Below, in pieces: positions 1 to 64,000 of a stretch of 64,000 bases of DNA. Location of the stretch: NCBI GenBank assembly GCA_003712055.1, contig RHLJ01000004.1:1-64000 (forward strand). Direction: 5' to 3'. Position 1 is the first letter of the stretch. The number at the start of each line of letters is the position of its first letter. The DNA is from Balneola sp. (GTDB lineage: Bacteria > Bacteroidota > Rhodothermia > Balneolales > Balneolaceae). The translations under genes and the position numbers were made by a program. The notes below the pieces were generated by a model. It was given only the letters and a program-made list of their open reading frames with translations. It had not been told where the DNA came from and ran no database searches.

Positions 1-1
1 T

Positions 2-901
2 ATTACCGACGGGGAAATAGGTGCCTTCCAGGGCTTCTTTATCCAGGGCTTTGGGGGCAGTGGCTCGCTGACTATCGAAGAGGCCGATACCTTGCTTACC
101 ACGGTGAGTTTACTAAAGAGCGTGGCCACCGAGCCTAAAGCACTAAAGATCCACGCGGAAGCAGGTAGCTTTTCTGCCGACGCCTGGCTTTCCTTCCAGC
201 AAGGGGGGGAACTAGGACGGGACGCCTTCGATGGGCTGTCTTTAACACCCCTGTCTTCCAGTTATCTAAAATTGGCTACCCACGCGAGTAATAATGAGGA
301 GCTGCAGATCAATGCCCTTCCTCTTGATTATGAGCAAGAACTTCGTGTACCGCTGGATCTTTCCGGGATGGGGGCGGCCTCTCAGGCCGAAGTCACCTTC
401 GAAGGATTGGAGCAGTTCGAAGATTGGACGATCACCCTCGAAGACCTCGAGACAGAAGACGTCGTTGAGCTTTCCCAGGGCGACACCCTTTCCCTGGCCA
501 TTCGCAGTGTTCAGGCTAAAGCCGTGGGGGCGCCCGCTTCCCTGGCTGCCCCTAAAGCAAAGGCTGACGGGCACCGCTTTGAACTTGTCCTTACTCCGGT
601 AATTGGAGTAAACACACAACCCGACCCAAGCCTGCCGGAGCAAATTACCCTTGCGCAGAACTATCCGAACCCCTTCAACCCTGGTACGAATATTCTGTTT
701 GAGGTGCCCCGCGCAGGACGGGTTTCCCTGGAGGTCTTTAACCTGATGGGGCAAAAGGTAGCCCAGCTGGTGGACGAACAAAAGCCCGCAGGCCGCTATG
801 AGGTGACCTTTGATGCTTCCGCGCTTTCCAGTGGGGTGTATGTGTACCGGCTTACCACGGGCGGACAACAATTAACCCGAAAGATGACGCTTATTAAATA
901 A
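2..901 (+). CDS. C-terminal part of a secreted protein with a type A (T9SS-like) sorting domain, 5' truncated
   Basis: The frame is open from the first codon of the window, so the start lies outside; 299 codons are visible. The first ~30 residues (ITDGEIGAFQGFF onward) match a domain at about residue 750 of the neighbour that starts at 1764, and the similarity continues to the stop. The last ~80 residues carry the NYPNPFNPGTN motif, a VFNLMGQKV strand and a GVYVYRL/KMTLIK end. This is the FlgD-like beta-sandwich that acts as a C-terminal outer-membrane export and sorting signal in Bacteroidota relatives (family knowledge). The N-terminal function is unknown because it is not in the window. 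The 3' ~300 bp is almost identical at DNA level to the neighbour's 3' end, suggesting recent duplication or gene conversion. Confidence 0.9.
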   Translation: MTDGEIGAFQGFFIQGFGGSGSLTIEEADTLLTTVSLLKSVATEPKALKIHAEAGSFSADAWLSFQQGGELGRDAFDGLSLTPLSSSYLKLATHASNNEELQINALPLDYEQELRVPLDLSGMGAASQAEVTFEGLEQFEDWTITLEDLETEDVVELSQGDTLSLAIRSVQAKAVGAPASLAAPKAKADGHRFELVLTPVIGVNTQPDPSLPEQITLAQNYPNPFNPGTNILFEVPRAGRVSLEVFNLMGQKVAQLVDEQKPAGRYEVTFDASALSSGVYVYRLTTGGQQLTRKMTLIK

Positions 902-904
902 GCA

Positions 905-988
905 GTCATTGCGAGGGAGCCAGCGGAGCGCGACCGCGGCAACCTCACTGAGATTGCTTCTCCTGGCATTCGCCAGGATCGCAAAGAC
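905..988. repeat. 84-bp GTCATTGCGA palindromic-ended repeat, copy 1
   Basis: Begins GTCATTGCGAGGG and ends TCGCAAAGAC, so its ends are inverted repeats. A second full copy lies at 4923-5006 with about 6 differences, and a truncated copy at 1501-1551. Both full copies start 4 nt after the stop codon of a sorting-domain gene, so the repeat appears to travel with the 3' end of this gene family. It resembles the REP-like intergenic repeats known from many bacteria (inference). Confidence 0.8.
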
Positions 989-1015
989 ATTGATTAAATA
1001 AGACCACGTAACTTT

Positions 1016-1104
1016 GTCATTTCGAACCTGCTTGTGTCGATAGACAAGCGGTGTGAGAAATCTAACAATCGCTTCTAACGTCAATGGTTAGATAATTCGA
1101 TGAC
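1016..1104. repeat. GTCATTTCGA repeat
   Basis: Starts GTCATTTCGAACCTG and ends ATTCGATGAC, so the ends are again inverted copies of GTCATYNCGA. Inside is a hairpin made of GCTTGT and ACAAGC. The right end overlaps the left edge of the MITE-like element, indicating nested insertion or recombination between repeats. Confidence 0.5.
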
Positions 1105-1484
1105 AACGCCGAATACTGGGATTTCATGAATCTGTACAACATGTCCTATTTCAGGGTCATCCCGAACGTGTTTCGGGATCTTTGTGAGGATTGGAACTAT
1201 AAAGTACCTCAAAAAATATAACAAGGAATATATCTCTGGTTAATCAACATTCTAAAAGCATAAGGCTCTATCTCTGAGCAATGAATTGATCAAGAGAATA
1301 GAAATAGAATGTATCGAAAGAGTATTCTTCTTGGTGTAAGGGGTAGCGATGAAAAGTAGATTTACAGCCGTTCCATAAGATCCCGAAACTAGTTCGGGAT
1401 GACCTCATTAAAAAGCGGTTGGAAATGAATCATGACTCACTGAGTTTAACCAAAACGGTTATCGAATTGCCTGTCCTCCGCAAG
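1091..1484. mobile_element. MITE-like element, copy 1 (outer arms lost)
   Basis: About 390 bp closely matching the element at 8763-9181, including two inner self-complementary hairpins (CCCGAACGTGTTTCGGG near 1160 and CCCGAAACTAGTTCGGG near 1383) facing each other. In this copy the outermost terminal repeats seen at 8763/9181 are replaced by other repeat sequence. No transposase is encoded, so movement would need one in trans (inference). Confidence 0.6.
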
Positions 1485-1500
1485 TAGGCTACTGAAGGCG

Positions 1501-1551
1501 GGCAACCTCGCTGAGATTGCTTCTCCTGGCCTTCGCCAGGATCGCAATGAC
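1501..1551. repeat. GTCATTGCGA repeat, truncated copy
   Basis: Matches the right-hand 51 bp of the repeats at 905-988 and 4923-5006, ending ATCGCAATGAC. The left half is missing. Confidence 0.7.
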
Positions 1552-1570
1552 AGTGATTAAATAAATAAGA

Positions 1571-1617
1571 GATAGGAGAAAGGTGAGGGCTCCCTCACTT
1601 ATCACCTTTCTCCTATC
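1571..1617. repeat. compound hairpin repeat (GATAGGAG family), copy 1
   Basis: Outer arms GATAGGAGAAAGGTGA and TCACCTTTCTCCTATC can pair, and inside them GTGAGGG pairs with CCCTCAC, so two alternative stems exist. A related sequence in the opposite orientation is at 5224-5277, and a third with similar wording at 54877-54930. Confidence 0.65.
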
Positions 1618-1763
1618 AAAAAGCTACAAGGCACAGACGCTCAGAAAGCTCCATAAATGTCCGGTTTGTTAGTGTTTTTGTCCGATCTATAACCGTTTTT
1701 GTCCGGTTTATAAGTATTTACAACATTAGATTTTTCTAATGTTTTTAATTTAAGGGGTAATTT

Positions 1764-4700
1764 ATGAATGTGATAAAGCAGAATACGTTCCATTCGCCGT
1801 TGATTACTGAATCGAATCGAAGAGCGCGTTCATTATATAGATGGCTTTCCAGGGTAGCTGGTTTGAAAGCGTGTTGGGTAGAAGGAATTGATGAAGATAA
1901 CCAACCGTTATGGGGTTTTATAAAGCGGGTAACCAAAAATAAATTTGCGGTATTCAGCAGAAGGCTAACCCTGGCATCGCTGCTCCTCACGCCCTTACTC
2001 TTATCCTCCCAAGTTACAGCGCAAACATCCATTGACCTTTCTGAATTGGATGGAACTACTGGCACCACCTTTATTGGGATAGCCTCCTCCTTTTCCTACT
2101 CTTATTCCGGTAGATCTATAGCGACCGGTGATATCAACGGAGATGGAATATCTGATCTCATTATCGGCGCAGCCTATGCGGATGAGAATATCACCATTCG
2201 TAATTCAGGAAGAACCTACATAGTATTTGGCCAGTCTACGACCTTTGGCTCTTCTTTCGAACTAAGCTCCGTAGATGGCAGTAATGGTTTTAGACTTAAC
2301 GGGATTGATACAAACGATAGATCTGGATACGCAGTAGCCTCCGGCGATGTGAACGGAGATGGCATCGACGACGTGATTACCAGCGCACACTTTGCGGACC
2401 CGAATGATTTCAGTTCCGGGGAAACCTATGTAGTATTTGGCCAAAGTAGCTTTTCAGGGGCTTCTTCCATCGATTTATCCTCTCTGGATGGAACGACCGG
2501 CTTTACTCTGAATGGGGTAGGCGGAGACGATGCAAGTGGATCCGCTTTGGCCTCTGGAGATATTAACGGCGATGGCATGGACGACGTAATTATCGGCGCA
2601 AATAGTGCGGATCCAAATGGTTCCGCTTCCGGAGAAACCTATGTCATATTTGGCCAAAGTAGCTTTTCAGGGGCTTCTTCTATTGAATTATCCTCCCTGG
2701 ATGGAACGACCGGCTTTACCCTGAATGGGATTGATACAAACGATGAAAGCGGACATGCCCTTGCCTCTGGCGATGTGAACGGAGATGGCATTGACGACGT
2801 AATTATCGGCGCATATAAAGCAGATCCGAATGGTAATACTGATGCAGGGGAAACCTATGTCGTATTTGGCCAAAGTAGTTTTTCAGGGTCTTCTTCTATC
2901 GAATTATCCTCCCTGGATGGAACGACCGGTTTTGTGCTTAATGGTTCTGACACCGGAAGTCAAAGTGGAGGGGCCGTGACCTCTGGAGATATCAATGGGG
3001 ATGGTATTACCGATGTGATTGTCGGCGCAATCACAGCGTCTCCGAATGGCACAACTGGTGGGGCAACCTATGTGGTCTTCGGCCAAACCACTTTTGCCTC
3101 TTCTTTCGAAATCAGCTCCTTAGATGGCATTAGCGGCTTTACCCTTAATGGCATTGACACAGGCGATCGAAGTGGATACGCTGTAGCCTTCGGCGATGTG
3201 AACGGAGATGGCATTGGGGATGTGATTACCAGCGCACACCTTGCGGACCCGAATGGTTCCAGTTCCGGAGAAAGCTATGTGGTATTTGGAGATACCGCCA
3301 CCTTTAGCTCTTCTATTGACTTATCTTCCTTAGATGGGGATATAGGCTTTGCCTTAAATGGAGAATTTATCTACGGTTACGGCACCTACTCCGGGCACTC
3401 TCTAACTTCCGGAGATATCAATGGAGATGGCTTTGATGATATCGCTATTGGAGCCCCTGGTTATCAAAATTCAGGTTATGGTAAGACACATGTGTTTTTC
3501 AACAGCATCTCTGAGACCGTCACCGGAGATGAGGGTTTCCGCACCCTGGCCGCCCCTAGCAATGGCACCGTGTTCGATGAGCTCCTTGGAGGCTTCTGGA
3601 CCCAGGGCTTTACTGGCGCCGATTCCCTAGTGGGCTCCGCAAACGTGTGGACCTGGGACCAGGCCACGCAGGGTTGGGCCGCCCTCACTGATCAAGAAAC
3701 GAATTCCCTGTCGGCGGGCAACGGCTTCCTGTTTTATATCTTCTCCGATGATAACGGACTAAAGACATCCGGAGACGCCGGCTTCCCTAAATACATTGCC
3801 GCTAACCAGTTTGGTGGGGATGGCAGCGTCAACTCTGGCAGTGTAACCCCGGTCAGTGATCTGGCCGACTCCGACTTCTTCTTTGCGGGAAACCCCTACT
3901 TTTATCCCATTGACTGGGACCTGCTTACCAAGAGCGGGCTCTCCGAAACCGTGTATATCTACGATGATGCCAACTCCACCTGGCAGACCTGGAACGGTTC
4001 AACAGGAAATATTACCGATGGCGAACTTTCCGCCTTCCAGGGCTTCTTTATTGAGGGCTTTGGGGGCAGTGGCTCACTCACCATAGAGGAGGCAGACATC
4101 ACCTCCAACTCCGTAAGCCTGCTCAAGACGGTAACCACCGACCCTAAAGCGTTAAAAATTCATGCTGAGGCCGGCAGCTTTTCTGCCGACGCCTGGCTTT
4201 CCTTCCAGGAGGGGGGAGAACTAGGAAGAGACGCCTTCGATGGGCTCTCCTTAACACCGCTGTCTTCCAGTTACCTACGCCTGACCACGATCATCGAGAA
4301 TGACGACCAGCTCCAGATCAATGCCTTACCGGTTGATTATGGAGAAGAACTGCGTTTCCCACTGGACCTGTCCGGGATCGTAGATTCCTCCTTTGCCCAG
4401 GTGAGCTTCGAGGGCCTGGAGGACTTTGACGACTGGGAGATTTCCATCAAAGATTTAGAGACCGAAGAGGTCTTTGAGCTTTCCCAGGACGATACCCTTT
4501 CCTTAGCCATTCGTAGCGTGGCAGCCAAAGCCCTTGGAGCCCCAGGTTCACCGGTTACCCTAAAGGCGAAAGCCACCGAGACCGGACACCGCTTTGAACT
4601 TGTCCTTACTCCGGTAATTGGAGTAACAAACACACAACCCGACCCAAGCCTGCCGGAGCAAATTACCCTTGCGCAGAACTATCCGAACCCCTTCAACCCT

Positions 4701-4919
4701 GGTACGAGGATTCTGTTTGAGGTGCCCCGCGCAGGCCGGGTTTCCCTGGAGGTCTTTAACCTGGTGGGGCAAAAGGTAGCCCAGCTGGTGGATGAGCAGA
4801 AGCCCGCAGGCCGCTATGAAGTGACCTTCGATGCATCCTCACTTTCCAGTGGGGTGTATGTGTACCGGCTTACCACGGGCGGACAACAATTAACCCGAAA
4901 GATGACCCTAATTAAATAA
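1764..4919 (+). CDS. secreted seven-bladed FG-GAP (integrin-alpha-like) beta-propeller protein with C-terminal sorting domain
   Basis: 1051 residues. Residues ~62-87 form a signal peptide (RRLTLASLLLTPLLL, cleavage after VTAQ), unusually placed behind a 60-residue charged N-terminal extension with no internal Met. Residues ~88-580 hold seven FG-GAP blades, each with a calcium-binding D(I/V)NGDG motif. Residues ~585-790 are a domain shared with the upstream gene. The last ~80 residues are the NYPNPFNPGT type A sorting domain. By family knowledge it should be exported across the outer membrane and either anchored or released; an adhesive or matrix role is inference only. The ATG at 1764 follows an AAGGGG purine tract. 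The blade-coding DNA is repetitive and prone to recombination. Confidence 0.9.
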   Translation: MNVIKQNTFHSPLITESNRRARSLYRWLSRVAGLKACWVEGIDEDNQPLWGFIKRVTKNKFAVFSRRLTLASLLLTPLLLSSQVTAQTSIDLSELDGTTGTTFIGIASSFSYSYSGRSIATGDINGDGISDLIIGAAYADENITIRNSGRTYIVFGQSTTFGSSFELSSVDGSNGFRLNGIDTNDRSGYAVASGDVNGDGIDDVITSAHFADPNDFSSGETYVVFGQSSFSGASSIDLSSLDGTTGFTLNGVGGDDASGSALASGDINGDGMDDVIIGANSADPNGSASGETYVIFGQSSFSGASSIELSSLDGTTGFTLNGIDTNDESGHALASGDVNGDGIDDVIIGAYKADPNGNTDAGETYVVFGQSSFSGSSSIELSSLDGTTGFVLNGSDTGSQSGGAVTSGDINGDGITDVIVGAITASPNGTTGGATYVVFGQTTFASSFEISSLDGISGFTLNGIDTGDRSGYAVAFGDVNGDGIGDVITSAHLADPNGSSSGESYVVFGDTATFSSSIDLSSLDGDIGFALNGEFIYGYGTYSGHSLTSGDINGDGFDDIAIGAPGYQNSGYGKTHVFFNSISETVTGDEGFRTLAAPSNGTVFDELLGGFWTQGFTGADSLVGSANVWTWDQATQGWAALTDQETNSLSAGNGFLFYIFSDDNGLKTSGDAGFPKYIAANQFGGDGSVNSGSVTPVSDLADSDFFFAGNPYFYPIDWDLLTKSGLSETVYIYDDANSTWQTWNGSTGNITDGELSAFQGFFIEGFGGSGSLTIEEADITSNSVSLLKTVTTDPKALKIHAEAGSFSADAWLSFQEGGELGRDAFDGLSLTPLSSSYLRLTTIIENDDQLQINALPVDYGEELRFPLDLSGIVDSSFAQVSFEGLEDFDDWEISIKDLETEEVFELSQDDTLSLAIRSVAAKALGAPGSPVTLKAKATETGHRFELVLTPVIGVTNTQPDPSLPEQITLAQNYPNPFNPGTRILFEVPRAGRVSLEVFNLVGQKVAQLVDEQKPAGRYEVTFDASSLSSGVYVYRLTTGGQQLTRKMTLIK
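2040..3500 (+). repeat. seven tandem FG-GAP coding repeats, period ~213 bp
   Basis: The GDxNGDG codons recur at about 2130, 2346, 2559, 2772, 2988, 3195 and 3414, giving spacings of 216, 213, 213, 216, 207 and 219 bp. Blades 3 to 5 are most alike in DNA, sharing phrases such as CTGGATGGAACGACCGG, which points to recent internal duplication. Confidence 0.85.
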
Positions 4920-4922
4920 GCA

Positions 4923-5006
4923 GTCATTGCGAGGGGGCCTGCGGAGCGCGACCGTGGCAACCTCGCTGAGATTGCTTCTCCTGGCATTCGCCAGAATCGC
5001 AATGAC
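4923..5006. repeat. 84-bp GTCATTGCGA repeat, copy 2
   Basis: Begins GTCATTGCGAGGGGG and ends ATCGCAATGAC. It lies 3-4 nt after the sorting-domain gene's stop, exactly where the copy at 905-988 lies after its gene. I count about 78 of 84 positions identical between the two. Confidence 0.8.
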
Positions 5007-5048
5007 ACCAAATATTTTCTTAGTTATTAAAAGCATAGTTAGCCCAGC

Positions 5049-5216
5049 ATGAACCCTTCTTCTTCCTATACAAAGCAATGCCAGTTATGTGGCCGGCGTA
5101 AGGGCATGCAGCCTGGAGGTCGCGGCTATGTAGTGTTGGTGCAACGCAGAGTGAAAGGAAAAGAAGTGGACATCTGCAAGACCTGTTTAGTGGTAAACAG
5201 ACGATTTATTCAATAA
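5049..5216 (+). CDS. 55-residue four-cysteine zinc-ribbon-like small protein
   Basis: A short frame starting at ATG 5049 (MNPSSSYTKQCQLCGRRKGM) and ending in TAA at 5216. It has two CxxC pairs, CQLC at residues ~11-14 and CKTC at ~43-46, separated by a basic stretch (GGRGYVVLVQRRVKGKEVD). This spacing is typical of a small treble-clef or zinc-ribbon fold that binds one zinc ion. I do not recognise a named family. It has no signal peptide, so it is probably cytoplasmic. It sits between two repeats and ahead of the PID-CTERM gene. Regular Cys spacing and basic composition support it as a real gene; the clear weakness is the lack of a strong ribosome-binding site. Confidence 0.6.
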   Translation: MNPSSSYTKQCQLCGRRKGMQPGGRGYVVLVQRRVKGKEVDICKTCLVVNRRFIQ

Positions 5217-5223
5217 ATAAAAG

Positions 5224-5277
5224 AATAAGAGAACAGTGATAAGTGAGGGAGCTCTCACCTTTCACCTATCTCTTATC
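5224..5277. repeat. compound hairpin repeat (GATAGGAG family), copy 2
   Basis: Runs in the opposite orientation to the copy at 1571-1617, sharing GTGATAAGTGAGGGAGC and CTCACCTTTC. Outer ATAAGAGA (5225-5232) pairs with TCTCTTAT (5269-5276). It lies immediately upstream of the next gene's start and could act as a terminator for the zinc-ribbon gene. Confidence 0.6.
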
Positions 5278-5292
5278 AAAAAAAACATAGAC

Positions 5293-5487
5293 ATGAAATC
5301 ACGAGTAGTATTCACCCTTTTCACAATCGCAGTATTCATCACCGAACTAGCTATGGCCCAGCCCGGACTACCCGGAGCCCCTGACCAGGCACCTATCGAC
5401 GGCGGGCTTGGGCTGCTAGCCGCTGCGGGCGGAGCTTATGCACTCAAAAAGCTGAGGGATAAAAATAAAAATGATATAGAACCTTAA
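5293..5487 (+). CDS. PID-CTERM-type small exported protein
   Basis: 64 residues from ATG 5293. The frame is open further upstream to a GTG at 5236, but that part is the hairpin repeat, so 5293 is preferred. Residues 1-21 are a signal peptide (MKSRVVFTLFTIAVF ... AMAQ). The rest is a short Pro/Gly-rich spacer, then APIDGGLGLLAAAGGAYALKK, a hydrophobic stretch followed by a basic KKLRDKNK end. That PID-GG-hydrophobic-basic layout is the PID-CTERM putative sorting signal seen in Bacteroidota. It is thus almost nothing but two targeting signals. Function unknown; sorting at the membrane is inferred. Confidence 0.75.
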   Translation: MKSRVVFTLFTIAVFITELAMAQPGLPGAPDQAPIDGGLGLLAAAGGAYALKKLRDKNKNDIEP

Positions 5488-5508
5488 TTCGTCTCTGAAA
5501 GAATTTGG

Positions 5509-5557
5509 AATTATGGATTATAAAATTAGTCTCAGGGACAATTCATAATCCATAATT
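5509..5557. repeat. 13-bp-arm inverted repeat (ATTATGGATTAT type)
   Basis: AATTATGGATTAT (5509-5521) is the perfect complement of ATAATCCATAATT (5545-5557), with a 23-nt loop. It lies about 20 bp after the PID-CTERM stop and may work as a terminator, though a clean T-tract is not obvious. Similar words continue for ~20 bp downstream. Confidence 0.55.
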
Positions 5558-5726
5558 TCATAATTCAAAATTTCCATTTCATAATACCCTAGACAAATAA
5601 TGACGAGAAGTTTGTCCTATTAGACCATAATAAACTAATGCCTTTTGAAAAGCTGCTTGATCGCACCCTTTCTGCTTTGTAAAAGATTAAATGTGAGATT
5701 TCCTGCTCGCTTTTTTACCTTTAGAA

Positions 5727-7685
5727 ATGGATTCCCAGTTTCAACAAGCGGTAACATTTCATCAAAGTGGAGAGCTGTCAAAAGCAGCCGCCATCTATCG
5801 TGATATCTTAAATCAGAACCCGTCACATATTGATAGTCTCGTCAACCTGGCCGCTATCGTTTACAATAAAAACCCTCAAGAATCCCTTAACCTTCTCCGA
5901 ACTGCCCGAAAAATCGACCCCGAGAATAGCTCTGTACATTTCAACCTTGGTAATCTACTTCAAAGGCATGGATTTAGGGAAAAAGCTGTACAGGAGTTCA
6001 GAGAAGTCATCCGGTTAAACCCACAAAATGCCGAGGCTTATTTTAGATTGGGTACTTTGTTTTCTGAAGCTGGAAGACTGGACGATTCCGTTTTTTGTTA
6101 TAAAAAGGCCTTTTATTTAAAGCCTGGTGATGTACGGGTTCTTAATAATCTGACCGATGTGTTGAATCGGCAACAAAAATATGAAGAAGCCGAGGTTATG
6201 GCTCGAAAGACCCTTGAATTGAGCCCTAACTTGATTGAGGCACACGGCAATCTGGGCAATGTATATAAGAACCAGGGAAATTATGAAAAAGCGATCGCCC
6301 ATTTTAAGGAAGCATTAACGCTAGACCCTAAACAAGCTAAAGTTCTATATCATTTGGGGGCAGCGCTGTTGTTTAGTAACCGGCACAAAGACGCCGCCGA
6401 ACACCTACGAAGAGCGGTAGAAATCGACCCTGAATTTTATCAACCTCACTCCAGCCTTGTATATGCACTGAATTATATTGAAGAGCCTAGCCAGCATGAA
6501 ATTTTCGAGGAACATAAACAATGGGGACTGCAGCATAGTGTTGGGGTTCAGGAAGAAGGCTGGCCCTGGGTTGAGAGGGTACCTGATAAGAAATTGAGGG
6601 TTGGATTTGTATCTCCTGACTTCAAGGCCCATGTGGTAGCTTTATTTATTCAGCAGTTGTTCAAGAATTATGATAAGAATCAATTCGAGTTTTACGGCTA
6701 TGCTGAAGTAGAGAAACCAGATGGATATACATCATCATTTATGAAACTACTTGATGGATGGCGATCTACTATTGGTGTTTCGGATCAGGAGGTCTATCGC
6801 ACCATAAAAAGTGACTGCATTGATATACTTATAGATTTGGCTGGTCATACAGCAGGAAACCGATTGAAAATATTCTCCATGAAACCAGCACCTGTTCAGG
6901 CTTCATATTTAGGATATATAAACACCACTGGGTTGCAGGAAATTGATTACCGGTTTTGTGATGCTTATGTAAATCCTCCGGAAACTCAACAGTATTATAC
7001 CGAACAGCTGGTCCACCTGCCTAATAGCTTTACCTGCTATGAGCCTATTAATCCAAGCCCTCTTGTTGAGGAAACACCCGGATTGACTAATGGATACATC
7101 ACTTTTGGATGTTTCAATAACACGAATAAACTTACTCCCAGTACCATAAGGGTGTGGTCTGAATTATTAAAGCGACTCCCTTCTGCAAAGCTGTTACTTA
7201 AATCCTCTCATTTAAATGATCAGCTTACCATTGAGCGATTTAAATCTCAATTTCTCAAGCAGGGAGTTAATGAAGAGCAATTGCTTTTTGAGGGCTCAAG
7301 TGAAATCTATGATTATCTGGCCACCTATAATAAAATCGATATCGCGCTTGATCCTTTCCCTCATAATGGGGGCACAACTTCGCATGACTTGCTCTGGATG
7401 GGGGTTCCTATGATCTCTTTGGAAGGAAACCAATATGTTAGCAGGTTTGGGGTTTCTATTTTGCACAATATCGGCTATCCGGAATGGATTGCCTCTAATG
7501 AAAAAGAATATATTAACAAAGCAATTGCTCTGGCTTCAGATGTAGATTTATTGAATACCATCCGGCTGGGACTGCGTGAAAAAATGAAGGTCTCTCCTCT
7601 TTGTGATGGTGTTCAATTTTCACGAAATTTTGAACACGTACTTAGATCTCTTTGGAAAGAATTCTGTAAAACAAACACTTTATGA
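5727..7685 (+). CDS. TPR + GT41 O-GlcNAc-transferase-like (OGT/SPINDLY family) glycosyltransferase
   Basis: 652 residues, no signal peptide, so cytoplasmic. Residues ~1-250 are six or more TPR units (EAYFRLGTLFSEAGRLDDS, EAHGNLGNVYKNQGNYEKA). Residues ~285-650 are the GT41 catalytic region: the N-terminal lobe LRVGFVSPDFKAHVV, then YITFGCFNNTNKLTP, the LLLKSS segment that normally bears the catalytic lysine, and LDPFPHNGGTTSHDLLWMGVP, which forms the nucleotide-sugar site. In this family the TPR superhelix feeds protein substrates to the transferase, which adds O-GlcNAc or O-fucose to Ser/Thr. Donor and substrates cannot be read from sequence. The stop overlaps the next gene's ATG by 4 nt, implying coupled translation. 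Confidence 0.92.
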   Translation: MDSQFQQAVTFHQSGELSKAAAIYRDILNQNPSHIDSLVNLAAIVYNKNPQESLNLLRTARKIDPENSSVHFNLGNLLQRHGFREKAVQEFREVIRLNPQNAEAYFRLGTLFSEAGRLDDSVFCYKKAFYLKPGDVRVLNNLTDVLNRQQKYEEAEVMARKTLELSPNLIEAHGNLGNVYKNQGNYEKAIAHFKEALTLDPKQAKVLYHLGAALLFSNRHKDAAEHLRRAVEIDPEFYQPHSSLVYALNYIEEPSQHEIFEEHKQWGLQHSVGVQEEGWPWVERVPDKKLRVGFVSPDFKAHVVALFIQQLFKNYDKNQFEFYGYAEVEKPDGYTSSFMKLLDGWRSTIGVSDQEVYRTIKSDCIDILIDLAGHTAGNRLKIFSMKPAPVQASYLGYINTTGLQEIDYRFCDAYVNPPETQQYYTEQLVHLPNSFTCYEPINPSPLVEETPGLTNGYITFGCFNNTNKLTPSTIRVWSELLKRLPSAKLLLKSSHLNDQLTIERFKSQFLKQGVNEEQLLFEGSSEIYDYLATYNKIDIALDPFPHNGGTTSHDLLWMGVPMISLEGNQYVSRFGVSILHNIGYPEWIASNEKEYINKAIALASDVDLLNTIRLGLREKMKVSPLCDGVQFSRNFEHVLRSLWKEFCKTNTL

Positions 7686-8746
7686 ATCAACCTATCTCTC
7701 AAAAGCAACCTGTTCAGTTAGAAATATCTGGCTCAAGACAAGTAACCTCCTGGATGGCAGAACATCGAGTAAGCCTGGGCTTCTCTACCTACCAATCCGG
7801 AAAGATGTTTTTAATTGGCCTTCAGCCAGATGGAAGAATGTCCATATTTGAACGAACTTTTAACCGCGCTATGGGAATGTGGGCAAGTGAGCAAACCCTT
7901 CTTCTGAGCTCTTTATATCAATTATGGAGATTCGAAAATGTGGTTCCGGTGGGTCAAAGCCACAATGGTTATGATAAAATGTATGTGCCCACTGTAGGGT
8001 ATAACACTGCTGATATCGATATTCATGATGTGGTAATGGATAAGAACGGGGAAATTATATTTGTGAGCACCTTATTTGGCTGCCTGGCTAAGCCCAGCGC
8101 TACTCATAGTTTCGAGCCTATTTGGAAACCTCCTTTTATTTCAAAATTGGCTGCCGAAGATCGATGCCACATGAATGGGTTGGCTATGAAGGATGGAAGC
8201 CCAAAGTATGTATCAATTGTGGGGAAATCGGATGTAGCAGATGGATGGAGAGATCACCGCTCAAGTGGCGGCTTGATTATGGACGTAGAAACAGAAGAAG
8301 TAGTGGCCTCAGGAATGAGCATGCCCCATTCTCCTAGATGGTATAACGATACCCTGTATGTATTGAATTCCGGAACCGGGGAATTTGGAAAGATTAATTT
8401 CGACTCCGGTACTTTTGAACCTATTTCTTTTTGCCCGGGATATTTACGGGGTATGGCCTTTCATGGAAATTTTGCTATTGTTGGTACTTCAAAAAGCAGG
8501 GAGAATAAAACTTTTACTGGCTTAGCTTTGGATAATAGACTTACTGAAAAGGGAACCGAGGCAAAATGCATGTTACATATTATCGACTTAACTACGGGCG
8601 ATATTGTGCACTGGATTAAGATGGAAGGAATTGTGGAAGAGCTTTATGATGTAGTTTCTATTCCTAATGTAGTAAGGCCGATGTCTATTGGGTTTAAATC
8701 GGATGAAATTCGACGCATCATTAATATGCCCGATAGTGAGGTTTAG
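7682..8746 (+). CDS. TIGR03032-like (DUF4915) beta-propeller-type protein
   Basis: 354 residues, start ATG overlapping the GT41 stop (ATGA). It has the family's recognisable blocks: FSTYQSGKMFLIG near the N-terminus, DIDIHDVVMDKNGEIIFVST in the middle, EDRCHMNGLA, SMPHSPRWYNDTLYVLNSG and CPGYLRGMAFHGNFAIVGTSKSRE near residues 240-270. The repeated strand pattern suggests a beta-propeller. No signal peptide is present. The molecular function of the family is not established as far as I know. Tight coupling to a GT41 enzyme suggests that it acts with it, for example as a partner, substrate or lectin-like reader (inference). Confidence 0.8.
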   Translation: MNQPISQKQPVQLEISGSRQVTSWMAEHRVSLGFSTYQSGKMFLIGLQPDGRMSIFERTFNRAMGMWASEQTLLLSSLYQLWRFENVVPVGQSHNGYDKMYVPTVGYNTADIDIHDVVMDKNGEIIFVSTLFGCLAKPSATHSFEPIWKPPFISKLAAEDRCHMNGLAMKDGSPKYVSIVGKSDVADGWRDHRSSGGLIMDVETEEVVASGMSMPHSPRWYNDTLYVLNSGTGEFGKINFDSGTFEPISFCPGYLRGMAFHGNFAIVGTSKSRENKTFTGLALDNRLTEKGTEAKCMLHIIDLTTGDIVHWIKMEGIVEELYDVVSIPNVVRPMSIGFKSDEIRRIINMPDSEV

Positions 8747-8762
8747 TTTTCTTTTTTTTAAA

Positions 8763-9181
8763 TGTCATTCTTGTAGAAGTCAGGTAATTCGTTGACAACT
8801 CTGAATACTTGATTTCATGAATCCATACAACATGTTCTATTTCAGAGTCATCCCGAACGTGTTTCGGGATTTTTGCGAGGATTGGAACTATAAAGCACCT
8901 CAAAAAAACAACAAGGAATATATCTCTGGTTAATCAACACCGTAAGAGCATTCGGCTCTACCTCTGAGTAATAAATGGATCAAGAGAATAAAAATAGAAT
9001 GTATCGAAAGAGTATTCTTCTTGGTGTAAGGGTAGCGATGAATAGTACATTTCCAGCCATTCCATAAGATCCCGAAACAAGTTCGGGATGACTTCATTAA
9101 AAAGTGGTTAGAAATGAATTATGACTCACTGAGTTTAACCAAAACTGTCATCGAATTACCTGACTTCTACAAGGGATGACA
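8763..9181. mobile_element. MITE-like 419-bp element with long terminal inverted repeats, copy 2
   Basis: Terminal arms of ~35 bp: 8763-8797 (TGTCATTC then TTGTAGAAGTCAGGTAATTC) is complementary to the right end 9146-9181 with one gap and about two mismatches. Inside are two small self-complementary hairpins, CCCGAACGTGTTTCGGG (about 8852-8868) and CCCGAAACAAGTTCGGG (about 9072-9088), which are also inverted copies of each other. No coding region is present. A close copy of the interior is at 1091-1484. Nested inverted ends with no gene fit a non-autonomous mobile element. Confidence 0.75.
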
Positions 9182-9183
9182 GT

Positions 9184-9295
9184 TAAGAATATTCATCAAG
9201 GAATAAAGAAGTGAGAAGTAATTGAGCATTGAAAAATTGATAATTGATCAATGAATTAACATTCTTACTTCTTCAATGAATATTCTTTATTCTTA
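9184..9295. repeat. double-stem palindrome 3' of the MarR gene
   Basis: AGAATATTCAT (9187-9197) pairs perfectly with ATGAATATTCT (9276-9286). An inner stem, AGAAGTGAGAA (9207-9217) with TTCTTACTTCT (9262-9272), pairs with one mismatch. It lies just beyond the stop of the leftward MarR gene and abuts the MITE-like element, so it may terminate that transcript. Confidence 0.55.
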
Positions 9296-9302
9296 CTCCA
9301 GC

Positions 9303-9719
9303 TTATATATACCCTGAAAACACCTTGTCCAATAAGTAAAGAAGCTGCTTGTACTCCTCTTCTGAAAGGTTCTCCCACCCCTTTTCTCTGGAAGCATATA
9401 CATGGGGCTTCGCTCGATCTACTTCATTTCGTCCAGAATCGGTAAGAGAAATGATAAAGCGCCGGCCATCTTCCGGGTCACTGGTTCGTTCAACAAAGCC
9501 TTTCTGCACAAGCAAGTTTATAATCCTTGAAACCGTGTGCTTGTCTTTAAAACTATGATTTACCAGCTCCGTTTGATGCCGGGAACCCTGTTCCAGTTTT
9601 GAAAGGAGTACCCATTGTTCCGGGGTGATATCCACATCGGCGTTGTTAAAACGAGTTATTAAATCTTGCCGAACCACTTTGTACGTTCGATCTATGTAGA
9701 TGCCGATCTCTTTTCTCAT
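9303..9719 (-). CDS. MarR-family winged-helix transcriptional regulator
   Basis: 138 residues, usual MarR length. The winged-helix core runs from ITPEQWVLLSKLEQG (helix 2), TELVNHSFKDKHTVSRIINLLVQKGFV (helix 3 and recognition helix 4) to ERTSDPEDGRRFIISLT (wing). The flanking helices would form the dimer interface. The start ATG overlaps the stop of the cyclase gene by one base (TGATG), so the two are translationally coupled. MarR proteins usually repress their own operon and respond to small ligands; here the likely target is this operon or a nearby promoter (inference). Confidence 0.88.
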   Translation of the reverse strand: MRKEIGIYIDRTYKVVRQDLITRFNNADVDITPEQWVLLSKLEQGSRHQTELVNHSFKDKHTVSRIINLLVQKGFVERTSDPEDGRRFIISLTDSGRNEVDRAKPHVYASREKGWENLSEEEYKQLLYLLDKVFSGYI

Positions 9720-11671
9720 CAGGCAACTAACGATTGATTGGGAAGCCCAATTTTTTCCAAGATAGCTATGTATCGGTCATCATGGGCAAATTTCGAAAAC
9801 ACGGTAATTGAGTTTATAAATAATACCGCGCCCATTTTATCCTCAACCGCTTTATTCAAGTATTCAAACATTTTTTCTTCTTCATTCATGCTAGCATATA
9901 CCACTGCAAAATCGAGGGAAAGATTTAGTTCCGGGGCTTCTTCTTGTCTCTTCTGAATTAGTTTGAGGTTTTCGGTGGCTCCTTCAAGATCACCCATTTG
10001 TGCTTTTATATATCCCAGCTGGGTTCCGCCCACATTTTTCCCTTTAATTTTGCCAATGTACTTGTTGGCATATTTCAACGCTTTGTCAAAGTCCTGCATC
10101 TCTGTATATAGAAATGACTTTCCTTCATAGGCAGCACGATGATTTGAATCCAGCTCTATCACCTTATCAAAAAGCTCCAGCGCCTTGTCATATTCTTTAA
10201 CCAGAGTATATGCCCTCCCTAGATCTACCATAGCCGGAAGAGAAATCGGTGCTATCTTTACAGCTGCCTTAGCCTGAGTAAGCATTTTATCATACCTGCC
10301 AATAATTCGATTGTGAAGAGCAAAAGCTGTCCTCGCCTCTTCGTTTTCGGGCTCAAGAGTGATTGCCTTCCTGAAGTTGGAATCTGCTGCATCAAAATTC
10401 CAGTGGTAGAATAAATTCACATACCCTAATGCAGTATAAGAGTCTGCCCAGGCGTTATTTAGCTCTATTGATTTAAGTGCATACTCTTCGGCTTTTGGAA
10501 ATGCTTCTTCGCCATGCATATGCCCAATAGCACCCAAAAACGTATAGGCGTTGGCTAACCCTGAATACGCCGCCGTGTAGGTAGTACATTTATTGATCGC
10601 CTGCTCATAAAACTCAATGGCTTTACGAATGGATTCAGGATTTCGCTTATTCCAGTAAAACAGACCTTGTAAATAGGCATTATAAGCTACAATGCTATCG
10701 GTGGAAGCCTCGTAAAGTTTTTTATCGGCATCAAAGGTGAAATTAGCTTCGAGCTTATCGGCTATCTTTTGTGCAATCTCGTCCTGAACAGCAAAAATAT
10801 CTTTCATTTCACGATCAAAATTCTCTGACCATATATGAAATCCATCATCCGTATTTATAAGCTGTGCAGTAACTCTAACTCGCTCTCCAGCAAGACGTAC
10901 ACTGCCTTCCAAAACCGTTGCTACATTTAACTCTTTTCCAATTTGGCGAATATCTTTTTGGGTATTCTTGAAAGCAAAAACAGAGGTTCGGGATGCCACC
11001 TGTAAGCCGTTCACCTTCACCAGCGAGTTGATAATCTCCTCGGTAATCCCATCGCTGAAATACTCATTATCGGGGTTAGAACTGAAATTGGCAAAAGGAA
11101 GAACCGCTACACTATTCTCGTTACTCCCGGTTAAATCCCGGATATGTTCATGATTCGGAACTTTGACCCCATCGTTGGCAATAGCAAAAATACTAACGGG
11201 ATTGAATACATTTTTTAGTTCGTGTTCACCAAAGGCCTGGACTTTTATCCCCGGATGATTTTTTATTTCATCAAATACTTTACCTGAAATCATCACAGAA
11301 CCAGGGATACCTAAACCCTGAACTCGAGCTGCCACATTAACAGCATCTCCATAAATCCCTTCGTCATCGTAAACTACATCCCCAATATGGATGCCCACTC
11401 TAAGCGGAACTTGTGGGTCTTTATCCAGCTCTTGTTGGATTTCTCTTGCTGAATTTACAGCATCAAGAGCGCTTGCAAACATGCTTAGCGTACCATCCCC
11501 ATAATACTGCATCACCTGGCCTCGATATTTTAAAATTCTATCGTCAATAACCCGGCGTTGCCTATCCCTTAGTTCTTTTGCTTGCTGTTCATCTGCCTGC
11601 ATCATGCGGGTATAACCCACCATATCAGCAAACATGATAGCGGCTAGTAAACGAAAATTGTTTTCAGCCAT
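9719..11671 (-). CDS. class III nucleotide cyclase + TolB-like + TPR signalling protein
   Basis: 650 residues. Residues ~8-165 are a class III cyclase domain: FADMVGYT with the first metal Asp, YYGDGT with the second, and GDAVNVAAR with the transition-state Asn and Arg. The two residues that usually choose the base differ from adenylyl cyclases (Gln in the KTxGD-type position, Gly in the later Asp position), so product identity is open. Residues ~185-330 are a TolB-like segment (VAVLPFANFSSNPDNEYFSDG), common in this cyclase group. Residues ~350-620 are TPR repeats. No signal peptide. It lies between the upstream phosphoesterase gene (66-bp gap) and marR (1-nt overlap). Confidence 0.88.
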   Translation of the reverse strand: MAENNFRLLAAIMFADMVGYTRMMQADEQQAKELRDRQRRVIDDRILKYRGQVMQYYGDGTLSMFASALDAVNSAREIQQELDKDPQVPLRVGIHIGDVVYDDEGIYGDAVNVAARVQGLGIPGSVMISGKVFDEIKNHPGIKVQAFGEHELKNVFNPVSIFAIANDGVKVPNHEHIRDLTGSNENSVAVLPFANFSSNPDNEYFSDGITEEIINSLVKVNGLQVASRTSVFAFKNTQKDIRQIGKELNVATVLEGSVRLAGERVRVTAQLINTDDGFHIWSENFDREMKDIFAVQDEIAQKIADKLEANFTFDADKKLYEASTDSIVAYNAYLQGLFYWNKRNPESIRKAIEFYEQAINKCTTYTAAYSGLANAYTFLGAIGHMHGEEAFPKAEEYALKSIELNNAWADSYTALGYVNLFYHWNFDAADSNFRKAITLEPENEEARTAFALHNRIIGRYDKMLTQAKAAVKIAPISLPAMVDLGRAYTLVKEYDKALELFDKVIELDSNHRAAYEGKSFLYTEMQDFDKALKYANKYIGKIKGKNVGGTQLGYIKAQMGDLEGATENLKLIQKRQEEAPELNLSLDFAVVYASMNEEEKMFEYLNKAVEDKMGAVLFINSITVFSKFAHDDRYIAILEKIGLPNQSLVA

Positions 11672-11737
11672 TTATGCGGAATATTGTAATACCAATTTCC
11701 GAGAATATATCAATAATCGAGCCAGAGTGCTTCTGTG

Positions 11738-14700
11738 TCAGAAGAAAAAGCCTGCGCGTATCTCGAAATAGCTTCCTTCAACCGATTGACCAAGTGATGA
11801 ATTGAGCACAAATGCATCAAATACGTTGAACCAGACACCGCCTCCATAGCCTTGGTGCCATTTACCAGAGGATTCGTTATCTGCCCATACCCTGCCATTA
11901 TCAAAAAAGGCGAGGATTCCAACCTTTCCTCCTAACAAGTATTGATAGAAATCAAAAAGCTCGAAGCGCAACTCTGTATTATTGTACATAGAACTGCGCC
12001 CTGAAAACCTGTTACCTCTAAAGCCTCTTACTGATGTAGTTCCGCCGATTCCATTCGCTTCATAGAAAGGAAAAGACCCAATATTATGTGCTCCACCACT
12101 TCGGTGAGCTAGTGTTAACTGAGGCGAAAAACTAATGGGAAAATACATCCGAAGCTCTGAGGTCAGCCTGGTAAACGATTGTGGCGAATTATGAATCCCG
12201 AGATTTAAATCCGCGCTGAGATTTAGTTTATATCCTTGAGTTGGGTTTAAAGGGGTATCTATATCTGTAACAGATGCATGAATAAAAGAGGTATTATACC
12301 ATTGGTCCTTAAATGTCTTATTCGTAAAACCTAATTCCGGAAGGCTTACCACATTGTCTTCATCACGATTGTCATCTACCTGAGTAATGCTGAAAGTATT
12401 CCCTACTGTTACACTTAGTGTTTGATTTATATTCGTAGTAAGGCTGGGTGAAAAAGTATATCTCGTTAATCTGGCTCGATAAAAATTTTGCTCCCTGTCC
12501 TGTAGTTCTGTTTCATTCCCTAAGCCAAAGAAGTTTCTAAAACTCTTAGGGAATAAAAACGCAGACTCCAGCTCAAGATCCCAAACACCTACTCGTTCAT
12601 ACCAAACTCCGGAGTAAAGAAGATTCGCCGCACCAGAAGTCGGAGCAAAGTTAAACCTCAGATAATGAGTAACTGCAGGGAATTTCCTAAATCCATTTCT
12701 GAGGGCTTTTGGACCTCCGCCAATAAAAAGTCCTTCATCATTGTTGTAGTTAAAGAAGTAACCCGGAAAATATCGATTCCAGATAAAGTCTCTCTCGTAA
12801 TCGTAGTAATTATCGATAGGGTTTTTGGCCAAATGCCGATGTGCTTTTCGGGAAACATCGTAGCTGTTTCCGTTCCTCGTCTCAAAAATACCCGGCAGGC
12901 TTTTGCTTACAACCTGGTTGGGCGATTCATCTCTATAAAGATCTTCACCCGGACCTCCTGATACAAGAAGCTTGATCCCGCTTCTTCTCTCTCCTTTGAA
13001 AATGAATTCGTCATCTCCTCCAAGACCATACAAACGAAGTTCTTTGGTTTCACTTTTCTGGAAAACACGATCGAAATATTTTTCTCTAAGATTACCTTTA
13101 CCCGAAAGTTTAAACACCTGAACCCTGGTTCGGTTTCCATCTATCACTTCTACTACAAAGCGTTCTCTTTTATTACTGGCTGGAACGGAAATCACTATTG
13201 AGATCATCTTGTAGTAGGTCTCGGTTACTTTAACAAGATCATCGCGTCTGGCTTTTAAACCCTCTATTGTTTCCTGGCCCTTTACTTCGAATACTTCGGG
13301 GGGATATTCTCTTACTGCTTGCTCAATTAACTCATCGGTAAGCACCTGCTGCATTTCGTCAGCAATACTCAGCCATTGTTCTTTGGTAAGTTGATTGGTG
13401 AACCTCCTGGTAAGTGGTAGTGAATTATAATTCAATCCCACTAGGTTTCCATAAGATTTCCCAAAATTCTGGTACTGGAAAAACTCACCAAACTTGGCAA
13501 TACTCGGACCAATCCCATTCATATTCATAAACGCCACATCCCGATCTCGGGGAATTGGCCTATATATCTTTCCCTGTTTATCCTCGGGTTCAAAGGTGGC
13601 CCAACGCCACTGGTCACTATGGCGATCCCAGTCACCAATTAACATATCCAGCAATCTGGAACGGGCAAATAGTTCCTGGTCTACCCGGTGATCAATGTCA
13701 TTATCCACTTCACGGATCATATCACGATATGCCACCACTTCTTCTGAAAACCCTACACTGGCTACATCGCTCATGTCTCCATCGGGTTTCTCTTCAAATA
13801 AAGCGAGTTGACCTCCAATTTCTTCGGCATACTGTCCTAGTTGTGGATCATTCGGTACATAGTAAATTTTTGGATTTGTATGATATACACCTACGGCATT
13901 TGCTAATGTTGGTACTATAAGAGCAGCATAAGGGTTTAGTATTGAGAATTGATCCTGCGCCAAATCAAGGGCAAAGGTTTTCTTGAGATTTTCATCCCAG
14001 ATTTTTCCTGCTTGTTTATCCACCGACCTGAGCACATATTCACGCCCGTCTTCTGCTTCAAGATGTAGAGTATTGGATTGGCCTTTACCTCCCATTCTTA
14101 CCAGTTCTAGGCCTCCTTTTTGCTCTGTCACATCAAAAACAGGATATTCTGATTCTATGGACCATAAATCCCGATTATGATTTCCTGCAATTACTCTAAA
14201 AGCTTTACTTCGTTCATCGTATTTCTTATTTGGCGCAATTACTATGGTACTATCTGTGAAATCATAGTCTGGTAGCTCATCTTCTTCTTTCCCTTGCAAA
14301 GGATCTGAACTCGGTGGCTCTAATTCCGTTCTGTAAAGTAGTCGTCCATTTGACCCATCTCCGACTGGAGCCCAGGCTTCCATCCAAACCGATCCATCAC
14401 CATAATAGTTAACTGTCATAAAGCCATGACCAGCATAATTAAATTCTGCTCCTCTTCCTTTTGCTACATAGCTTTCTTTCGTGCCCGAGCCGGAAACTAG
14501 ATAATGCTGAGTTTCGCGAGTCCCTTCTTTCTTAATGTATTGCAAATTGTGCGAGTGCCCGGAAGCATAAATCAGATGATCCGAAAGCAAAAACATTTCT
14601 TGTAATGTATTTGAAAGTTCCTTGTACTTGAAGTGTGGAACGTCTTGCTCAAAGCCGAATGCCCTTCTATAAATGGCGTACAGGCTACCAAAAACCGGGG

Positions 14701-15469
14701 GCTTCAAATGGGTAGAAGGAGGTAAATACCCTCCATGGTTATCATGAGTGATTAATGGGTGGTGTGCGGCAAATAACAGATAATCTTTTTCTCTCTTCTT
14801 TAGTATATCTCGCAATTCAATCAGGAAATCTCCACCATCAGCAAGGTCATAATCTCCGGTGTCTCCATACGGTTTCTTATGTTTATGAAGCCACCATTGA
14901 GTATCCAGGATTATTAAACGAATGTCATCGCTTAGCCTTGGGTCTTCGTCATCATCAAGGAGTTCCAGATCAACTGGGCCCGGATAACCATTGTCCGGTA
15001 AAAAAGTATTCCCCCTGTCTAAATATGCTTCAATATATCTCTCTTGTCTTTGAACAGCTTCCAGGCCATCTCGACTACCGTCAGCCCAATCATGATTCCC
15101 TGGTATAAAGATTATCCTTCCTTCAAAATCCTTCACGGTCTTTAACTGTTCATTCAACCGGGCTTCGGCTTTAGCCCTATCCGGATGCAATGAATCTGGT
15201 AAACCGCTGGTGTATAAATTATCACCAAGAAAAACGGCTGCACTTCTTTCTCCCGACTCGGAAAGGAATTGCTGAAGAAGTCTTAACGTGGGCTCCTGTT
15301 TATCCAATGTGGGAGCGCCGGCATCCCCAATTAAAAAAACCTTATAGATAAGCCCGTCGTCTATCGGAGGGCTTTTGCTTTCCCATTGCTCGTTCTGTGA
15401 ATCGATAAAAAGCTCAGACCCTGAGCAGGAAATAAACAATAAGGCAAATAGAGCCAGTAGGAGTCGCAT
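11738..15469 (-). CDS. lipoprotein-signal metallophosphoesterase / kinase-like / Omp85 (BamA-type) barrel protein
   Basis: 1243 residues. Lipobox LLFISC, Cys ~15. Residues ~40-370 are a calcineurin-type metallophosphoesterase: GDAG (Asp49), GDNLY (Asp83), GNHDW (Asn125, His126), HH at 236-237 and GHSH (305-307), so all metal ligands are present. Residues ~460-720 hold a region with IGDWDRHSDQW (611-621) and PIPRDRDVAF (638-647), which resemble the catalytic and metal-binding loops of CotH/HipA/Fam20-type kinases. The last ~350 residues are an Omp85 barrel with the VRGFRGNRF motif and a C-terminal Phe run. It should sit in the outer membrane. Substrate unknown. Phosphoesterase and barrel calls are firm; the kinase-like call is tentative. 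Confidence 0.85.
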   Translation of the reverse strand: MRLLLALFALLFISCSGSELFIDSQNEQWESKSPPIDDGLIYKVFLIGDAGAPTLDKQEPTLRLLQQFLSESGERSAAVFLGDNLYTSGLPDSLHPDRAKAEARLNEQLKTVKDFEGRIIFIPGNHDWADGSRDGLEAVQRQERYIEAYLDRGNTFLPDNGYPGPVDLELLDDDEDPRLSDDIRLIILDTQWWLHKHKKPYGDTGDYDLADGGDFLIELRDILKKREKDYLLFAAHHPLITHDNHGGYLPPSTHLKPPVFGSLYAIYRRAFGFEQDVPHFKYKELSNTLQEMFLLSDHLIYASGHSHNLQYIKKEGTRETQHYLVSGSGTKESYVAKGRGAEFNYAGHGFMTVNYYGDGSVWMEAWAPVGDGSNGRLLYRTELEPPSSDPLQGKEEDELPDYDFTDSTIVIAPNKKYDERSKAFRVIAGNHNRDLWSIESEYPVFDVTEQKGGLELVRMGGKGQSNTLHLEAEDGREYVLRSVDKQAGKIWDENLKKTFALDLAQDQFSILNPYAALIVPTLANAVGVYHTNPKIYYVPNDPQLGQYAEEIGGQLALFEEKPDGDMSDVASVGFSEEVVAYRDMIREVDNDIDHRVDQELFARSRLLDMLIGDWDRHSDQWRWATFEPEDKQGKIYRPIPRDRDVAFMNMNGIGPSIAKFGEFFQYQNFGKSYGNLVGLNYNSLPLTRRFTNQLTKEQWLSIADEMQQVLTDELIEQAVREYPPEVFEVKGQETIEGLKARRDDLVKVTETYYKMISIVISVPASNKRERFVVEVIDGNRTRVQVFKLSGKGNLREKYFDRVFQKSETKELRLYGLGGDDEFIFKGERRSGIKLLVSGGPGEDLYRDESPNQVVSKSLPGIFETRNGNSYDVSRKAHRHLAKNPIDNYYDYERDFIWNRYFPGYFFNYNNDEGLFIGGGPKALRNGFRKFPAVTHYLRFNFAPTSGAANLLYSGVWYERVGVWDLELESAFLFPKSFRNFFGLGNETELQDREQNFYRARLTRYTFSPSLTTNINQTLSVTVGNTFSITQVDDNRDEDNVVSLPELGFTNKTFKDQWYNTSFIHASVTDIDTPLNPTQGYKLNLSADLNLGIHNSPQSFTRLTSELRMYFPISFSPQLTLAHRSGGAHNIGSFPFYEANGIGGTTSVRGFRGNRFSGRSSMYNNTELRFELFDFYQYLLGGKVGILAFFDNGRVWADNESSGKWHQGYGGGVWFNVFDAFVLNSSLGQSVEGSYFEIRAGFFF

Positions 15470-15569
15470 CTTTCGGGTTAGTTCAATACAAATCAGCTAG
15501 AATGTAGCTATTCGTGAAAAGAAAACTAAAAATAACAGAAAGGAAAGTGAGGTGGGCTGAAATGAAAAA

Positions 15570-15584
15570 AGCCCTTGAAGGGCT
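15570..15584. promoter_or_regulatory. strong short hairpin within a divergent promoter region
   Basis: AGCCCT-TGA-AGGGCT is preceded by AAAAAA and followed within a few bases by TTTTT. It looks like a bidirectional intrinsic terminator, but lies between the divergent starts at 15469 and 15727, so it may be an attenuator or insulator. A second weak stem, AGGCA/TGCCT, lies at 15614-15630. The remaining ~90 bp before 15727 is very AT-rich and probably holds that gene's promoter. Confidence 0.45.
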
Positions 15585-15726
15585 CTGATTTTTGAATAAC
15601 TAGAACCAATATAAGGCAGGGATGATGCCTCGACCAAATCTATTTTGTTTTATATAACTAATGATGGTTTACATATAATTAATACTTATTATTAATATTT
15701 TTATATAAAAGTAATAATCATTAAAA

Positions 15727-16134
15727 ATGCCCAAAAAAATCGGTTCTTTAACACTTTATTCTATTGATGACCTTCATGAAATGCTTGGCATCTCAAAATT
15801 GACTCTTCGGGCTTACCTGAGAGAGGGTAAAATCAGAGCCCGCAAATTGGGTGTTAGCTGGTATGTTACCGAAGATGCAATTCGAGAGTATTTTGAAACC
15901 CCGCAAGTACCCGCTGCCCCCATAAAAGACTCAGGTGTTCGCTATATCGTTCAGGGAGTAAATGATCTGGTTAGCGAAACGGAGGAATGCGAAAATGCAG
16001 ATGAGGTACTTGAGGTGCTAAATGAGCAGGCGATCATAAGCCTGTTCCAGATTAAAGTAGTAAGCCGTGAAACCAACGAAATAATTGAAGTAGTTAAAGC
16101 CAGAGATTTTATTGAACGCCATGCTAAAACTTGA
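15727..16134 (+). CDS. MerR/excisionase-type helix-turn-helix protein
   Basis: 135 residues. The N-terminal ~60 residues are an HTH_17/excisionase-type winged helix (LYSIDDLHEMLGISKLTLR, then YLREGKIRARKLGVSWYVTEDAI), used to bind DNA. The C-terminal ~70 residues (SGVRYIVQGVNDLV ... VVKARDFIERH) are acidic and of unknown type, perhaps a dimer or partner-binding domain. The gene overlaps the next one by 14 bp, so they are likely an operon. It could be a small chromosomal regulator or the remnant of a mobile-element regulator; no integrase is nearby. Confidence 0.75.
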   Translation: MPKKIGSLTLYSIDDLHEMLGISKLTLRAYLREGKIRARKLGVSWYVTEDAIREYFETPQVPAAPIKDSGVRYIVQGVNDLVSETEECENADEVLEVLNEQAIISLFQIKVVSRETNEIIEVVKARDFIERHAKT

Positions 16135-16405
16135 AGAAACCAAACTTGAAACCTATTCCTTCAATGATGATGGGTCGGATGAATTCTATATCCTCATTGA
16201 TATTAAAAAAAATCCGGAAGGGATTAACCTCACCAAACTGGCTATGGCCGACCCCAGACGATTCGATGCTGTATTAAATGAGATGGGATGTTTGCTAATG
16301 CTGGGAGAAGATGAAATAAAAGAACTTACAAGCCGGGGAGCTTTAGACCCTAGAAACCTGCATGAATCGTTATTCAGCTTGGCGAAGACTGAGGGAATTC
16401 TTTGA
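16121..16405 (+). CDS. small hypothetical protein coupled to the HTH gene
   Basis: 94 residues from the ATG at 16121. A TTG three codons upstream is possible but less likely. Acidic, with no membrane segment and no family I recognise. It has a beta-like start (YSFNDDGSDEFYILIDI) and a helical end (EDEIKELTSRGALDPRNLHESLFSLAK). The 14-bp overlap with the HTH gene suggests co-translation and joint function, possibly a binding partner of the regulator. It ends close to the convergent Nudix gene. Confidence 0.65.
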   Translation: MLKLEETKLETYSFNDDGSDEFYILIDIKKNPEGINLTKLAMADPRRFDAVLNEMGCLLMLGEDEIKELTSRGALDPRNLHESLFSLAKTEGIL

Positions 16406-16445
16406 ACATTGAACAAGAATATCTCTCACTTCTGTTCAAATCAAT

Positions 16446-16997
16446 TTAGTCTGAGTTGAAATGATGCCACGCCCTTAATAAACAAATCACAGTCTTTCCA
16501 TCATTGATTTCCCCTGAGTGAACCATTTTTACTGCTTCTTCAAATGGAATGCGCGTACTCAGCACAAACTCATCTTCATCGGTCTCCTTATCAGTAATTG
16601 ACAACCCATAGGCAAGATAAATATGTATTACCTCATCACTATAGCCTATCCCAGGATAAAAATGTCCCACATATTCTAGTTTTTCGGCCTTTAACCCTGC
16701 TTCTTCTCTCAATTCTCTTGTTGCTGTTATATCCTGTGGCTCTCCTGTATCAATCTTTCCAGCAGGAACTTCCCAAAATATCTGACTCATCGGATATCGG
16801 AATTGTTTGATCAACATGATATCCCCGTTTTCAAAAACAGGGACTACTGCACAGGCTCCTGGGTGCTTTATCCATTCCCTGGAACTGGTTTCTCCATTCG
16901 GAAGCCGGGCTTCGTCATAAAAAACGTGCAGCAGCTTACCATTGAAAACTTCCTCAGAAGACACTTTTTTCTCTACAAGAAGCTCAGAATCTTTCAT
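16446..16997 (-). CDS. Nudix hydrolase, ADP-ribose pyrophosphatase type
   Basis: 183 residues. Contains a complete Nudix box, GX5EX7REUXEEXGU (GKIDTGEP ... RELREEAGL), which binds the Mg ions that cleave nucleoside diphosphates linked to another moiety. The upstream SREWIKHPGACAVVPVFENG and the downstream IGYSDEVIHIYLA segment fit the ADP-ribose/ADP-sugar pyrophosphatase subgroup (NudF-like). Cytoplasmic. It diverges from the phosphatidyltransferase gene over a 54-bp promoter region. The precise substrate is inferred from family resemblance only. Confidence 0.88.
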   Translation of the reverse strand: MKDSELLVEKKVSSEEVFNGKLLHVFYDEARLPNGETSSREWIKHPGACAVVPVFENGDIMLIKQFRYPMSQIFWEVPAGKIDTGEPQDITATRELREEAGLKAEKLEYVGHFYPGIGYSDEVIHIYLAYGLSITDKETDEDEFVLSTRIPFEEAVKMVHSGEINDGKTVICLLRAWHHFNSD

Positions 16998-17022
16998 AGT
17001 GGTTTTATCGTCAGATTGGCTT

Positions 17023-17030
17023 TAACTTTG
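17023..17030 (+). promoter_or_regulatory. candidate TAnnTTTG promoter element
   Basis: TAACTTTG matches the Bacteroidota -7 element exactly and lies 21 bp before the TTG start at 17052, leaving a very short leader. No convincing -33 TTG box is seen at the right distance, so this is a weak call. Confidence 0.3.
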
Positions 17031-17051
17031 CGCTAAAGAACGGGAATTAAC

Positions 17052-17645
17052 TTGGCAATTTCTAAGAACATTGATGGCAAAACCGTAGAGGTTTCCGGAA
17101 AGGTGCTCACCTTCTCCAACATCATCTCTTTTTCCCGTTTCTTCGTTGCTTTCCCAGTAGTATTACTTCACTACTACAATGATCTCAATTACAATGCCTG
17201 GATTATTGGGCTTATTGTTTATGCCGTTATATCCGATTACCTGGACGGGCTGGTTGCGCGAAAAACAAATACCATCTCGGAATTGGGTAAGGTCATAGAT
17301 CCTATTTCAGACAAAATTTGTGCGGTGATATTGTTTATTTATACCGTTTGGCTGGGCTGGGTACCTCTTTGGTTCCTGCTTATTAATGTGGTACGTGACT
17401 CTCTGATTATGGCGGGCTCGTCTATAATTAAAGTAAAGTATGGAAAGGTGGCTATGTCCACTTTAACTGGCAAAGTGTATGTAAACATTCTAGCCTTCTA
17501 CTGGATCGCCGTCTTCTTTTTTAGAGATGCCACAACCGCACACAATTACCTGCTCTATATTTCTACTGCAATGATGGTTGTCTCCTTTTTTGCGTACCTT
17601 TTCAGGTATCGAGCCATAATGAACGGCGACTCAGATTTTAATTAA
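17052..17645 (+). CDS. CDP-alcohol phosphatidyltransferase (PgsA-like)
   Basis: 197 residues with several membrane helices. The family signature DX2DGX2ARX8GX3DX3D is complete (SDYLDGLVAR, then ELGKVIDPISDK). The two Asp pairs bind the metals that activate the CDP-alcohol. Resemblance is greatest to PgsA, which joins CDP-diacylglycerol and glycerol-3-phosphate in phosphatidylglycerol synthesis, but another alcohol acceptor cannot be excluded. Translation must start at TTG 17052, as no in-frame ATG lies near. The stop is 8 bp from ftsY, so they are likely co-transcribed, linking lipid synthesis and membrane targeting. Confidence 0.85.
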   Translation: MAISKNIDGKTVEVSGKVLTFSNIISFSRFFVAFPVVLLHYYNDLNYNAWIIGLIVYAVISDYLDGLVARKTNTISELGKVIDPISDKICAVILFIYTVWLGWVPLWFLLINVVRDSLIMAGSSIIKVKYGKVAMSTLTGKVYVNILAFYWIAVFFFRDATTAHNYLLYISTAMMVVSFFAYLFRYRAIMNGDSDFN

Positions 17646-17653
17646 GACTATAC

Positions 17654-18607
17654 ATGGGATTTTTAGAAAAACTAGGCATCAAGAAAAAGGAAACGCTTGA
17701 ACAAGGCGTGGAAAAAAGCCGTGCAGGGATTTTAAATAAGCTAGGAAAAGCGCTAGCCGGAAAAGATACTGTTGACGATGAAATTCTTGATGAGTTAGAA
17801 GAGATTTTAATCACCTCTGATGTTGGGGTGAAAACTACCATCGAGATCATAAAGCGCATTGAAAAACGAGTAGCTCGTGATAAGTATGTAAACCAGAGTG
17901 AACTTCAGAAAATGCTCCGTGAGGAAATTGTTGCTCTCCTCCAGGAAAACCCAACCGAAAAACCTGCGGAGTTTGATGCTGAATTCCCTTCAAAACCACA
18001 CATTGTTTTGGTGGTGGGAGTAAATGGGGTTGGAAAAACCACTACTATTGGAAAGTTATCTTATATGTATAATTCTGCCGGTAAGAATGTGCTGCTTGGT
18101 GCTGCCGATACCTTTAGAGCGGCGGCGGTAGATCAACTTAAAATCTGGAGCGAGCGGGCAGATGTTCCGATAATCGAACAAGGCCAGGATGCTGATCCTG
18201 CTGCTGTTGCTTTTGATACTGCCTCAGCGGCTAAAGCCCGAGCTGCAGATATTGCCCTAATTGACACTGCCGGAAGACTTCACAACAAAAAAGCTTTGAT
18301 GGATGAGCTCTCTAAAATTAAGAGGGTAATGAGCAAGGTGATTGACGATGCTCCACATGAAGTGATTTTGGTACTGGATGCTTCTACCGGACAAAACGCT
18401 ATGCAACAAGCCAAGGCTTTTACTGAGGCAGTAGATATTACTGGGTTGGCACTAACTAAATTAGATGGAACAGCGAAAGGAGGGATTGTAATCGGTATCT
18501 CTCACGAACTGAATGTTCCCGTAAAGTATATCGGGCTCGGAGAAAAGATCGAAGATCTACAGGTTTTTGATAAAGCAGATTTTGTAAATGCTCTATTTGG
18601 GGAATAA
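17654..18607 (+). CDS. ftsY: signal recognition particle receptor FtsY
   Basis: 317 residues comprising the NG domain only, without a long acidic A domain. The N domain four-helix bundle is residues ~20-100. The SRP-GTPase G domain contains GVNGVGKTTTIGKL (P-loop), DTFRAAA, DTAGRL and TKLDGTAKGG. It docks SRP-ribosome complexes at the membrane and, with Ffh, hydrolyses GTP to hand nascent membrane proteins to SecYEG. It follows a CDP-alcohol transferase by 8 bp. A hairpin terminator lies 6 bp past the stop. Confidence 0.97.
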   Translation: MGFLEKLGIKKKETLEQGVEKSRAGILNKLGKALAGKDTVDDEILDELEEILITSDVGVKTTIEIIKRIEKRVARDKYVNQSELQKMLREEIVALLQENPTEKPAEFDAEFPSKPHIVLVVGVNGVGKTTTIGKLSYMYNSAGKNVLLGAADTFRAAAVDQLKIWSERADVPIIEQGQDADPAAVAFDTASAAKARAADIALIDTAGRLHNKKALMDELSKIKRVMSKVIDDAPHEVILVLDASTGQNAMQQAKAFTEAVDITGLALTKLDGTAKGGIVIGISHELNVPVKYIGLGEKIEDLQVFDKADFVNALFGE

Positions 18608-18612
18608 AAAAA

Positions 18613-18632
18613 CCCCGATTCTAAAATCGGGG
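18613..18632. terminator. bidirectional intrinsic terminator between ftsY and the small peptide gene
   Basis: CCCCGATT-CTAA-AATCGGGG, a perfect 8-bp GC-rich stem. The run of seven A just before it (18606-18612) gives a U-tract for the leftward transcript, and TCATTAT follows for the rightward one. It serves the convergent ends of ftsY (+) and the Pro/Gly-rich peptide gene (-). Confidence 0.85.
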
Positions 18633-18643
18633 TCATTATAAAC

Positions 18644-18793
18644 CTAGCCATCTTCTTTTGGGTCAGTAGGTGCGATTCCTCCACCTCCTTCCCCTGGTCC
18701 GCCTCCAGGCGGCGGTGGTGGTGGCGGATCTCCCCCTCCATTATCATCTGGTCTTGAAAAAACCACGTATCTATTATGCAAGTCCCAACGCAT
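18644..18793 (-). CDS. 49-residue Pro/Gly-rich small protein next to the CHAT protease gene
   Basis: Starts at ATG 18793, preceded by AAGGAG with ideal spacing, which supports this start over longer versions. The first ~15 residues (MRWDLHNRYVVFSRPDD) are conserved-looking and aromatic. The rest is low complexity: NGGGD, seven prolines, then GGGPGEGGGG and an acidic tail. It has no signal peptide. It is divergent from the CHAT protease gene with 83 bp between starts, and its own terminator follows. I recognise no named family. It may be a peptide partner or substrate of the neighbouring system (inference). Confidence 0.65.
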   Translation of the reverse strand: MRWDLHNRYVVFSRPDDNGGGDPPPPPPPGGGPGEGGGGIAPTDPKEDG

Positions 18794-18876
18794 AGTAACT
18801 CCTTGTTTTGAGTTTAAGTTTTTGCCAAAAAAACAGCATATTCTCCTTAAATACAAAACGAGCTTCACTTTTTTAA

Positions 18877-21801
18877 ATGGCCTTTATAAAAAAGCCTATC
18901 CTGCTATTTCTTATCTCTTTGTGTTTCAAAACACTAGCTCTTCCTCAATCCTGGATAAGTGAATACGACTTCTTTATGGGGCAAGGAGAGGAGTTGTGGG
19001 AAGCATTGAATTATGAAGAAGCGGCTGCTGAATATGAAAAGGCTTACCGGATTAGTAAAAGCAGTAAAGACACTCTCCGAGTTATTGACTCTGGATTAAA
19101 GGCTTCCAGGAGCCTTCTCCAAGCCGAGAAACCTGATGAGACCCTAGATTTTCTTTCCAATTTAGAGGCTTACTTCTCCTCAAATACACCACCCTCAAAG
19201 AAAGTCTTATTTCTGGAAATTAAAGGTGGATGTTACCAACGGTTCGGACAAACAGAGGTGATGTTAAGTGTCTATAAAGAAGCTCTTAGTATTGGTAGCC
19301 CTGAAAAAGAACCCATTACTTATGGAAATTTACTTCTCAATTCCGGATATGGAGAAATCAGGCTTGCTAATTATGAATTAGCACTGGAACTTTTTGAAAA
19401 AGGATTAGTCGTTTTTTCCGAAACAGAAAGTATTTCCTCCATAAGTAAGGCAAACCTATCTATTTATCTGGCTTACTTATATATGGGAGATTTGGATAAA
19501 GGTACATCCTATCTATTTGAAAGTTTTACGCAGGCAAAGGCCTCCAGTGAGCCTGAAGCATTAAGAAACATTTATCAATATTTAAGTGATTACTACAATA
19601 GAAAGGGAGAGCTCTCTACTGCTATTTCGTATGCTGAATTTGGACTTCAAATATCAGAAGAAATGGGACAGGGCGAATACGTTGCCAGATACTACGAACA
19701 GCTGGCTAATACTTACCGCTTGGTAGGCGAAATTGATCGTGCATTAAGTTATTACGACAGAGTATTAAGCTTTTTTCAATCGATTGGTAATACCGATAGA
19801 GTTGCAGAGCTATTTATAAGCATTGGGTATTGCTTTCGTGAAAAAGGTGAGTATGAAGAAGCGGAAGAAGTTCTGTTTAAGGCACTTGAATATTATAGAG
19901 ACAAAAAACGGAATTATGATATCGCTTTTGTTTTGGAGTCTATAGGCGGAAACGCATTTTATTCTGGAAATTTCGATAAGGCTTACACCAATTTAAAAGA
20001 GTCCTCGGAACTTGCTAAAAAACACAGTTTCAAAAGGATTGAGCAAAACGCTCTTGCATTCATGCTGCTTCTACCAGAAGGATACCTCTCCCCATTAGAA
20101 AGAAAGGCAATCGCTAAGTATATGTTCTCGTCTTCAGAGACTTTAGACTTGCGTCATCAATTGCGATCATTGAGATATCTTTCTGAAATACACGCTACTT
20201 CAAGCTTAGATAGTGCTTTTTATTATGCAAATCAGGCTTTTGAGAAAATTGAACAACAGCGATTGGGTACAACAGATGGGATTCTCAGAGCAGATATTTT
20301 TGCTGGTCACGCCACCTTTTATAATACCGTTGGTTCCTGGCATTCTTCTATGAATGAAGATTATGAATCAGCCTTTGATTTATTTGAGTCATCTAAATCC
20401 AGGGTCTTATTAGATGAGCTAGCTGAAAAAAATGCTCCTGAATTAGAGCTTAGCCCGGAGAATCAAATTCAGCTAAAACAGCACCAAAAACAGATCGATC
20501 AACTATTTAGACAAAAAGAAAGCGCTCGGTCTCAGGAGGAAATTGAGAGCTTGAACCATGAGATCACAGATGCAAAATTTGAATATGAAGTAGCACTTGA
20601 AAGAATCAGAGATGCTCACCCGGTTTGGAGTTCTTTTTTATATCCGGAACGAGTTGGTTTAAGCGATACTCAAAAACTTCTGGATAGTGATTCCGGGATC
20701 CTTTACTACTCGTTTATAAAAAATGGCTTGGCCGTGATGCTTATAACCAAAGATGAGGTTTATTACCATCAAATTGATGGGGAGTATAGGTACAAGAGTA
20801 AATTGGCCAAAGAAATAAATGCTTTTAGAGATGCAATTATTAATGTAGAAGAGGAAGTTATACTCGATTCATTATCGGGGCCATTATATGGACAATTATT
20901 TGCTCCTTTCGAAAATCAGTTGGAGTCGATTTCAAATTTAGCTGTCGTTCCTGATGGACCTATAGCTCTGCTTCCTCTTGATGCTTTAATGAATGACGGT
21001 TCCTTCCTTGTCAATCGATTTACTATTAAGTCTTTACCCTCTGTAACCAGCTACCTAAAACTGAGTGACCCATATCGTAAAACAGAAAAAGATATTTTTG
21101 CAGTTGCTGGTTCTGGCTTCGAGGAGGGAGATCCCTTCCTTCGCTCAAAAACTCAAAATGCCTTTGCTGCCCTTCCTTTTACTCTTATCGAAGCTGATTC
21201 TGTTTCGTCTCATTTCGAAGAAAGTTATGTCCTAAAAAATGATGCAGTAACTGAAGCGGGCATTAAAAATGTGGATATATCGGAGTACCGTTACCTTCAT
21301 TTTGCCACACACGGAAACATTGACGAAGCCTCTCCCAGACAAAGCGGACTTATACTATCTAAAAAGTCAGAGATGGAGCGGCTTTTTGGAGAGGATGGGT
21401 ATCTAAATGCCGTTGAAATAAGCTCGTTTGATATTTCTGCTGACCTGGTTGTTCTTAGTGCATGTAATACAGCTACAGGAAAAGTTATAACTGGAGAGGG
21501 ATTAATGGGACTACAGCGCTCTTTCCTGGTAGCTGGAGCCTCATCGGTTGTAGCCAGCTTGTGGAGTATTTATGATCGTAGCACTCCTGTATTTATGAAT
21601 AAGTTCTATAAGAACTTGGTAGAGATGGAGAGTGAAGAGATTGGTTTCTTCGATAGGATTTCTCTTTGGTTTAATAATTATGAACCAGAGCTGTTTGATT
21701 ATAAAACTAAGGCTCTTCGTGAGACCAAGCTAGAAATGCTTGATCATCCTTATTACGATCATCCGGTGCATTGGGCTTCTTTTGTGATTACCGGGAAGTG
21801 A
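18877..21801 (+). CDS. secreted TPR-CHAT (caspase-fold) protease
   Basis: 974 residues. A signal peptide covers residues 1-23 (KPILLFLISLCFKTLALPQS). Residues ~25-420 are TPR repeats (DRALSYYDRVLSFFQSIGN, GEYEEAEEVLFKALEYYRD). Residues ~510-590 are a charged coiled-coil linker. Residues ~620-974 form a CHAT peptidase domain with the catalytic dyad His812 in HFATHG and Cys863 in LSACNTATG, and the SVVASLWSI block behind it. CHAT proteases cleave specific protein partners; location here would be the periplasm or cell surface. A divergent Pro/Gly-rich peptide gene precedes it, and a sigma/anti-sigma-like pair lies 2.6 kb downstream beyond two genes on the other strand. Confidence 0.9.
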   Translation: MAFIKKPILLFLISLCFKTLALPQSWISEYDFFMGQGEELWEALNYEEAAAEYEKAYRISKSSKDTLRVIDSGLKASRSLLQAEKPDETLDFLSNLEAYFSSNTPPSKKVLFLEIKGGCYQRFGQTEVMLSVYKEALSIGSPEKEPITYGNLLLNSGYGEIRLANYELALELFEKGLVVFSETESISSISKANLSIYLAYLYMGDLDKGTSYLFESFTQAKASSEPEALRNIYQYLSDYYNRKGELSTAISYAEFGLQISEEMGQGEYVARYYEQLANTYRLVGEIDRALSYYDRVLSFFQSIGNTDRVAELFISIGYCFREKGEYEEAEEVLFKALEYYRDKKRNYDIAFVLESIGGNAFYSGNFDKAYTNLKESSELAKKHSFKRIEQNALAFMLLLPEGYLSPLERKAIAKYMFSSSETLDLRHQLRSLRYLSEIHATSSLDSAFYYANQAFEKIEQQRLGTTDGILRADIFAGHATFYNTVGSWHSSMNEDYESAFDLFESSKSRVLLDELAEKNAPELELSPENQIQLKQHQKQIDQLFRQKESARSQEEIESLNHEITDAKFEYEVALERIRDAHPVWSSFLYPERVGLSDTQKLLDSDSGILYYSFIKNGLAVMLITKDEVYYHQIDGEYRYKSKLAKEINAFRDAIINVEEEVILDSLSGPLYGQLFAPFENQLESISNLAVVPDGPIALLPLDALMNDGSFLVNRFTIKSLPSVTSYLKLSDPYRKTEKDIFAVAGSGFEEGDPFLRSKTQNAFAALPFTLIEADSVSSHFEESYVLKNDAVTEAGIKNVDISEYRYLHFATHGNIDEASPRQSGLILSKKSEMERLFGEDGYLNAVEISSFDISADLVVLSACNTATGKVITGEGLMGLQRSFLVAGASSVVASLWSIYDRSTPVFMNKFYKNLVEMESEEIGFFDRISLWFNNYEPELFDYKTKALRETKLEMLDHPYYDHPVHWASFVITGK

Positions 21802-21810
21802 CACTTTCTC

Positions 21811-21899
21811 AGTCATTCTGAGCGAAAGCGAAGAATCAACATCACATTAAGAGGTGTTCATGAATTTGTTGATCCTTCGGCAGTAGCCTCAGGACGACT
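21811..21899. repeat. 89-bp inverted repeat of the GTCATTCTGAG type
   Basis: Left arm AGTCATTCTGAG...GAAGAATCAAC and right arm GTTGATCCTTCGG...CAGGACGACT are imperfect complements of ~30 bp, with a ~27-bp middle. It starts 10 bp after the CHAT gene's stop and runs to the convergent M28 gene. A relative lies at 47686-47760. Confidence 0.65.
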
Positions 21900-21924
21900 T
21901 AAAATAGAAATACGAAGAGTAAAA

Positions 21925-23553
21925 TTACCTGGGCTGTTGCTGGGTTCTTTCTATGAATGTCTGGTTATCTACCTCTGGTCTGGCTTCGGCATTAGCTACT
22001 TTTGCGGTAGTATAAAACAGCAGCTTTGATCGCTTGGTTAGTGCATCAAAATCGATTTTGTCAATTTCATCGGACGGGCGATGATAGTCTGCATGAGTTC
22101 CATTGAAGAAGAAAATAAATGGAACTCCTAGTCGGCCAAAATTCCAGTGGTCACTTCTCCTGTAAAACTGGTTCGGATCATTTAAATCATTATATCGATC
22201 GCTTAACTCAAGGTTTACGCTTTCAAGATTAGCCTCTACAAGCATGTCATTCAATCCCGAAGAAATGATCTTACCTCCAATGATGTACACATAGTTTCCA
22301 TTATCTCCGAATTCGGGATCCCGACGCCCAATCATATCTACATTCAGGTTCGCCACGGTATTCTCAATATCATAGATGGGGTGATCAGAATAATAACGTG
22401 AACCCAGAAGCCCTTCTTCTTCGGCTGAAACATGCAATATGAGTACGCTTCTCTTTAATTCCGCACCGCTTTTCTTTGCCGAAACCAATGCCTGAGCAAC
22501 ATGAAGCAATCCTACCGTTCCACTTCCATCATCATCAGCTCCGTTGTACAAAGCATCTCCGGTAGAATCTGGCTGACCAATTCCCACATGGTCATAATGA
22601 GAGCTTAATACTACTACTTCGTCCTTCAATTCTGGATCCGTTCCCTCAATAAAAGCGACCACATTTTTAGAGCCTACTATATTTTTCTCCTGATCGTGAT
22701 CGTAACCGAATTCATAGCCGGTTGCACTTGCTGAAAAATTTTCTGGCGCTGATGTTATGTCTTCCGATAAAGCAGCGAGCTCGTCCGTACTATCCAGGCC
22801 AAGAAGAGTGCCCGCAAAACTTGGCTTAATCATATGAATAGCTGATGGTAATTCTGCTTCACTTTCCAGGTATTTCAAAGAGAATCCCCCGGGGTTTCCA
22901 AAACCGCTCTGCATATTGGTTGCCTGAGTAGCGAAGTAGCTGTCTTCAGTGCTCATGATTAAAATTATCCCAAGCGCACCTTTTTCGGCCACTTGCTGCT
23001 GCATTGTTGTAAAATTAGCTCTGTCGTAAAATACCATGAACCACTTTCCAGCACCATCTTCCGGATACTGATCTATGGTTTCATTTTTTATACCATAACC
23101 TGCAAATACAATTTCTCCTTGTAAATCAGGCTCGCCAGCTCTCCATGTTCTGAAATTTCCTAGCGATGTAGCATTGTGCGATGATTCATCAACTAACTCA
23201 CCTTCAGAGTCATAAACCCTGTATTCGTATCCATTTGTGATCGGGCGGTTTAAATCAAAGTGTTGGAAATAAGTGCCATCGTCCCCAACAGCTTCAAGCC
23301 CTATACTTGCATAGCGTTTTGCTAAATAGTTTGCGGCCATATCAAGCCCTATGTCTCCAGTCCTTCGCCCTCTTAATGAGTCGTGGGCTAATACGGAAAG
23401 GTCTGTTCTTAACCCTTCAGCAGTTATGGTTCGGGAGAATTCTAATACTGATGGAGCTGGTGCAGTTATTGTTTTTTTGGATCCACTGCAGGCCAGAGTT
23501 ACCGCTACTAAAAGCAGTAGAATATTTTGTGGACTTAATACTTTTTTATGCAT
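21925..23553 (-). CDS. M28-family zinc aminopeptidase, lipoprotein
   Basis: 542 residues. Lipobox LAC with Cys ~22. A PA-like insert domain lies at ~130-270 (GEIVFAGYGIKN, EKGALGIILI). The M28 core follows: SSHYDHVG (first zinc His), YNGADDDGSG (bridging Asp), AEEEGLLGS (catalytic Glu pair), NVDMIGR (Asp) and HADYHRPSDEID (last His). It should hydrolyse N-terminal residues from peptides at the cell envelope. The start overlaps the scpA stop by 8 bp, so the two share a transcript, though no functional link is apparent. Confidence 0.92.
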   Translation of the reverse strand: MHKKVLSPQNILLLLVAVTLACSGSKKTITAPAPSVLEFSRTITAEGLRTDLSVLAHDSLRGRRTGDIGLDMAANYLAKRYASIGLEAVGDDGTYFQHFDLNRPITNGYEYRVYDSEGELVDESSHNATSLGNFRTWRAGEPDLQGEIVFAGYGIKNETIDQYPEDGAGKWFMVFYDRANFTTMQQQVAEKGALGIILIMSTEDSYFATQATNMQSGFGNPGGFSLKYLESEAELPSAIHMIKPSFAGTLLGLDSTDELAALSEDITSAPENFSASATGYEFGYDHDQEKNIVGSKNVVAFIEGTDPELKDEVVVLSSHYDHVGIGQPDSTGDALYNGADDDGSGTVGLLHVAQALVSAKKSGAELKRSVLILHVSAEEEGLLGSRYYSDHPIYDIENTVANLNVDMIGRRDPEFGDNGNYVYIIGGKIISSGLNDMLVEANLESVNLELSDRYNDLNDPNQFYRRSDHWNFGRLGVPFIFFFNGTHADYHRPSDEIDKIDFDALTKRSKLLFYTTAKVANAEARPEVDNQTFIERTQQQPR

Positions 23554-24292
23554 TGATGATCTCGTCTACCGGCTTAAGGTCTATAAAAAATTCAGTGGGG
23601 TCTTCTTCGATAAACAAATTTATTTGTTGCTCTTTAATCATTTCCAGCACAGCTAAAAAAGTAACTACCAATACCACTCTACTCGTAATTGTTGAGCAAA
23701 GCTGCTTGAAGCTTTGACCTCCACTTTTTTGCAAGGTCGTTAATACAAATTCTGACTGTGCTTCTATCGTGGTCTCTACTCTCTCGACTTTATGAACGAT
23801 ATTTTTTCGTTCTATATCGGTTAATACTTTCTTGAAGGCCGCTATTAAATCAAAAAGGGTAACGTCTTTAAGGGCTTCCCCTGTGGCTTGTTTTTCAACC
23901 GTATCAGCATCTATAAAACCCCTGGTATACCTCTTTCTTGTTTCCTCATCAATTTCAGACATCTTAATAGACATTTCTTTGTATCGCTTGTACTCAAGCA
24001 ACCGCTGAACCAGCTCATAACGAGGATCTGTTTCGTCAAGAATTTCTTCATCAGCATCTTCCCTTGGAAGCATCATTTTAGCTTTTATCGACATCAACAT
24101 GCTGGCCATGAGCATAAACTCACTTGCAACATCAAGATCCAATTCTTCCATTAAGTGAATGTATTCCAGGAACTGATTCGTGATATATGAAATGGGAATA
24201 TCATAGATGTCTAACTCGTCCCGCTTGATAAAGAAAAGCAATAAATCCAGGGGGCCTTCAAAGTTATGTAACTGAACACGATACATGCTCAA
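23546..24292 (-). CDS. scpA: segregation and condensation protein ScpA
   Basis: 248 residues, usual length. The conserved N-terminus LHNFEGPLDLLLFFIKRDELDIYDIPIS is followed by SEFMLMASMLMSIKAKMMLP, and a C-terminal winged helix ends the protein. ScpA is the kleisin that bridges the SMC heads and binds ScpB in chromosome condensation. scpB is not in this window. The gene overlaps the M28 peptidase gene downstream. Confidence 0.93.
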   Translation of the reverse strand: MSMYRVQLHNFEGPLDLLLFFIKRDELDIYDIPISYITNQFLEYIHLMEELDLDVASEFMLMASMLMSIKAKMMLPREDADEEILDETDPRYELVQRLLEYKRYKEMSIKMSEIDEETRKRYTRGFIDADTVEKQATGEALKDVTLFDLIAAFKKVLTDIERKNIVHKVERVETTIEAQSEFVLTTLQKSGGQSFKQLCSTITSRVVLVVTFLAVLEMIKEQQINLFIEEDPTEFFIDLKPVDEIINA

Positions 24293-24382
24293 AGCTACAT
24301 TGATATAAACACAATTTCCTTATTTTCTTTTGCACATTGAATGTTATTTTAGGCAACCCTATAAAAGAGAAAAAATAAGGAC

Positions 24383-24928
24383 ATGGATTACTCCCGTTTT
24401 GTATATGCTGTACAAAATGACGACGCTAAAGAACTGGCTTCGATGGTGTCTGTGATTACCGCTGTTCTTATAAAATTTTTGAAAGTTCGAATGGGGGCAT
24501 CACACCATGATGCAGAAGATGCCGCTCAGAACACGCTTTTGCTGGTTACTGAAAAGATAAAAACTGATAAGCTGAATAACCCCGACTCTATTATTTACTA
24601 TCTGTTTACTACTGCAAAAAACGACTACCTGAAGGCTATTGCTAAGATAAAGGAGCCTACGTTTGACGAAACTCCGGAAACTCACTCTCAGGAAGGAGAT
24701 CAATTAACCCGGTTACTGGATAAGGAAAAAATGGGCGTTTTAAAATCCTGTCTATCAGAATTGAAATCAGATTTTAAAGAGTTCATTTCATATTGGTTTA
24801 GAAACCCTAATGATGATACTTCCGTTGTTGCCGATCATTTTGGTATCTCGGTAAGCAACGCGTGGACTAAGAAACACCGTATTTTAAAACTGCTTAAGGA
24901 TTGCTGTGAAAAAAAATTAAAATTTTAA
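24383..24928 (+). CDS. ECF-type RNA polymerase sigma factor
   Basis: 181 residues. Sigma region 2 is around HDAEDAAQNTLLLVTEKI followed by the SIIYYLFTTAKNDYLKAI helix. Region 4 is an HTH at the C-terminus (SVVADHFGISVSNAWTKKHRILKLLKDC). The sequence is divergent from housekeeping ECF groups. It is followed by a gene for a membrane-anchored TPR protein, the usual position for an anti-sigma or cognate regulator, with a perfect palindrome in the 77-bp gap. It likely directs transcription of a local regulon when released (inference). Confidence 0.85.
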   Translation: MDYSRFVYAVQNDDAKELASMVSVITAVLIKFLKVRMGASHHDAEDAAQNTLLLVTEKIKTDKLNNPDSIIYYLFTTAKNDYLKAIAKIKEPTFDETPETHSQEGDQLTRLLDKEKMGVLKSCLSELKSDFKEFISYWFRNPNDDTSVVADHFGISVSNAWTKKHRILKLLKDCCEKKLKF

Positions 24929-24962
24929 TGTAAGGAGTTGTTTTCTCAGCGGTCTTACAGGT

Positions 24963-24989
24963 CAGAATGTATAGACATTATACATTCTG
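24963..24989. promoter_or_regulatory. perfect 11-bp-arm palindrome between sigma factor and its partner
   Basis: CAGAATGTATA-gacat-TATACATTCTG. No T-tract follows, so it is more probably an operator, or an mRNA hairpin that sets the ratio of the two proteins, than a terminator. It ends 16 bp before the ATG at 25006. Confidence 0.6.
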
Positions 24990-25005
24990 AGAGGCACAAA
25001 ATTTT

Positions 25006-25788
25006 ATGAAAGAGAACGAATCAGACATACTAAAAAAAATCGACGCCTACCTTAAAGGAACTCTATCAGACAATGAAATTGATCAGCTTTGGGTAGAGTT
25101 TGCCAAGAACCCTGAGCTTTTGGATCTATTAGAGCTTGAGGTTGGGGTACAGAAGATTATTGAAGATGAGGTTAAAGGAGTAAAAAAGGCGAAAACCTTC
25201 CAACTTCCTTCATGGACCTGGCATGCTTCAGCTGCAGCGGTTATCCTGCTTGTTCTCTCTATTCAACTTTTTCAGGTTGATTCTAAAACCAGGCTGGATC
25301 AGTTTGTGATTTCAGAAATTTCCGCTGACCAGGCAGAAACAGGTGACGGAGTACGGGCTAAAGATAGGATCATCACTACTGCTGATTCTCTGTTGAATCT
25401 CGGCTTTAGCGCACTGGTTTCAGGAAATATCAGTCAGGCTCTTTCACTTTATGATGAGGTAATCAATAACTACGATATTGAGCCTTATGGTTCGAAGGCT
25501 TTTACTAATAAGGGCATTATACTCTACAATCAGGGTGATTATGAAGCATCGGTCGAATCATTTGATTCTGCTTTAGAACGTATAGAAGAGAGCCGAATGA
25601 TTGAAGAAAAGGCACATTGGTATAAAGGAAATGCCCTTGCAAATCTTAACCGCCTTGAGGAGGCCCGGATGTCGGTCTATAATGCATACTCAATGGATGG
25701 TATTTTCAGAAAGCCTGCCTTCCTCCTTCTTCAAAAGCTTAACTATGATTTAGGCTACTTTGAATCCGAAGAGACGGATGCAAATTAG
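25006..25788 (+). CDS. membrane-anchored TPR protein, probable anti-sigma factor
   Basis: 260 residues. Residues ~1-65 are a charged cytoplasmic helical domain (KKIDAYLKGTLSDNEIDQLWVEFAKNP), as in Bacteroidota anti-sigma proteins. Residues ~74-90 are one membrane helix (ASAAAVILLVLSIQLF). Residues ~125-240 are periplasmic TPRs (SKAFTNKGIILYNQGDYEA, KAHWYKGNALANLNRLEEA). The order sigma gene then single-pass TPR protein fits a module that holds the sigma factor until a periplasmic event. A direct anti-sigma role is inferred; no zinc-binding HxxxCxxC motif is present. Confidence 0.7.
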   Translation: MKENESDILKKIDAYLKGTLSDNEIDQLWVEFAKNPELLDLLELEVGVQKIIEDEVKGVKKAKTFQLPSWTWHASAAAVILLVLSIQLFQVDSKTRLDQFVISEISADQAETGDGVRAKDRIITTADSLLNLGFSALVSGNISQALSLYDEVINNYDIEPYGSKAFTNKGIILYNQGDYEASVESFDSALERIEESRMIEEKAHWYKGNALANLNRLEEARMSVYNAYSMDGIFRKPAFLLLQKLNYDLGYFESEETDAN

Positions 25789-25833
25789 CGAACGTTTAAG
25801 CTGGACCAGCATAAAGCACCGCACAAATTATGT

Positions 25834-28083
25834 TCAATCTTCCTTATGATTTTCCATTGGGATAGGAGAGGCTGAATCCTTTATGTGATTCATAAGCACT
25901 TTATGGGTTGCTATCTTTCTTGTTCCCTTCTGCTTTTCGATACGAGTATACGTTCCATCTGTGTTTAATTCCCATCTTTGCTGATTATCATTCAGGTAAA
26001 TATTGAGCATAAACTGAAGATACTTCTTCAATGGCTCCTTCTCTATAGGTACGATAGCTTCAACCCTTGCATCCAGGTTCCGGTGCATCCAGTCAGCAGA
26101 TCCCATGGTATAAATGTGATTTCCAGCATTGTGGAAATAGTAAATGCGCGAATGTTCCAGGAATCGTCCTATTACTGAGTGAACGGTAATGTTTTCACTT
26201 AAACCTTCTTTTCCTGGTATTAACCTACATACTCCTCGTACTATCAGATCGATCTTTACTCCGGCATTAGAGGCTTCATATAATTTCTGAATAATAATCG
26301 GGTCTTCAAGGCTATTCATTTTGGCGATAATTCGAGAGGGCCTGCCATTTTTAGCCTCATTCGTTTCGAATTCAATAAGCTCAGTCATTTGATTACGCAT
26401 ATGCTTAGGGGCCACAAACAATTTCTCGAAAGTCTGATCTGGTGCATAGCCTGTTAACAGGTTAAAAATATCCGTTACATCTGAGGCTATGGTTTCATCA
26501 CAAGTAAATAAACCCAGGTCCTCATAAAGTGTGGCTGTATCAGGATGGTAGTTCCCGGTTCCGATATGGCAATACGTTCTAAGTCCGTCTTCTTCTTCAC
26601 GAACGACCATGGTAACTTTGGTATGGATTTTTAAGCCTGGTATGCCATAGGAAACATGAACTCCAACATTTTCCAGTTGCTGAGCCCAATTGATATTTCT
26701 CTCCTCATCAAAGCGTGCTTTAATTTCAACCAGTACAGCTACCTGCTTTCCATCTTCAGCAGCTTCCATAATGGAATGCATCAAAGGAGAGTCTTTAGAG
26801 GTTCGGTAAAGTGTTTGTTTTATCGCCAAAACTTTTGGGTCTCTGGCCGCTTCAGAAATAAATCGCTGCGTAGATAAAGCAAAACTATGATAGGGGTGAT
26901 GAACCATGAAATCCCCTTCACGAATTACCGAAAAAATACTTGGGATTTCTTCGTCAACTTCATGTTTGAGTGAAGGATGAAGGACAGGAATCCAGCCCCT
27001 TGATTTCAGCCTTGAAAACCCTTGCAAACCTGCAATCTGGAATGCATCTACCAACCCAATGGTCCCCTCCATCTCATACACATCGTTCCAGTTGATATAG
27101 AGGTTTTTGATCAGGTATTTCTTTATATGGCGAGGCATGTCCTTATCAAGCTCCAGCCGTACAATCTCTGCAAACTTCCTCTCCCTAAGTTCATCTTCAA
27201 TTACTTCCAGCAGGTCATCCGCCTCTTCTTCCTGCCTTTCAACAGACGCATTTCGGGTTACTCTAAACAAATGAGCTGAAAGCACTCTCATGCCCGGAAA
27301 AAAGGTACCTATTTTACTCGCTATCAAATCTTCTATCGGAACCAGTACCACTTTATTTCCCCTTCGATGTACCTGGATAAACCGGGGACGGTTCGCAGGA
27401 ATTTTTATTCGGGCAAAAAACTTCTCTTTTGAAGAGGGATTTTGAAGCTCGATAGCAAAAGAAAGGCTCTGGTTGGAAATAAAAGGGAAAGGATGAGACT
27501 CATCTACAGCAAGTGGAGTAATAATAGGGTACAGCTGCTTTTGAAAGAACCGATCGCTCACTTTTTTTTGATAATCAGTAAGCTCGTTATAATGCTTAAT
27601 GCTTATGCCCGCTTCTTGCAAGGCTGGAATTAGATCATTAAAAAAACAGCTTCGATAATCCTCGATCATCGAAAGCACATCATTTCGAATGGACTTCAGC
27701 TGATCAGAGGCAGACATTCCATCTACAGAAAGAGACTTCACACCAGCATGCAACTGGCGCTTGAGACCACCCACTCTTTTCTGAAAAAACTCATCCAGGT
27801 TAGAACAAACAATTCCGATGAATTTTACCCGCTCAAGTAGTTTATTCCTTTCTCTTTTAGCCTCCGCAAGAACCCGGTCGTTAAATTTGAGCCAGCTAAG
27901 CTCGTAGTTGAAAAAGTATTCATCCCCAAAAATGCGTAAGCTGCTTGAGCTTTGATCTTTGTGCAGTCCTTTTTCCTTTAGGATCTGGTTTTTCTTTTTA
28001 TTCTTAGATTTTACCCCTCTCCTCTTCTTTTGCTCTTCAATAGGATCATAGTCGAGTTCGTCTGGAGAGAGTGATGATTTCAT
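25834..28083 (-). CDS. ppk1: polyphosphate kinase 1
   Basis: 749 residues, slightly long because of a basic N-terminal extension (KKRRGVKSKNKKKNQ) ahead of the PPK1 N domain (YFFNYELSWLKFNDRVLAEA). The head domain and the two C-terminal catalytic domains are intact: PSRIIAKMNSLEDP, the phosphorylated-His loop GLKIHTKVT, and the second His in FLEHSRIYYF. The enzyme reversibly makes polyphosphate from ATP at the inner face of the membrane. It is monocistronic and convergent with the anti-sigma-like gene. Its start is 84 bp from the divergent ruvB start. Confidence 0.96.
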   Translation of the reverse strand: MKSSLSPDELDYDPIEEQKKRRGVKSKNKKKNQILKEKGLHKDQSSSSLRIFGDEYFFNYELSWLKFNDRVLAEAKRERNKLLERVKFIGIVCSNLDEFFQKRVGGLKRQLHAGVKSLSVDGMSASDQLKSIRNDVLSMIEDYRSCFFNDLIPALQEAGISIKHYNELTDYQKKVSDRFFQKQLYPIITPLAVDESHPFPFISNQSLSFAIELQNPSSKEKFFARIKIPANRPRFIQVHRRGNKVVLVPIEDLIASKIGTFFPGMRVLSAHLFRVTRNASVERQEEEADDLLEVIEDELRERKFAEIVRLELDKDMPRHIKKYLIKNLYINWNDVYEMEGTIGLVDAFQIAGLQGFSRLKSRGWIPVLHPSLKHEVDEEIPSIFSVIREGDFMVHHPYHSFALSTQRFISEAARDPKVLAIKQTLYRTSKDSPLMHSIMEAAEDGKQVAVLVEIKARFDEERNINWAQQLENVGVHVSYGIPGLKIHTKVTMVVREEEDGLRTYCHIGTGNYHPDTATLYEDLGLFTCDETIASDVTDIFNLLTGYAPDQTFEKLFVAPKHMRNQMTELIEFETNEAKNGRPSRIIAKMNSLEDPIIIQKLYEASNAGVKIDLIVRGVCRLIPGKEGLSENITVHSVIGRFLEHSRIYYFHNAGNHIYTMGSADWMHRNLDARVEAIVPIEKEPLKKYLQFMLNIYLNDNQQRWELNTDGTYTRIEKQKGTRKIATHKVLMNHIKDSASPIPMENHKED

Positions 28084-28167
28084 GAGTGGCTAAACTTGGA
28101 TGCGCATTTCGTGACAAAACTAAGTATAATTCTTTTAAGTTAAAGTAAACAAGTCAGCAACTATTTC

Positions 28168-29181
28168 GTGCAAAATCCCTTGTTAAATCCCAGTGAAAAA
28201 GAAGAAGCTTTTGAACAATCGGTACGACCTTCTTCTCTCTCTGAGTTTATAGGTCAGCAAAAAGCCATTTCTAATCTTAATGTATTTATTAAGGCAGCTA
28301 AACAGAGAGGCGATGCACTGGATCATGTGATTTTATCCGGGCCTCCCGGACTTGGTAAAACCACGCTCTCTTATATCATTGCACAAGAAATGGGAGTTAA
28401 TATCCGCCCTACAACTGGCCCTGTGCTTGAAAAGCCCGGTGATTTAGCGGGCATGCTTACCAATCTGGAACAGGGGGATGTTCTTTTTATCGATGAAATA
28501 CATCGGCTCAATCCTGTGATTGAAGAATACTTGTACTCAGCAATGGAGGATTTCAAGCTGGATATTGTGATTGACTCTGGTCCAAATGCCCGAAGCATTC
28601 AAATTGACCTGAACCACTTTACTCTTGTTGGGGCAACCACCCGAAAGGGAATGCTTACAGCCCCTCTTAGAGCTCGCTTCGGTATCGATATGCGCCTGGA
28701 TTATTATGATGTCGAGTTACTACAGCGCATCGCCCTTCGCTCTGCACATATTATGGGCTTTGGTATTACAGAAGAGGGGGCTCATGAAGTTGCCAGTCGA
28801 AGCCGTGGAACACCAAGAATTGTGAATAAACTTCTCCGCCGAACAAGAGACTTTGCCCAAGTGGATGGCCTGACTAGTATCGATCAAAAAATTGCAGACA
28901 AAGCCTTGAATGCCCTGGATGTAGATGCCAATGGCCTGGATGAAATGGATATCCGCATGCTCCGATCTATTATAGAAAACTATAAAGGTGGGCCGGTAGG
29001 TCTAAGCACTCTTGGCGTAGCTGTGGGTGAAGACAAAGGAACCATTGAGGAAGTATATGAGCCTTACCTAATCAAAGAAGGGTTTTTACAGCGCACACCT
29101 AAGGGGCGGGTAGCTACACAAAAAGCGTATCAGTATTTGGGTGTTTCTCAGCAAGGAGATTCTTCAGATTTGTTTGGATAG
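28168..29181 (+). CDS. ruvB: Holliday junction branch-migration ATPase RuvB
   Basis: 337 residues, normal length. Starts at GTG 28168. The family start [11 protein letters not shown] is followed by GPPGLGKTT (Walker A), DEIHRL (Walker B), [17 protein letters not shown] (sensor 1 and arginine finger area), SRGTPRI (sensor 2) and a C-terminal winged helix ([16 protein letters not shown]). RuvB hexamers drive branch migration with RuvA. ruvA and ruvC are not adjacent. A strong hairpin terminator follows. Confidence 0.98.
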
Positions 29182-29189
29182 AAAAAAGA

Positions 29190-29217
29190 AAAGCCACATT
29201 AAATTATGTGGCTTTTT
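29190..29217. terminator. bidirectional intrinsic terminator
   Basis: AAGCCACAT-taaatt-ATGTGGCTT, preceded by A-rich sequence (AGAAAAAAGAAA) and followed by TTTTT. It sits between the convergent ends of ruvB (+) and the metalloprotease gene (-). Confidence 0.85.
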
Positions 29218-29224
29218 GAGTGGA

Positions 29225-30640
29225 TTATTTTACTAATTGCATTTTTATTTCATTTATAAAGCTTTCGCCAGAAGAGCCTATAGCTGATAATCGTGCAATA
29301 TACAAGCCGCTTGGAAGGGCGCCTGCGTCAAAGGTAATTTCATAACTACCTTCTCCTAAACTCCCATTTTGCAAGGTGGAAACTAATTGCCCCATTGTAT
29401 TATAGATAGTTAGTTCCACATTCGACTGCTCTGGAAGTGCAAATGAGATTTTCGTACTTGGATTAAACGGATTTGGGTAGTTATTCGATAAGGAATATGA
29501 TTCGGGGATGGTTTCTCCAACCAACTTTGGCTGAGGGCAAGTGAACGGCCCACAACCCGATCCGCCTGATGATATTGCATCAACGCTGTGGTAATCAGTA
29601 AATGAATTATTCACATCATCAATAACAACCAACTTTAAATCCATATCAACGGTAACCGTTTGCCCGTAGGAAGTTCCGTTACCAACATATGTGTAGCTGG
29701 AAGAACCAGAATTTTTTCTATACCAGTAATAATCATACGGGGGTAACCCACCAGATACATTAGATGTCCAAACATCATAAGTATTCGCTTGTACCGACCA
29801 TCTCCCACTTATTGAAGCATTCAATTGTGGAAGAGGGCGGAATGCAGCTACGTCATCCGCTCTTTCTAAAATTAGTCTTGCTACATCGGTATTATCTGTA
29901 GCCAGTTTTGGTTGGTTGGTATTACTATTTGAACCATCAAAAAGAGAGTTTGACCAATAATTTACCCTATCATCATCTGCATTGTTAGTCGCATACATAA
30001 TTGAGAGTTTGCCATTCAAATGAGATAAAGTACCGCTTAATGATTGATCCACTTGTATTACCTGTCCATGGGCATAACTTACACTGCTTGAGTAACCCTG
30101 CCCGATTCCATGACCTGCGCCAAAAATGTGCCCTATCTCATGTGCTAACGAGTGATTATCTAAACATCTGTATCCTTGAAAGAACCCTGCATTTATAAAA
30201 ACATTAGCCTCTTCAGAGTTAAGTGTTCCAATGGATGTTACTCCAGCTGACCCACATGTTGTGGTGCTTTCAAAAAGAACAACTACTATATCGGCATCTC
30301 CTCTATTTAACTTTAAGAAGTTATCTAGTGCAGTGGCGTTGTTGTAAGTAGAGAGAGGAATAGAGGTAAGTGAACCATCCCATGAAAATGTTGCTATTCC
30401 ACTACCCAATTCAGGAGTTTGGATAATTGACTGGTTCAGATCCGCTACTGCTCCGTTCATTAAAGACGTAAGAACGCCTGTTGAATACGGGATCCCAGAT
30501 CTATAAAACACTTTCAAATCTATTGTAGCAGATGATTCCGTCTCTTCTTTCGGCTCAACAGCAAATGAGTACGAATAAAAATCAATTAATATTATTGATA
30601 GAGTTAAAAATAATATTCTAATAGTATTTCTCTTTTTCAT
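29225..30640 (-). CDS. secreted reprolysin-like zinc metalloprotease with type A sorting domain
   Basis: 471 residues. A signal peptide covers ~1-27. The catalytic domain at ~38-270 has the metzincin motif HEIGHIFGAGH (His167, Glu168, His171, His177) followed by a Met-turn candidate LSIMYAT. A spacer beta domain (~275-380) and a Cys-containing linker (GCGPFTCPQP) precede the sorting domain NYPNPFNPSTKISF ... SGLYIARL at ~395-471. It should be an exported protease delivered through the outer membrane. The sorting domain is the same type as in the proteins at 2-4919 but its sequence is clearly diverged. Confidence 0.9.
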   Translation of the reverse strand: MKKRNTIRILFLTLSIILIDFYSYSFAVEPKEETESSATIDLKVFYRSGIPYSTGVLTSLMNGAVADLNQSIIQTPELGSGIATFSWDGSLTSIPLSTYNNATALDNFLKLNRGDADIVVVLFESTTTCGSAGVTSIGTLNSEEANVFINAGFFQGYRCLDNHSLAHEIGHIFGAGHGIGQGYSSSVSYAHGQVIQVDQSLSGTLSHLNGKLSIMYATNNADDDRVNYWSNSLFDGSNSNTNQPKLATDNTDVARLILERADDVAAFRPLPQLNASISGRWSVQANTYDVWTSNVSGGLPPYDYYWYRKNSGSSSYTYVGNGTSYGQTVTVDMDLKLVVIDDVNNSFTDYHSVDAISSGGSGCGPFTCPQPKLVGETIPESYSLSNNYPNPFNPSTKISFALPEQSNVELTIYNTMGQLVSTLQNGSLGEGSYEITFDAGALPSGLYIARLSAIGSSGESFINEIKMQLVK

Positions 30641-30723
30641 ATTATTTAAATTTGATTAAAGTTAAAGACGTTAATATATATACCTATAACCATCTCTCCA
30701 AGGGGACAATAATTAGTTAATTC

Positions 30724-30757
30724 TTTGATAATATTTGCTCTCTTCTTCTTACCTTTG
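30724..30757 (+). promoter_or_regulatory. candidate Bacteroidota-type promoter of metK
   Basis: TTTG at 30724-30727, a 22-bp spacer and TACCTTTG at 30750-30757 fit the TTTG/TAnnTTTG consensus used by the Bacteroidota housekeeping sigma factor. The leader to the ATG at 30798 would be about 33 nt. No SAM riboswitch structure was seen. Confidence 0.4.
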
Positions 30758-30797
30758 TTGTCTTTCGCAACCGAAAGTACCTTACTAATTTATATTC

Positions 30798-31922
30798 ATG
30801 AAGAAATTATTTACCTCTGAATCTGTTTCCGAAGGGCATCCGGACAAAGTAGCCGATCAAATTTCAGATGCTATTCTAGACGCTCTTCTTGCCCAGGATT
30901 CTAAATCCCGAGTAGCCGTTGAGACCTTTGTAACTACCGGGCTCGCTGTTGTTGGTGGTGAAGTAACTACTAACGCTCATATTGATGTGCAGGATGTGGT
31001 AAGAGGGGTTATCCGCGACATTGGATATACCAAAGCTTCCTACCGTTTTGATGCTGACAGCTGCGGGGTACTTTCAACCATTCATACTCAAAGCCCTGAC
31101 ATTGCCATGGGCGTTGATCGCGATGGCGCCGGTGACCAGGGCATGATGTTTGGTTATGCAACTAAAGAGACTCCCGAGCTTATGCCCATGCCGCTTCAGT
31201 TTTCTCACAGCCTGTTGAAAGAATTGGCTCGCATCAGAAAAGAGACTGACCTGATGCCTTACCTTGGGCCCGATAGCAAAAGCCAGGTAACTATTGAATA
31301 CGGTGATGACGGCAAACCTGCCCGTATTGATACCATCGTTCTTTCCACTCAGCATGATGATGACGTAGATCAGCCACAAATTCATGAAGACATCAAGAAT
31401 ATTCTTATCAAAAATGTTATTCCAGCTGAGCTAATTGATGCGGAAACCAAATACCACATTAACCCAACCGGTAAATTTGTGATTGGCGGACCTCATGGGG
31501 ACGCAGGCCTGACCGGTCGTAAAATTATTGTGGATACTTATGGCGGTTTTGGCGCCCATGGTGGTGGAGCCTTTTCCGGAAAAGATCCTTCAAAAGTGGA
31601 TCGTAGTGCTGCTTATGCTTCCAGGCACATCGCTAAAAATCTGGTAGCGGCCGGACTAGCAGAGGAGTGCCTTGTTCAATTGGCTTATGCTATTGGTGTT
31701 GCAGAACCTGTTTCCATTAATGTGAATTCGTATGGAACCGGCGCTAAGTCAGATACTGAGTTAGCCGCTTTAGTTGCTAGCACATTTGATTGCACACCTA
31801 ACGGAATTATCGAGCGCTTTAATCTTCGCTCCCCAATCTATAGACCTACCGCGGCCTATGGGCATTTTGGTCGGGAAGCATTCCCCTGGGAAAAACTCGA
31901 TTTTGTAGATCAGCTTTCCTGA
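30798..31922 (+). CDS. metK: S-adenosylmethionine synthetase MetK
   Basis: 374 residues. The N-terminal domain begins [22 protein letters not shown] with the ATP-binding His. The [12 protein letters not shown] loop and the phosphate-binding [14 protein letters not shown] signature are present, plus [19 protein letters not shown]. It condenses methionine and ATP to S-adenosylmethionine in the cytoplasm. It is monocistronic with its own terminator. Confidence 0.98.
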
Positions 31923-31940
31923 TCTATCTCTTCTTTTTTG

Positions 31941-31968
31941 AAGGCAGCCCAATGGGTTGCCTTTTTTG
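31941..31968 (+). terminator. metK intrinsic terminator
   Basis: AAGGCAGCCC-aat-GGGTTGCCTT with one internal mismatch per side, then TTTTTT. It begins 18 bp after the metK stop. A very similar stem is used at 33841. Confidence 0.85.
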
Positions 31969-32047
31969 TTTGTGGAATAATGAATGTTTAGACTCTAAAA
32001 CTATATAAACCAAATTTGGTTTTACTTGCATTCTATTGTATTAATTA

Positions 32048-32064
32048 GTTCTTTCTCGAAGAAC
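32048..32064. promoter_or_regulatory. small inverted repeat upstream of a lipoprotein gene
   Basis: GTTCTT-tctcg-AAGAAC lies 17 bp before the ATG at 32082, in the position of an operator or leader hairpin. Function unknown. Confidence 0.3.
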
Positions 32065-32081
32065 ATGTAATACAATGTTAT

Positions 32082-32675
32082 ATGAGGAGATTTAAACACG
32101 CTCTATTCATCCTCGCTCTATTTGTTATTGGCTTTTCGGCCTGTAGTGAGCCTCCCACTATTTCTGAGGAAGAGGATATTATATTCATTCCCAAAACCTA
32201 CGATTCCAAAACCAAGTCTTTTAATAATTCGAAAGAGTCTCCCTATTCCTGTCTGATCAGTACCCTCGCAGATGAAGAGAAGGAGTATAACTATTGGAAC
32301 CAGGCATTCTGGATAAAAATCCCAAATTCAATGATTGAAGATGGAGAGGAAACAGTGCTTGAAGTTTTTGTATTTAGTGATCCTAATGCAGGAGAAAAAT
32401 CTGGAGCTTTTCTAAATCAAGAACAGGTAGTTCGAGTTGCTCAATGCAAAATCCCTAACTCGGAGAAAGTAAAAGAAAAGCTAGAAAAACAGTTTAAGAG
32501 ATTTACCAAAGGAAGCTGGGCGGAAAAAGGCTTAATAACAGAGAGAAAAGCAAAATGGACTGGGAATGTACCGGTGGATGGTATGATGTATATGAGTGTA
32601 GATATAATTCAAATACAGACACGTATTATGATTGTAGGAAGGTTGGAGAAGCCTGTGCAAAATGGACTTATGTAG
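32082..32675 (+). CDS. hypothetical lipoprotein, 5' part of an apparently frameshifted gene
   Basis: 197 codons. Lipobox FSAC near residue 21. The next ~130 residues have the style of a normal secreted domain (SCLISTLADEEKEYNYWNQA, VVRVAQCKIPNSEKV), but the last ~40 residues (MYMSVDIIQIQTRIMIVG) are unlike it and overlap the next frame by 121 bp. An extra base in the A-run at 32552-32555 would join the two frames without a stop, giving a ~433-residue lipoprotein. No family recognised for this domain. Confidence 0.65.
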   Translation: MRRFKHALFILALFVIGFSACSEPPTISEEEDIIFIPKTYDSKTKSFNNSKESPYSCLISTLADEEKEYNYWNQAFWIKIPNSMIEDGEETVLEVFVFSDPNAGEKSGAFLNQEQVVRVAQCKIPNSEKVKEKLEKQFKRFTKGSWAEKGLITERKAKWTGNVPVDGMMYMSVDIIQIQTRIMIVGRLEKPVQNGLM

Positions 32676-33382
32676 AAGAGGACAATGAAGGCGGGGGAGG
32701 AGCCGGAGAAGATGATGGTTTTCCTTCAGATGGACCAGGAGAATGTGACCCTCTAAGTACAGAGCCTTGCTTTGAAGATGGTGGGGGAAGTACACCTCCG
32801 GCGAACCCTGATGATCCTTGCGATCTACCAAATCCGCCAGTATGGTGCAATTGTACCGATACAAATGATACTATTTTGGATGATCTTGAGGTAAAGGTTC
32901 AAATATTTAACCTCTGGGCAGATAGTAATGGAGATGCCAGTAATTCGAGTAACAGTAAAGAGCAGGCAATGTGGGTTGTTCGAGACCCAGCAACCGGTGA
33001 ATATGGTATTTCAAAATTTGATACTGGCTTTGCTAATTTCTCTCAATGCGGTTTCGATTTAACAACAGGCAACCTTTCTGTCCCAGGAAATACTGTTGGA
33101 TGGGTACATACTCAACCATTCGAGGTAGGTGAAGTAATGTATTCTTGTTATAATATGCCTAAAGCAACTATAGATTTATTGATACAAAGTGGTCTTTCTA
33201 CATACATTTATAATGGTGTCCCCTCTGTAAACGATATAAATTTCCACGCTGAAATTGAATCTCAGACAGGGCTAAATTTGAAAGCTTATGTAGTAGATAA
33301 AAATGGAATAACAGAATTTGATGAAAATTCTTCTCCTTTAGAAATTGGTAATAACCCCCGACACAATAGAACCTGTTATTAA
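32555..33382 (+). CDS. Cys-rich linker and degenerate JAMM/DUF4329-like domain, 3' part of the frameshifted gene
   Basis: 275 codons with no signal peptide of its own, which supports it being the continuation of the lipoprotein at 32082. Residues 1-40 hold CTGGWYDVYECRYNSNTD with four Cys. Residues ~42-110 are a Gly/Pro/Asp-rich linker. Residues ~115-275 contain GWVHTQPFEVGE and PSVNDINF. These align with the HxHx(7)SxxD region of JAMM/MPN+ and RHS-associated DUF4329 domains, but with HTQ in place of HTH. The domain is thus probably a related fold with an altered metal site (tentative). A role as a toxin-like effector is inference. Confidence 0.6.
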   Translation: MDWECTGGWYDVYECRYNSNTDTYYDCRKVGEACAKWTYVEEDNEGGGGAGEDDGFPSDGPGECDPLSTEPCFEDGGGSTPPANPDDPCDLPNPPVWCNCTDTNDTILDDLEVKVQIFNLWADSNGDASNSSNSKEQAMWVVRDPATGEYGISKFDTGFANFSQCGFDLTTGNLSVPGNTVGWVHTQPFEVGEVMYSCYNMPKATIDLLIQSGLSTYIYNGVPSVNDINFHAEIESQTGLNLKAYVVDKNGITEFDENSSPLEIGNNPRHNRTCY

Positions 33383-33395
33383 ACATTTTAATACT

Positions 33396-33815
33396 ATGAA
33401 AAAGATAAAATATCTACTCGCATCAGTTTTGCTTTTTTTAGCGGTTCCTATTTTTGCATATGCTCAAAGCCCCTATTCCTGCCCAAGTAATTCTTCGAAT
33501 GCTCTTAATGACTCGAGCGAGAAAATGAACCTGCTAATTAAATCTGATGACTACTCAGATCAAAGAAATACGCAGAATATCGGGCATCTTAAATATTATT
33601 CGATTCAAACATTACAAGGAAGTAGCTATAGTTGCTACAAATTGAATGGGTTTAAATCTCAAAATATCAACCTTACCCCAAATACCGACTATACCTATTA
33701 TCAGGTTAATAACTACTATTTCATAGTTTCTTGGTATACCGTCAAATCTACGAAGTATAGAAATATTTTTGTTTTAGATAGCCAGTATAATTTACATAGC
33801 GCCTGGCTAATGTAA
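33396..33815 (+). CDS. small secreted hypothetical protein
   Basis: 139 residues from ATG 33396; the frame is open further upstream, but the signal peptide begins here (KKIKYLLASVLLFLAVPIFA, cleavage after YAQ). The mature ~115 residues are Ser/Tyr/Asn-rich with two Cys pairs (SPYSCPSNSS, SYSCYKLNG) and end in alternating aromatic beta strands. No family recognised. It lies 13 bp after the JAMM-like gene and is likely in its operon, possibly as a partner or immunity factor (inference). A terminator follows. Confidence 0.7.
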   Translation: MKKIKYLLASVLLFLAVPIFAYAQSPYSCPSNSSNALNDSSEKMNLLIKSDDYSDQRNTQNIGHLKYYSIQTLQGSSYSCYKLNGFKSQNINLTPNTDYTYYQVNNYYFIVSWYTVKSTKYRNIFVLDSQYNLHSAWLM

Positions 33816-33840
33816 ATTTTTAGAACCTCTATAATGAATC

Positions 33841-33866
33841 AAGGCAGCCCATGGCTGCCTTTTTTA
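33841..33866 (+). terminator. intrinsic terminator of the lipoprotein operon
   Basis: AAGGCAGCC-CAT-GGCTGCCTT stem followed by TTTTT. It closes the transcript that contains the genes from 32082 to 33815. Confidence 0.85.
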
Positions 33867-33917
33867 TTTGTACTTAAATCAATATGCTGTCAGTCTTAGA
33901 TCATCATATTTAGCACT

Positions 33918-34478
33918 ATGAAAAAGAAGCTCATTATATTTTTTATAAGTACTTCTATTCTTCTGATTTTGGCCTGGTACCTTTTTTTGGGCCCTCCTCC
34001 TACTTTTACTTATGGTAATGTAACTGTATGTGGGGGGCTTGCTTTTTCAACTCCGGGAGTTGTGTTGTCAGGACAGGATTTTGGTATTGATTCGATGTAT
34101 GGATATGTGTTCGACCTTAGAAACAACTTGTTTTTCCATACAGATTCCTTTTTGATGGCTGGTAATTATGTAGAATACGAGCGAGAAGTAAGTACTTACT
34201 TAGAAGAAATCGTATTACTAACAGAAGTGGTTTCAGATACTTCCAGGTTTGGGATTCCTTTCACTTACTTAGTAAGTGCAGAAAAAAAAGAACTGGGGTT
34301 TTTAGAATATCAGCACATTACTCTTAGAGTGAATCTTTTGTCAATAAACGACCGCGATTTCTTTCCAGCTGGTGATAACATAAATTTCTATTCCTCTATG
34401 AAAAATCTGGATGAACTGGATGCTCATCTTGATTTCTTTCGATCAGCAAAAGCTACCTCAAAGGATAGATGTATGTGA
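33918..34478 (+). CDS. membrane-anchored hypothetical protein
   Basis: 186 residues. One N-terminal membrane helix (LIIFFISTSILLILAWYLFL) is followed by an extracytoplasmic domain rich in beta strands with few charges. No family recognised. It contains Cys in TVCGG and at the C-terminus (DRCM). It is the first gene after a terminator, in an AT-rich block of unknown genes read in the same direction. Confidence 0.65.
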   Translation: MKKKLIIFFISTSILLILAWYLFLGPPPTFTYGNVTVCGGLAFSTPGVVLSGQDFGIDSMYGYVFDLRNNLFFHTDSFLMAGNYVEYEREVSTYLEEIVLLTEVVSDTSRFGIPFTYLVSAEKKELGFLEYQHITLRVNLLSINDRDFFPAGDNINFYSSMKNLDELDAHLDFFRSAKATSKDRCM

Positions 34479-34551
34479 ATATATACTGATTGTCATATAC
34501 CTTTTTTTAAGAAATCACTTATGCTTATTGACGTCTCCTTAATTTGGACCT

Positions 34552-35721
34552 TTGATTAAAAAAATTATCTCCATATTAACCTTTTCTCTCTATTCGATTT
34601 TTGTTTATGCTCAGCATGATTCACTAAAACAAGCCGCCCCTTATGCATTCATCCTCGACTATTTTGAAAAGGAAAATTTCTCAGGTCTTCATTTCCAAGA
34701 AATAGACTCTGTTAATTTTGATACTTTAGCAAAAACTAGAGACTTCCACCTTTCCATAAGCGATCATCCTATAGAACTTTCCACAAAGCAAAAAGTTCTT
34801 TCAAATCCGTTCTACTCTGATGACTTTGGTTATTTCAAAAATAGGGACATCAATTACCCGATCTCGTATTCCACCATTTATGAAAACAAGCTTATCTCAT
34901 TATTTAGAAATGGCCGTTTTCTAGTTCATTCGTTAACGAATTTTGAACGGGACAAAAGCTTTGAGAAGCAACTTAATACGAAGAAGTTTTCCTATCACTG
35001 GTTTATAGATGGAAAACTATATGCAAGAACAAAGAACCGGTTTTTTGGACGCTTATTAGTTTGGGAAAATAACCGATGGACCAAAGCTAAGATCCGAATC
35101 CCGGTAAAAAACCAGCCCACTTTTTATGATACTAAGGACTATATCATTTTTGGTGACTGTTTTGGGGAGTGGGGCGGCTCGATATATTTCTATGAAAGAG
35201 AAACTCATGACATCTTTTTTACGGAATCTACCTGTACTACTTCGGTCTTCTGGAAGGAAAATAGTTACTTCGTTTTGAGTAACCTTGGGCATTTGTTTGG
35301 GCGAGCCGTTTACAGTTCAATCAATGACCCCTCAAAACTTTCAAATAGAAAGGATTTTGATGTAAATAAAGAAGAAAGTCATATAGCGATTGGACATAAA
35401 GATACTACAAGTGAGAGACAGGAAGTCTTTGAGTTTTTCGACCTTCAACTATTCTCCACTTTCTATTTAAAGGACAGGCAGCTTTATATTGCACATATTA
35501 AAGAACTTACTTTTTTAATAGAGATATTGGGTTCAGAATTCCAGATTGTTCACCCGCTTTTTAATAGCGATTTATATACTCATGACCCTATAACCAGAAA
35601 GTATGGAGAGAATATTCTCATAAACCTTACTCATTATGGAACCGCATATGATCGGGAAACTTCCGTGATAATTATCAATGAAAATGGCATAACTAAGTTA
35701 GATTGGAATGAAGCCCATTGA
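34552..35721 (+). CDS. secreted hypothetical protein, beta-rich
   Basis: 389 residues. Begins at TTG 34552, chosen because the signal peptide starts there (IKKIISILTFSLYSIFVYAQ) and no in-frame ATG is nearby. The mature part has repeated beta-strand and aromatic patterns (KLISLFRNGRFLVHS, DYIIFGDCFGEWGGSIYFYE, NSYFVLSNLGHLFG) that look like blades of a propeller, but I recognise no family. It overlaps the next gene by 14 bp, so the two are coupled. Confidence 0.65.
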   Translation: MIKKIISILTFSLYSIFVYAQHDSLKQAAPYAFILDYFEKENFSGLHFQEIDSVNFDTLAKTRDFHLSISDHPIELSTKQKVLSNPFYSDDFGYFKNRDINYPISYSTIYENKLISLFRNGRFLVHSLTNFERDKSFEKQLNTKKFSYHWFIDGKLYARTKNRFFGRLLVWENNRWTKAKIRIPVKNQPTFYDTKDYIIFGDCFGEWGGSIYFYERETHDIFFTESTCTTSVFWKENSYFVLSNLGHLFGRAVYSSINDPSKLSNRKDFDVNKEESHIAIGHKDTTSERQEVFEFFDLQLFSTFYLKDRQLYIAHIKELTFLIEILGSEFQIVHPLFNSDLYTHDPITRKYGENILINLTHYGTAYDRETSVIIINENGITKLDWNEAH

Positions 35722-36211
35722 TTCTTTTATAAATAAAAAGCGGCTTCTATCTGTAGTCCTATTCACTTTCTCGGCATTAATCGTTTGGGGCTTATTTGTC
35801 TTTTTTATGTATGGGAGAGAATTCTGGGGTGGGGATCCATTTATTCTTGGAGGCTTGCTTTCAGCTCTTTCTGCTTCTTTAATAGTGAGCTACAAAATAT
35901 CCCCAAGAATCTATAATTATCAGTCATTAGAGAGTCGCTTATCGCTTCCTTTTGGCCTTGGGGTTTTAATAACCCTGCTCAGCTATTTATTAGGATCGGT
36001 TTTGTTTGGTATAAGCTTTTCTCTATTTGAAATGCTTGAGGGATCCGGTTTTATATTGGATAAACAGGCTATACAGGGAGCTTTTTTACTGATTATTGTA
36101 GGTTTCCTCTATTGCATTACCTTCATGAGTCCTGGGTTTATTCTGGGAGGAATAGTAGGAATCCTTGTTTTTAGGCTTACTCGGGAGAAGGAATTTAACT
36201 CGACTTCATGA
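35708..36211 (+). CDS. small multi-pass membrane protein, unknown
   Basis: 167 residues with about four membrane helices: LLSVVLFTFSALIVWGLFVF, then PFILGGLLSALSASLIV, FGLGVLITLLSYLLGSVLF and GAFLLIIVGFLYCI through the C-terminus. No family recognised. It overlaps the gene before and the start of the decayed gene after it (ATGA at 36208-36211), so all three were once one operon. Confidence 0.65.
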   Translation: MKPIDSFINKKRLLSVVLFTFSALIVWGLFVFFMYGREFWGGDPFILGGLLSALSASLIVSYKISPRIYNYQSLESRLSLPFGLGVLITLLSYLLGSVLFGISFSLFEMLEGSGFILDKQAIQGAFLLIIVGFLYCITFMSPGFILGGIVGILVFRLTREKEFNSTS

Positions 36212-36812
36212 ATATGAAATACAATTACAGTACACTTCTCCTTTTGGTTAGCCTTCTTTTTGCTCTCAATGCTTCGGCGCAAGTTAATGTAGATTTGATT
36301 TATGTACTGATTCATTGATACAACTTGAATACCAACTCGTTGATTTGGAGAGTGAAGTCTTTTATGACTCAGAAAATTTTCAGATAAATGTTCCTTTAGG
36401 TAGCTATTTGCTTCTTGCTGATTTTTGGAGAGGAGACTTTTATATCGGAGCCAGCAAAAATCTTCGTGTTGATTCTTATGAAGATCTATCAGATACCCTT
36501 GATATATATGAGATTGATTTATCATCGGACGGAGTCCTTCATACAAAAAATTACTACATCACACATTGTTGTAAAATTGCAGATGGAGAACTAACTGCTC
36601 ATTAAAGAAACGGCGCTATCCGGATGAAGGGACTTTATTATAACGGTTACCCCATCAGTGAAACTATCTATAGAAAAGATGGAAGTATTTGGAGAAAATC
36701 TTGGTACAAGCCAAGTACCATAGTCGATTTTTGCAAAATAGAATACTACAACGAAAAAAATGAACTAGTTGAAATCACAACTGATGACTTTGAGCTTAAT
36801 TATAAGCACTAA
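36208..36812 (+). pseudogene. decayed secreted MORN/YwqK-like gene (one frameshift, one nonsense codon)
   Basis: ATG 36208 overlaps the previous stop and opens a clear signal peptide (LLLLVSLLFALNASAQ), but this frame stops at about 36318. From about 36291 the next frame continues sensibly (FDLCTDSLIQLEYQLVD ... KIADGELTAH) to TAA at 36603. The same frame then resumes at once with RNGAIRMKGLYYNGYP to 36812, where a TAY codon in place of TAA would give HYRNGAIRMKG, the typical MORN-variant block of YwqK-type antitoxin-like proteins. One indel near 36288 and one nonsense change thus explain the break. Confidence 0.7.
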
Positions 36813-36878
36813 AATAGGTGGAGTTTTAATACTTTTGTGATTTACTGGGAACCCTTGCATAAAAACTGCATATAATGT

Positions 36879-36895
36879 ACTTTGAAATTAAAAGT
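36879..36895. promoter_or_regulatory. operator-like palindrome, copy 1
   Basis: ACTTTGAAATTAAAAGT, embedded in the perfect stem GTACTTT/AAAGTAC (36877-36897). It matches 15 of 17 positions of the palindrome at 37831-37847. It ends 7 bp before the ATG at 36903, so bound protein would block initiation. The likely ligand is the winged-helix regulator encoded at 37515 (inference). Confidence 0.6.
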
Positions 36896-36902
36896 ACTTT
36901 TC

Positions 36903-37508
36903 ATGGAAGAAAAAAGAGATTATACACAGGACCTTTCTGATATCCGCTCGATGATGGAGCGCTCCTCTAAATTTCTTTCCCTTTCGGGTTGGGCGGGCAT
37001 TATGGCCGGCTTATATGCAATAACTGGAGCCTGGGCCGCTTACTCTTTTTTCGACTTCTTCCCGGATGAGCTCTTCTATACTTCCGATTCCCAAAATGAA
37101 GTGATACTTATTGCACTTGGCGTCTTGTTGCTGGCATTAGTTACTGCCATCCTATTTTCTAGAAGCCAGGCTCGAAAAAAGGAGGAGAAGATCTGGAATG
37201 CTACTTCAAGAAGATTATTAGGGAATATGGCCATTCCATTAATCGTGGGAGGATTTGTTATTTCCATGCTGGTTTCGATTGATCTAATCGGGCTTGTGGC
37301 TCCTATGATGCTCATCTTCTATGGGCTCTCTCTAGTTATCGCGGGGAACTTTACCATTAGTGAAGTAAGGTGGATGGGCTTTGTACAGTTGGGCCTGGGT
37401 CTACTGGCAGCATGGTTTGTTGAGTATGGCCTCATCTTGTGGGTGCTTGGCTTTGGCGTAGTTCATATTGTATATGGCATATATATGCATTTCAACTTCA
37501 AGCGGTGA
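36903..37508 (+). CDS. multi-pass membrane protein of a regulator-linked operon
   Basis: 201 residues from ATG 36903; the upstream in-frame extension overlaps the operator and is unlikely. A short cytoplasmic N-terminus (DYTQDLSDIRSMMERSSKF) precedes about six membrane helices, including WAGIMAGLYAITGAWAAY, LIALGVLLLALVTAILF and MAIPLIVGGFVISMLV. Transport or stress function is unknown. The winged-helix regulator follows after 6 bp and the membrane gene at 37882 shares the operator, giving a three-gene unit common in Bacteroidota relatives (family impression). Confidence 0.75.
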   Translation: MEEKRDYTQDLSDIRSMMERSSKFLSLSGWAGIMAGLYAITGAWAAYSFFDFFPDELFYTSDSQNEVILIALGVLLLALVTAILFSRSQARKKEEKIWNATSRRLLGNMAIPLIVGGFVISMLVSIDLIGLVAPMMLIFYGLSLVIAGNFTISEVRWMGFVQLGLGLLAAWFVEYGLILWVLGFGVVHIVYGIYMHFNFKR

Positions 37509-37514
37509 TTAATA

Positions 37515-37814
37515 GTGAAGGGAAGCTTTGTAGAATTACATAAGGCGTTCGAAAGCCGGATCAGGCTAGGCATTATGTCGGCACTTGCGGTAAATGACAC
37601 CCTGGACTTTAATGCGCTAAAGGAGTTTCTGGATGTCACGGATGGAAACCTGGCCACCCACATCAAAAAACTGGAGCAAGCAGGCTTTATTGGCATTGAG
37701 AAAAGTTTTGTAGACCGAAAACCCAATACCAGATACTTCATCACTCAAGAAGGAAAAGAAGCTTTTGAGGATCACCTAAAAGCATTGGAATCCATCATTA
37801 ACTCTCAGAAATAA
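37515..37814 (+). CDS. winged-helix transcriptional regulator (MarR/ArsR-like)
   Basis: 99 residues from GTG 37515. Compact winged helix: IRLGIMSALAVNDTLDFNALKEFL, then VTDGNLATHIKKLEQAGFI (recognition helix) and the wing VDRKPNTRYFITQEGKEAF. The GNLATH-type helix is typical of the small single-domain regulators annotated as winged helix DNA-binding. It should bind as a dimer to the ACTTTG...CAAAGT palindromes present before both neighbouring membrane genes (inference). Confidence 0.85.
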   Translation: MKGSFVELHKAFESRIRLGIMSALAVNDTLDFNALKEFLDVTDGNLATHIKKLEQAGFIGIEKSFVDRKPNTRYFITQEGKEAFEDHLKALESIINSQK

Positions 37815-37830
37815 AAAATTTTACTCTTTT

Positions 37831-37847
37831 ACTTTGAAATACAAAGT
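37831..37847. promoter_or_regulatory. operator-like palindrome, copy 2
   Basis: ACTTTG-AAATA-CAAAGT, a perfect 6-bp-arm palindrome 34 bp before the ATG at 37882. It is nearly identical to the one at 36879-36895. Confidence 0.65.
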
Positions 37848-37881
37848 GACTTAGCTAATACTAAATAACACCTCTACTCCT

Positions 37882-38406
37882 ATGAATGCTCAAAACCCAT
37901 CCTACAAATCAACTATGCTGATTGCCCTTGGCGCTGCCAGTATTTTACTAATTCCATTGATCGCCATGTTCTTTACCGAAGAGGTAGATTGGGGCCTGGT
38001 TGACTTTCTAATCGCCTGGATCATGCTGTTTGGTACAGGTATAACCTATAAACTAATCTCTCTAAAGATGTCACAAAGTGTTCAATATAAAATAGCTACT
38101 GGCCTTGCTGTTGTTGGGCTTCTCTTGATTGTCTGGGTTAATCTCGCGGTTGGAATCATCGGGAATGAAGAAAACCCTGTCAATCTGATCTTTTATGCGG
38201 TTCATGTGGTAGGCACTTTGGGGACTTTTATTTCTCGTTTTGATGCAACGGGGATGTCCTATACTGCTTACGCCATGTCTGTTACTATGGTGATAATTGG
38301 TCTAATTACCTTAATAGCTGGATGGGGCTTCGTTCCTATACTCACGGCCTTCTTTGGTATTCTTTTTCTGATTTCGGGGATGCTGTACCGAAAGGCTGCT
38401 GAATAA
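37882..38406 (+). CDS. multi-pass membrane protein under the shared operator
   Basis: 174 residues with about five membrane helices (STMLIALGAASILLIPLIAM, LIAWIMLFGTGITYKL, ATGLAVVGLLLIVWVNLAVG and two more). Function unknown. It has its own copy of the palindromic operator, so it is probably co-regulated with the membrane protein at 36903 by the intervening winged-helix protein. The gene is followed by a long AT-rich palindrome. Confidence 0.75.
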   Translation: MNAQNPSYKSTMLIALGAASILLIPLIAMFFTEEVDWGLVDFLIAWIMLFGTGITYKLISLKMSQSVQYKIATGLAVVGLLLIVWVNLAVGIIGNEENPVNLIFYAVHVVGTLGTFISRFDATGMSYTAYAMSVTMVIIGLITLIAGWGFVPILTAFFGILFLISGMLYRKAAE

Positions 38407-38410
38407 GGTT

Positions 38411-38457
38411 TTCAATTGAGAATTATTCAATTGGCAATTGAATAATTCTTAATTGAA
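38411..38457. repeat. 47-bp near-perfect palindrome
   Basis: Arms of 23 bp around a single G at 38434 (left arm ...AATTATTCAATTG, right arm CAATTGAATAATT...), 22 of 23 positions complementary. It begins 5 bp past a stop codon and is built from the repeated word CAATTGA/AATTATT. A terminator or cruciform-forming repeat is likely. Confidence 0.65.
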
Positions 38458-38535
38458 TCCCATGAGAATTTTTTTCTAACCTGATCTTTTCATTCGTTCT
38501 GGTTAACATTCGTCAAACAAATTGATTTAATTGCC

Positions 38536-39573
38536 ATGAAACGAATTTTATACCCACTACTTGCTGTTTTTCTTTTAGTATCCTGCAAAAGCTCTTCCGG
38601 TGAAGACGCCACTAATACTGGCATTGATGGGCCTTTGGACCCTTATGCTCAAAACGCGGCTCTCGGAAGGGGTATTAATTTAGGTAATGCCCTGGAGGCA
38701 CCTAGCGAAGGTGAGTGGGGTATTGTTCTTCAGTCAGAATGGTTCCGACTTATTAAGGAAGCTGGCTTTAACAGTGTCCGAATTCCTATTCGCTGGTCAG
38801 CGCATACTTCAGAAGAAGCTCCCTACACCATTGATGAAGATTTCTTCCTTCGGGTAGATTGGGCTATACAGCAAGCGTTAAACAATGATCTCATGGTAAT
38901 GATTAATATCCACCACTATGAAGAAATCTTTGAGCAGCCTGCCCAGGAACGCGACAAATTCCTTTCGATTTGGGAGCAGATTTCCGAGAGATACAAAGAT
39001 CAGCCTAAAGAAGTCCTTTTCGAAATTCTTAATGAACCCCATAATGAGCTTACTGCAGAACTTTGGAATGATTTGCTTCCTCTTGGACTAGAAAAAATCC
39101 GGGAGCACAACCCTTATCGAACGGTTGTTATTGGAGCCGCAGAGTGGGGCGGTGTACCGGGGCTACTCAAATTGGATATTCCTGATGATGGTAACCTGAT
39201 CGTGACAGTTCATTATTACGAGCCTTTCCAATTTACTCATCAAGGGGCAAGCTGGGTTGACGGAGCAAATGCATGGCTTGGAACAAGCTGGGACGGGACC
39301 GCGGCTGAGGTTGCAGCAGTAGAAAATCACTTTCAGACTATTGTGGATTGGGGAGAAGACCGTGGCGTCCCTATAAACATTGGAGAGTTTGGGGCTTTTA
39401 GTGCTGCAGACTCCCCATCCAGAGGCCGCTGGACAGAAGCTATCGTCAGTTTTGCTTTGGAGAACGACATGAGCTATCATTATTGGGAGTTTGCCTCCGG
39501 GTTTGGAATTTATAATCCAAATGACGGAAGCTGGGATGTTGAGCTATTAAGAGCGCTAACGGAAACAGAATAA
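38536..39573 (+). CDS. GH5-family endoglucanase-like lipoprotein
   Basis: 345 residues. Lipobox LLVSC, Cys17. The GH5 catalytic barrel covers ~40-340: the start GRGINLGNALE, GFNSVRIPIRW, the acid/base FEILNEP (Glu167), VHYYEP with the conserved His/Tyr, and the nucleophile in NIGEFGAF (Glu284). It should cleave beta-1,4-glucans or related beta-glucans outside the cytoplasm. No carbohydrate-binding module or SusCD pair is near, so it is not part of an obvious polysaccharide locus. Confidence 0.92.
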   Translation: MKRILYPLLAVFLLVSCKSSSGEDATNTGIDGPLDPYAQNAALGRGINLGNALEAPSEGEWGIVLQSEWFRLIKEAGFNSVRIPIRWSAHTSEEAPYTIDEDFFLRVDWAIQQALNNDLMVMINIHHYEEIFEQPAQERDKFLSIWEQISERYKDQPKEVLFEILNEPHNELTAELWNDLLPLGLEKIREHNPYRTVVIGAAEWGGVPGLLKLDIPDDGNLIVTVHYYEPFQFTHQGASWVDGANAWLGTSWDGTAAEVAAVENHFQTIVDWGEDRGVPINIGEFGAFSAADSPSRGRWTEAIVSFALENDMSYHYWEFASGFGIYNPNDGSWDVELLRALTETE

Positions 39574-39632
39574 GCTCCTTTGCCGGAACGGAGATGTAGT
39601 TTTTCGGTTTATGGAGTACCGAACACACTACT

Positions 39633-40388
39633 ATGGAATCTCCAAGCGGACAGCCTTCGATAGAACTCTTTGGGATAACCATCATGGAACCGATGGTTAC
39701 CTTTACCGATCTGTGGATTACCGCAGTGTGTGTGTATGCTTTTGTCCGGTTAAGAAAATTAAATAAGCCCGGTAAAGTCCATCAATATATGAGATGGTAT
39801 TTCCTCATTATGGGCTTGGCTACTTTTCTTGGGGGTATTTTAGGACACGCCTTTCAGTATGCCGTTGGGTTGGAATGGAAGCTGCCGGGCTGGTTAATAA
39901 GCATGATTGCTGTAATGGCGGTTGAACGGGCTTCTATTATGCACGCTCAGCCTATTATTAATGAGAGATTTGGTCGCTTTTTAGAGGTTACCAATGTACT
40001 TGAGCTCCTGACTTTCGCTGTCATCACCTTCATCACGCTGGATTTCTTCTATATCAAAGTGCATTCTGCCTATGGTTTGGGGCTTGTTGTACTCCCACTT
40101 CATTTCCTTGTCTTTAAAAAAACGGAAAACCCTGCCAGTAGGATTTTTGTGTTGACGGTTCTCTTTGCTACCCTGGCCGCCTTTTTCTATACAAGCAAAA
40201 TTGGTATTCACACATGGTTCAATCATCTGGATGTTGCCCACACGGTAATGGCTATCAGTATGTATTGTTTTTATCGCGGAACTCTTATTCTTGAGGTGAT
40301 GAAACCAGAAGATATTCTGGATAAACAACCTACATTCACACAAACAGTAAAAGCTTTATTTAATAAAGATGGGATGGTTCAAAAATAA
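39633..40388 (+). CDS. seven-helix membrane protein, unknown
   Basis: 251 residues with about seven membrane helices: FTDLWITAVCVYAFVRL, YFLIMGLATFLGGILGHAF, WLISMIAVMAVERASI, LLTFAVITFITLDFFYI, LGLVVLPLHFLVF, IFVLTVLFATLAAFFYT and a last one at HTVMAISMYCFYRG. Several His lie in or beside the helices (GHAF, HTWFNHLDVAH), which recalls PAQR/CREST-like hydrolases or haem proteins, but the pattern is not decisive. The stop overlaps the next gene by 20 bp. Confidence 0.7.
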   Translation: MESPSGQPSIELFGITIMEPMVTFTDLWITAVCVYAFVRLRKLNKPGKVHQYMRWYFLIMGLATFLGGILGHAFQYAVGLEWKLPGWLISMIAVMAVERASIMHAQPIINERFGRFLEVTNVLELLTFAVITFITLDFFYIKVHSAYGLGLVVLPLHFLVFKKTENPASRIFVLTVLFATLAAFFYTSKIGIHTWFNHLDVAHTVMAISMYCFYRGTLILEVMKPEDILDKQPTFTQTVKALFNKDGMVQK

Positions 40389-40824
40389 GAAGAAGGGAGT
40401 CCCTCCTCATACCTGGTATCCCGAAATACTCCACTGGCAGGAGGGGGACAAGATAAATTGTTGGAATATTGCCCAGGCCATTGCCGTAGGCTGGAAATTT
40501 GACTGGGGTACGTTTAGAAAGTACTCAAATGCTGATAATGCACATGGTCAATACATCTTTACTTATAAAAGTGTTGATGAGCACGGAAAGATTTACCTCA
40601 CGGATGATGATGAGCATATTGTCGAATTTCATTTTTTCAGATTCATCAAATATGCCCGTAACGAAAGCCTAAAGAGCAGGAATATGCTTTCAAAGGTAAA
40701 CAACTCTCAGGAATACATGGAGCTAATGAAGAATTTCCAACAGGCATTTAATGAATTGCAGGAAGGGGATAATCACCCAAAAAGACTTGGGCCTGAGTCA
40801 GATACGGAGAGTAAAAGTTCATAA
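40369..40824 (+). CDS. hypothetical protein, probably cytoplasmic
   Basis: 151 residues, rich in aromatics in its first half (WYPEILHWQEGDKINCWN, WKFDWGTFRKYSN) and with a hydrophilic, acidic C-terminal tail (ESDTESKSS). No signal peptide or membrane helix. No family recognised. Translation is coupled by a 20-bp overlap to the seven-helix membrane protein upstream, suggesting a peripheral partner (inference). Confidence 0.65.
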   Translation: MGWFKNKKKGVPPHTWYPEILHWQEGDKINCWNIAQAIAVGWKFDWGTFRKYSNADNAHGQYIFTYKSVDEHGKIYLTDDDEHIVEFHFFRFIKYARNESLKSRNMLSKVNNSQEYMELMKNFQQAFNELQEGDNHPKRLGPESDTESKSS

Positions 40825-40893
40825 AAATAGGATCGACTCCTTCCCGTTTTTATGAAAACTGAGTTTATTGGCAGAGAACTAACTAATTGTGCC

Positions 40894-42294
40894 ATGAAAA
40901 AGCCCCTTACTCTTCTTTCTGTAACAGCTATTGCTCTCGTAGCTTTTTTCCTCCTGCCCGACAGATCCCTTCTTGATGAAGGTGGTGTTTCGTACGAATC
41001 CGACTATCCGTATAAAGGTACTTTTGCATTTACCAATGTAAATGTTATTCCAATGACTGAGGAGGGTCTGGTTTTAGAAAATCATACAGTGATTGTAAAA
41101 GATGGAGTTATCACTACCGTTACCGATTCAGACAGGATCAAGTTTACTCCTGACACCGAAATTATTGATGGTACCGGAAAGTACCTGATGCCAGGCCTGG
41201 CAGAAATGCACGGCCATGTCCCTCCAACTCACCCGTCTCCTAATGCGCCCTCTTACTTTAACAACGAATATGTAGAGCATACCCTTTTTCTATATGTATC
41301 CGCTGGAATAACTACTGTTCGGGGTATGCTGGGTTATGACCATCAACTAGAATTAAAAGACCGGGTGAATAAAGGAGAGCTTATTGGGCCAAATTTATAT
41401 TTAGCTGGCCCCAGTTTTAATGGAAATACAGTTAGCTCCCCGGAACAAGCCGAAGAAAAAGTAATCCAGCAGGTTGAGGAAGGCTGGGATTTATTGAAAA
41501 TACATCCTGGGCTTACCCTTGATGAATATAATGCAATGGCTGAGAAAGCGAATGAACTTGGTATCGCCTTTGGGGGTCATGTACCTGCTGATGTCGGTAT
41601 TGTAAGAGCAATCGATGCCGGGCAGTTAACCATGGACCACACGGATGGATACGTAGCCTATTTAAGTGCTTTTGAAGGCGCAGAGCGTGAAACTAAAATG
41701 GCTGAAATCATTCAAAAAACACTGGATAACGACGTTTGGATAGTGCCAACGCAAGCCCTCTGGGAAACCATTATCGGAGCGGGAGACTATGAAGCCATGC
41801 AACAATATGACGAGCTCAAATATATTCCTCAGGCCGTTCGAAACGGGTACAATAACTGGGTAAACAATAACATCAAGAATAATCCCAACCTAAATGTGGA
41901 AGATGCGCTCGAGCACGCCGAGCTGCGACGGGTACTTTTAGAAAAAATGAATGAGGCCGGGGTCTTTATTCTAATGGGTACCGATGCGCCTCAACTTTTC
42001 AGTGTTCCGGGGTTCTCAATCCATAGAGAACTTCCAAAAATGGTTGAAGCAGGAATGAGTCCTTATGAAATCATTCATTCTGGCACTAAAAATGTGGGTG
42101 ACTATTTTGATGACCGGGCAAATTTTGGAACTATTGAAGATGGTAAAAGAGCTGATCTCATCCTTGTTAATTCAAATCCTCTTGAGGATATAGCAAATAT
42201 CCAAAACCATTCAGGAGTAATGGTGATGGGAAACTGGCTTTCCCGTGAAATGATTGATGAAAAATTGAAGGAAATTGAGGCATCTTATAATTGA
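40894..42294 (+). CDS. secreted amidohydrolase-family metal enzyme
   Basis: 466 residues from the ATG at 40894, which opens a clean signal anchor (KPLTLLSVTAIALVAFFLL); an ATG at 40852 would add 14 hydrophilic residues. Amidohydrolase fold: IIDGTGKYLMPGLAEMHGHV holds the HxH metal pair, then GGHVPADVG, TMDHTDGY and FILMGTDAPQ with the catalytic Asp, and a C-terminal beta sandwich (GTIEDGKRADLILVN). It most resembles imidazolonepropionase/prolidase-like secreted hydrolases. Substrate unknown. Confidence 0.88.
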   Translation: MKKPLTLLSVTAIALVAFFLLPDRSLLDEGGVSYESDYPYKGTFAFTNVNVIPMTEEGLVLENHTVIVKDGVITTVTDSDRIKFTPDTEIIDGTGKYLMPGLAEMHGHVPPTHPSPNAPSYFNNEYVEHTLFLYVSAGITTVRGMLGYDHQLELKDRVNKGELIGPNLYLAGPSFNGNTVSSPEQAEEKVIQQVEEGWDLLKIHPGLTLDEYNAMAEKANELGIAFGGHVPADVGIVRAIDAGQLTMDHTDGYVAYLSAFEGAERETKMAEIIQKTLDNDVWIVPTQALWETIIGAGDYEAMQQYDELKYIPQAVRNGYNNWVNNNIKNNPNLNVEDALEHAELRRVLLEKMNEAGVFILMGTDAPQLFSVPGFSIHRELPKMVEAGMSPYEIIHSGTKNVGDYFDDRANFGTIEDGKRADLILVNSNPLEDIANIQNHSGVMVMGNWLSREMIDEKLKEIEASYN

Positions 42295-42312
42295 TTTAGA
42301 TCATTTATTAGA

Positions 42313-42633
42313 ATGACTATTCAGACGATTCTATTCTATGTAGGCTTTGTATTAGTAGGGGCTTTTTTTCTTCATATCGTCTGGTTCACAGAAAGAATGA
42401 AAAAAGTAGCTCCTGGTATATATAAAGACCTTGGCGAACCCGAGTTTGGGTTCTTTTCTATCAAGAGATATCGAGCAGGAAAAAAGCTCATGAACTACTT
42501 AAGAAGGGGTGAGCACCTTCATTTAGAGGATAAAAAGCTATTAAAATTGGGTACCCGTATTCGTGTATTGCGACTCCTGGTCTTTTTAGAATTTGCCACT
42601 CTTTTCCTTCTGAATATTCTTCTCTCTGAATAA
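42313..42633 (+). CDS. small two-helix membrane protein
   Basis: 106 residues. Helix 1 is ILFYVGFVLVGAFFLHIVWF, helix 2 VLRLLVFLEFATLFLLNILL, with a basic cytoplasmic loop between them (KKLMNYLRRGEHLHLEDKKLLK). No family recognised. It lies 18 bp after the amidohydrolase and is probably co-transcribed. Confidence 0.65.
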   Translation: MTIQTILFYVGFVLVGAFFLHIVWFTERMKKVAPGIYKDLGEPEFGFFSIKRYRAGKKLMNYLRRGEHLHLEDKKLLKLGTRIRVLRLLVFLEFATLFLLNILLSE

Positions 42634-42722
42634 CCTTTTTCTATATATACCTGGTATAAAATCCTTCTTTGATAGCACAAACTTTTTGATAAATTGAAGA
42701 GCCTTTAACCAAACCTTCTTTT

Positions 42723-44033
42723 ATGACTAAAACCCGGCTTTGTGGCTTGTTGATCATCGTTTTTTCGCTGGTCGCCCAAACCAGCCTCGCTCAATCTTCA
42801 GTCACTGTTTTTAAAGGGGCTCATCTTATTCCTATCTCCGGTGAGCCCATCGACAACGGAGTACTAATTATTGAAAATGACAAGATCCTTGCCGTTGGTG
42901 ACGCCTCTCTTGAAATCCCTTCCGGAGCTACAGTAATAGATGTTTCCGGGAAAGTAATTATGCCCGGGTTAGTGGACACTCATTCACATATTGGTGAAGG
43001 AGACGGGGGAGATCGGTCTTCCAGTCTTCATCCGGACGTGCGCATTATGGATGCCATAGACCCGCGAAGCGATACCTTCAAAAAAGCTCTAGCAGGAGGG
43101 ATCACTGCTGCGAATGTTATGCCTGGTTCTGGTCATTTAATGAGTGGACAAACCGTGTATCTTAAACTTCGAAAGGCGAATACCATCGAGGAGATGCTTC
43201 TCTATATCGATGAAGAAGAAACCATCTATGGTGGCTTAAAGATGGCGAATGGAACCAACCCTATTGGAAACGCGGCTCCTCCTCGACCGGGAACACGAGC
43301 AAAATCTGCCGCCATGGTGCGGGAGCTCTTCATCAAGGCACAAAACTACCAGAAGAAAATAGCAGAAGCGGATGGAGATGAAAGCAAAATGCCTCCACGT
43401 GATCTTCAAATGGAAACACTTGTAGAGGTTCTGGAGGGAAAGAGAACCGTTCATAACCACAGCCATCGCCATGATGATATTTTAACTACCATCCGCCTAT
43501 CGCAGGAATTCGGGTATAAACTTGTATTGCAGCACGTTTCAGAGGCCTATAAAGTGGCTGAAGAAATAGCTGAGGCGGGAGTCCCTGCTTCTATTATCAC
43601 CCTAGACTCTTTTGGTGGAAAGCTGGAGGCATCTGAATTTAGTAACGTAAATGCAGCGGCCTTAGAAGATGCCGGAGTTCTTGTAGGCTTTCATACTGAT
43701 GACTACATAACGGATTCCAGATTATTCCTTCGTTCAGCAGCTATGGGCGCTAAAGAAGGCATGAGCAGAGAAAAAGCCCTTGAGGCAGTTACAATAGCTA
43801 ATGCCATTATGATGGATATCGATCACCGGGCGGGTTCTTTAGATCCAGGTAAAGACGCAGACTTCATCATACTTAGTGGAGACCCCTTGAGTGTATACAC
43901 TTTAGTAGAAGAAACATGGATCGAAGGAAGCCGTGTTTGGGACCGGGATAATCCTGAGGATCTAAAATATGCCACTGGCGGATATGAGATTTTCCGTGGT
44001 ACTACCTATCACCATCATATAGAAGGACACTAA
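42723..44033 (+). CDS. secreted amidohydrolase, metal site intact
   Basis: 436 residues. Signal peptide ~1-23 (cleavage after SLAQ). Amidohydrolase fold with HxH in GLVDTHSHIG, HNHSHRHDD and LQHVSEAY in the middle, and the Asp in FHTDDY. The C-terminal sandwich has AGSLDPGKDADFIIL. All expected metal and catalytic positions are present. It is followed 3 bp later by a paralogue lacking most of these ligands, and the pair probably acts as one unit (inference). Substrate unknown; possibly imidazolonepropionase-like. Confidence 0.9.
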   Translation: MTKTRLCGLLIIVFSLVAQTSLAQSSVTVFKGAHLIPISGEPIDNGVLIIENDKILAVGDASLEIPSGATVIDVSGKVIMPGLVDTHSHIGEGDGGDRSSSLHPDVRIMDAIDPRSDTFKKALAGGITAANVMPGSGHLMSGQTVYLKLRKANTIEEMLLYIDEEETIYGGLKMANGTNPIGNAAPPRPGTRAKSAAMVRELFIKAQNYQKKIAEADGDESKMPPRDLQMETLVEVLEGKRTVHNHSHRHDDILTTIRLSQEFGYKLVLQHVSEAYKVAEEIAEAGVPASIITLDSFGGKLEASEFSNVNAAALEDAGVLVGFHTDDYITDSRLFLRSAAMGAKEGMSREKALEAVTIANAIMMDIDHRAGSLDPGKDADFIILSGDPLSVYTLVEETWIEGSRVWDRDNPEDLKYATGGYEIFRGTTYHHHIEGH

Positions 44034-44036
44034 GCC

Positions 44037-45233
44037 ATGAAATACTTACGAATTCTTCTTCTTGCTCTTTTTTCTGTTGGTGTTACTCAGCTTGGTAATG
44101 CTCAAATAGCCGTTAAAGCAGAATTGATTTATACCAGCGCCGGTGATCCTATTGAAAATGGTGTTGTACTCATCAAAGATGGAAAGATCGACCGGGTTGG
44201 AACTGAGTCCAGGGTCAGAATCCCCGGAGACTATACCGTTTACGAAGCTAAAGTGGTTACCCCTGGCCTAATCGACGCTCATACCGTAGTTGGGCTAGCA
44301 GGGTATTTAAACCAACCTCACGACCAGGATCAAATTGAAACCTCTTCAGCTATTCAGCCTGAACTTAGGGCTATTGACGCCTACAATGCTCTGGAACCAC
44401 TGGTTGGACATTTGAGAAACAATGGAGTTACTACCATTCATACCGGACACGGGCCAGGAGCTTTAATTAGCGGTCAAACTATGATCGTAAAAACCTCTGC
44501 GACCACTGTTGATGAGGGTGTGTTACATCCGTCCAAGATGCTGGCTTTCACACTGGGAAATATGATGAATAGCGGCATTAGAACTCCTGGAACCCGATCC
44601 AAAGGCATCGCTATGCTTCGTCAGAATCTGGTTAAGGCTCAAACTTATCTTGATAAAAGAAATAGCGATAATCCTGCAGTCAAAGATCTGGGCATGGACG
44701 CCCTTGCTGATTTGCTAGAAGGGAAGCTTACGGCTATGGTTACCGTTCATAAAGCCAATGATATCATGACTGCCTTACGACTTCAGGAAGAATTTGGCTT
44801 TCCTATGGTATTGGATGGGGTAGCAGAAGCTTATCTGGTTCTCGATGAAATTAAAGAATCGGGCATTCCGGTATTCATCCACCCGCCTATGCTGCGCGCT
44901 TCAGGTGAGGCAAAAAATGCAACGATGACTCTAGCTGTCAAACTTCATGAATCTGGCATTCCTTTCGCTTTCCAAAGTGGTTTTGAGGGCTATGTTCCCA
45001 AAACACGTGTTATACTGTTTGAAGCAGCGGTAGCAGTTGCCCAGGGATTAGAATATGAAGCTGCGGTCGACGCATTGACCATCGAATCGGCAAAGCTTCT
45101 GGGAATCGATGGGCAAGTAGGATCGATTGAACGAGGTAAAGATGCCGACCTGGTTTTATATGATGGAGACCCTTTTGAATACCTCACCCATGTAACCCAT
45201 GTAATCATAAACGGAGAACTTGTAACGGAATAA
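44037..45233 (+). CDS. amidohydrolase paralogue with lost metal ligands (probable pseudoenzyme)
   Basis: 398 residues. Signal peptide ~1-22 (cleavage after GNAQ). It aligns along its length with the upstream protein, but DTHSH has become DAHTV, LQHVSEAY has become LDGVAEAY, and FHTDDY has become FQSGFEGY. The fold-defining VGSIERGKDADLVLYDGDPF is kept. The reading frame is clean, so this is not a pseudogene. A structural or regulatory subunit of a hetero-oligomer is the simplest explanation (inference). It ends 2 bp before the GMC oxidoreductase gene. Confidence 0.88.
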   Translation: MKYLRILLLALFSVGVTQLGNAQIAVKAELIYTSAGDPIENGVVLIKDGKIDRVGTESRVRIPGDYTVYEAKVVTPGLIDAHTVVGLAGYLNQPHDQDQIETSSAIQPELRAIDAYNALEPLVGHLRNNGVTTIHTGHGPGALISGQTMIVKTSATTVDEGVLHPSKMLAFTLGNMMNSGIRTPGTRSKGIAMLRQNLVKAQTYLDKRNSDNPAVKDLGMDALADLLEGKLTAMVTVHKANDIMTALRLQEEFGFPMVLDGVAEAYLVLDEIKESGIPVFIHPPMLRASGEAKNATMTLAVKLHESGIPFAFQSGFEGYVPKTRVILFEAAVAVAQGLEYEAAVDALTIESAKLLGIDGQVGSIERGKDADLVLYDGDPFEYLTHVTHVIINGELVTE

Positions 45234-45235
45234 GT

Positions 45236-46957
45236 ATGGAGATCATCAAAAAAAGAAAAGAATATGATGCCGTAATTGTTGGCTCAGGAGCTGGCGGAGG
45301 GATGGCCGCTAAAATACTCTCAGAAAATGGCCTTCATGTGGCCGTACTGGAAGCGGGGCCTTATTTCGATCCGGCTTTAAATGAAAATCGCAGCCAGCTG
45401 AGACCTTCCTGGGAATCTCCTCGTCGCGGGGCAAGTACCCCCCTTAGAAATTTTGGAGACTGGGATGCCGCCTATGGTGGGTGGGAGCTTGATGGAGAGC
45501 CTTACACTAAGGCTGAGGGCACCGACTTTGGATGGTTCCGATCCCGAATGCTAGGAGGAAGAACCAATCACTGGGGGAGAATCTCACTCCGTTTTGGCCC
45601 TTTAGATTTCAAGCGTAAGGACTTTGATGGCCTTGGAGACAACTGGCCAATAAGCTACGACGATGTAAAGCCTTACTATGATCGCGTAGATAAAATGATC
45701 GGGGTATTTGGTAGTAAGGAGGGCATTTTCAATGAGCCTGATGGTTTCTTTCTTCCTCCGCCAAAACCACGCCTTCATGAATTATACTATATCAAAGGTG
45801 CAAGAAAAGCTGGAATTCCAGTTATTCCATCCAGATTGTCTATCCTGACTAAACGATTGAATAACGACCGGGGCGTTTGCTTCTATTGTAACCAATGTAA
45901 TCGAGCCTGCCAGATTTATGCCGATTTCTCGGCTGGAACCTGCCTCATCTTCCCAGCTCAAAAATCTACCGGAAGAATTGACCTGTTCGTAAATGCTATG
46001 GTTCGTGAAGTACTTACTGATGGCGAAGGAAGGGCTACCGGAGTTTCCTACATCAATAAAGATGATGGAACTGAGCAGGAAATTAAAGGAAAGGTAGTAG
46101 TGATGGGAGCATCTGCTTGTAGTACTGCTCGTATTCTGTTGAATTCTAAAAGCTCTCAGCACCCTAATGGGTTGGGAAATAGCAGTGGAGTGATGGGTCA
46201 TTACCTCCATGACTCTACCGGAACCAGCCGGGCAGCTATTGTTCCTGAACTGCTGAACCGAAAAACCTACAACGAAGATGGGGTAGGTGGAATGCACGTG
46301 TATACTCCATGGTGGTTGAATGACGCTAATCTGGATTTCCCTCGAGGTTACCACCTTGAGATTTGGGGTGGGCTCGGCCAGCCTGGCTACGGCTTCGGTT
46401 TCGATACAACCAACCTGAATGAACATTTCGACGGGGTTGTAGGTGGTTATGGAGATAAACTTCGAGATGATGTAAAGCGATTCTTCGGGTCGGTTATGGG
46501 TATTTCCATGCGAGGGGAAAGCGTTCCTCAATATGACAACTACTGTGAAATCGATCCGGATGTTAAGGACAAATGGGGTATTCCTGTATTGAAATTCCAT
46601 TACAAATGGACTGATTATGAGCGGTTACAGGCACGTCACTCCCAGGAAACCTTCGAGCAGATTTTTGATGCGATGGGGGCGATTCCTTTAGGAAACAAAG
46701 CTGGCGCTGATTCCGATTATGGTCTCGCGGCTCCTGGTGTAATTATCCACGAAGTGGGAACTACAAGAATGGGTGATGACAGAAGAACATCGGTTACGAA
46801 TAGCTACCAGCAACTGCATGATGCTGAGAATGTATTTGTGGTTGATGGAGGTGTATTTGTTTCCCAAGCAGATAAGAATCCTACCTGGACGATTATGGCA
46901 TTGTCCATCAGGACATCCGAATACATTGTTGATCAACTTAAAAAGCAAAACCTCTGA
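45236..46957 (+). CDS. GMC-family FAD oxidoreductase (gluconate/glucose dehydrogenase type large subunit)
   Basis: 573 residues. FAD-binding VIVGSGAGGGMAAKILSENG at the start with the ribose Glu in VLEAGP. GGRTNHWGRIS follows. A Cys cluster (FYCNQCNRAC) lies near residue 220, and the C-terminal GMC block has GTTRMGDD and DGGVFVSQADKNPTWTI. It oxidises sugars or alcohols and passes electrons on. The next gene encodes a subunit-3-like partner 2 bp away. A cytochrome c subunit, usual in three-subunit versions, is not seen nearby. Confidence 0.92.
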   Translation: MEIIKKRKEYDAVIVGSGAGGGMAAKILSENGLHVAVLEAGPYFDPALNENRSQLRPSWESPRRGASTPLRNFGDWDAAYGGWELDGEPYTKAEGTDFGWFRSRMLGGRTNHWGRISLRFGPLDFKRKDFDGLGDNWPISYDDVKPYYDRVDKMIGVFGSKEGIFNEPDGFFLPPPKPRLHELYYIKGARKAGIPVIPSRLSILTKRLNNDRGVCFYCNQCNRACQIYADFSAGTCLIFPAQKSTGRIDLFVNAMVREVLTDGEGRATGVSYINKDDGTEQEIKGKVVVMGASACSTARILLNSKSSQHPNGLGNSSGVMGHYLHDSTGTSRAAIVPELLNRKTYNEDGVGGMHVYTPWWLNDANLDFPRGYHLEIWGGLGQPGYGFGFDTTNLNEHFDGVVGGYGDKLRDDVKRFFGSVMGISMRGESVPQYDNYCEIDPDVKDKWGIPVLKFHYKWTDYERLQARHSQETFEQIFDAMGAIPLGNKAGADSDYGLAAPGVIIHEVGTTRMGDDRRTSVTNSYQQLHDAENVFVVDGGVFVSQADKNPTWTIMALSIRTSEYIVDQLKKQNL

Positions 46958-46959
46958 TT

Positions 46960-47670
46960 ATGGATAGAAGAGAATCAATCAAAACTATGTTGCTGGGTGC
47001 CTTAGGTACCGGAATGTTGATAAACGGGTGTGCGCCCGGCACTCCTGATCGCAGGCGCCTGCAAGATGTGTATGATTTTAGCGAGTATGGCCGAACACCT
47101 GAAGAAAAGGCTCGAGACGAAAAGATTTTCAGCGACAATTTCTTCACTAATCATGAATATGAGACCGTTGCGGTTCTTTGTGATTTAATCCTTCCTGCAA
47201 CCGCAACTGCCGGAGCTGCATCGGAGGCTTTTGTACCGGAGTTCATTGATTTTGCTGTGAAAGAATCGCCCAACCAGCAGGATGGATTCCGGGATGGAAT
47301 TAAATGGCTGGACAGGTATTCCAAAGATAAAAACGGGAAAGACTTCATCTTTGCTACTGCTGAAAATCAAGCCGCTATTCTGGATGAAATAGCATATCCA
47401 GATAAAGCTACTGAAGAAACACAACCCGGCGTTGACTTCTTCCGGCAAATTCGGAATTTCACACTAACGGGGTACTACACTACCCAAATGGGGTATGAGG
47501 ATTTGGGTTATGTCGGTAACCGCCCAAATATCTGGGATGGAGTTCCTGAGGATGTGCTAGCCGATCATGATGTGGATTATGATGAAGAATGGCTATCTAA
47601 ATGCGTGAACCAGGATCGACGAACAGATATCGCCGAGTGGGACGAAGACGGGAATTTGCTGAATAACTGA
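46960..47670 (+). CDS. gluconate 2-dehydrogenase subunit 3-like protein
   Basis: 236 residues. The N-terminus (DRRESIKTMLLGALGTGMLINGC) has a twin Arg, a hydrophobic core and a lipobox-like LINGC, so export by Tat or Sec with lipid attachment is likely. The core contains ETVAVLCDLILPATATAGAASEAFVPEFIDF, the hallmark of the subunit 3 family that chaperones and anchors the GMC subunit. The conserved C-terminal TLTGYYTTQMGYEDLGY-type segment is present. It forms an operon with the GMC gene and the amidohydrolase pair before it. Confidence 0.9.
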   Translation: MDRRESIKTMLLGALGTGMLINGCAPGTPDRRRLQDVYDFSEYGRTPEEKARDEKIFSDNFFTNHEYETVAVLCDLILPATATAGAASEAFVPEFIDFAVKESPNQQDGFRDGIKWLDRYSKDKNGKDFIFATAENQAAILDEIAYPDKATEETQPGVDFFRQIRNFTLTGYYTTQMGYEDLGYVGNRPNIWDGVPEDVLADHDVDYDEEWLSKCVNQDRRTDIAEWDEDGNLLNN

Positions 47671-47685
47671 TTTCAACTTTCATCC

Positions 47686-47760
47686 GGTTAGATTCTTCGG
47701 CAGTAGCCTCAGAATGACAACATATAAGTCATCCTGAGCATGCCTGCGAAGGATCTAATT
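47686..47760. repeat. inverted repeat of the GTCATCCTGAG type
   Basis: Left arm 47686-47718 (GGTTAGATTCTTCGG...CAGAATGAC) and right arm 47728-47760 (GTCATCCTGAG...GGATCTAATT) are imperfect complements. It is related to the repeat at 21811-21899. It covers the apparent N-terminus of the frame that continues into the DUF1905 gene, so that frame should start later. Confidence 0.65.
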
Positions 47761-47781
47761 GGGTCTTTAGCAGCTACTCGA

Positions 47782-48291
47782 ATGAAACCCATCACCTTTA
47801 AAACCTATCTGGAACCGAAGACCAAAGTAGGATACTGTCATATAACCGTTCCAAAAGAAATAGTGGAAACGGTAGGTGGTTTTGGTGCTCGCCTGTTGTG
47901 CTCCATAAATGGCAACAAAAAAATGCATTCAGGTTTAATGGGCAAAGGGGATGGGCGCGGGCTTATCATTGTAAATCAAAAAAGGCAGAAAGCCTGGGAA
48001 ATTTCCATAGGTGATGAGGTAGAAGCCACCATTGAGCTTGATCATTCGAAGTATGGAGCAGAAATGCCCGAAGAACTGGAAGCATTACTGGAGCAGGATA
48101 GAGGGGGACTCACAGCCTTTGAAAAAATAACTCCCGGACAACAACGATTTATCATCGGCTATGTAGATGGGGTAAAATCTATCCAGAAAAGGATTGACCG
48201 GGCCATCATGATGATTGAAAACCTAAAAACTATGCCGGAAGGCCCGTTTAATCATCGGCATATACTGGGAATGCCACCAGAAGAAGATTGA
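47782..48291 (+). CDS. DUF1905 / YdeI-OmpD-associated domain protein
   Basis: 169 residues from ATG 47782. An ATG at 47740 is in frame but lies inside the inverted repeat. The N-terminal ~95 residues are the DUF1905 beta barrel (KVGYCHITVPKEIV, GNKKMHSGLMGKGDGRGLI), AbrB-like in fold. The rest is a YdeI-type helical domain (KITPGQQRFIIGYVDGVKS). Members are linked to bacteriocin resistance by name only; the molecular role is not established. Cytoplasmic. Confidence 0.85.
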   Translation: MKPITFKTYLEPKTKVGYCHITVPKEIVETVGGFGARLLCSINGNKKMHSGLMGKGDGRGLIIVNQKRQKAWEISIGDEVEATIELDHSKYGAEMPEELEALLEQDRGGLTAFEKITPGQQRFIIGYVDGVKSIQKRIDRAIMMIENLKTMPEGPFNHRHILGMPPEED

Positions 48292-48359
48292 AGAACATTG
48301 AACTCCGAACAAGGAACTTCGAAGTTCAATGTTGAACGTTCAACGTTCGATGTTCTTCA
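48289..48359. repeat. palindromic repeat containing both convergent stop codons
   Basis: TGAAGAACATTGAAC (48289-48303) pairs with GTTCGATGTTCTTCA (48345-48359) with one mismatch. The inner part repeats the words GAAC, TTGAAC and TTCGAA. The first TGA is the stop of the DUF1905 gene and the terminal TCA is the stop of the leftward DinB gene. Probably a shared bidirectional terminator. Confidence 0.65.
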
Positions 48360-48905
48360 TTCTTCCGGCGCTGGAGTAGAGCGAACTACCGTCAGGTATT
48401 TTTTCCAGGGACCTACTTCATCCACATAGTTCTTAGCCATCGTTCGATTTATTTGAACAATGTGGCCCATATCATGAACTACCCATGCAGAGAGCATTTG
48501 CTTAAGCTCGATCTCCCAAAATTCTGGGTGAACCCCTTTTTTCTCTAAATCCGACTCAGTTAACCCAAAACTCTCCAGTTCTTTTAGGTTTTGGATTCGC
48601 TTTTCTTCAAACAGAGTCAGCAATTCTTCAATAGATGTTTTGGAATACAAACGCTCTTGTGCTAATCGATCAAAAGGTTCAAAAACCTGGTCTGTCCCTT
48701 TATCAAGAATGATTTTTGTTCGACCCAGCCAGTCGGCGTCTTCTCCATAAACTAAATGTCCTAACACCTGGTGAGGGCTCCAGGAATCTCCACCCTCATT
48801 GTTATGTGTCCACTTTTCAGGAAGGTTACCCAGCAGCTCTTTTAAAACTGCTGGTGTCCTCCTCAAAAGCGTGATAGCTTCATCTATATCAAAAGCTATA
48901 GCCAT
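48357..48905 (-). CDS. DinB-superfamily protein
   Basis: 182 residues with the DinB four-helix layout: WSPHQVLGHLVYGEDADWLGR (first metal His), a middle helix pair, and LSAWVVHDMGHIVQINR (further His). The three His positions that bind a divalent metal are present. Members act as thiol-dependent transferases or unknown hydrolases. The start overlaps the stop of the M14 peptidase by one base (TAATG), so translation is coupled. Confidence 0.85.
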   Translation of the reverse strand: MAIAFDIDEAITLLRRTPAVLKELLGNLPEKWTHNNEGGDSWSPHQVLGHLVYGEDADWLGRTKIILDKGTDQVFEPFDRLAQERLYSKTSIEELLTLFEEKRIQNLKELESFGLTESDLEKKGVHPEFWEIELKQMLSAWVVHDMGHIVQINRTMAKNYVDEVGPWKKYLTVVRSTPAPEE

Positions 48906-51490
48906 TAATTGGCCGTACTGGCGCTGATGGTTTGACCAAAGAAAATTGCATTGGCAAACAGCTTATTCGTTCCATACCAGAACGCTCGGAAATTCGGATT
49001 ATCAGTCATCGCAATAACCCTTCCTCCGCCGTATCTGCTTACTACTATAGCAGCCGAGCCTTTTAAGAATTCGATGTTTTCATCAGAGATATAGCCCGCT
49101 GCCAGTGGAGAGTCGGTGTAATATAGCGGCGTTGAATATCTGTTCTCTCCTTTTTGAAGGAAGATGGTGCTGTTTCGGAATACTGTGATTTCGTCATCAT
49201 TATAGCCGTATCCCAATGGGTGAGTCCGATCCAGTTTTGCATTGAAAATCGCTCCACCGATTACCTGGGCACCTGAGTTACTACTTTGAGAAATATATGG
49301 GCGGGTTGATAGTTCCTCGCCATCATCACCATTTCCTCTGTCCACATATTCAACATCAGCCAATTCCTGGCTTTTTGCCCAATAGATTCCTTGCTTGTAT
49401 GCCAGTAGCACACCACCTTCTCGTACCCAGTCTTTAATTTCATCAACCTGCCCACCGGATAAATCAGAATAATTATATCCTGTCATAATAAGCACATTGT
49501 ATCTCGCCAGGTCTGCTCCCCCAAAATCACTCTTATCCAGAATGGTAAGCGGCATGTGGTATCGCTGGTCAAATAGATGCCATGCCTCTCCGATTTCGTA
49601 CTGATTGGTTCCGCTTCCTGCAAGTATGGCTACGCTTGGCTTTTCCAGGTTTCTGAAATTGTTGCTTCCAAGGTCAATTCCACTTGTGGAAAGTCCTGTT
49701 GATAAGGAATACACTTTGATCCCGTCTTCTTCAGCAATGGTTTGAACCAGCTCATGAACTTTTTCCTTGTCCTCCTGAAATCCTAGAGGGATCATGATGG
49801 TACCAAAATCAAAAATCTTTTGGCCTTCCTGGGTCACTCCGGAGAATTGGCGAGAAGCCACTTTTGCTCTAACACCAGCATCTAATAATCGATATAGCGC
49901 ACGAGGAGTGTAGTATTCGTCCCACTCAAATACATAGGCGTAGTTAGACTCACCACCAATTAGCTCTCCTGTTGATTTCATCTCCCCTTCGAACCGGCCT
50001 CCAAGGATATCTTCATTAAAATCTCTTGAATTCAGCTCTGCAAACGGAAGATTGAAAGCGTAAGGCATCGTCCAGGCAGAAACATCATAAAATAGGCTGT
50101 CCGTGAACTCTGTTCTTCGTTCAAACATGGCCGTAATCAATTTGAATTGAGGCTGATTCGTTGGCACAACAAATGCAGTTCCTTCTGCAAAACTTTCCCC
50201 GCCTTTCGAAACGTCCTGATCGAGTTCATATACTTCAATCTTGTGATGATTTAGCATTTCAGCCAGGTGGAAAGTCCGCGCCTGATCCGCTTCTTCACCG
50301 AATACATAGGCTTTAACGGGCGAACGAAGCGCCTCTCTCTGAGCTTCCAGGTAGAATAATCGTTGATGTTCAAGTAACTCTTCCCGTAAATCAAGTGCTG
50401 CTTTTAGGGTAGAATGAGATGCTTTTACCTGATTTCTGATCGTAAACGGAAACTCCAACACACCATGGATCGTCTCCTGGGCGTGCCCCCTGGAGCTGGC
50501 CTGCTCAAATAAAATTCCAATGGAGCCTTGTACATCAGGATAGGTTGAGCCCTTTCCATAATAGAAATCATCAAAGCTTTCCCTTGTGTAGTACAGGGAC
50601 TGAATTTGATCCAGCTCATCTGCATGATACTCTGCAATATTTGCTGTCAAATCCTGGTTTCGCTGAGGAGTAAGTGGATGTGTTCTGCTCGGAATACCAG
50701 GTTGGAAAAAGAACGTAGAGTTACTTCCCATTTCATGATGATCAGTAAGGATATTTGGCTTCCATTCCTGGAACTTGGCAATTCTACCTTTACTTTCAGG
50801 ATGCTGAACCAGCATCCAATCACGGTTTAAATCAAACCAGTAATGATTGGTTCTTCCTCCGGGCCAAACTTCACTATACTCTCTACTATCAGGGTCGGTA
50901 ACCAATACATTTTTACTCTTGTGCATATTCGCCCAATGTGCAAACCTGTTTAGTCCGTCAGGGTTAATGTTTGGATCCACAAGAACAATTGCATTATCCA
51001 ACAGTTCGTCTATTTCTCTTCCTTGAGCTGCTGCTAAATGATAAACAACGGCTAACGAGGCGTTGGCACCACTCGGCTCATTTCCATGAACACTGTAACT
51101 TAACTGCACTACCACAGGCATGGAAGAAATATCTAAATCTTCAGATGCTTCGGGATCTGAAAGGCTTACGTGCCGTCGTTTTATCTCATCGATATTTCGT
51201 TGATTTTCGGGAGAGGTAATCACCAACGAAAGTAACGCCCTGTTTCCGTGACTTCTGGCGTATTCAGAAATAGTAACCCGATCTGATGCTTCTGCTACCG
51301 CATACATGTACTGAACAAGTTGGTCATGGCGCACATGCCATTCACCCAGTTCTGCACCCAATACAGATTTTGGTGTAGGAATATTTTGATCATAGCTTAC
51401 TCCATCAACTAAGAAATAATCCAGCGTTTGCTGGGCAGTCAAGGAGCCGGAGAAAACAAAAATTGAGAATAAGACGAGCAGTTTTTTCAT
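48905..51490 (-). CDS. secreted M14-family zinc carboxypeptidase
   Basis: 861 residues. Signal peptide ~1-19 (cleavage after TAQ). The M14 catalytic domain covers ~50-370: SVHGNEPSG holds the first zinc His and Glu, DHHEMGSNSTFFF the second His, with DPNINPDGLNRF and the catalytic Glu region ahead of NQVKASHS. The remaining ~480 residues contain a GATase1-like segment (YNVLIMTGYNYSDLSGGQVDEIKDWVREGG) and a beta-rich C-terminus. It should trim peptides outside the cytoplasm. Confidence 0.92.
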   Translation of the reverse strand: MKKLLVLFSIFVFSGSLTAQQTLDYFLVDGVSYDQNIPTPKSVLGAELGEWHVRHDQLVQYMYAVAEASDRVTISEYARSHGNRALLSLVITSPENQRNIDEIKRRHVSLSDPEASEDLDISSMPVVVQLSYSVHGNEPSGANASLAVVYHLAAAQGREIDELLDNAIVLVDPNINPDGLNRFAHWANMHKSKNVLVTDPDSREYSEVWPGGRTNHYWFDLNRDWMLVQHPESKGRIAKFQEWKPNILTDHHEMGSNSTFFFQPGIPSRTHPLTPQRNQDLTANIAEYHADELDQIQSLYYTRESFDDFYYGKGSTYPDVQGSIGILFEQASSRGHAQETIHGVLEFPFTIRNQVKASHSTLKAALDLREELLEHQRLFYLEAQREALRSPVKAYVFGEEADQARTFHLAEMLNHHKIEVYELDQDVSKGGESFAEGTAFVVPTNQPQFKLITAMFERRTEFTDSLFYDVSAWTMPYAFNLPFAELNSRDFNEDILGGRFEGEMKSTGELIGGESNYAYVFEWDEYYTPRALYRLLDAGVRAKVASRQFSGVTQEGQKIFDFGTIMIPLGFQEDKEKVHELVQTIAEEDGIKVYSLSTGLSTSGIDLGSNNFRNLEKPSVAILAGSGTNQYEIGEAWHLFDQRYHMPLTILDKSDFGGADLARYNVLIMTGYNYSDLSGGQVDEIKDWVREGGVLLAYKQGIYWAKSQELADVEYVDRGNGDDGEELSTRPYISQSSNSGAQVIGGAIFNAKLDRTHPLGYGYNDDEITVFRNSTIFLQKGENRYSTPLYYTDSPLAAGYISDENIEFLKGSAAIVVSRYGGGRVIAMTDNPNFRAFWYGTNKLFANAIFFGQTISASTAN

Positions 51491-51583
51491 GGTATATAGT
51501 TAGTGTTCCCTAAATTGAGGCTAATAGTAGTTTTTCAAATTGAAAAATGCTGAAAAAAGCTTCTCAATAATTACTTCGATATT

Positions 51584-52168
51584 CTAATTCATATTGGGGT
51601 CGGTTCTTTCTCCTATCTCAATTCGTTTATCAAATTCTGGCTTTGTAATGGCGTTAATGTTCAACAACCACTTTAGTACTGACTTACCCTGATCAGTACT
51701 TGGGTCACTTGTTGTATAGTAATGTTCCTTAAGGTATTTATTTCGTTCCAGATAAAGCGATCCTAAAAAATTGTCCACCTCATTCTCACCAGGCTTATCT
51801 TTAAATAACATTAGATTCTCTCCTCCCTCTACTTTTATCTCGATATAGTTTTTAAATGTAAATAGGTGAATGAAGAAAAAGACTGTGGATGAACTAAAAA
51901 AGGCAAAGAACCAAGACCAGTCTTCAATTGCACCAAATAACCCACAGAAAAAAAGGATTATTGAGATATTCCTGGTAATTACATGAAGGCCATAATTCGG
52001 CTGACTTTTCTCTCTCCTGAAAATTTTATCATTAGTAATATCTTCATATCTGAAAAACTTTGACTGTTCGAGATTTCTTTCGGACATAATCTGTTCTACC
52101 CTGTCATAATGCAGAATCATAACCCGCTTCTCAAATAAGGTCTTCTGTTCAAAGTTTTTTCTTTCCAT
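51584..52168 (-). CDS. two-helix membrane hypothetical protein
   Basis: 194 residues. A charged cytoplasmic N-terminus (EKRVMILHYDRVEQIMSERN) is followed by two membrane helices (ISIILFFCGLFGAIEDW, FFAFFSSSTVFFFIHLF) and a C-terminal domain of strand and helix (YIEIKVEGGENLMLF, EVDNFLGSLYLERNKYL). The layout resembles PH-like or DUF-type membrane-coupled proteins but no family is recognised. It stands alone, divergent from the Nramp-like gene. Confidence 0.65.
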   Translation of the reverse strand: MERKNFEQKTLFEKRVMILHYDRVEQIMSERNLEQSKFFRYEDITNDKIFRREKSQPNYGLHVITRNISIILFFCGLFGAIEDWSWFFAFFSSSTVFFFIHLFTFKNYIEIKVEGGENLMLFKDKPGENEVDNFLGSLYLERNKYLKEHYYTTSDPSTDQGKSVLKWLLNINAITKPEFDKRIEIGERTDPNMN

Positions 52169-52284
52169 TATTTTTTTGCTCCTAAGACTCCAATGTAAGA
52201 ATGATTTACGTCTATTTGGTGCATCTCCTTTTCTACTTCACCTAAAAAATCTGTACTCTCAACGATCAAACCAACCTTTATCGA

Positions 52285-53556
52285 ATGGAAGAAACGACCA
52301 ATAAAACTAAATCCACGCTCAGATATGCTCTTGGACCAGGGCTCATTTTAGCGGCTGCAGCCATTGGGGTTTCCCATTTGGTACAATCAACAAGGGCTGG
52401 GGCTGAATATGGATTTCTTTTAATTTGGGCAGTTATTCTGGCTAATGCATCCAAGTATCCTTTCATAGAGTTTGGTCCCCGATACACCATAACCGCTAAA
52501 GAAAGCCTTGTTCAGGGATATCAACGCTTGGGTAAATGGGCTATTTGGACTTTTGGGGGATTTACGGTTGTTACCATGTGTATTGTTCAGGCTGCAGTTA
52601 CCATTGTAACTGCGAGTTTGGCGGCCGAGCTTACCGACCTTGAATTAACTCCGTTGATTTGGAGTATTATCCTGTTAACCATCTGTTTCCTAATCCTAAG
52701 CCGGGGGCAATATAGCGCCCTTGATGGGGCCATTAAGGTGATTATTGTGGTGCTCTCTATTTCCACCATAGTAGCTCTAATTATAGCCATTGTTTATAAA
52801 GGAGGTGCTCCCAGACCAGATCCCCCTTCTATTTGGACGGAGCAAGGTGTCTTTTTTCTGATCGCGCTCATGGGTTGGATGCCTATCCTTATTGATGGCT
52901 CTACCTGGCATTCGCTCTGGATACTGGAGCGAGTTAAGCAAACCGGTCATTTTCCTTCCTTAAGAGAAAGCCTCACGGATTTCAATATTGGTTATATAGG
53001 CGCTGGTGTTATGGCTATAGGCTTTCTTTCCCTGGGTGCATTAATCATGTTTGGTACAGGTATTAACTTTGCTTCCAGCGGCTCTGTATTTGCCACCCAG
53101 TTTGTGAGCTTATACACCTCTACTCTTGGCGACTGGGCATACTGGATTATTATTGTATGTGCGTTCAGTGCCATGTTCAGCACTATTCTAACTGTTACCG
53201 ATGGTTATCCTCGCATCTGCGCCCATTTATTGTCTTTGAATGCGCCTGAGGAAGAAAAGGAAAAGCCGCCTTTATTCAAGAGCTATAAGTTTCTTCTTTT
53301 CGTTATCTCTGTGCTATCGATTGGGGTTCTTTATATAACCGGGACACGGTTTATTTTTATGGTAGATCTGGCTACTACTATTTCCTTTTTAACCGCTCCT
53401 GTTTTTGCATTTATCAATTATAAGCTCATCTACTCAAAACATTTTCCTGAAGAACATAAGCCCCCATTCTGGCTTAAAATAATGAGTTGGGGAGGGATGA
53501 TTTTCATTACCGGCTTTGCTTTGGTGTTCCTGTATTGGAAGCTTATTTATGGATAG
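52285..53556 (+). CDS. Nramp-family transporter relative with altered metal-site motif
   Basis: 423 residues with about 11 membrane helices. TM1 begins LGPGLILAAAAIG, but the metal-binding DPGN of classical Nramp is replaced by GVSH. TM6, normally holding a Met-Pro-His motif, reads MGWMPILIDGS. The overall order of helices and the TM10/11 region match the family. Loss of the canonical Mn/Fe ligands means its ion cannot be predicted; related divergent clades carry Mg or other solutes (family knowledge). It ends 18 bp before the hemolysin III gene. Confidence 0.85.
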   Translation: MEETTNKTKSTLRYALGPGLILAAAAIGVSHLVQSTRAGAEYGFLLIWAVILANASKYPFIEFGPRYTITAKESLVQGYQRLGKWAIWTFGGFTVVTMCIVQAAVTIVTASLAAELTDLELTPLIWSIILLTICFLILSRGQYSALDGAIKVIIVVLSISTIVALIIAIVYKGGAPRPDPPSIWTEQGVFFLIALMGWMPILIDGSTWHSLWILERVKQTGHFPSLRESLTDFNIGYIGAGVMAIGFLSLGALIMFGTGINFASSGSVFATQFVSLYTSTLGDWAYWIIIVCAFSAMFSTILTVTDGYPRICAHLLSLNAPEEEKEKPPLFKSYKFLLFVISVLSIGVLYITGTRFIFMVDLATTISFLTAPVFAFINYKLIYSKHFPEEHKPPFWLKIMSWGGMIFITGFALVFLYWKLIYG

Positions 53557-53574
53557 AAAACTTCTTTTTTTCTG

Positions 53575-54228
53575 ATGAAATACATTTTTCCTTTTCGTGA
53601 ACCCTTCAATGCAATTTCTCATTTGATTGGTGCGATTATAGCTATTGGCTGGACTTTTCTTCTCCTCTTTGAAGCGCCAGATCAAGATCCGGGGTACCTT
53701 CTTTCCTTTGGTGTTTATGGACTTACTGTTTTCCTGATGTTCTTTTCCAGCGCTGTGTACCATTCCATAAATGTTTCTTTTGCAAAGGAAGAGTTTTTCA
53801 GGCTTTTGGATCACATAATGATCTACCTGGTAATCGCAGGCAGCTATACGCCTATTTGTATCATTGTTTTGGAAGGAGGTTGGCAACTGGGAATGCTTAT
53901 TGGGATATGGTCTTTTGCCATAATTGGCACCCTTAAAAAGATCTTTTGGCTGAATGCCCCAAGGTGGTTTTCTACCGGACTATACCTCCTAATGGGTTGG
54001 CTAGCCGTACTCATCTTCCCAATTATCTGGAGAGAGCTTCCCCATTGGTTTTCATACTGGATTGTGATAGGAGGACTTTTTTATTCGATAGGCGCTGTTA
54101 TATACATTTTAGAGAAGCCCAACTTTTCCGAGCGCTTTCGGTTTCATGAGCTTTGGCACTTGTTCGTAATGGCAGGCGCTTTTTCTCATTTTTGGGCTAA
54201 TTATAGATATTTGCCCGCTTTCCCATAA
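53575..54228 (+). CDS. hemolysin III / PAQR-family membrane protein
   Basis: 217 residues with seven membrane helices. The zinc-site residues of the PAQR family are present: Ser/His in FFSSAVYHS, the Asp/His in RLLDHIMIY, and HELWHLFVMAGAFSHF at the end. TrhA-type proteins influence membrane lipid energetics and are enzymes or receptors elsewhere; the haemolysin name is historic. It probably forms an operon with the Nramp-like gene. Confidence 0.9.
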   Translation: MKYIFPFREPFNAISHLIGAIIAIGWTFLLLFEAPDQDPGYLLSFGVYGLTVFLMFFSSAVYHSINVSFAKEEFFRLLDHIMIYLVIAGSYTPICIIVLEGGWQLGMLIGIWSFAIIGTLKKIFWLNAPRWFSTGLYLLMGWLAVLIFPIIWRELPHWFSYWIVIGGLFYSIGAVIYILEKPNFSERFRFHELWHLFVMAGAFSHFWANYRYLPAFP

Positions 54229-54296
54229 ATCCGATTTCTCAAATTGCTCAAAGCCGAGTATATTCTTCTTGTTCTGTAAGATTGTGAATTCAAAAA

Positions 54297-54866
54297 ATGT
54301 CATTAGACCGCATATCTCTTTCTCTATTTACTGTTTTCTTTATCCTGATTAGCTGTACACCTCAGAAATCTGACTCACCCGAACAACCCGCCCCAATAGG
54401 TAATAGAAAAAGCCCTATTGCAATATCATCCATTAAGCATAGCGGAACTTATATTAAAGTGGTTTATGGCCAGCCTTACCGAAATAGCAGGAATATTTTT
54501 GGTGAGTGGGAACCTTATGGAGAAGTTTGGAGAACCGGGGCTAATGAGGCCACCGAAATCACTTTTTCAATGCCTGTATTTATGGGTGAACAAGTAATTG
54601 AAGCCGGAACCTATGCCTTATTTACTATTCCGGATCAGGAAAAATGGACTATTATCCTTAATAATGACCTGGGACAATGGGGCGCTTTTGAATACTCTAA
54701 TGAAAGAGACTATACCCGATTCGATGTGCCTGTAATTAATCTTGAATCCCCTGTAGAAGCTTTTTCTATCGAATTCACTGAGGTAAATCTCTCCCTCACA
54801 ACCATGATAATGACCTGGGATAGGGTAAAAGTAGAAATCCCTATTCGTTTTTATGAGCAGGGCTAG
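54297..54866 (+). CDS. DUF2911 lipoprotein
   Basis: 189 residues. Lipobox LISC near residue 20. A short Ser/Pro linker is followed by the DUF2911 beta domain: VVYGQPYRNSRNIFG, PYGEVWRTGANEATEITF, EAGTYALFTIPDQEKWTIIL and the final SLTTMIMTWDRVKVEIPI. The function is unknown; proteins of this type are abundant in Bacteroidota. The stop is followed by a palindromic repeat shared with the convergent gene. Confidence 0.88.
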   Translation: MSLDRISLSLFTVFFILISCTPQKSDSPEQPAPIGNRKSPIAISSIKHSGTYIKVVYGQPYRNSRNIFGEWEPYGEVWRTGANEATEITFSMPVFMGEQVIEAGTYALFTIPDQEKWTIILNNDLGQWGAFEYSNERDYTRFDVPVINLESPVEAFSIEFTEVNLSLTTMIMTWDRVKVEIPIRFYEQG

Positions 54867-54876
54867 ATAAGAAGAT

Positions 54877-54930
54877 AAGTGAGAGGAGAAAGGAGAGGCA
54901 ATTTCACTCATCACCCTTCTCCTTTCACTT
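54877..54930. repeat. inverted repeat between convergent genes (GATAGGAG family relative)
   Basis: AAGTGAGAGGAGAAAGG (54877-54893) pairs with CCCTTCTCCTTTCACTT (54914-54930), 15 of 17 positions. Wording resembles the repeats at 1571 and 5224 (AAGTGAG, GGAGAAAGG). It fills the gap between the DUF2911 stop and the leftward gene's stop. Confidence 0.6.
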
Positions 54931-54933
54931 AGA

Positions 54934-55275
54934 TTAATCTACCAGCTGGAGCAGCTCTTCCGGAACATCAATATCCATTCGTAATACCTGGGAGGCATGT
55001 GTTTTTCCCTGGGCATCCAACTTTAGGGAAACTGTTCCTCCACCACCTAAGCTTTCATTAAGGATGAAATTCAGCGCTCCGATATTCGGAAGCTCATATC
55101 GCTCTACTTCTCCCTTGCACACATACTTCATGTGATTTTTTACCTTTTCAGAGGTAAGGTTCTCCTTCAAAAAAGGATAAATTTCCGGGTGTCGGGCAAT
55201 GATTCCAACATTGCTTCCATTTCCTTTATCGCCGCTTCTTCCATGAGCAATTTTTAAGAGCTTTACTACAGGCAT
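54934..55275 (-). CDS. free-standing AtuA C-terminal ferredoxin-like domain protein
   Basis: 113 residues. The sequence LLKIAHGRSGDKGNGSNVGIIARHP is the hallmark start of the C-terminal domain of AtuA/DUF1446 acyclic-terpene-utilisation proteins, followed by YELPNIGALNFILNESLGGGG. Here it is encoded alone; the large DUF1446 domain is not in the neighbourhood. The Gly-rich end with paired Arg/Asp suggests ligand binding. Function unknown. Cytoplasmic. Confidence 0.85.
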   Translation of the reverse strand: MPVVKLLKIAHGRSGDKGNGSNVGIIARHPEIYPFLKENLTSEKVKNHMKYVCKGEVERYELPNIGALNFILNESLGGGGTVSLKLDAQGKTHASQVLRMDIDVPEELLQLVD

Positions 55276-55288
55276 GTATATTCCTTAA

Positions 55289-55621
55289 TTAATCCAGCAC
55301 AAAGTTAAAGATCTCGTCTTCGGGATCAAACCAGTAGTATACAATCACAGGCTGGCCTTCTTCGAAACCAGTAATAGATTCCTTGTCAAAACTTCGAGAG
55401 TTATTCGCACTCACCCTGTTTTCATCACTTGATATGGGTACCCAAAAAATTGTCGCTGCTGTGGACTGGTCCACAGCAAAGATATATACCGGGCTATTGG
55501 TTCCATTTTGAACAAGTAGTTCATTCCTTGTAAAAGAAACATTTACATCATCATCATTCTCAAAAATGGAACATCCTGTTAGTAGAAACAGGGCTATTAG
55601 TGCACTATAAATTAATTTCAT
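55289..55621 (-). CDS. small hypothetical lipoprotein
   Basis: 110 residues. Lipobox LTGC with Cys ~17 (IYSALIALFLLTGCS). The mature ~93 residues look like a single Ig-like or beta-sandwich domain (VNVSFTRNELLVQNGTNSPVYIF ... IVYYWFDPEDEIFNF). No family recognised. It lies 13 bp upstream of the AtuA-like gene on the same strand and may share its transcript. Confidence 0.7.
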   Translation of the reverse strand: MKLIYSALIALFLLTGCSIFENDDDVNVSFTRNELLVQNGTNSPVYIFAVDQSTAATIFWVPISSDENRVSANNSRSFDKESITGFEEGQPVIVYYWFDPEDEIFNFVLD

Positions 55622-55722
55622 TCCAGACTCTTTTTAATTAACACTAAACAATATAAAGAGATTCGAGTCTCTTCATTTCGTTATTTAATGTTTCTGTTCT
55701 AGTATTTATTATAGAGCCAATT

Positions 55723-55959
55723 ATGTACGACTCTTCTTTCCTAATAAAAATGGTACAGGCCAAAATGCCTTTTGGTAAATATGAAGGTCATTATGTAACC
55801 GAGCTCCCGGTCTATTATCTGGAGTGGTTCAACAGAGAGGGGTATCCTTCTGGACAGCTTGGGCAATATATTTCCACCATGTTTGAGATTAAAACAAATG
55901 GGCTAGATGATATTCTGATCCCTATTAAAAGAGAATTCCGGAGGAAAATCTGTCCATGA
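55723..55959 (+). CDS. DUF3820-family small protein
   Basis: 78 residues. The core KMPFGKYEGHYVTELPVYYLEWF is the DUF3820 signature, found in small proteins of unknown function and in exonuclease-associated domains. The MPFGKYxG motif and following aromatic helix are intact. The stop overlaps the start of the potassium channel gene (ATGA), indicating coupled translation, although no functional link is obvious. Confidence 0.8.
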   Translation: MYDSSFLIKMVQAKMPFGKYEGHYVTELPVYYLEWFNREGYPSGQLGQYISTMFEIKTNGLDDILIPIKREFRRKICP

Positions 55960-57641
55960 AGTTCTTTACTTCCCAAATCAGTTACTTCATTGCGAACCGC
56001 TCTGCTAAGACAAACATAAATCGCCTTTTTAGATTTATCGGCATTCTTGTTGGGATCATCATTGTATATGGCGTGCTCTTCCATTTAATCATGGAATATG
56101 AAGGCCAGGAGCATAGCTGGCTAACCGGTTTTTATTGGACAATGGTAACCATGAGCACTCTTGGTTTTGGTGACATAACCTTTACCTCAGATCTTGGAAG
56201 GTTCTTTTCCGTTGTTGTATTGGGTTCTGGAGTGGTTGTACTACTAATCATGCTACCTTTTACTTTTATCGAGTTCTTTTATGCCCCATGGATGGAGGCT
56301 CAATCCAGGGCTAGGGCCCCAAGGGAATTACCAGAGGACAAAAAAGACCATATCGTTATCACTTCATTCGACCCTATCACAAAAGCCCTCATCGAGAAAC
56401 TCCGTCAATACAATCACGACTATGTATTGTTGGTTCAGGATTTGCAGGAAGCGCTGGATTTATACGATGACGGATACCAGGTAATGCTTGGCGACCCCAA
56501 TGATCCGGCTACCTACGAAAAAATTCGTATTCATAACGCGGCTATGGTAGTAACCGCTAGTAATGATATGTTTAATACCAATGTGGCCCATACGGTTCGA
56601 GAGTTCAACAAGGAGATTAAAATTGTTTCTACAGTAAACTCTCATGACTCCATTGATATCCTCAAACTGGCTGGCTGTGATCACGTACTTCATATGGGGA
56701 ATATGCTTGGTAGAGCTCTTTCTGCGCGTACCCTGGGGCAAGATGCCCGGGTTCATACCATTGGCCGCCTTGATGAACTCATCATAGCTGAAGCTACGGC
56801 CTATGAAACTCCTCTGGTTGGAAAAACGATACGTGAGAGCCAACTCCGTGAAAAGCTAGGCATTCATGTGGTTGGCATTTGGAACAGAGGGCATTTCCTG
56901 AGTTCACATCCGGACACGGTAATAGAAAGTCATAGCGTACTCATGCTTGCCGGATCTATTAATCAGCTCCGCAAATATGATGAAATGTTTGGTATTTATG
57001 GGTTAAGTGATGACCCGGTAATTATTATTGGAGGCGGAAGGGTAGGGCGTGCTGCGGCTTATCATCTAAAGCGCCGAAACATTCAGTTTAAGATTGTAGA
57101 TAAAAACCCGGACAGGATTTTATCTGATAACTTCATTCACGGAGATGCCGCTGATATGAAGACCCTAAAAAAAGCCGGAATAGAAAACGCACACTCCATA
57201 CTTATTAGCACCAACCAGGATGATGTAAACATATTCCTCACTATTTACGCACGTCATTTACGACCAAACATTCATATTGTAGCCCGATCAACGGTTGAAC
57301 GAAATGTTAAACCCCTACATAGGGCTGGGGCTGATTTTGTGATGTCTTATGCCTCCATGGGTGCTAATGCCATCTTCAATATTTTTGAGCAAAATGACAT
57401 CATCATGATTGCAGAAGGGCTGAATGTATTCAGCATGAAAACTCCAAAAAAGCTTCGGGGCAAAACCATTATTGAAACAGACGTTCGTCATAAAACGGGA
57501 TGTAGTATTATCTCCTATACCAAGAACGGTATCCAGGTGATCAATCCCAATCCTTCAGATCCTATCCCTGAAGATGGCGAGATTATTTTGATAGGAGAAA
57601 CAGAGTCCGAACAGAAGTTTATTGACCTTTATGGAGATTGA
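55956..57641 (+). CDS. potassium channel with two RCK/TrkA domains
   Basis: 561 residues. The pore module at ~25-115 has two membrane helices around the filter TLGFGD. Residues ~125-330 are a first RCK unit whose nucleotide motif is degenerate (IVITSFDPITKAL, no GxGxxG). Residues ~345-561 are a second unit with intact VIIIGGGRVGRAAA and an acidic ribose ligand at IVDKN, then a TrkA-C domain. It should gate K+ flow in response to NAD(H), ATP or similar ligands at the cytoplasmic side; the specific ligand is not readable. Confidence 0.92.
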   Translation: MKFFTSQISYFIANRSAKTNINRLFRFIGILVGIIIVYGVLFHLIMEYEGQEHSWLTGFYWTMVTMSTLGFGDITFTSDLGRFFSVVVLGSGVVVLLIMLPFTFIEFFYAPWMEAQSRARAPRELPEDKKDHIVITSFDPITKALIEKLRQYNHDYVLLVQDLQEALDLYDDGYQVMLGDPNDPATYEKIRIHNAAMVVTASNDMFNTNVAHTVREFNKEIKIVSTVNSHDSIDILKLAGCDHVLHMGNMLGRALSARTLGQDARVHTIGRLDELIIAEATAYETPLVGKTIRESQLREKLGIHVVGIWNRGHFLSSHPDTVIESHSVLMLAGSINQLRKYDEMFGIYGLSDDPVIIIGGGRVGRAAAYHLKRRNIQFKIVDKNPDRILSDNFIHGDAADMKTLKKAGIENAHSILISTNQDDVNIFLTIYARHLRPNIHIVARSTVERNVKPLHRAGADFVMSYASMGANAIFNIFEQNDIIMIAEGLNVFSMKTPKKLRGKTIIETDVRHKTGCSIISYTKNGIQVINPNPSDPIPEDGEIILIGETESEQKFIDLYGD

Positions 57642-57650
57642 TGAAAAAAA

Positions 57651-57689
57651 TTTACGACATTATGTAACAAATTTTTTACATCACGTAAA
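57651..57689. promoter_or_regulatory. nested palindrome, probable operator
   Basis: Outer arms TTTACG (57651-57656) and CGTAAA (57684-57689), inner arms ATGTAA (57662-57667) and TTACAT (57676-57681), all perfect. It ends 33 bp before the ATG at 57722. The Cro/C1-type regulator encoded two genes on (58170) is a candidate ligand (inference). Confidence 0.55.
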
Positions 57690-57721
57690 GGATTTTCGAC
57701 TTTGAACAAAATTTCTCAATT

Positions 57722-58168
57722 ATGTCTAAACAAGAAATTCTATCCTGGACCTCATTAGCGACCTCCTTCTCTGTGTTGGTTTTCTACATTCTCATCAACT
57801 TTGGCTGGCCGGGCCTTTTTCCTGATTTCTCCGGAAGCTTTATCAAGATTTTCTTCAATGTATTCTGGATTGCAGTAATTATTGAAATCATTGTGGGAAT
57901 CAGCGAAGGAAATAAGAAAGTTCAAAAAGACGAACGGGATTTTATTATTGAAGCAAAAGGCCTAAAGGTGGGTTATAATATCCTTGTCGTCTCCTTGATG
58001 ATTGCGTTAATTCAAGTGTTCATTTCTAACTTCACCAATAATTTTATGCCAAACCCTTCTTTCGTAATGGAGATAAGCAGTATTTTTCACTTTTTGTTTA
58101 TTGCCCTGTTTACCGCAAGCGCGGGCAAACGTGCTACAATGATCTACAATTATCGAAAGGATTACTGA
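57722..58168 (+). CDS. small multi-pass membrane protein paired with an XRE regulator
   Basis: 148 residues with four membrane helices (LATSFSVLVFYILINF, IKIFFNVFWIAVIIEIIVGI, NILVVSLMIALIQVFIS and EISSIFHFLFIALFTAS). A short cytoplasmic loop has KVQKDERDFIIEAKGLKVGY, as in the DUF2178-like proteins that precede YozG-type regulators. Function unknown. One base separates it from the regulator gene. Confidence 0.8.
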   Translation: MSKQEILSWTSLATSFSVLVFYILINFGWPGLFPDFSGSFIKIFFNVFWIAVIIEIIVGISEGNKKVQKDERDFIIEAKGLKVGYNILVVSLMIALIQVFISNFTNNFMPNPSFVMEISSIFHFLFIALFTASAGKRATMIYNYRKDY

Positions 58169-58169
58169 A

Positions 58170-58388
58170 ATGGAAGAAGGGGCCATTGTAAACCAAATAC
58201 GAAAACTTCGATTTCTAAATGGAGAAATGACGCAGCAGGAGCTGGCTGACAAAGTGGGGGTTACCCGTCAAACGATTAATGCTATCGAAGCGGCTAAGTA
58301 CTCTCCTTCCTTAGAATTGGCTTTTAAAATTGCTGCTACTTTCGAACTACCTCTTGAAGAAGTGTTTAGGTATAAAATCAATCAGTAA
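58170..58388 (+). CDS. XRE/Cro-C1-type helix-turn-helix regulator
   Basis: 72 residues, all HTH: MTQQELADKVGVTRQTINAIEAAKYSPSL spans helices 2 to 4, and the C-terminal FELPLEEVFRYK is typical of small YozG-like regulators. It follows the membrane protein gene directly. It is expected to bind the palindrome upstream of the pair and repress it (inference). Confidence 0.92.
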   Translation: MEEGAIVNQIRKLRFLNGEMTQQELADKVGVTRQTINAIEAAKYSPSLELAFKIAATFELPLEEVFRYKINQ

Positions 58389-58457
58389 GCATATTCGTTT
58401 TTTGATTTTTTGGGTGTGATTTATTTCTTTTGGGAACCCTGAACTAATTCTCTACTC

Positions 58458-59384
58458 ATGCCAGCATTCTCTGTAAGTCGTTCCATTACTATTAATTCTT
58501 CAATCGATACTGTATTTAATACCCTCCATAACTTTAATGAATGGGTGGCATGGTCTCCCTGGTTAATTATGGAGCCGGAAGCTAACGTTACGATATCTGA
58601 AGACGCCCGATATTATGAGTGGGAAGGAAACAGGGTTGGATCCGGAAATATGAAAGTAACCGGAGAATTGGTTAATGATACTATTTTTTATGACCTGACC
58701 TTTCTAAAGCCATGGAAATCGGAGGCCAAAGTAAATTTCAAATTCAAAAAAACTGAGGAAAATGAAACGGAAGTTATCTGGAATATGGATAGCTCTCTTC
58801 CGTGGTTTATGTTCTGGATGAAAAAAATGATGATGGCCTTCATCGGAATGGATTATGAACGAGGCCTCAGGATGCTGAAAGAACATATTGAAGATGGGGA
58901 AGTAAAGTCCAAGCTGGAATTTAAGGGGGTGTCTGACTTCCCTGGCTCTAAGTATATCGGTATAAAAACTACCTGCGGAATTCATGAAATGGGAGAAGTG
59001 ATGCAAGCCGATTTCGGAAAAATAGAGGCCTTTATGCAAGAGCATAGTGATATAGCTACTGGCCAGGCTTTTTCCATTTATCATAAATTCGATATGGTTA
59101 AACAAAAAGCTTCCTATACAGGATGTGTAGGCGTTACTACTATCCCGGACAATTTACCAGGTGACTTTATTAGCGGAGAAATTCCTGCTACACGAGCATA
59201 TACACTTCGTCATATTGGTGCTTATGATCATTTAGGAAACGCCTGGAGTACTATGCAGGGAATGATTCGAGGAAAAGAAATCGATTACAAAAAAGGTTTT
59301 CATCCTTTCGAGCACTATGTCACTAATCCTAAGGAGACGGAAGAGAAGGATCATATCACAGACGTAATTTTCGCTGTTAAGTAA
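58458..59384 (+). CDS. SRPBCC + GyrI-like two-domain protein
   Basis: 308 residues. Residues ~1-145 are an SRPBCC/polyketide-cyclase-like domain (SITINSSIDTVFNTLHNFNEWVAWSPW). Residues ~160-308 are a GyrI/AraC-effector-binding-like domain (YIGIKTTCGIHEMGEVM, ARAYTLRHIGAYDHLGNAW, HPFEHYV). Both are small-molecule binding folds. This combination is widespread in Bacteroidota but its ligand is unknown. The stop is 1 bp from the next gene's TTG start, so they are coupled. Confidence 0.85.
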   Translation: MPAFSVSRSITINSSIDTVFNTLHNFNEWVAWSPWLIMEPEANVTISEDARYYEWEGNRVGSGNMKVTGELVNDTIFYDLTFLKPWKSEAKVNFKFKKTEENETEVIWNMDSSLPWFMFWMKKMMMAFIGMDYERGLRMLKEHIEDGEVKSKLEFKGVSDFPGSKYIGIKTTCGIHEMGEVMQADFGKIEAFMQEHSDIATGQAFSIYHKFDMVKQKASYTGCVGVTTIPDNLPGDFISGEIPATRAYTLRHIGAYDHLGNAWSTMQGMIRGKEIDYKKGFHPFEHYVTNPKETEEKDHITDVIFAVK

Positions 59385-59385
59385 T

Positions 59386-60177
59386 TTGAACATTAAAGCT
59401 CATCACCAGCGAGGTATTGATAATCTTGTCAATGAATACAAAGATGATCCTCGCTATCCCGCTCTTATTATTGGAGGCTCTGTAGCAAAAGGTTTAGCCA
59501 GAGACGATTCCGATGTGGATTTTATGATCCTTGCTACAGATGAAGAATTTAATCGTCGCATTACTGAGGATAACCTGTTTATAAACCGAACCGATCTAAC
59601 CGACTATAAACATGGCTTTGTGGATGGTAAAGTGATCAACCTTGAGTATCTAAACAAAGTAGCCGAAAAAGGTAATGAACCTACTCGTGCTGCTTTTGAT
59701 GGAGCTTTTCTTGCTTATTCCCATATAGATGGACTGGAAGATTTGATCCTACGAATACATACCTATCCGGAAGAAGGAAGGGAGAATCGAATAAAGTCTT
59801 TTTACTCTATGGCTTTTATCCAGAACTGGTTGATGGGTGAGGCCAACCGTCATGATAATTTATATACCAAATCCCGTGCTGCTTCTCAGCTTGCTTTGTT
59901 TTCCGGAAGATTAATCCTGGCTCATAACCGGGTCTTATTTCCTTACCATAAATGGTTTATCCAATACCTGGAACGGTGTGAGGAAAAACCGGAAGGATTC
60001 ATTGATAAGATCAACGCGGTTCTAAAAGAGCCAAACTCCGCTAACTCAGAAATTCTTTTTCAAAGCCTGAAAGAAATGAAAGACTGGGGAGTAAACGACC
60101 TTGAAGCCTTTGAATGGTTTTTAGATGAGGTAGAATTAAGCTGGATGAGTGATTCTACTCCTTTAGAAGATTTATAA
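59386..60177 (+). CDS. nucleotidyltransferase-domain protein
   Basis: 263 residues from TTG 59386. The polymerase-beta-type motif GGSVAKGLARDDSDVDFMI gives the GGS loop and the two metal Asp residues (DSDVD), and a later NLEYL could supply the third carboxylate position. The C-terminal part is helical and includes conserved-looking Arg and Lys residues. Targets of related stand-alone enzymes range from antibiotics to tRNA; nothing here distinguishes them. It overlaps the end of the convergent hypothetical gene by 23 bp. Confidence 0.8.
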   Translation: MNIKAHHQRGIDNLVNEYKDDPRYPALIIGGSVAKGLARDDSDVDFMILATDEEFNRRITEDNLFINRTDLTDYKHGFVDGKVINLEYLNKVAEKGNEPTRAAFDGAFLAYSHIDGLEDLILRIHTYPEEGRENRIKSFYSMAFIQNWLMGEANRHDNLYTKSRAASQLALFSGRLILAHNRVLFPYHKWFIQYLERCEEKPEGFIDKINAVLKEPNSANSEILFQSLKEMKDWGVNDLEAFEWFLDEVELSWMSDSTPLEDL

Positions 60178-60607
60178 TTTCATAATAGTTTCTTTCTAAG
60201 TGATTAGATACTTGATTTAAACGCTTTAAAAAAAGTTTATCTAATAGTTCATTTCTTTTTCTCCTAACTCTTTTCTTACAACTCCTGATTTTTCTTATTC
60301 TATCATATCTCTCAATATCTACACTAGGAATTCCATATTCATTTTCAAGAATTTTATCTAAGCTCACACTTTCTGTTCTAGAAAAAGCTGGTTTTCTCCT
60401 ATTAGGTATCTCAAAAATAAATATTGGCAAATCGAAATTTCTGTTGGAAAAAGTAACCCATGATGAATACATATAGAACTTTATATTCTCTTTTTTCCAG
60501 TAATAACAAAATTCTTCGTTCTTCCAATTTTCAAAAATAGGATCTTCAAATCCATACCTCTTGTTTAGAAAGGAAAAACTGGACTTTATTTCTTTATCAA
60601 GGTCCAA
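60155..60607 (-). CDS. AT-rich hypothetical gene downstream of purM
   Basis: 150 residues from TTG 60607, 6 bp after the purM stop. Very basic, Asn/Lys/Arg-rich (RIRKIRSCKKRVRRKRNELL) with aromatic stretches (FCYYWKKENIKFYMYSSW). No family recognised. Its base composition is visibly more AT-rich than its neighbours, and it overlaps the convergent nucleotidyltransferase gene. These points suggest a recently acquired gene or a lesser-supported frame. Possible RNA- or DNA-binding from charge only. Confidence 0.5.
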   Translation of the reverse strand: MDLDKEIKSSFSFLNKRYGFEDPIFENWKNEEFCYYWKKENIKFYMYSSWVTFSNRNFDLPIFIFEIPNRRKPAFSRTESVSLDKILENEYGIPSVDIERYDRIRKIRSCKKRVRRKRNELLDKLFLKRLNQVSNHLERNYYEIINLLKE

Positions 60608-60613
60608 ATCTAT

Positions 60614-61618
60614 CTATACAACTCTCCCCACCTCAAAAACTTCTTCTCCTAATTCTTCGCTCTTTGTTCTTACTTCTTCAACAGAATCTTGCGAAATAAC
60701 CACCACAAGTCCAATTCCCAGATTAAAGGTTGCCTGCATATCTTCTTCAGGAACGTTTCCAATTTCCTGGATAAGTTTGTACACCGCTGGACGCTCCCAA
60801 CCATTCCAATTTACATCCAAAACCAGTCCTTCCGGAAGAATACGTTTAGTATTTCCTACCAAACCGCCACCTGTGATATGAGAAAAACCATTTACCCCAT
60901 CTATTTCTTTTAGAGCAGTAATGAGAGGTAAATAAGATTTATGCACCTTTAGCAATTCTTCCGCTACCGTACATCCTAATTCTTCTATATGGTCATGAAC
61001 GTCATATTCACTGAATAAAACTTTCCTTGCCAGGGAATATCCATTCGTATGGAGACCAGTGCTCTTGAATCCTAATAGTACATCTCCTTGTTGGATAGCA
61101 GCCCCATTAATCACTTTCTCTTCATCTACAATTCCAACAATGGTTCCGGCTAAATCAAATTCTCCTTCTCCATAAATATCCGGCATTTCTGCCGTTTCGC
61201 CACCAATAAGAGCTACTCCATTTTCTTTACAGGCTGTTGCAAATCCTTTGATTACCTCATAACCAACATTTTGCTCTAGTTTTCCAGTTGAGAAATAATC
61301 CAGGAAGAAGAGAGGGGTTGCTCCGCAAACAGCAATATCATTAATACAGTGGTTAACCAAATCCTGACCAACGGTATCATATTTTCCAGCCTTGAAAGCC
61401 ACAATAAGCTTGGTTCCAACTCCATCTACCGAGCTTACAAATACGGGTTTATTATAGGCTCCAAGATCAGGACGAAAGAACCCTCCAAAACCCCCAATAT
61501 TGGATAAAACCGCATCACTATGAGTTTCTTTTACAATGCCTTTGATTGAGTTAACTAATTCTTCTCCGGCTTTTATATCAACACCGGCATCTTTGTAAGT
61601 AATTGGTTTTTTGCTCAT
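60614..61618 (-). CDS. purM: phosphoribosylformylglycinamidine cyclo-ligase PurM
   Basis: 334 residues, normal length. It begins TYKDAGVDIKAGEELV, with FVSSVDGVGTKL, NDIAVCGATPLFFLDY and GGETAEMPDIY as the AIRS signature blocks and SHITGGGLVGNTKRILPEG near the end. It closes the imidazole ring (FGAM to AIR, using ATP) in purine synthesis. No other pur genes are near. The C-terminus ends soon after FNLGIGLVVVI, as expected. Confidence 0.97.
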   Translation of the reverse strand: MSKKPITYKDAGVDIKAGEELVNSIKGIVKETHSDAVLSNIGGFGGFFRPDLGAYNKPVFVSSVDGVGTKLIVAFKAGKYDTVGQDLVNHCINDIAVCGATPLFFLDYFSTGKLEQNVGYEVIKGFATACKENGVALIGGETAEMPDIYGEGEFDLAGTIVGIVDEEKVINGAAIQQGDVLLGFKSTGLHTNGYSLARKVLFSEYDVHDHIEELGCTVAEELLKVHKSYLPLITALKEIDGVNGFSHITGGGLVGNTKRILPEGLVLDVNWNGWERPAVYKLIQEIGNVPEEDMQATFNLGIGLVVVISQDSVEEVRTKSEELGEEVFEVGRVV

Positions 61619-61683
61619 AAATGGTAATTGTTTAACCCACCCCTAAATCCCCTCCTAAGAAGGGACTTTAATGTGTATCAAAA

Positions 61684-62205
61684 TTAACTTGTTGGATTTG
61701 TTATAAGTCGGATATGTGCTAAATGATGGTTTCCATGCCAAACATACATGGCCAGGGTAGTAAGTAAATCGGAAGGATATCCACCTTCTGGATGAACAAA
61801 AGTCCTGGAGAAATCTTCTTCACTCATATCTTCAAGAATAAGAGCTAATTTTTTGTGAATGATCTCAAGAAAATCGATGGCTTCCTGGAGAGTGAGTTTT
61901 ACATACTCAGCTGTTTTTGCCCATTCCGCTTCGTTGTATGGTTTTATGGTTGGATTGTCTTCAGTTAGTGCCAGCTTAAATCGAACCAACGCATTTAGAT
62001 GACTATCACCAATATGATGAACTACTTGCTTAACTGTCCATCCACCTTCCCGATATGGAGTATTTAATTGTTCTACTTCTGCATAGTAGATTTCATTCTT
62101 GATTTTACCTGGTAATGCCTTGATTTCTGCTATAAAACCAGGAACATCATCCATGCTGTAGATAGCATTTAAATCAAAATTTCCGATCGGGTATCTTCTA
62201 TCCAT
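61684..62205 (-). CDS. YfiT-like DinB-fold metal-dependent transferase
   Basis: 173 residues. Starts DRRYPIGNFDLNAIY, the typical YfiT/bacillithiol-transferase beginning. Metal His ligands are in VKQVVHHIGDSHLNALVR and MYVWHGNHHLAHI, giving the three-His site. Relatives transfer bacillithiol or act as thiol-S-transferases; whether this organism makes bacillithiol cannot be told here. The start lies next to the putative replication origin spacer. Confidence 0.88.
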   Translation of the reverse strand: MDRRYPIGNFDLNAIYSMDDVPGFIAEIKALPGKIKNEIYYAEVEQLNTPYREGGWTVKQVVHHIGDSHLNALVRFKLALTEDNPTIKPYNEAEWAKTAEYVKLTLQEAIDFLEIIHKKLALILEDMSEEDFSRTFVHPEGGYPSDLLTTLAMYVWHGNHHLAHIRLITNPTS

Positions 62206-62642
62206 TAAGTCTCCTTATTTAGCTCAAACAAATATACCATCTTTCCTAAAGTGAAAGGATTTCATTTTCCAATTCTTTTCCACACTCTAAAAGACAAACA
62301 AAATGAAATTTAAATATTTAATAGTTATTTGTAGTTCATGTGGAAATGTTGAAAACAAACTTTTCATTTTTTCCAACAACGCTTGACAATGCTTTGTGGA
62401 TAGTGATGTGGAGAAAATGAGTAATATTATTAGTGATTTAAAGGAAGCGTATTTGAGTTCTCCACAGCTGCACAAAAATCACACAGTAAATACATCAATA
62501 TTCAATTAACATGAAAAGTTATTCTTTCGAACTGTGAATAGAGTCGCTGCTTTGTGGAAACTTGTTTATAATTCGAAGCGATTTTTGTTTTCCAAATGTT
62601 ATGAAATCGCTATCCACATATTAATCCACATAAAAGACCAGA
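62206..62642. other. 437-bp spacer rich in DnaA-box-like sequences; candidate replication origin
   Basis: No gene is seen. Seven 9-mers differ from TTATCCACA (or its complement) at one position: 62276-62284, 62395-62403, 62407-62415, 62458-62466, 62610-62618 and 62622-62630, and 62533-62541 when N is allowed at position 5. Two weaker ones are at 62339-62347 and 62553-62561. AT-rich stretches (for example 62295-62335 and 62424-62442) could unwind. Genes diverge from it on both sides. This is what an oriC looks like, but no box is perfect and dnaA is not adjacent. Confidence 0.55.
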
Positions 62643-63083
62643 ATGAGAGTTGTTATTCAGCGCGTGAAATCAGCTTCTGTAACTGTTGAGGAAAGAGTAA
62701 CGGGAGTAATTAGTAAAGGGTTATTGTTACTGGTTGGTGTTCATCAGGAGGATGGTATTGAAAAGATGAAATGGATGTGCGAAAAGATTCTAAAGCTTCG
62801 GATTTTTGAAGATGAGGAAGGGAAAATGAATAAATCGGTATCAGATGTTGAAGGGGGAATCCTGGTAGTTTCGCAATTCACTCTTTATGGAGATACAAAG
62901 AAGGGAACGCGCCCAAGTTTTATTGAAGCAGCACGGCCAGAAAAAGCAGAACCTATGTATGAAGAAATGGTTCAGTATTTTAAGGATCACTCTTCTTTAG
63001 ATATTCAAACCGGAGAATTTGGAGCAATGATGGATGTATCGTTAGTAAATGATGGGCCAGTAACCCTGGTTTTGGAGAAGTAA
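62643..63083 (+). CDS. dtd: D-aminoacyl-tRNA deacylase Dtd
   Basis: 146 residues, standard length. MRVVIQRVKSASVTVE at the start, the active-site SQFTLYGDTKKGTRPSF and the NDGPVTLVLE end give the cross-subunit Gly-cisPro motif region (GPVT). It removes D-amino acids from mischarged tRNA. The next gene starts one base after the stop. The start flanks the candidate origin spacer. Confidence 0.97.
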   Translation: MRVVIQRVKSASVTVEERVTGVISKGLLLLVGVHQEDGIEKMKWMCEKILKLRIFEDEEGKMNKSVSDVEGGILVVSQFTLYGDTKKGTRPSFIEAARPEKAEPMYEEMVQYFKDHSSLDIQTGEFGAMMDVSLVNDGPVTLVLEK

Positions 63084-63084
63084 A

Positions 63085-63978
63085 TTGGCTGTTATTTTCA
63101 TTTTTATTGATGGGGTTGGGATTGGGAATGCGTCAGATGAAAATCCATTTTATGTAGATAGCTATGAAAGCTTTGAGGTGCTATCCGGTGGGAATTTTAC
63201 GTTAAATGGTGAGCCCAGATCATCAATGAATCATATTTATAAACCTATTGATGCTAACCTGGGAGTAGAAGGCCTTCCTCAAAGTGGTACCGGACAAACC
63301 ACATTATTTACCGGGGAGAATGCATCAGAAATTATAGGAAAGCATTTTGGTCCATACCCTCATACAGGGATCAAACATTTGTTAAGAGAGCGAAGCATTT
63401 TTCATGAGGTTAAAGAGGAAGGGAAGAAACCATACTTCATGAATGCCTACCCTCCCATATTTTTTGAACATTCCGAGAAAAGAAATCGATGGAGTTGTTC
63501 CACACTAATGGTAAAAAGTGCCGGAGTTAAACTTAATTCAACAGATGAAGTTCTTAAAGGAGAAGCAATCACAGCTGAAATTGTACAAAATGCCTGGAGA
63601 GAAAGACTGGGAATTGATATTCCTAAAATTAATGCGAAAGAAGCAGCTCAGCGTTTATTAAATATGGCAGGAAGCTTTGATGTTGTATTCTATGAATATT
63701 ACCTCACTGATAAGGCTGGTCATAATAAAAGTCTTGAAGATTCAAGAAATGTATTAGGTACACTAGATCAGTTTCTACTTCACATTATATCTAATAAACG
63801 AAGAAGTGATACTCTTGTAATTACCAGTGATCATGGAAATCTGGAAGATCTTTCAGTCAGAACTCATACCAGAAACGCAGTTCCGTTATTTGTTTTAGGC
63901 GAAGGAATAGAGCACTTCAATGAGGTTGAAAGTCTGATGGAAGTGAAGGAAGCAATATTGAGGAGTGTACAGTTATAA
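63085..63978 (+). CDS. alkaline-phosphatase-superfamily metalloenzyme
   Basis: 297 residues from TTG 63085. The metal-binding IFIDGVGIGN at the start, the nucleophile region GLPQSGTGQTTLFTGENA (Ser/Thr at the phosphate position), YYLTDKAGHNKSLED and TSDHGNLEDLSVRTHTRNAVPLFVLG complete the PF01676-type site. It most resembles the metalloenzyme group containing phosphopentomutase and cofactor-independent phosphoglycerate mutase, but is much shorter, so a hydrolase is equally possible. It is coupled to dtd. No signal peptide. Confidence 0.88.
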   Translation: MAVIFIFIDGVGIGNASDENPFYVDSYESFEVLSGGNFTLNGEPRSSMNHIYKPIDANLGVEGLPQSGTGQTTLFTGENASEIIGKHFGPYPHTGIKHLLRERSIFHEVKEEGKKPYFMNAYPPIFFEHSEKRNRWSCSTLMVKSAGVKLNSTDEVLKGEAITAEIVQNAWRERLGIDIPKINAKEAAQRLLNMAGSFDVVFYEYYLTDKAGHNKSLEDSRNVLGTLDQFLLHIISNKRRSDTLVITSDHGNLEDLSVRTHTRNAVPLFVLGEGIEHFNEVESLMEVKEAILRSVQL

Positions 63979-64000
63979 TTGCTGATTCTTCGCAAGTATG

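Follow-up and report, generated by a model that had tools for sequence, protein, structure and literature searches.

Does a secreted caspase-like protease act on an ECF-type sigma factor and its membrane TPR partner when two unrelated genes separate the protease gene from the sigma pair? This question is raised by a Balneola sp. locus in the window, that is, the whole 64,000-nucleotide stretch of DNA analysed here. The sequence-only reading of the window had proposed that a TPR-CHAT protease, a small Pro/Gly-rich peptide, an ECF sigma factor and a TPR protein encoded in anti-sigma position constitute a signalling system. We examined these genes and compared their neighborhoods and promoters across related genomes.

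Genes and proteins of the window locus

An ORF check of the window recovered all four of these ORFs. CHAT1 (18877..21801, plus strand; 974 aa) consists of a signal peptide, a TPR array and a C-terminal CHAT protease domain (PF12770, E=2.6e-56, Pfam), and its His812/Cys863 dyad, previously described as intact, is indeed so, with H808, H812 and C863 invariant in 27 homologues. CHAT1 can thus be classified as a TPR-CHAT protease, having a CHAT domain with an intact His/Cys dyad behind TPRs. In a structure comparison, Csx29, separase and DdvA had folds close to its own; a further comparison returned mostly TPR proteins, with Csx29 at a Z score of about 22-24 and DdvA not among the matches listed.

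Divergent from CHAT1 lies a 49-aa Pro/Gly/Asp-rich ORF (18644..18793, minus strand), the ATG of which is preceded by the ribosome-binding site AAGGAG. It has no signal peptide, and a Pfam search with the 74-aa ORF that contains it yielded no family match. Most relatives carry a CHAT1-side counterpart, a divergent, acidic, Asp/Gly/Pro-rich ORF of 34-49 aa; sequence identity between the 49-aa ORF and these syntenic short ORFs is low, and the case for the peptide as part of the signalling system, as originally suggested, comes down to synteny.

SIG1 (24383..24928, plus strand) is a divergent ECF-type sigma factor that produced a weak Pfam match to Sigma70_r2 (region 2, E=5e-4) and full-length NCBIfam matches below the cut-off (TIGR02989, E=4e-11; TIGR02937, E=9e-9); SIG2, its paralogue, is above the TIGR02937 cut-off. 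We assign SIG1 to the ECF class on the grounds that it comprises regions 2 and 4 only, matching sigma-70 ECF models, and that a conserved two-block promoter precedes the gene for its own regulator, TPR1. TPR1 (25006..25788, plus strand) is encoded next to SIG1 and has the layout of a membrane anti-sigma: in an AF2 model (pLDDT 86.6), a cytosolic three-helix domain (helices 2-57) is followed by one TM helix (70-88) and periplasmic TPRs (125-249). TPR1 is likely to be an anti-sigma factor. A structure search with TPR1 returned generic TPR folds only, with nothing bearing on the anti-sigma domain. A scan of named organisms with TPR1 alone gave one relative, Balneolaceae bacterium HXMU1428-16, and no TPR1 was found on plasmids.

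Association of CHAT proteases with the sigma pair

The 92 Balneolaceae genomes typically have two such loci, which between them encode two CHATs, two sigmas of the SIG1 subfamily and two membrane TPR partners. Across 28 well-assembled genomes, 52 of the 60 CHATs are located within 10 kb of a sigma or TPR partner, compared to a chance expectation of about 1% each. At the second locus (module 2), SIG2, TPR2 and CHAT2 are contained within about 5 kb together with one to six tandem lipoprotein genes, and a common promoter motif precedes both the lipoprotein-CHAT2 operon and the TPR2 gene (29 occurrences in 22 module-2 loci vs 1 in the 38 remaining loci fetched and about 1 in shuffled sequences). 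Sigma-TPR-CHAT clusters are also present in further families, both within the order and elsewhere in the phylum. The proposed link between CHAT and sigma therefore holds up among relatives, being conserved, compact in the paralogous second locus, and recurrent in other families.

The tandem lipoproteins of module 2 are near-identical, with [PI]-I-[VI]-x-[KR]-P as their conserved tail. These features, along with their predicted co-expression with CHAT2 from a shared operon, speak for a scheme in which CHAT acts indirectly, cleaving a small partner (the lipoprotein in module 2, the Pro/Gly/Asp-rich peptide in module 1), after which the product, or CHAT itself, would bind the anti-sigma TPRs, such that cleavage of the anti-sigma would be unnecessary. 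TPR domains commonly bind short peptides, which is in line with this scheme, but the peptide of module 1 lacks an export signal and is barely conserved in sequence, and we consider an indirect role of CHAT possible, though unlikely. The module 2 lipoproteins and the 49-aa ORF show no homology by eye.

The preferred reading, namely, that CHAT1 and the sigma pair function together, is further backed by the fact that CHAT1 and the periplasmic part of TPR1 have been lost together. All 26 genomes with a full TPR1 have CHAT1, whereas in the seven genomes that lack CHAT1, TPR1 is either cut to a cytosolic stub (4) or absent (3), with SIG1 kept in all seven. Matched loss occurred at least at three places on the tree, the losses being few and partly on long branches; an exception is G045 (81% complete), in which TPR1 is full but a CHAT was not found.

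These losses also bear on a less favored explanation, that CHAT1 neighbors SIG1/TPR1 by inherited gene order only, with CHAT1 performing an unrelated function (e.g., processing the adjacent peptide) and SIG1/TPR1 running the regulon alone. The M28 peptidase and scpA genes reported between CHAT1 and the sigma pair are confirmed, and in family synteny they follow, with ppk, ruvB and metK, the same conserved order. Moreover, where this block is broken, as in several genomes, and CHAT1 is parted from SIG1/TPR1, it stays beside ftsY, so that part of the linkage at the window locus is plain synteny. However, the paralogous locus pairs CHAT2 directly with SIG2/TPR2 and places them under predicted common control through a shared promoter motif, the clusters recur in distant families, and where CHAT1 has been lost, TPR1 has lost its TPRs as well, all of which makes inherited order an improbable explanation. 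Judged by sequence comparison, the CHAT gene belongs with the sigma pair despite the two unrelated genes that lie between them in the window.

The SIG1 promoter and its predicted regulon

The SIG1-type promoter upstream of TPR1 (TGTAAGGAGTTGTTTTCTCAGCGGTCTTAC; 24929..24958, plus strand) conforms to the motif TGTAAGGA-N15-GTCTTAC, which can also be written as TGTAAGG-N16-GTCTTAC. Besides TPR1, this motif precedes 5-30 further genes per genome, mostly 30-130 bp 5' of start codons and in a single orientation, with roughly 270 sites in 35 genomes compared to about 8 in reversed controls. The targets are recA, ssb, recN, recQ, radC, comM/yifB, the integron integrase, small nucleases and Y1 transposases; a ComF-like call at L384 was dropped as it had no Pfam match. 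The -10 element of the motif shifts by genus, jointly at TPR1 and across the regulon, and this co-variation implies that one sigma reads all the sites. The SIG1 and SIG2 promoters have GTAA-N19-TCTT in common. Neither promoter was found before CHAT1 or the 49-aa ORF.

That TGTAAGG-N16-GTCTTAC serves a repressor or activator, such as an SOS-type regulator, as its operator and is not a sigma promoter is suggested by its partial palindrome (GTAAG...CTTAC) in g1-g3 and by the presence of recA, recN, ssb and radC under it, but is highly improbable given that the Balneolaeota LexA box is TTACACATATTTTWTACATA (PMC7739468), that the position and orientation of the element are constrained as above, that g4 and g11 have lost the palindrome but kept the regulon, and that the element shares GTAA-N19-TCTT with the SIG2 promoter. 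A LexA operator in particular was rejected as the identity of the motif, which differs from the published box; by this measure the SIG1 targets are not a LexA/SOS regulon. Most of the 92 genomes have LexA in addition to SIG1. With the motif read as a sigma promoter, the SIG1 switch appears to activate genes for DNA recombination and repair as well as for integron capture, apart from the classical SOS response. The promoter motif of the window sigma and its DNA-recombination regulon are new here; the sequence-only reading had noted neither of them, nor the second locus and its lipoproteins.

A proposed switch and known systems

Genome comparison documents the genes and the conservation of their association, the paired losses, the promoters with their co-variation, and the targets. 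To explain them, we propose a sigma/anti-sigma switch that spans the membrane and is tied to a secreted caspase-like protease, a model that, taken whole, we favor with some reserve. SIG1 would transcribe a dispersed DNA-processing regulon plus its own partner TPR1, the cytosolic three-helix domain of which would hold SIG1 at the inner membrane, with the TPRs facing the periplasm. There, exported CHAT1 would act on these TPRs, either by itself or through a small substrate, relieving the inhibition, so that an envelope or extracellular cue would lead to the expression of recombination genes; SIG1-driven synthesis of TPR1 would close the loop, providing for shut-off. The second copy (SIG2, TPR2, CHAT2 and the tandem lipoproteins) would be a self-contained version of the same switch. 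Within this model, CHAT1 probably signals through TPR1, whereas cleavage as the trigger is plausible but slightly short of an even bet. A more far-reaching version is tentative and rather doubtful: a switch by which an extracellular signal would set off horizontal gene transfer, and in which the secreted caspase-like protease would act on the membrane TPR anti-sigma and free the dedicated ECF sigma to express recombination, integron integrase and transposase genes without DNA damage or LexA, with the tandem lipoproteins of the sister module serving as protease bait or signal.

The model accounts for the recurring sigma-TPR-CHAT gene cluster and supplies bacterial CHAT proteases outside CRISPR with a concrete, testable partner and output. 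If it is true, a sigma-factor route parallel to SOS leads to recA, ssb, radC, comM and the integron integrase, and members of this phylum might adjust recombination and cassette capture to events outside the cell.

In streptococci, the alternative sigma factors ComX/SigX run competence regulons, and SIG1 resembles them in that ssb, recA, radC and other genes of DNA processing, comM included, are among its predicted targets. SIG1 differs, however, in being ECF-type with a presumed membrane anti-sigma. In a general look through roughly 120 sampled target genes, no DNA-uptake gene (comEC, dprA, pilus) came up. The gene classes of the Balneolaeota LexA regulon (PMC7739468) overlap with those of the SIG1 regulon (recA), but box and regulator differ.

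The closest known systems are Craspase and Myxococcus DdvS/DdvA. In type III-E CRISPR (Csx29 TPR-CHAT, Csx30, CASP-sigma), too, the genes for a TPR-CHAT protease, an ECF sigma and the inhibitor of this sigma are linked, and the inhibitor has been demonstrated to be cleaved (PMC10028731). Craspase, however, is cytosolic and RNA-activated with Cas7-11, whereas here CHAT is predicted to be exported and the inhibitor to sit in the membrane as a TPR protein, and the nine proteins annotated in 17654-30640 include neither a Cas protein nor Csx30. In the DdvS/DdvA pair of Myxococcus xanthus (ECF sigma and transmembrane anti-sigma; PDB 8ROT, 8RW5), DdvA is itself a CHAT-domain protein; CHAT1 matches the DdvA fold over most of its length, and the DdvA His and Cys align to the CHAT dyad in a weak profile match. 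The signal that inactivates DdvA is not known (PMC4374960). DdvA combines CHAT and anti-sigma in one chain, whereas here CHAT1 and TPR1 are separate genes, accompanied by a second module with tandem lipoproteins and by a defined DNA-recombination regulon.

Genes at the window locus and their linkage

The four genes that a sequence-only reading had described here are present as stated. CHAT1 (18877-21801, plus strand) encodes a secreted protein in which a signal peptide and TPRs come before a CHAT domain (PF12770, E=2.6e-56); residues H808, H812 and C863 are invariant among 27 homologues, bearing out the intact His812/Cys863 dyad noted in that reading. Divergent from CHAT1 is an ORF for a 49-aa Pro/Gly/Asp-rich peptide (18644-18793, minus strand), with an AAGGAG site ahead of its start; a GC hairpin in the gap between ftsY and this ORF (18613-18632) is probably a shared terminator. 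SIG1 (24383-24928, plus strand) is a divergent ECF-type sigma factor, and TPR1 (25006-25788, plus strand), the presumed membrane anti-sigma, has a predicted model (pLDDT 86.6) with a cytosolic three-helix domain (residues 2-57), a single TM helix (70-88) and TPRs (125-249). The gene at 29225-30640 encodes an M12 (reprolysin-like) metallopeptidase whose C terminus carries a type IX secretion sorting domain.

The CHAT, SIG and TPR families, each with about two members per genome, co-occur across 92 genomes of Balneolaceae, the family in which this genome falls. In 28 well-assembled genomes, 52 of 60 CHATs have a SIG or TPR partner no more than 10 kb away, against an expectation of about 1% per CHAT; thus, the suspected co-occurrence of CHAT with the sigma pair is conserved in relatives. 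The gene order ftsY-CHAT1-M28-scpA-SIG1-TPR1-ppk-ruvB-metK is kept across many genera, and where it is disrupted, CHAT1 remains beside ftsY, so that function and synteny are inseparable at this locus alone. In genera g3 and g7, CHAT1 is duplicated downstream of ftsY (L120, L093, L122). Farther off in the phylum, sigma-TPR-CHAT clusters are contiguous (L362), convergent (L366) or a few kb apart (L364, L365, L367).

A second module

Independent evidence for the link comes from a paralogous locus on contig C5 of the same genome, where TPR2, CHAT2 and SIG2 are grouped. CHAT2 carries a C-terminal TM anchor, and the CHAT2-SIG2 interval holds three near-identical tandem genes (L110:9289-9987), each encoding a 62-aa lipoprotein. 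Across genera there are 1-6 copies, whose products have a lipobox, then CAxVT-type residues, and a PIVxKP-like tail. Copies are far more alike within a genome than from one genome to another, suggestive of gene conversion or of a recent amplification. The motif TGTAAC-N15..18-CTCTT precedes both the lipoprotein-CHAT2 operon and TPR2, with 29 matches in 22 module-2 loci compared to 1 in the other 38 loci and about 1 in shuffles; therefore, CHAT2, TPR2 and the lipoproteins are very probably under SIG2 control. Other families of the order have the module too, along with this motif. In several lineages, a ~193-aa receiver-domain (response-regulator, PF00072) protein is encoded directly upstream of TPR2 (L354:8872-9450, L357:8801-9391, L097:5504-6085 and relatives), preceded in L354 and L355 by a SIG2-type promoter.

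The SIG1 motif and its putative regulon

The SIG1-TPR1 gap contains a two-block putative promoter, TGTAAGGAGTTGTTTTCTCAGCGGTCTTAC (24929-24958), that is conserved across genera and shares the layout GTAA-N19-TCTT with SIG2 sites. The exact pattern occurs about 270 times in 35 family genomes, versus about 8 for the reversed pattern. Among 86 sampled first genes behind it are those for four-helix (23S rRNA IVP) proteins (13), REP-associated tyrosine transposases (10), GIY-YIG proteins (9), integron integrases (9; TIGR02249, best E=2.6e-136), RadC (8), YifB/ComM (5), SSB (5), RecA (3) and RecN (3-4), the others including lamin-tail, DUF559, PD-(D/E)XK and HU-like proteins. Within the genome that contains the window, the targets are TPR1, ssb, radC, a lamin-tail protein, GIY-YIG genes, transposases, a DNA/RNA non-specific endonuclease and, downstream of a small nuclease-like gene, a recQ-like helicase.

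Dispersed one-gene units (four-helix/IVP, GIY-YIG and REP-associated transposases; L142, L160, L230, L235, L246 and others) each have the motif as well and look as if mobile or domesticated genes had spread carrying the SIG1 promoter. At the integron integrase loci L197, L203, L213, L215, L373 and L374, the motif lies in most cases ~55-65 bp upstream of the gene, and integron recombination in Balneolaceae may be under an ECF sigma, not LexA. That the motif is itself a LexA box was rejected, as the published Balneolaeota box, TTACACATATTTTWTACATA, differs from it (PMC7739468); LexA is present in addition to the SIG1 system.

The site changes among genera. In g4, the TPR1 site ends in CTCTTAC and the regulon likewise (10-21 sites per genome, 0-1 in the control); in g11, TPR1 and regulon sites mostly have TTCATAC or ATCATAC (10-31 sites, 0-1 in the control). 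There too the sites precede ssb, integron integrase, recQ, recA, a RecF/SMC-type protein and radC, and the -10 element lacks a palindrome in both genera. Such a joint shift of a non-palindromic -10 element at the presumed anti-sigma gene and the whole regulon is what a diverging sigma would be predicted to produce, arguing for a single one at all sites.

Matched losses, proposed mechanism and known systems

CHAT1 is present in all 26 genomes with full-length TPR1. It is absent from seven, all of which retain SIG1; TPR1 is reduced to a 59-101 aa remnant with the cytosolic domain in four (G031, G084, G087, G088), and the other three (G037, G089, G090) have lost it. These genomes fall in at least three places in a RuvB+MetK tree (built without G087; the g19 branch is long). 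This pattern of losses couples CHAT1 with TPR1's periplasmic portion. Not counted here is one 81% complete assembly (G045), which has TPR1 and no CHAT found. Genomes lacking CHAT1/TPR1 have 0 or 1 SIG1 sites of the forms searched.

From its topology, position, co-regulation and a cytosolic domain retained with SIG1, we infer that TPR1 is the anti-sigma. TPR1 has a SIG1-type site upstream and SIG1 itself has none, an arrangement that predicts a negative feedback loop. The exported CHAT1 would act on the TPRs of TPR1, possibly by cleaving it, the periplasm being its most likely site of action because the protein is exported and its presence tracks TPR retention.

A limited literature search found no prior description of the sigma-TPR-CHAT cluster or the SIG1 regulon. 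There are two precedents for the proposed mechanism. In one, Csx29 cleaves Csx30, an inhibitor of a sigma factor (PMC10028731). The other is Myxococcus xanthus DdvA, an anti-sigma that is itself a transmembrane CHAT protein; the CHAT1 fold matches it (Foldseek E=4e-14), and a His and a Cys of DdvA align with the CHAT dyad, in a weak profile match (E=0.038). Unlike in DdvA, CHAT and the presumed anti-sigma are separate proteins here, accompanied by a putative DNA-recombination regulon, and the system is best filed as a split DdvA-like CHAT/anti-sigma with such a regulon.
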